Source: Bacteroidota bacterium | GTDB lineage: Bacteria > Bacteroidota > Ignavibacteria > Ignavibacteriales > Ignavibacteriaceae | NCBI GenBank assembly: GCA_021796135.1 | Contig: JAJYOQ010000144.1 | Span: forward strand, 1 to 9,049 | DNA length: 9,049 nt | Direction: 5' to 3' | In this document: positions 1 through 9,049 of the stretch, piece by piece | How positions within the stretch are numbered: position 1 is the stretch's first letter | Layout of the letters: each line of letters begins with the position of its first letter | The notes under the pieces: model-generated | What the model saw: the letters and a program-made list of their open reading frames with translations, nothing else | What the model was told of the DNA's origin: nothing | The model's database searches: none | Made by a program: the position numbers and the translations under genes

Positions 1-1566
1 CGTGTAAATATTCATCAGCAACAGAAAGCACAAAAGTTTATAAAAGACGAGTATGATAACAAAGGTTACGCCGGAAGATTTGGCGCCGGACTTCCATCAA
101 TAAGCGACGGATCTTTGCTCTTTCTCCAGCATATGATTAGCAAAATGAAACAGAATGTTATAGAAGGAAGCCGAATTGCAATTGTATTTAACGGCTCACC
201 TCTTTTCAGCGGGAGTGCTGGAAGCGGACCAAGTGAAATCCGTAAATGGATAATTGAAAATGATATGCTCGAAGCAATTATTTCAATGCCCGACCAGCTT
301 TTTTATAATACCGGCATTGCAACCTACATTTGGATTGTTATTAACAGAAAAGAAAAAAAACGCAAGGGGAAAGTACAGCTAATAAACGCAAGTGGAAGCG
401 ATTGGGAAAAAGGCGACAAAGACAATCCGTTTTATCTTAAAATGATGCGTAGTCTTGGCAATAAAAGAAAAGAAATTGGCGATGCTAAAAATGGTAAACC
501 CGACCATATAAAAACAATAACAGAAATTTATGAAGCTTTTGAAGAAAGCGAATACTGTAAGATTTTTGATAATGAAGATTTTGGATATACACGCATTACG
601 GTTGAAAGACCAAAAAGAAATGAGAAAGGCGAGATAGAAAAAGATAAAAATGGTGAACCTATTCCCGATGCAGAATTAAGAGACTTTGAAAACATACCAC
701 TCAAAGAGAATGTCGAAGAATATTTTAAAAGAGAAGTTCTACCACATTTGCCGGATGCCTGGATTGACCAAAGCAAAACTAAAATTGGCTATCAAATTAA
801 TTTTGCATATTACTTTTATACACCAACATTACTTAGAAATCCAAGAGATATTACTGAGATAATTAAGCAGTTAGAAGAAAATATAAGTAAATCAAATCAA
901 GCTTCTATTTTTGAAGACCCCAAGATGAATATAGACACTCCCATTTGTAAGCCTACAAATATTGAATGGATTGATACTATTCCAACGAATTGGCAAATTA
1001 AAAAATTAAAATATGAGGCTATTGTTCAAGGTGGGTATGCCTTCAAGAGTGATAATTTTGTTGAAGATGGAACCCCAATCGTACGAATCGGTGATATATA
1101 TTCGCCTGTTGATTTAGAAAATTGTAGAAGAACTTCTGAGAAAGATATACCTAATGAATTTAAAATTAAAAAATACGATGTGTTAATCGCCCTTTCCGGT
1201 GCTACTGTTGGCAAAATGTGTTTTATAGAAGAAGACATTGAAGCATATATCAATCAGCGGGTAGCAAGAGTCAATAATGGTTCTCGATGGCTATATTTTG
1301 TCCTAAATTCTGAATTTTTTAAAAAGCAAATTGAATTGTTAGCCGGTGGTTCCGCACAAGAGAATATAAGTACAAATGATATAGCTAACTTCTTCATCCC
1401 TATTCCTCCTTTAGAAGAACGTATTGCTATTGATAAATATTTATCCGAAAAAAGTTTTCAAATAAAAACGATTATTTCTAATAATCAAAAACTCAGCGAA
1501 TTATTGCAAGAATATCACTCATCTTTAATCAATGCAGTAGTAACGGGAAAAATTAAGGTGATATAG
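1..1566 (+). CDS. hsdM-hsdS: HsdM C-terminal part fused in frame to a single-TRD HsdS (type I R-M modification/specificity protein), 5' end outside window
   Basis: The frame is open from base 1, so the gene starts to the left; the first in-window ATG (115) is internal. Counting from base 1, residues 1-300 match type I HsdM N6-adenine methyltransferases: GRFGAGLP near 26, the SRIAIVFNGSPLF block near 57, EYFKREVLPHLPDAWID near 240-256 and KIGYQINF near 261-268. The SAM-binding and NPP[FY] catalytic motifs would lie upstream and cannot be checked. Without a stop, the chain passes a short helix and linker into an HsdS-like half: WIDTIPTNW (323-331), one target-recognition domain, then IPIPPLEER (466-474) and a helical tail ending in VTGKIKV. 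A normal HsdS has two such units in about 400 residues; here there is one in about 200. An internal ATG at 925 could once have started a separate hsdS, but no good ribosome site precedes it. The protein should methylate DNA with HsdR as partner, probably dimerising through the half-S part (inference). Confidence 0.9.
   Translation, partial: RVNIHQQQKAQKFIKDEYDNKGYAGRFGAGLPSISDGSLLFLQHMISKMKQNVIEGSRIAIVFNGSPLFSGSAGSGPSEIRKWIIENDMLEAIISMPDQLFYNTGIATYIWIVINRKEKKRKGKVQLINASGSDWEKGDKDNPFYLKMMRSLGNKRKEIGDAKNGKPDHIKTITEIYEAFEESEYCKIFDNEDFGYTRITVERPKRNEKGEIEKDKNGEPIPDAELRDFENIPLKENVEEYFKREVLPHLPDAWIDQSKTKIGYQINFAYYFYTPTLLRNPRDITEIIKQLEENISKSNQASIFEDPKMNIDTPICKPTNIEWIDTIPTNWQIKKLKYEAIVQGGYAFKSDNFVEDGTPIVRIGDIYSPVDLENCRRTSEKDIPNEFKIKKYDVLIALSGATVGKMCFIEEDIEAYINQRVARVNNGSRWLYFVLNSEFFKKQIELLAGGSAQENISTNDIANFFIPIPPLEERIAIDKYLSEKSFQIKTIISNNQKLSELLQEYHSSLINAVVTGKIKVI
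1555..1560 (+). promoter_or_regulatory. Ribosome binding site for the Ntn-hydrolase-like gene
   Basis: AAGGTG lies 9 bases before the ATG at 1570, inside the last codons of the fused hsdM-hsdS gene. It supports the 1570 start. That start matters because it places a threonine directly after the initiator methionine. Confidence 0.55.
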
Positions 1567-1569
1567 ATT

Positions 1570-2589
1570 ATGACACTTTGTGCAGCCTGGATAAGACAAG
1601 AAAAAGATAACCAAGAATTGGTTTTTGCAACTGACAGTATGCTTACCGGCGGAGGAGAAACCTGGAAAAACGGCATTAAACTTTTTGAGTTACCTCGCAA
1701 AGATTGTTTGCTATGTTTTGCCGGAGAAACTACAAAAGCGTATCCACTTATTCTTAACCTGATCTCTTCAATAAAATTCGATCAAAAAGTAATGAATCAG
1801 CATACCGATTTACGGCAAGTGCTGGATTATTTATGCTCAACTTTTACTGAACTTATCAATTCGCTTGTAGATGAAATGCAAACCGAAGGTTACGATCCTT
1901 ATTCAGCAGCTAAATTTATTTTTGGTGGATGGAACTGGAAAACACAGTTATTGGAATTCTGGGAAATTTATTACGGAAAAGATGAGAAAAGATTTTTGTA
2001 TAGAGGATTCGATAGTAAAGATTCAAGAGCTTGTTTAATGATTGGAGATCATCTTAAAGAAGCCGAAGATTTATTAGCGGACGAGTTGAGTTCTGCCGGA
2101 AAACGCATAGGAGGTTCTTTTGATATGGAGCCATTTCTTGTTTTATCCCGTATGGCAAGAAACAGCACAGATTTCAGATCGATTGATGGAGCTTTACAAG
2201 TTGCAAAAGTATATCAATCCGGCAGCACAGAATTTTTTGGTGTAATGTGGCAATCAGTTTCCGGTAAACATACATTTTTAGGCAGAGAACTCAATCCGTA
2301 TATTAAACCACAAATTAGATTTCTTGACCCCGATTTGGGAATAATCCTCGAATTGGAACTTCCTAAAAAAATCAACAAACTTTCTCCTGAGCTTATTTCT
2401 AAAATAAAAGCAGATGATTTTGGAACCGAGTTTAAATTTATTGAAGATTGCTACCCCAATGGCGAACAAAAACCGGACTTGACGGAAAGGCAGATGGAAA
2501 TGTTATTGGCAATATTCAAAGACAATTCATATAAAAAATTTTTAGCTTGCCTTGCAGAAGAAGAAAATACGGGAAATGAAAATGAGTAA
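1570..2589 (+). CDS. Proteasome/HslV-like Ntn-hydrolase-fold protein inside the R-M operon
   Basis: This 339-residue protein has no name I recognise, but its N-terminal 230 residues read like a proteasome beta-type fold. The start is Met-Thr-Leu-Cys, so removal of Met would expose a Thr nucleophile as in HslV. ATDS (20-23) supplies an Asp where HslV has Asp17. NGIKLF (34-39) supplies Lys37 where the family has Lys33. CFAGET (49-54) resembles the HslV GFAGGT turn, FIFGGWN (116-122) the central strand of proteasome subunits, and MIGDHLKEAEDLL (157-169) the following helix. Residues 240-339 are an extension without clear relatives. There is no signal peptide or membrane segment, so it is cytoplasmic. 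It begins 3 bases after the hsdM-hsdS stop and overlaps hsdR by 8 bases, so it is almost certainly co-translated with the R-M genes. Peptidase activity and any role in restriction control are inference; a non-catalytic Ntn-like fold is possible. Confidence 0.75.
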   Translation: MTLCAAWIRQEKDNQELVFATDSMLTGGGETWKNGIKLFELPRKDCLLCFAGETTKAYPLILNLISSIKFDQKVMNQHTDLRQVLDYLCSTFTELINSLVDEMQTEGYDPYSAAKFIFGGWNWKTQLLEFWEIYYGKDEKRFLYRGFDSKDSRACLMIGDHLKEAEDLLADELSSAGKRIGGSFDMEPFLVLSRMARNSTDFRSIDGALQVAKVYQSGSTEFFGVMWQSVSGKHTFLGRELNPYIKPQIRFLDPDLGIILELELPKKINKLSPELISKIKADDFGTEFKFIEDCYPNGEQKPDLTERQMEMLLAIFKDNSYKKFLACLAEEENTGNENE

Positions 2590-5572
2590 TGGAATACACA
2601 CAGAACGAACATTTGAGTCGGCGATTATCGAGCATTTAACTAGCAACGGATGGTTAGAAGGCAACGCTAACGATTTCAGCAGTGAAATCGCATTGGATAA
2701 AAATGCCATTCTTGAATTTGTTAAAACATCACAACCTCAAGAATGGGAATTGCTGAAATCGTATTACAAAGAAGAAGTAGAAAACAAATTCATCCAGCGT
2801 ATCTTTAAGGAATTGGACTTGCGTGGAATGCTTGATGTTATCCGACACGGAATAACAGACAGCGGTGTTAAATTCAAACTTGCCTATTTCAAACCGGATA
2901 GCGGATTAAATCCCGACACACTAAAACAATACAGCTTAAATAAACACTATGTAACTAGACAAGTATATTTTTCCGCAAAGGACAAAAAAAGTATTGATCT
3001 TCTACTTTCCCTAAACGGTTTGCCTGTAGCAACCATCGAACTTAAAAACCATTTCACCGGGCAAAGAGTAAAAGAAGCGATTGAACAATACAAAACCAAT
3101 CGCGACCCAAAAGAGTTGTTATTTCAGTTTAAGAAAAGAGCTATTGTTCACTTTACAGTCGATCCCGATGAAGTTTATTTCACAACAAAATTGGAAAGCA
3201 GCGGAACAAGATTTTTCCCTTTCAATAAAGGTTATAACAACGGCGCCGGTAATCCGCCGGCAAAAGACTACACAACTTACCGCTCCGCATACTTTTGGGA
3301 AGAAATACTATCAGTTAATAGTTGGGCAGAGATTATAGGTAGATATGTTCACCTTCAAAAAGAGGAATACACTGTTGAAGGGAAAAAGTATTACAAAGAA
3401 GCAATGCTTTTCCCTCGTTTTCACCAATTAGATGTTGTAAGAAAACTTATAGCGGATTCTAAAGCCAATGGAAGTGGTCAAAGATATTTAATAGAGCATT
3501 CTGCCGGAAGTGGTAAAAGCAATTCTATTGCCTGGCTTGCTTATCGGTTGTCCTCCCTTTACGGCGCTTTAGACAAAAAAATTTTTGATTCGGTAATTGT
3601 TATAACAGATAGAAATGTACTTGATCAGCAGTTGCAGAATACAATTTATCAGTTTGATCATAAATCCGGTGTGGTTCAAAGAATTGAAGTAGATTCTAAA
3701 CAATTAGCCGATGCAATTACAAACGGTGTTAGTATTATTATTACAACACTTCAAAAATTTCCTTTTGCCCTAAACCATTTATCAGAAATTCCAAATAGGA
3801 AATATGCCGTAATAATAGATGAAGCTCACAGCAGTCAAGGAGGTGAAGCAAGTCGTAAAATGACCGAAGCACTTGTAGGCAAAGATGTTTCATTGGAAGA
3901 ATCTGAAAAGGTTGAAAGAGAAATTGAAGCTGGTGTTCAAGATGAAGACGATTATATAAGAGAAATAATTCAGAAAAGAGTTCCGCAAGAAAATATTAGC
4001 TTGTTTGCTTTTACAGCAACGCCAAAACCGAAAACTCTTGAAGTCTTTGGTACTAATAATGCCGAAGGAAAACCACAGCCATTTCATCTTTATTCTATGC
4101 GGCAAGCAATTGAAGAAGGATTTATTCTCGACGTTCTTAAAAACTACACGACTTATGAAACCTATTATAGATTTAGCAAAACCATTGAAGACGATCCTGA
4201 ATTAAATAAAAAGAAAGCCGTAAAAGCTATTGGCAGATTTGCTTCGCTACATCCTACAAACATTTCTCAGAAAACAGAAGTAATGGTTGAACATTTCCGC
4301 CAAATAACAATGAAGAAAATCGGCGGTAAAGCAAAAGCAATGGTTGTAACTGCATCGCGTAAACACGCTTTAAAATTTTATCTGGAGTTTAAAGATTATA
4401 TAAAAGAAAAAGGTTACAAAGGTATACGCCCTCTTGTAGCGTTTTCCGGTTCGTTAATAGATGAACTTTACCCTGATGGTGTAACTGAACCGCAACTAAA
4501 TAAATTCGGCGAAAAAGAATTGCCGGAAAAATTTGCATCAAACGAATATCAAGTTTTGCTGGTTGCTGATAAATACCAATATGGTTTTGATCAGCCTTTA
4601 CTCCACACAATGTATGTTGATAAAAAGCTTTCCGGCGTAAAAGCGGTTCAAACATTATCCCGTTTAAACAGAACTTGCCCCGGCAAGGAAGATACTTTTG
4701 TTTTGGATTTTGCGAACGACCGCCAAACTATTATCGATTCATTTCAGCCTTATTACGAAATGACAATGATGAGTGAAACTACTGATCCGAACCATCTTTA
4801 TGATTTGAAAGGCAAAACCGATTCAGCACAAGTTTACTTCCAATCAGAAGTTGATGCATTTTCTAAAATATTCTATAAACCGGGAAGCGCCTCAGTGCGT
4901 GATCAAGGAAAATTGTACGCATACATTGATCCAGCTGTAGATCGTTTCAAGCAATTGGATGAAGAGAAACAAGACGATTTTAAGAAGGCTTTAACTTCAT
5001 TCACTCGTATATATTCTTTCCTTTCTCAAATAATGCCTTTTCAAGATGTTGAATTAGAAAAACTTTATTCATTCGGAAGATTTCTATTAACAAAACTTCC
5101 AAAGGTAGATTACACGGAGAGATTAAAGTTAGATAATGAAGTTGCTTTGGAATATTACAGACTTCAAAAAATTGCAGAAGGCGATTTGGTTTTACAAGTA
5201 CAAGGCAAACACGAGCTCGACCCCGTTACTGAAGCTGGTATTGCCAGAGAAAAAGAAGAAAAGGATAAACTCTCAAATATTATTTCACTCCTAAACGATA
5301 AATACAATTTCGATTTTACTGACCAAGACAGATTGTATTTCGAACAAATTGAACAAGCTTTATTTGAAAATGATGAATTAAAAGTCCGCGCGAAAAACAA
5401 TCCAATAGAAAACTTCAAATATGCTTTCGATGAAGTATTTATTCAGACATTGATCGACCGAATGGATGCAAACCAAGAAATCTTTGATAAAATAATGGTT
5501 AACTCTGAATTTAAAGATGACGTAAAGAATTGGTTAACTAAGAAAATTTATGAACGGTTTAAAGAAGATTAA
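2582..5572 (+). CDS. hsdR: Type I restriction endonuclease subunit R (HsdR)
   Basis: This is the motor and nuclease subunit of the type I enzyme; it translocates DNA by ATP hydrolysis and cleaves unmethylated DNA away from the recognition site. The 996-residue length is normal for HsdR. Residues counted from 2582: a PD-(D/E)xK nuclease with Asp139, then IELKN carrying Glu153 and Lys155; RFHQLDVV before the motor; Walker A AGSGKS (308-313); DEAH (413-416); TATP motif III (478-481); and QTLSRLNR motif VI (690-697). The C-terminal 250 residues are helical and probably contact HsdM/HsdS. All key residues are present, so the subunit looks functional. Possible starts are TTG 2552, ATG 2576 and ATG 2582. 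I chose 2582 because GGGA at 2571-2574 is well spaced only for it, giving an 8-base overlap with the upstream gene and probable translational coupling. Confidence 0.95.
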   Translation: MSNGIHTERTFESAIIEHLTSNGWLEGNANDFSSEIALDKNAILEFVKTSQPQEWELLKSYYKEEVENKFIQRIFKELDLRGMLDVIRHGITDSGVKFKLAYFKPDSGLNPDTLKQYSLNKHYVTRQVYFSAKDKKSIDLLLSLNGLPVATIELKNHFTGQRVKEAIEQYKTNRDPKELLFQFKKRAIVHFTVDPDEVYFTTKLESSGTRFFPFNKGYNNGAGNPPAKDYTTYRSAYFWEEILSVNSWAEIIGRYVHLQKEEYTVEGKKYYKEAMLFPRFHQLDVVRKLIADSKANGSGQRYLIEHSAGSGKSNSIAWLAYRLSSLYGALDKKIFDSVIVITDRNVLDQQLQNTIYQFDHKSGVVQRIEVDSKQLADAITNGVSIIITTLQKFPFALNHLSEIPNRKYAVIIDEAHSSQGGEASRKMTEALVGKDVSLEESEKVEREIEAGVQDEDDYIREIIQKRVPQENISLFAFTATPKPKTLEVFGTNNAEGKPQPFHLYSMRQAIEEGFILDVLKNYTTYETYYRFSKTIEDDPELNKKKAVKAIGRFASLHPTNISQKTEVMVEHFRQITMKKIGGKAKAMVVTASRKHALKFYLEFKDYIKEKGYKGIRPLVAFSGSLIDELYPDGVTEPQLNKFGEKELPEKFASNEYQVLLVADKYQYGFDQPLLHTMYVDKKLSGVKAVQTLSRLNRTCPGKEDTFVLDFANDRQTIIDSFQPYYEMTMMSETTDPNHLYDLKGKTDSAQVYFQSEVDAFSKIFYKPGSASVRDQGKLYAYIDPAVDRFKQLDEEKQDDFKKALTSFTRIYSFLSQIMPFQDVELEKLYSFGRFLLTKLPKVDYTERLKLDNEVALEYYRLQKIAEGDLVLQVQGKHELDPVTEAGIAREKEEKDKLSNIISLLNDKYNFDFTDQDRLYFEQIEQALFENDELKVRAKNNPIENFKYAFDEVFIQTLIDRMDANQEIFDKIMVNSEFKDDVKNWLTKKIYERFKED

Positions 5573-5593
5573 TTTATAGATATGTGAAGGTAG

Positions 5594-5616
5594 GTATAAC
5601 AAGTGCCTCAAGCCGA
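5594..5616 (+). repeat. attC-like left half (R''-L'' layout)
   Basis: GTATAAC, a 5-base spacer, CCTCAAGC and then CGA reproduce the spacing of the left half of integron attC sites, where a 7-base RYYYAAC core, 5 bases and an 8-base L'' box precede the central fold. The third core base is A instead of a pyrimidine. Its right partner is unclear: the next GTTRRRY core is at 5837, which would make a site of about 250 bases, longer than usual attC sites. It may be a fragment or chance similarity. Confidence 0.35.
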
Positions 5617-5635
5617 AAGCGTTTTCGAATTCGGC
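5612..5635. repeat. Inverted repeat GCCGAA / TTCGGC
   Basis: A perfect 6-base stem (5612-5617 with 5630-5635) encloses a 12-base loop. It lies directly next to the attC-like left half and adjoins the next hairpin. No T-run follows. Confidence 0.6.
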
Positions 5636-5636
5636 A

Positions 5637-5663
5637 TCCCGATTTCGCTAAAGCTCATCGGGA
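5637..5663. repeat. Inverted repeat TCCCGAT / ATCGGGA
   Basis: A perfect 7-base stem (5637-5643 with 5657-5663) encloses a 13-base loop. It is the strongest hairpin after hsdR, 65 bases from its stop. It lacks a following T-run, so a terminator role is uncertain. Confidence 0.65.
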
Positions 5664-5728
5664 CAGGTTTGTGTAATTATAAAGTTGCGTTTGCAAAACT
5701 TAGTTGCTCTTAAAGGTAGTTCGTTCCC

Positions 5729-5746
5729 CCAAAGGGGTGCCTTTGG
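5729..5746. repeat. Inverted repeat CCAAAGG / CCTTTGG
   Basis: A perfect 7-base stem (5729-5735 with 5740-5746) closes on a 4-base GGTG loop, giving a compact hairpin. An alternative CCCC/GGGG pairing overlaps it. No T-run follows. Confidence 0.65.
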
Positions 5747-5787
5747 CATAAGAAACATTTTTATCCCCTAAAGTACACGGGACAAAC

Positions 5788-5802
5788 TGAGTTGAGAACT
5801 CA
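5788..5802. repeat. Inverted repeat TGAGTT / AACTCA
   Basis: A perfect 6-base stem with a GAG loop. It lies about 35 bases before the GTTAGGC core. Its AACTCA arm recurs after the GCCTAAC core at 6295-6300, which hints at related site structure on both sides of the cassette-like gene. Confidence 0.55.
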
Positions 5803-5836
5803 AAGACGGTTGTGTTGATCTTTAACATAACACGCC

Positions 5837-6290
5837 GTTAGGCAAAACATTTACAAAATAAATATGGGCATAATATGAAAACTATAATTGTCCTATTAGG
5901 AGTTTTATCTGGTTATTTTTTCCCAAATCATACTTTCTCAATTACATTATACCTAGTTACAATCTTATTCTCATTTGTATTTGGGTTTGTTTTCCCAGAT
6001 ATGATGAATGCTAATTCTTTAAGTAATAAAGTAGATAGAGAAAAAGTTACTTTTAAAAGCAAAATTACCATTCATAAAATGAATACTATTTCATTTTGGG
6101 TTGGAGTATTTATTTTCTTCCTAGCAATTACAAGTTTTATAAAACACTTCTTTTTTAATTCGGAAGTCAATCAGTTAAGTATTCTCATTTTTGCTTTTAG
6201 TTCTGGTATCTTTATCAAACTACTAAATATTAATCTGTCGATAAGTAAAATTAGGAGCAATGATTTAACTATTTAAAAGTTTTGCCTAAC
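5837..6290. mobile_element. Integron-cassette-like unit bounded by GTTAGGC and GCCTAAC
   Basis: GTTAGGCAAAAC (5837-5848) and GTTTTGCCTAAC (6279-6290) form a perfect 12-base inverted repeat around one short gene. Their first 7 bases fit the integron core consensus GTTRRRY at the start of a cassette and RYYYAAC just after its gene. The gene starts 31 bases inside the left core and stops 7 bases before the right core, the compact packing expected of a cassette. No integrase or attI is in the window, and the right site lacks a matching GTTRRRY end, so mobility cannot be claimed. An unrelated small element with terminal inverted repeats is the alternative. Confidence 0.45.
5875..6276 (+). CDS. Small four-helix membrane protein, function unknown
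   Basis: This 133-residue protein matches no family I recognise. Hydrophobic segments lie near residues 2-16, 22-40, 71-89 and 98-117, so it should sit in the inner membrane with four helices. The connecting loop at about 41-70 holds most of the charges (KVDREK, KSK, HK). A short polar tail with Ser, Lys and Arg follows the last helix. The ATG at 5875 is chosen because the ATG at 5863 meets a stop after four codons. No clear ribosome site precedes it beyond a weak GGG. It is extremely A/T- and Phe/Ile-rich compared with the R-M genes. It is the only gene in the cassette-like unit and is not in an operon with its neighbours. Cassette genes of this kind are often orphan membrane proteins. Confidence 0.7.
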   Translation: MKTIIVLLGVLSGYFFPNHTFSITLYLVTILFSFVFGFVFPDMMNANSLSNKVDREKVTFKSKITIHKMNTISFWVGVFIFFLAITSFIKHFFFNSEVNQLSILIFAFSSGIFIKLLNINLSISKIRSNDLTI

Positions 6291-6346
6291 CAGCAACTCA
6301 AAGCGACCGCTTCTCTGCCTTCGGCAGATAAATTCGAATCGGTCGT
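6284..6346 (+). repeat. Right-hand attC-like site, apparently truncated
   Basis: GCCTAAC (6284-6290) is followed by a spacer, ACTCAAAG and a nested fold: outer stem CGACCG (6304-6309) with CGGTCG (6340-6345), extended by one G-T pair, and inner hairpin TCTGCC-TTC-GGCAGA (6314-6328). This is the layout of an attC left half plus its central hairpin. The expected right half after 6346, ending in GTTRRRY, is missing; the following bases are plain AT-rich sequence. Confidence 0.45.
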
Positions 6347-6358
6347 AGTGAAAAATTA

Positions 6359-6387
6359 TTGGATTTAGCTTTTTAATTGAATATGAA
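6359..6387 (+). promoter_or_regulatory. Weak candidate promoter for the serine hydrolase gene
   Basis: TTGGAT (6359-6364) and TATGAA (6382-6387) are separated by 17 bases, upstream of the 6443 gene in an AT-rich gap. The match to -35/-10 consensus is partial, and this lineage may use different promoter elements. Confidence 0.2.
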
Positions 6388-6430
6388 TTCTGAAATACAT
6401 TGAGATAAAAAGATTAATTCAAAATCAATT

Positions 6431-6436
6431 AAGGAG
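6431..6436 (+). promoter_or_regulatory. Shine-Dalgarno site of the serine hydrolase gene
   Basis: AAGGAG lies 6 bases before the ATG at 6443 and fixes that start. An out-of-frame ATG at 6438 is followed at once by a stop. Such a clear site argues against a typical Bacteroidetes host, where these sites are rare. Confidence 0.75.
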
Positions 6437-6442
6437 AATGAA

Positions 6443-7576
6443 ATGAAATTCAGAAATTGTAATTACAAATTCAACTTGGTTGTCATTTTATTTGTTACAA
6501 TGATTTTAATCTCTTGCAAAGGCGAACCCCTAGAGCCGATACCTACTACGTTAACAAATGAAACTATAGCAAAACTTCAAACAGCTGCAGATAAAATAAT
6601 GAGAGAGTACCAAACGCCTGGTTTAGCAGCTTACATTTCTGTAGAAGGCGAACCTGCATTTACTTTAACCCGCGGCGTAAGCAACTTAATTACAAATGAA
6701 CCTATGAGTATAAATAACTATTTTAGAATTGCAAGCCTGACAAAAACATTTACCACAGAAACCGTTCTACTACTGATGGATAATGGTTTAATAGATCTTA
6801 ACAAACCAATTTTATATTACCTGCCGGATTTAAAATTACCAAAAGGCAGTGATAAGATTACCGTAAGAATGCTTGGTAATATGACAAGCGGACTTTTCAA
6901 TTACTCAGATGATCCTGACATTCTCACTCCATGGTATACCACCGGCGGAGAGACGATTTTTACTCCTGAGCAGCTTGTTGCCTCGGCGGGCAAGAAGGAC
7001 TCTTTGAATTTTACACCCGGGACCAAATATGAATACTGTAATACTAACACAATAATACTTGGAATGTTAATTGAGAAAGTTACCGGCAAAAAGGTTAGAG
7101 ACGTAATGAACGAAAAAATATTTCAACCGTTAGGTATGACAAATACTTACTGGCCTATCTCAGTATTTTTGCCTTATCCCTATACTCATGGTTATACTTA
7201 TTCCCCGGACTTTCACACTTTTATTGATTGCACGAATTGGAATCCTTCATGGGGTGATGCAGCCGGCATACTCGTTTCTAATATGCATGATTTAATAATA
7301 TGGTCTAAAGAGTTAAGTGAAGGAAATCTTCTTACAGCTAACTCAAAAAAGGAAAGATTCTTATGGAACGTAAGCGGTGAATATGGATTTGGTGTAGAAC
7401 ATATTAGTGATTGGATCGGTCATCCGGGAATAATAGAAGGGTATAATTCACAAATATGGATTAACACAGTAAGAAAAATAACTATCATTACATCAACAAA
7501 TACAAATATAAATCAACCGGCATATAGAGCGTTTGCTGAATTTGCCATGATACTTGACCCTGTTCTTACACAATGA
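6443..7576 (+). CDS. Lipoprotein serine hydrolase of the beta-lactamase (class C)/DD-peptidase family
   Basis: This 377-residue protein belongs to the beta-lactamase/transpeptidase-like fold (class C, R61 DD-peptidase and EstB esterase relatives). A lipoprotein signal occupies residues 1-24, with lipobox LISC and Cys25 as lipidation site; the mature protein should be anchored in a membrane facing the periplasm or outside. Catalytic motifs are complete: SLTK (98-101, Ser98 nucleophile and Lys101), YCN (198-200, in place of the usual YSN) and HPG (327-329, in the HxG/KTG position). An HxG motif is more common in DD-peptidases and esterases than in true AmpC enzymes, so antibiotic hydrolysis should not be assumed. 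Length is normal and the frame is intact. It stands alone, with its own ribosome site, between the cassette-like unit and the interrupted reading frame. The real substrate is unknown. Confidence 0.9.
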   Translation: MKFRNCNYKFNLVVILFVTMILISCKGEPLEPIPTTLTNETIAKLQTAADKIMREYQTPGLAAYISVEGEPAFTLTRGVSNLITNEPMSINNYFRIASLTKTFTTETVLLLMDNGLIDLNKPILYYLPDLKLPKGSDKITVRMLGNMTSGLFNYSDDPDILTPWYTTGGETIFTPEQLVASAGKKDSLNFTPGTKYEYCNTNTIILGMLIEKVTGKKVRDVMNEKIFQPLGMTNTYWPISVFLPYPYTHGYTYSPDFHTFIDCTNWNPSWGDAAGILVSNMHDLIIWSKELSEGNLLTANSKKERFLWNVSGEYGFGVEHISDWIGHPGIIEGYNSQIWINTVRKITIITSTNTNINQPAYRAFAEFAMILDPVLTQ

Positions 7577-7612
7577 ATAAGAACACTTTATATGTGAAGT
7601 AGGAATTCGGTA

Positions 7613-7693
7613 ATGAAAAAATTATTCATAATGGTATTTATTTTATGTACCTGGTTAACTGTACCCCATTGGTTGGACAGAAAAGCGACATAA
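7613..7693 (+). pseudogene. Start of a signal-peptide gene cut by the IS element
   Basis: The ATG at 7613, with GTAGGA a few bases upstream, opens MKKLFIMVFILCTWLT, a good signal peptide (two Lys, then a hydrophobic stretch). The frame enters the IS at 7660 and ends at a stop inside the IS left end, giving only 26 residues, the last ten encoded by IS sequence. After the right end of the IS, all three frames stop within about 30 bases, so the rest of the gene is not visible there. It is either a gene start whose remainder was lost or a chance reading frame. Confidence 0.45.
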
Positions 7694-7700
7694 TTTAATG
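7660..7700 (+). repeat. IS3-family left terminal inverted repeat
   Basis: This end pairs with 8787-8827: 30 of 41 positions agree, in blocks TGTACCCC, TTGGACA, AAAA and ATAATTTAATG. It is the end distal to the transposase start. The flanking C at 7659 also pairs with G at 8828. Confidence 0.85.
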
Positions 7701-7724
7701 TATAAAGTTTACTTAATTATCCGG

Positions 7725-8492
7725 TCAGTTAAAATAGATTTCTGCCGGTGTTTTATAATTCAATGATTGATAGTCTTTCAAATAAATATCCTCATACTTC
7801 AAGCTTCGCCAAAGTCTTCCAATAAAGATGTTATCAAGCGCTCTACCTTTTGAATCCATACTCATCATTATATCATTACCCGTAATTGTTTCAGTAAAAA
7901 CCTTGCTCGTAAATTGACTGCCTTGATCTGTGTTAAAGATTTCCGGTTTACCTTGCCGAAGAGCTTTATCCAATGCCTCTAAGCAAAAATATACATCCAT
8001 GCTGTTAGATAATTCCCAGCTTAATACATATTTGCTAAACCAGTCAATTACCGCTACCAAGTAAGCGTAGCTTTTGTAAAGAGGCAAGTATGTAATATCG
8101 CTGCTCCAAACTTGATTGTTAGACTTTATCTCTACATCTCTCAACAAATAGGGATAAACCAAATGATCTTTTGCCGCTTTGCTCAAATTCTTCTTCGGCG
8201 TAAGTGCTTGTATTCCCATTAATTGCATTAATCGCCATATTCGTTTATGATTGTAAAAATTTCCTTGCCGTTTTAGTTCTTCGGTTATTTTTCTTACTCC
8301 ATAGAACGGATAATCGGTGTATATCCGGTCTATCTTTGCCATTATCTCAAGTTCTTCTTGGCTTACTGCCAATGGTGAGTAATAATAACTTGAGCGACAT
8401 AAATTTATCAAAGAACACTGCCTTTGTATTGGTATTGAAGAATTCTTCGGTTCTAGAAAACTTCGTTTTATTTCAAGCGACAGTGTTAAGTT
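7725..8492 (-). pseudogene. IS3 orfB transposase (DDE), catalytic Glu lost and internal deletion
   Basis: The frame is open from the A-run at 8491-8499 down to the stop at 7725; the readable start is IKRSFLEPKN and SIPIQRQC, then SSYYY, typical for IS3 OrfB. An HTH-like region (YPFYGVRKITEEL) is followed by the integrase core: Asp in SSDITYLP (codon 8097-8099) and Asp in NTDQGSQFTS (codon 7926-7928). Exactly 35 residues later, where the family has Glu in the context [IV]ERLWRS, the sequence is IGRLWRS (GGA, 7818-7820). One base change from GAA explains it. The C-terminus jumps from YLKDYQS to LNYKTPAEIYF, skipping the usual segment of roughly 20-25 residues between them. The protein should be catalytically dead. 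Confidence 0.88.
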
Positions 8493-8764
8493 TTTTTTTA
8501 AGCCAGTCCAACTCTACTTGCTGTTTGCCTATTTGTTTATAAAGCTGGTCTATCAATTCAGAATTTACTTCTGCTCTTGGGCCTCGTTGGTGATTGAATA
8601 TCTCCGGTAAACTTTCCAATACTTCTTTTTTCCAGTTGCCAACTGCATTGGGATGAACTTCGTATTCCTTGGCTATTTCATTCATACTTTTGTAACCCTT
8701 GATAGCTTCCAATTGCTACCTTTGCTTTGAATTCACTGCTGAACGTTTTTCTTGCTCTGGACAT
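8473..8764 (-). pseudogene. IS3 orfA (HTH regulator of transposition), frameshifted
   Basis: The true start is the ATG at 8762-8764, with AAGGAG (8772-8777) 7 bases upstream; it reads MSRARKTFSSEFKAKVA. The frame is then lost near 8713-8714, where one extra A in the GCAATTGG stretch shifts reading. Removing it restores KVALEAIKGY and the rest: helix-turn-helix MNEIAKEYEVHPNAVGNWKKE, then a leucine-zipper-like LIDQLYKQIGKQQVELDWL, ending at the A-run. As it stands, the first 16 codons and the rest are in different frames. Confidence 0.85.
8491..8499 (-). other. A9 run at the orfA/orfB junction (former frameshift site)
   Basis: On the minus strand orfA ends through nine A's followed by C. IS3 elements commonly use such a run for -1 ribosomal slippage to make OrfAB. 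Here orfB lies in the +1 frame relative to the body of orfA, so the usual -1 slip would not join them. A run of ten A's would give the -1 arrangement, and eight would fuse the frames directly; a one-base change in the run is likely. Confidence 0.55.
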
Positions 8765-8786
8765 TCTGTGGCTCCTTTTTTTACCA

Positions 8787-8827
8787 CATTAAATTATCCT
8801 ATTTTTTTGTCCAATTTTGGGGGTACA
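8787..8827 (-). repeat. IS3-family right terminal inverted repeat
   Basis: Read on the minus strand it begins TGTACCCCC and matches the left end at 30 of 41 positions. It lies just upstream of orfA and would contain or adjoin its promoter. Confidence 0.85.
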
Positions 8828-8863
8828 GCATATTGTTCGTTTGAATGGTGATTATTAATTCAT

Positions 8864-8868
8864 GGAGG
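8864..8868 (+). promoter_or_regulatory. Shine-Dalgarno site of the zinc-ribbon gene
   Basis: GGAGG lies 8 bases before the ATG at 8877. The earlier ATG at 8862 overlaps this site and has none of its own, so 8877 is the start. Confidence 0.75.
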
Positions 8869-8876
8869 ATGCAACT

Positions 8877-9044
8877 ATGCCTACCTATGAATTCAAATGC
8901 AGTAAGTGCAATGAAAAATTCGGCGTGCAGATGTCGATATCAGAATACTTAAAGACAAAATCTTTCGCCTGTCCAAAATGCAAAAGTGAAGATGTAAAAA
9001 GAATCTTCTCCAATTTTACAGCGGTTACTTCAAAGAAGAGTTAG
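8877..9044 (+). CDS. FmdB-type zinc-ribbon small protein
   Basis: This 55-residue cytoplasmic protein begins MPTYEFKCSKC, the hallmark of the FmdB/CxxC-CxxC regulatory family (founding member FmdB, proposed regulator of formamidase). Two zinc-knuckle pairs, CSKC (8-11) and CPKC (32-35), can bind one zinc, and the spacing of 20 residues between pairs fits. The tail, from VKRIFSNF onward, is basic and short, as usual. The start is set by the GGAGG site and by the family's conserved MP[TI]Y start. It lies 49 bases beyond the IS right end, so its promoter may come from the remaining gap or from the IS end. The precise function of such proteins is mostly unknown. Confidence 0.88.
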   Translation: MPTYEFKCSKCNEKFGVQMSISEYLKTKSFACPKCKSEDVKRIFSNFTAVTSKKS

Positions 9045-9049
9045 CAAAG

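Follow-up and report, generated by a model that had tools for sequence, protein, structure and literature searches.

Effectors embedded in type I restriction-modification (R-M) operons and divergent homologues of the proteasome are both known already. DarTG2 of the RRDM island, TgvAB and RloF are all described inside a type I operon, in the interval from hsdS to hsdR; they are a toxin-antitoxin pair and GmrSD-like restriction proteins, none of them of the proteasome family. DarT acts on DNA. PrrC of EcoprrI, an ABC-ATPase anticodon nuclease, is a single accessory gene inside a type I hsd operon, and excerpts of three papers describe it as gated by the restriction complex (PMC3874165, PMC2610378, PMC12707154). 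Two of the same excerpted sources treat proteolytic control of HsdR by ClpXP as established for types IA and IB (PMC3874165, PMC12707154). The excerpted account of TgvAB describes defence that does not need HsdR restriction activity, and 10- to 100-fold less protection against several phages from TgvAB alone than from the whole cluster (PMC11411939).

Among the relatives of the proteasome, Fuchs, Alva and Lupas (2021) described 22 new homologues, reporting neither a known function for these families nor a gene context that points to one; an archaeal ligase, connectase, is also a proteasome homologue (PMC8665760). No homologue linked to R-M was found among the matches listed from open-licence PMC papers, preprints excluded, in agreement with the original prediction, whose author knew of no described type I system with such a subunit. 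Proteasome, Ntn, HslV and protease are all absent from the DefensePredictor main text in a term search (PMC13092281), and PADLOC, according to an excerpted source, contains HEC models ascribed to the embedded-defence preprint of Payne et al. (PMC11411939). Going by the matches listed and the defence-protein models searched, what is new here is a proteasome-like member in the hsdS-hsdR slot.

The locus lies in a 9,049-nucleotide stretch of DNA from a Bacteroidota bacterium of the family Ignavibacteriaceae (GCA_021796135.1, contig JAJYOQ010000144.1, positions 1 to 9,049), referred to as the window. From 5' to 3' it carries an hsdM-hsdS frame (1-1566), the gene of interest, called X below, hsdR, further genes and a transposase. 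The features discussed are as follows.

1 to 924, + strand: 3' part of hsdM, truncated at the window start (N6_Mtase, Pfam PF02384, E 5.4e-21; stop-free frame from base 1)
925 to 1566, + strand: hsdS-like part, half-size, with one target-recognition domain (Methylase_S, Pfam PF01420, E 1.6e-11, one stretch)
1560 to 2592, + strand: exchangeable slot (no DNA match between its borders in blastn of the window against locus L050)
1570 to 2589, + strand: X, predicted proteasome-like Ntn hydrolase of 339 amino acids (ATG start, by ORF reading)
1573 to 1575, + strand: Thr2 codon, predicted N-terminal nucleophile once Met is removed (108 of 108 rows; structural register with residue 1 of Anbu and proteasome beta)
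1633 to 1635, + strand: Asp22 codon, putative Asp17 equivalent (108 of 108 rows; hhalign to HslV-like rows, weak score)
1678 to 1680, + strand: Lys37 codon, putative Lys33 equivalent (108 of 108 rows; hhalign to HslV-like rows, weak score)
1723 to 1725, + strand: Gly52 codon in FAG, probable oxyanion-hole glycine, equivalent to Gly47 (108 of 108 rows; aligned with FAG of HslV-like rows)
2365 to 2586, + strand: C-terminal extension, residues 266-339, with helices at 281-294 and 306-338 (predicted model; row occupancy)
2582 to 5572, + strand: hsdR, type I restriction subunit with SF2 translocase (HSDR_N, SWI2_SNF2 and T1R_D3-like; Pfam PF04313, PF18766, PF22679)

With hsdM, hsdS and hsdR in one operon (PF02384, PF01420, PF04313, PF18766), hsdM being cut by the window edge, the system is a type I R-M system, and HsdR matches TIGR00348 at E 1e-52, a score under the curated cut-off of that model. 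HsdM and HsdS form a single in-frame fusion whose S portion has one recognition domain, in contrast to the separate 415-aa hsdS of loci L001 and L052, that of L001 having two domains. X starts (1570) 3 bases past the hsdM-hsdS stop (1566), and its stop overlaps the start of hsdR by 8 bases, the latter being most plausibly the ATG at 2582 (MSNGIHTERTFE). This placement had been predicted and Pfam confirmed the flanking genes; the 339-residue reading frame, its Met-Thr start, Asp22, Lys37 and the motifs CFAGET (residues 49-54) and FIFGGWN (116-122) were likewise found as reported. Downstream of hsdR, 6443-7576 and 7725-8712 hold a serine hydrolase of beta-lactamase fold (PF00144) and a pair of transposase genes. 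The transposase has integrase-core and HTH domains by Pfam, and is presumably of IS3 type.

An AlphaFold2 model of X has an Ntn fold (pLDDT 85), and its closest solved structures are Anbu and proteasome subunits, as the predicted HslV/proteasome-like fold had led one to expect. Residue 2 of the model superposes on residue 1 (Thr1) of Anbu and proteasome beta, and identity to these structures is approximately 8-19% in the structure alignments listed. Thr2, Asp22, Ser23, Lys37 and Gly52 are invariant in 108 of 108 aligned rows, counting that of the window, so the three residues on which the original prediction relied (Thr2, Asp22 and Lys37) are conserved throughout. In all probability X is a proteasome-like Ntn hydrolase with an intact catalytic site. 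With Anbu, proteasome beta and HslV it has in common the predicted fold, a Thr after Met, the placement of Asp and Lys and the FAG motif; it differs from them in its extra C-terminal helices, its low identity, its lack of a family match and the lack of HslU or another AAA+ unfoldase among the window proteins scanned.

The case for the Ntn fold rests on predicted structure because the sequence-only links of X to HslV and Anbu are weak. At E up to 1, X had no match in Pfam, NCBIfam or PADLOC, and in PHROGs nothing rose above noise (best E 0.048). When shallow alignments were compared by hhalign, the X alignment (A2) matched eight HslV-like rows at E 0.0023 (probability 12.6%) and two Anbu-like rows, which we take to be Anbu, at E 0.0012 (probability 19%). 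The local alignment of X with the HslV-like rows covers the Asp and Lys; the Thr falls outside it. An alignment (A4) of the other type of X relative, described below, gave E 5.4e-5 (probability 66.5%) against the HslV-like rows and E 0.027 against the Anbu-like rows, and a further alignment (A3) gave E 0.1 and E 0.0018, respectively. A sequence search of the PDB reached HslV with A4 at E 0.0097, and returned nothing meaningful with A2 or with X as a single sequence. HslV proper was ruled out as the identity of X: there is no PF00227 or NCBIfam match, and no HslU beside X. Pfam detected no AAA+ unfoldase among the seven window proteins scanned, and the direct neighbours of X are hsdS and hsdR.

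Relatives of X at E of 1e-3 or below numbered 632 among 2440 candidates with a single-sequence query and 796 among 7996 with an alignment query, which rules out a chance ORF. Two types of relative are distinguished: a full-length type with the C-terminal extension, and another type that lacked it in the 12 loci measured (occupancy 57 of 65 extension positions in L001, L005 and L018 versus 0-17 in the 12 other-type loci). The family is rare: when the X-bearing centre genome is counted, it occurs in 0.4-1% of the genomes of each sample, and otherwise in 0-0.8%. X was present in 2 of 395, 2 of 199, 1 of 248 and 1 of 153 genomes of Bacteroidota samples, amounting to two already-known full-length loci and one other-type locus (G867), and the other type was present in 4 of 398 and 1 of 274 genomes of proteobacterial samples; the six samples overlap and include centre genomes chosen for X, minus which the counts become 1, 1, 0, 0, 3 and 0. 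A scan of genome contigs returned four X loci, one of them full-length, and viral scans returned one full-length and three other-type loci, with no full-length X in one of these scans. Viral scans based on HsdR returned no further X, with L074, L086 and L087 ending before any upstream sequence. Eight plasmid records had a match to X, none spanning 80% of the query, and phage records had none.

Some other-type copies have settings of their own. In E. coli, the copy at 9299-10225 of L059 adjoins a tyrosine recombinase gene, and a stretch at least 99% identical to it is present in 127 of 5426 complete genomes of the species; in strain KE47 the frame is broken into two ORFs. On a Klebsiella plasmid (L010, 1963-6834), an other-type X lies 3' of a GTPase gene and a gene for a dynamin-like GTPase of the LeoA/HP0731 family.

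Full-length X lies between hsdS and hsdR at all four loci with readable context (the window, L001, L005 and L018); all four loci were reached via X, and L018 also via HsdR. This count lies outside the subclade that makes up most of the full-length type, with 51 of the 108 tree rows and homologues such as those of Shewanella frigidimarina, Bacteroides sp. 14(A), Methylobacter and Paludibacter. The predicted repetition of the order hsdS-X-hsdR thus recurs at each of them, and X directly adjoins both genes in three of the four. L001, a Ferruginibacter metagenome-assembled genome, has hsdM, a 567-aa gene (5049-6752) that matched nothing in Pfam or PADLOC, hsdS, X, hsdR and a DUF3800 gene. L005 is a phage contig in which terminase, portal and helicase-like genes were recognized by eye, and its operon (4486-12013) reads hsdM, a gene that we take to be GxxExxY-like, hsdS, X and hsdR. 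In L018, from Bacteroidota, the order is hsdM, a GmrSD-like gene (a PADLOC match to HEC-06/Orf5), a 539-aa gene, hsdS, a 108-aa gene, X, a SatD-like gene, a DUF3307 gene and hsdR.

The other type behaves differently. No match to hsdM, hsdS or hsdR of the window's family was found in the flanks of 15 distinct loci, duplicates merged (L002, L003, L004, L009-L013, L015-L017, L058 and L060-L062); these flanks measure approximately 1.5 kb or less in L015-L017 and almost nothing upstream in L061, and more distant hsd families could escape detection. The expectation that homologues would usually be next to hsdR thus holds for the full-length type at its readable loci and fails for the other in these flanks, and because the latter lives without the hsd genes of the window's family, the X enzyme can work outside R-M. 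The divergent prokaryotic and phage homologues of Fuchs et al., possibly PMI-4 in particular, resemble X by description in having insertions or extensions and a retained active site, but no context suggesting a function was reported for them (PMC8665760), whereas full-length X has an R-M context at every readable locus.

The hsdS-hsdR interval was surveyed with the HsdR proteins of the window and L005 as queries. Across 296 genomes of the phylum, 30 loci came up (one being the L018 operon), and IMG/VR contributed 11 more (one being L005), for 43 loci with the window and L001 added. HsdR matches occurred in 164 of the 296 genomes, and X in one of the 30 loci returned (flanks up to 1.5 kb), the carrier already known. 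In the 28 of the 43 loci where hsdS is visible upstream of hsdR, the distance from the hsdS match to hsdR is at least 580 bp in 23 and less than 160 bp in five; L044, one of the 23, has no separate ORF in the slot, since its hsdS frame runs on. X occupies four of the 23 wide slots; the window, L001 and L005 owe their inclusion to X, and L018 was reached by both routes.

Several of the slots, though not all, hold known or candidate defence proteins. Pfam matched 12 of 18 slot proteins from ten operons: Fic, AAA_21 and RloB in L050; DUF433 and PIN_10 in L052; Schlafen AlbA_2 in L066; AAA_15/OLD in L068; M78 and DUF4411 in L069; TIR in L073; and SatD (below cut-off) and DUF3307 in L018. The six unmatched proteins are the first of L050, both of L055, those of L071 and L072, and the 108-aa product of L018. 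Among the slot genes submitted to PADLOC, the AAA gene of L050 was matched as AbiLi, the L068 gene as Old/GajA and the L073 gene as PDC-S35. The L054 slot contains a REP-type transposase look-alike, recognized by eye, and a run of N. In the viral loci L072 and L075 (5386-5997 in both) the slot is occupied by a 203-aa protein, and a 215-aa protein of L071 (5344-5991) is similar to it by eye; this is possibly a further uncharacterised slot gene.

Comparisons between closely related operons delimit the exchange. Three operons with HsdR 86-93% identical to that of the window lack X. The slot can be read in two of them, and there the DNA match breaks off beside the X ORF, with Fic and AAA/RloB genes, or a PIN gene, present instead. 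In blastn, the window matches L050 at 88.6% over 35 bases (1525-1559) at the hsdS end and at 86.5% from 2593 through the hsdR end; L052 gives the same pattern, with a match at 1505-1553 that resumes from 2609, and L051 matches from 2594, its contig stopping short of hsdS. L005 and L054 are related in a similar manner (identity of 84.5% towards hsdS, at 7899-7994, and of 87.7% in hsdR, starting at base 9023), X being present in L005 and another gene in L054. Because similarity breaks close to both ends of X, the exchanged unit is approximately the X ORF itself. Both the fold of X and its nature as a cassette are well supported.

The HsdR phylogeny agrees with repeated exchange. On a tree of 43 rows the X label needs four changes, so X has been gained or replaced repeatedly; 500 of 500 label shuffles were equally low. 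Upstream sequence is short or missing in several of the rows scored as lacking X (L051, L029 and L086). X as a fixed subunit of the window's HsdR family was ruled out by its presence in one of 30 survey loci and by a tree label no better than shuffled ones. Identities of X and HsdR are 73% and 78%, and 72% and 81%, within the two pairs of carriers, and 41-42% and 58-59% in all four between-pair comparisons, a parallel divergence of the kind that joint travel of X and the operon, with an occasional replacement of X, would produce. No HsdR column separated the four X carriers from five rows lacking X, a test of little power because 60 matched relabellings gave at most two such columns (0 to 2).

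Because several sister operons hold known or candidate defence effectors in the same slot, we tentatively lean, at somewhat less than an even chance, towards X being a protease-type defence effector that occupies the hsdS-hsdR interval as an exchangeable cassette and is perhaps gated like PrrC. Removal of Met1 would expose Thr2 as the nucleophile, the C-terminal extension would dock X to the restriction complex or mediate assembly, and X would stay silent, in the manner of PrrC, while that complex is intact; a phage that inhibits or overcomes restriction would leave X active as a protease, and its cleavage of a host or phage protein would stop the infection. In this proposal X would be kept in check by the restriction enzyme just as PrrC is, whereas X has none of the domains of PrrC (no Pfam match) and a predicted Ntn fold. 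Against a defence effector stand the small number of independent full-length loci with context, four, all reached through X and none from the largest subclade; the other-type relatives outside the window family's hsd operons; the lack of a separate antitoxin-like gene beside X in the window, L001 and L005, where hsdS and hsdR are the direct neighbours; and the SatD-like, DUF3307, transposase-like and Pfam-unmatched contents of other slots. It is somewhat unlikely that X is independent cargo, a self-contained protease for defence or another purpose that rides in the slot on a common transcript and neither senses nor contacts the restriction complex. Such cargo would suit slot contents that are varied and unrelated by family, the other type away from these hsd genes, the finding that no HsdR column tracks X (a weak test that also gives no sign of a dedicated interface for gating) and the slot precedent of TgvAB, which in its excerpted source needs no HsdR restriction activity (PMC11411939). 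The parallel divergence of X and HsdR over four loci and the extension missing from the 12 measured other-type loci speak against it; these two features suggest some adaptation of X to the R-M setting, and on their account a gated effector is modestly preferred over independent cargo. The most specific form of gating, in which X would be a restriction-enzyme guard of the proteasome family, the first of its kind, held silent via its C-terminal extension and freed by phage anti-restriction to destroy essential host or phage proteins as a proteolytic counterpart of PrrC, seems rather unlikely.

The original prediction had offered two roles, a built-in peptidase for HsdR or another R-M part and an effector released when restriction is overcome, and the defence effectors known or suspected in sister slots fit the latter better. 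Degradation of HsdR (or of HsdS or HsdM) by X, damping restriction as a local substitute for ClpXP alleviation, would agree with the 8-base overlap that ties X into the operon, with the parallel divergence and with the ClpXP precedent in the excerpted sources cited above. What weakens it is the existence of 86-93% identical HsdR proteins in genomes that have no X. Further points against it are the toxin-like or nuclease-like character of several proteins found in the slot elsewhere, the lack of a gene for an AAA+ unfoldase directly beside X in the window and, as weak evidence, a count of zero X-tracking HsdR columns (best of 60 relabellings two). Dedicated HsdR turnover is thus less likely than a defence effector, and as an account of X it is improbable. 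The enzyme might even be non-proteolytic, a protein ligase or amidase resembling connectase, with an R-M subunit or a phage protein as the target of its modification. Connectase is itself a proteasome homologue that ligates, functions have yet to be assigned to the new families (PMC8665760), and X carries its own C-terminal extension; nothing specific to X indicates ligation, and we consider this very improbable.

The tentatively favoured reading of X as a defence effector would have consequences for both fields. If X is active and gated by restriction, proteolysis by a proteasome fold would join the ways in which bacteria punish anti-restriction, and a relative of the proteasome would be acting in bacterial immunity. 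If X belongs to one of the families of Fuchs et al., the full-length type would give that family a testable role.
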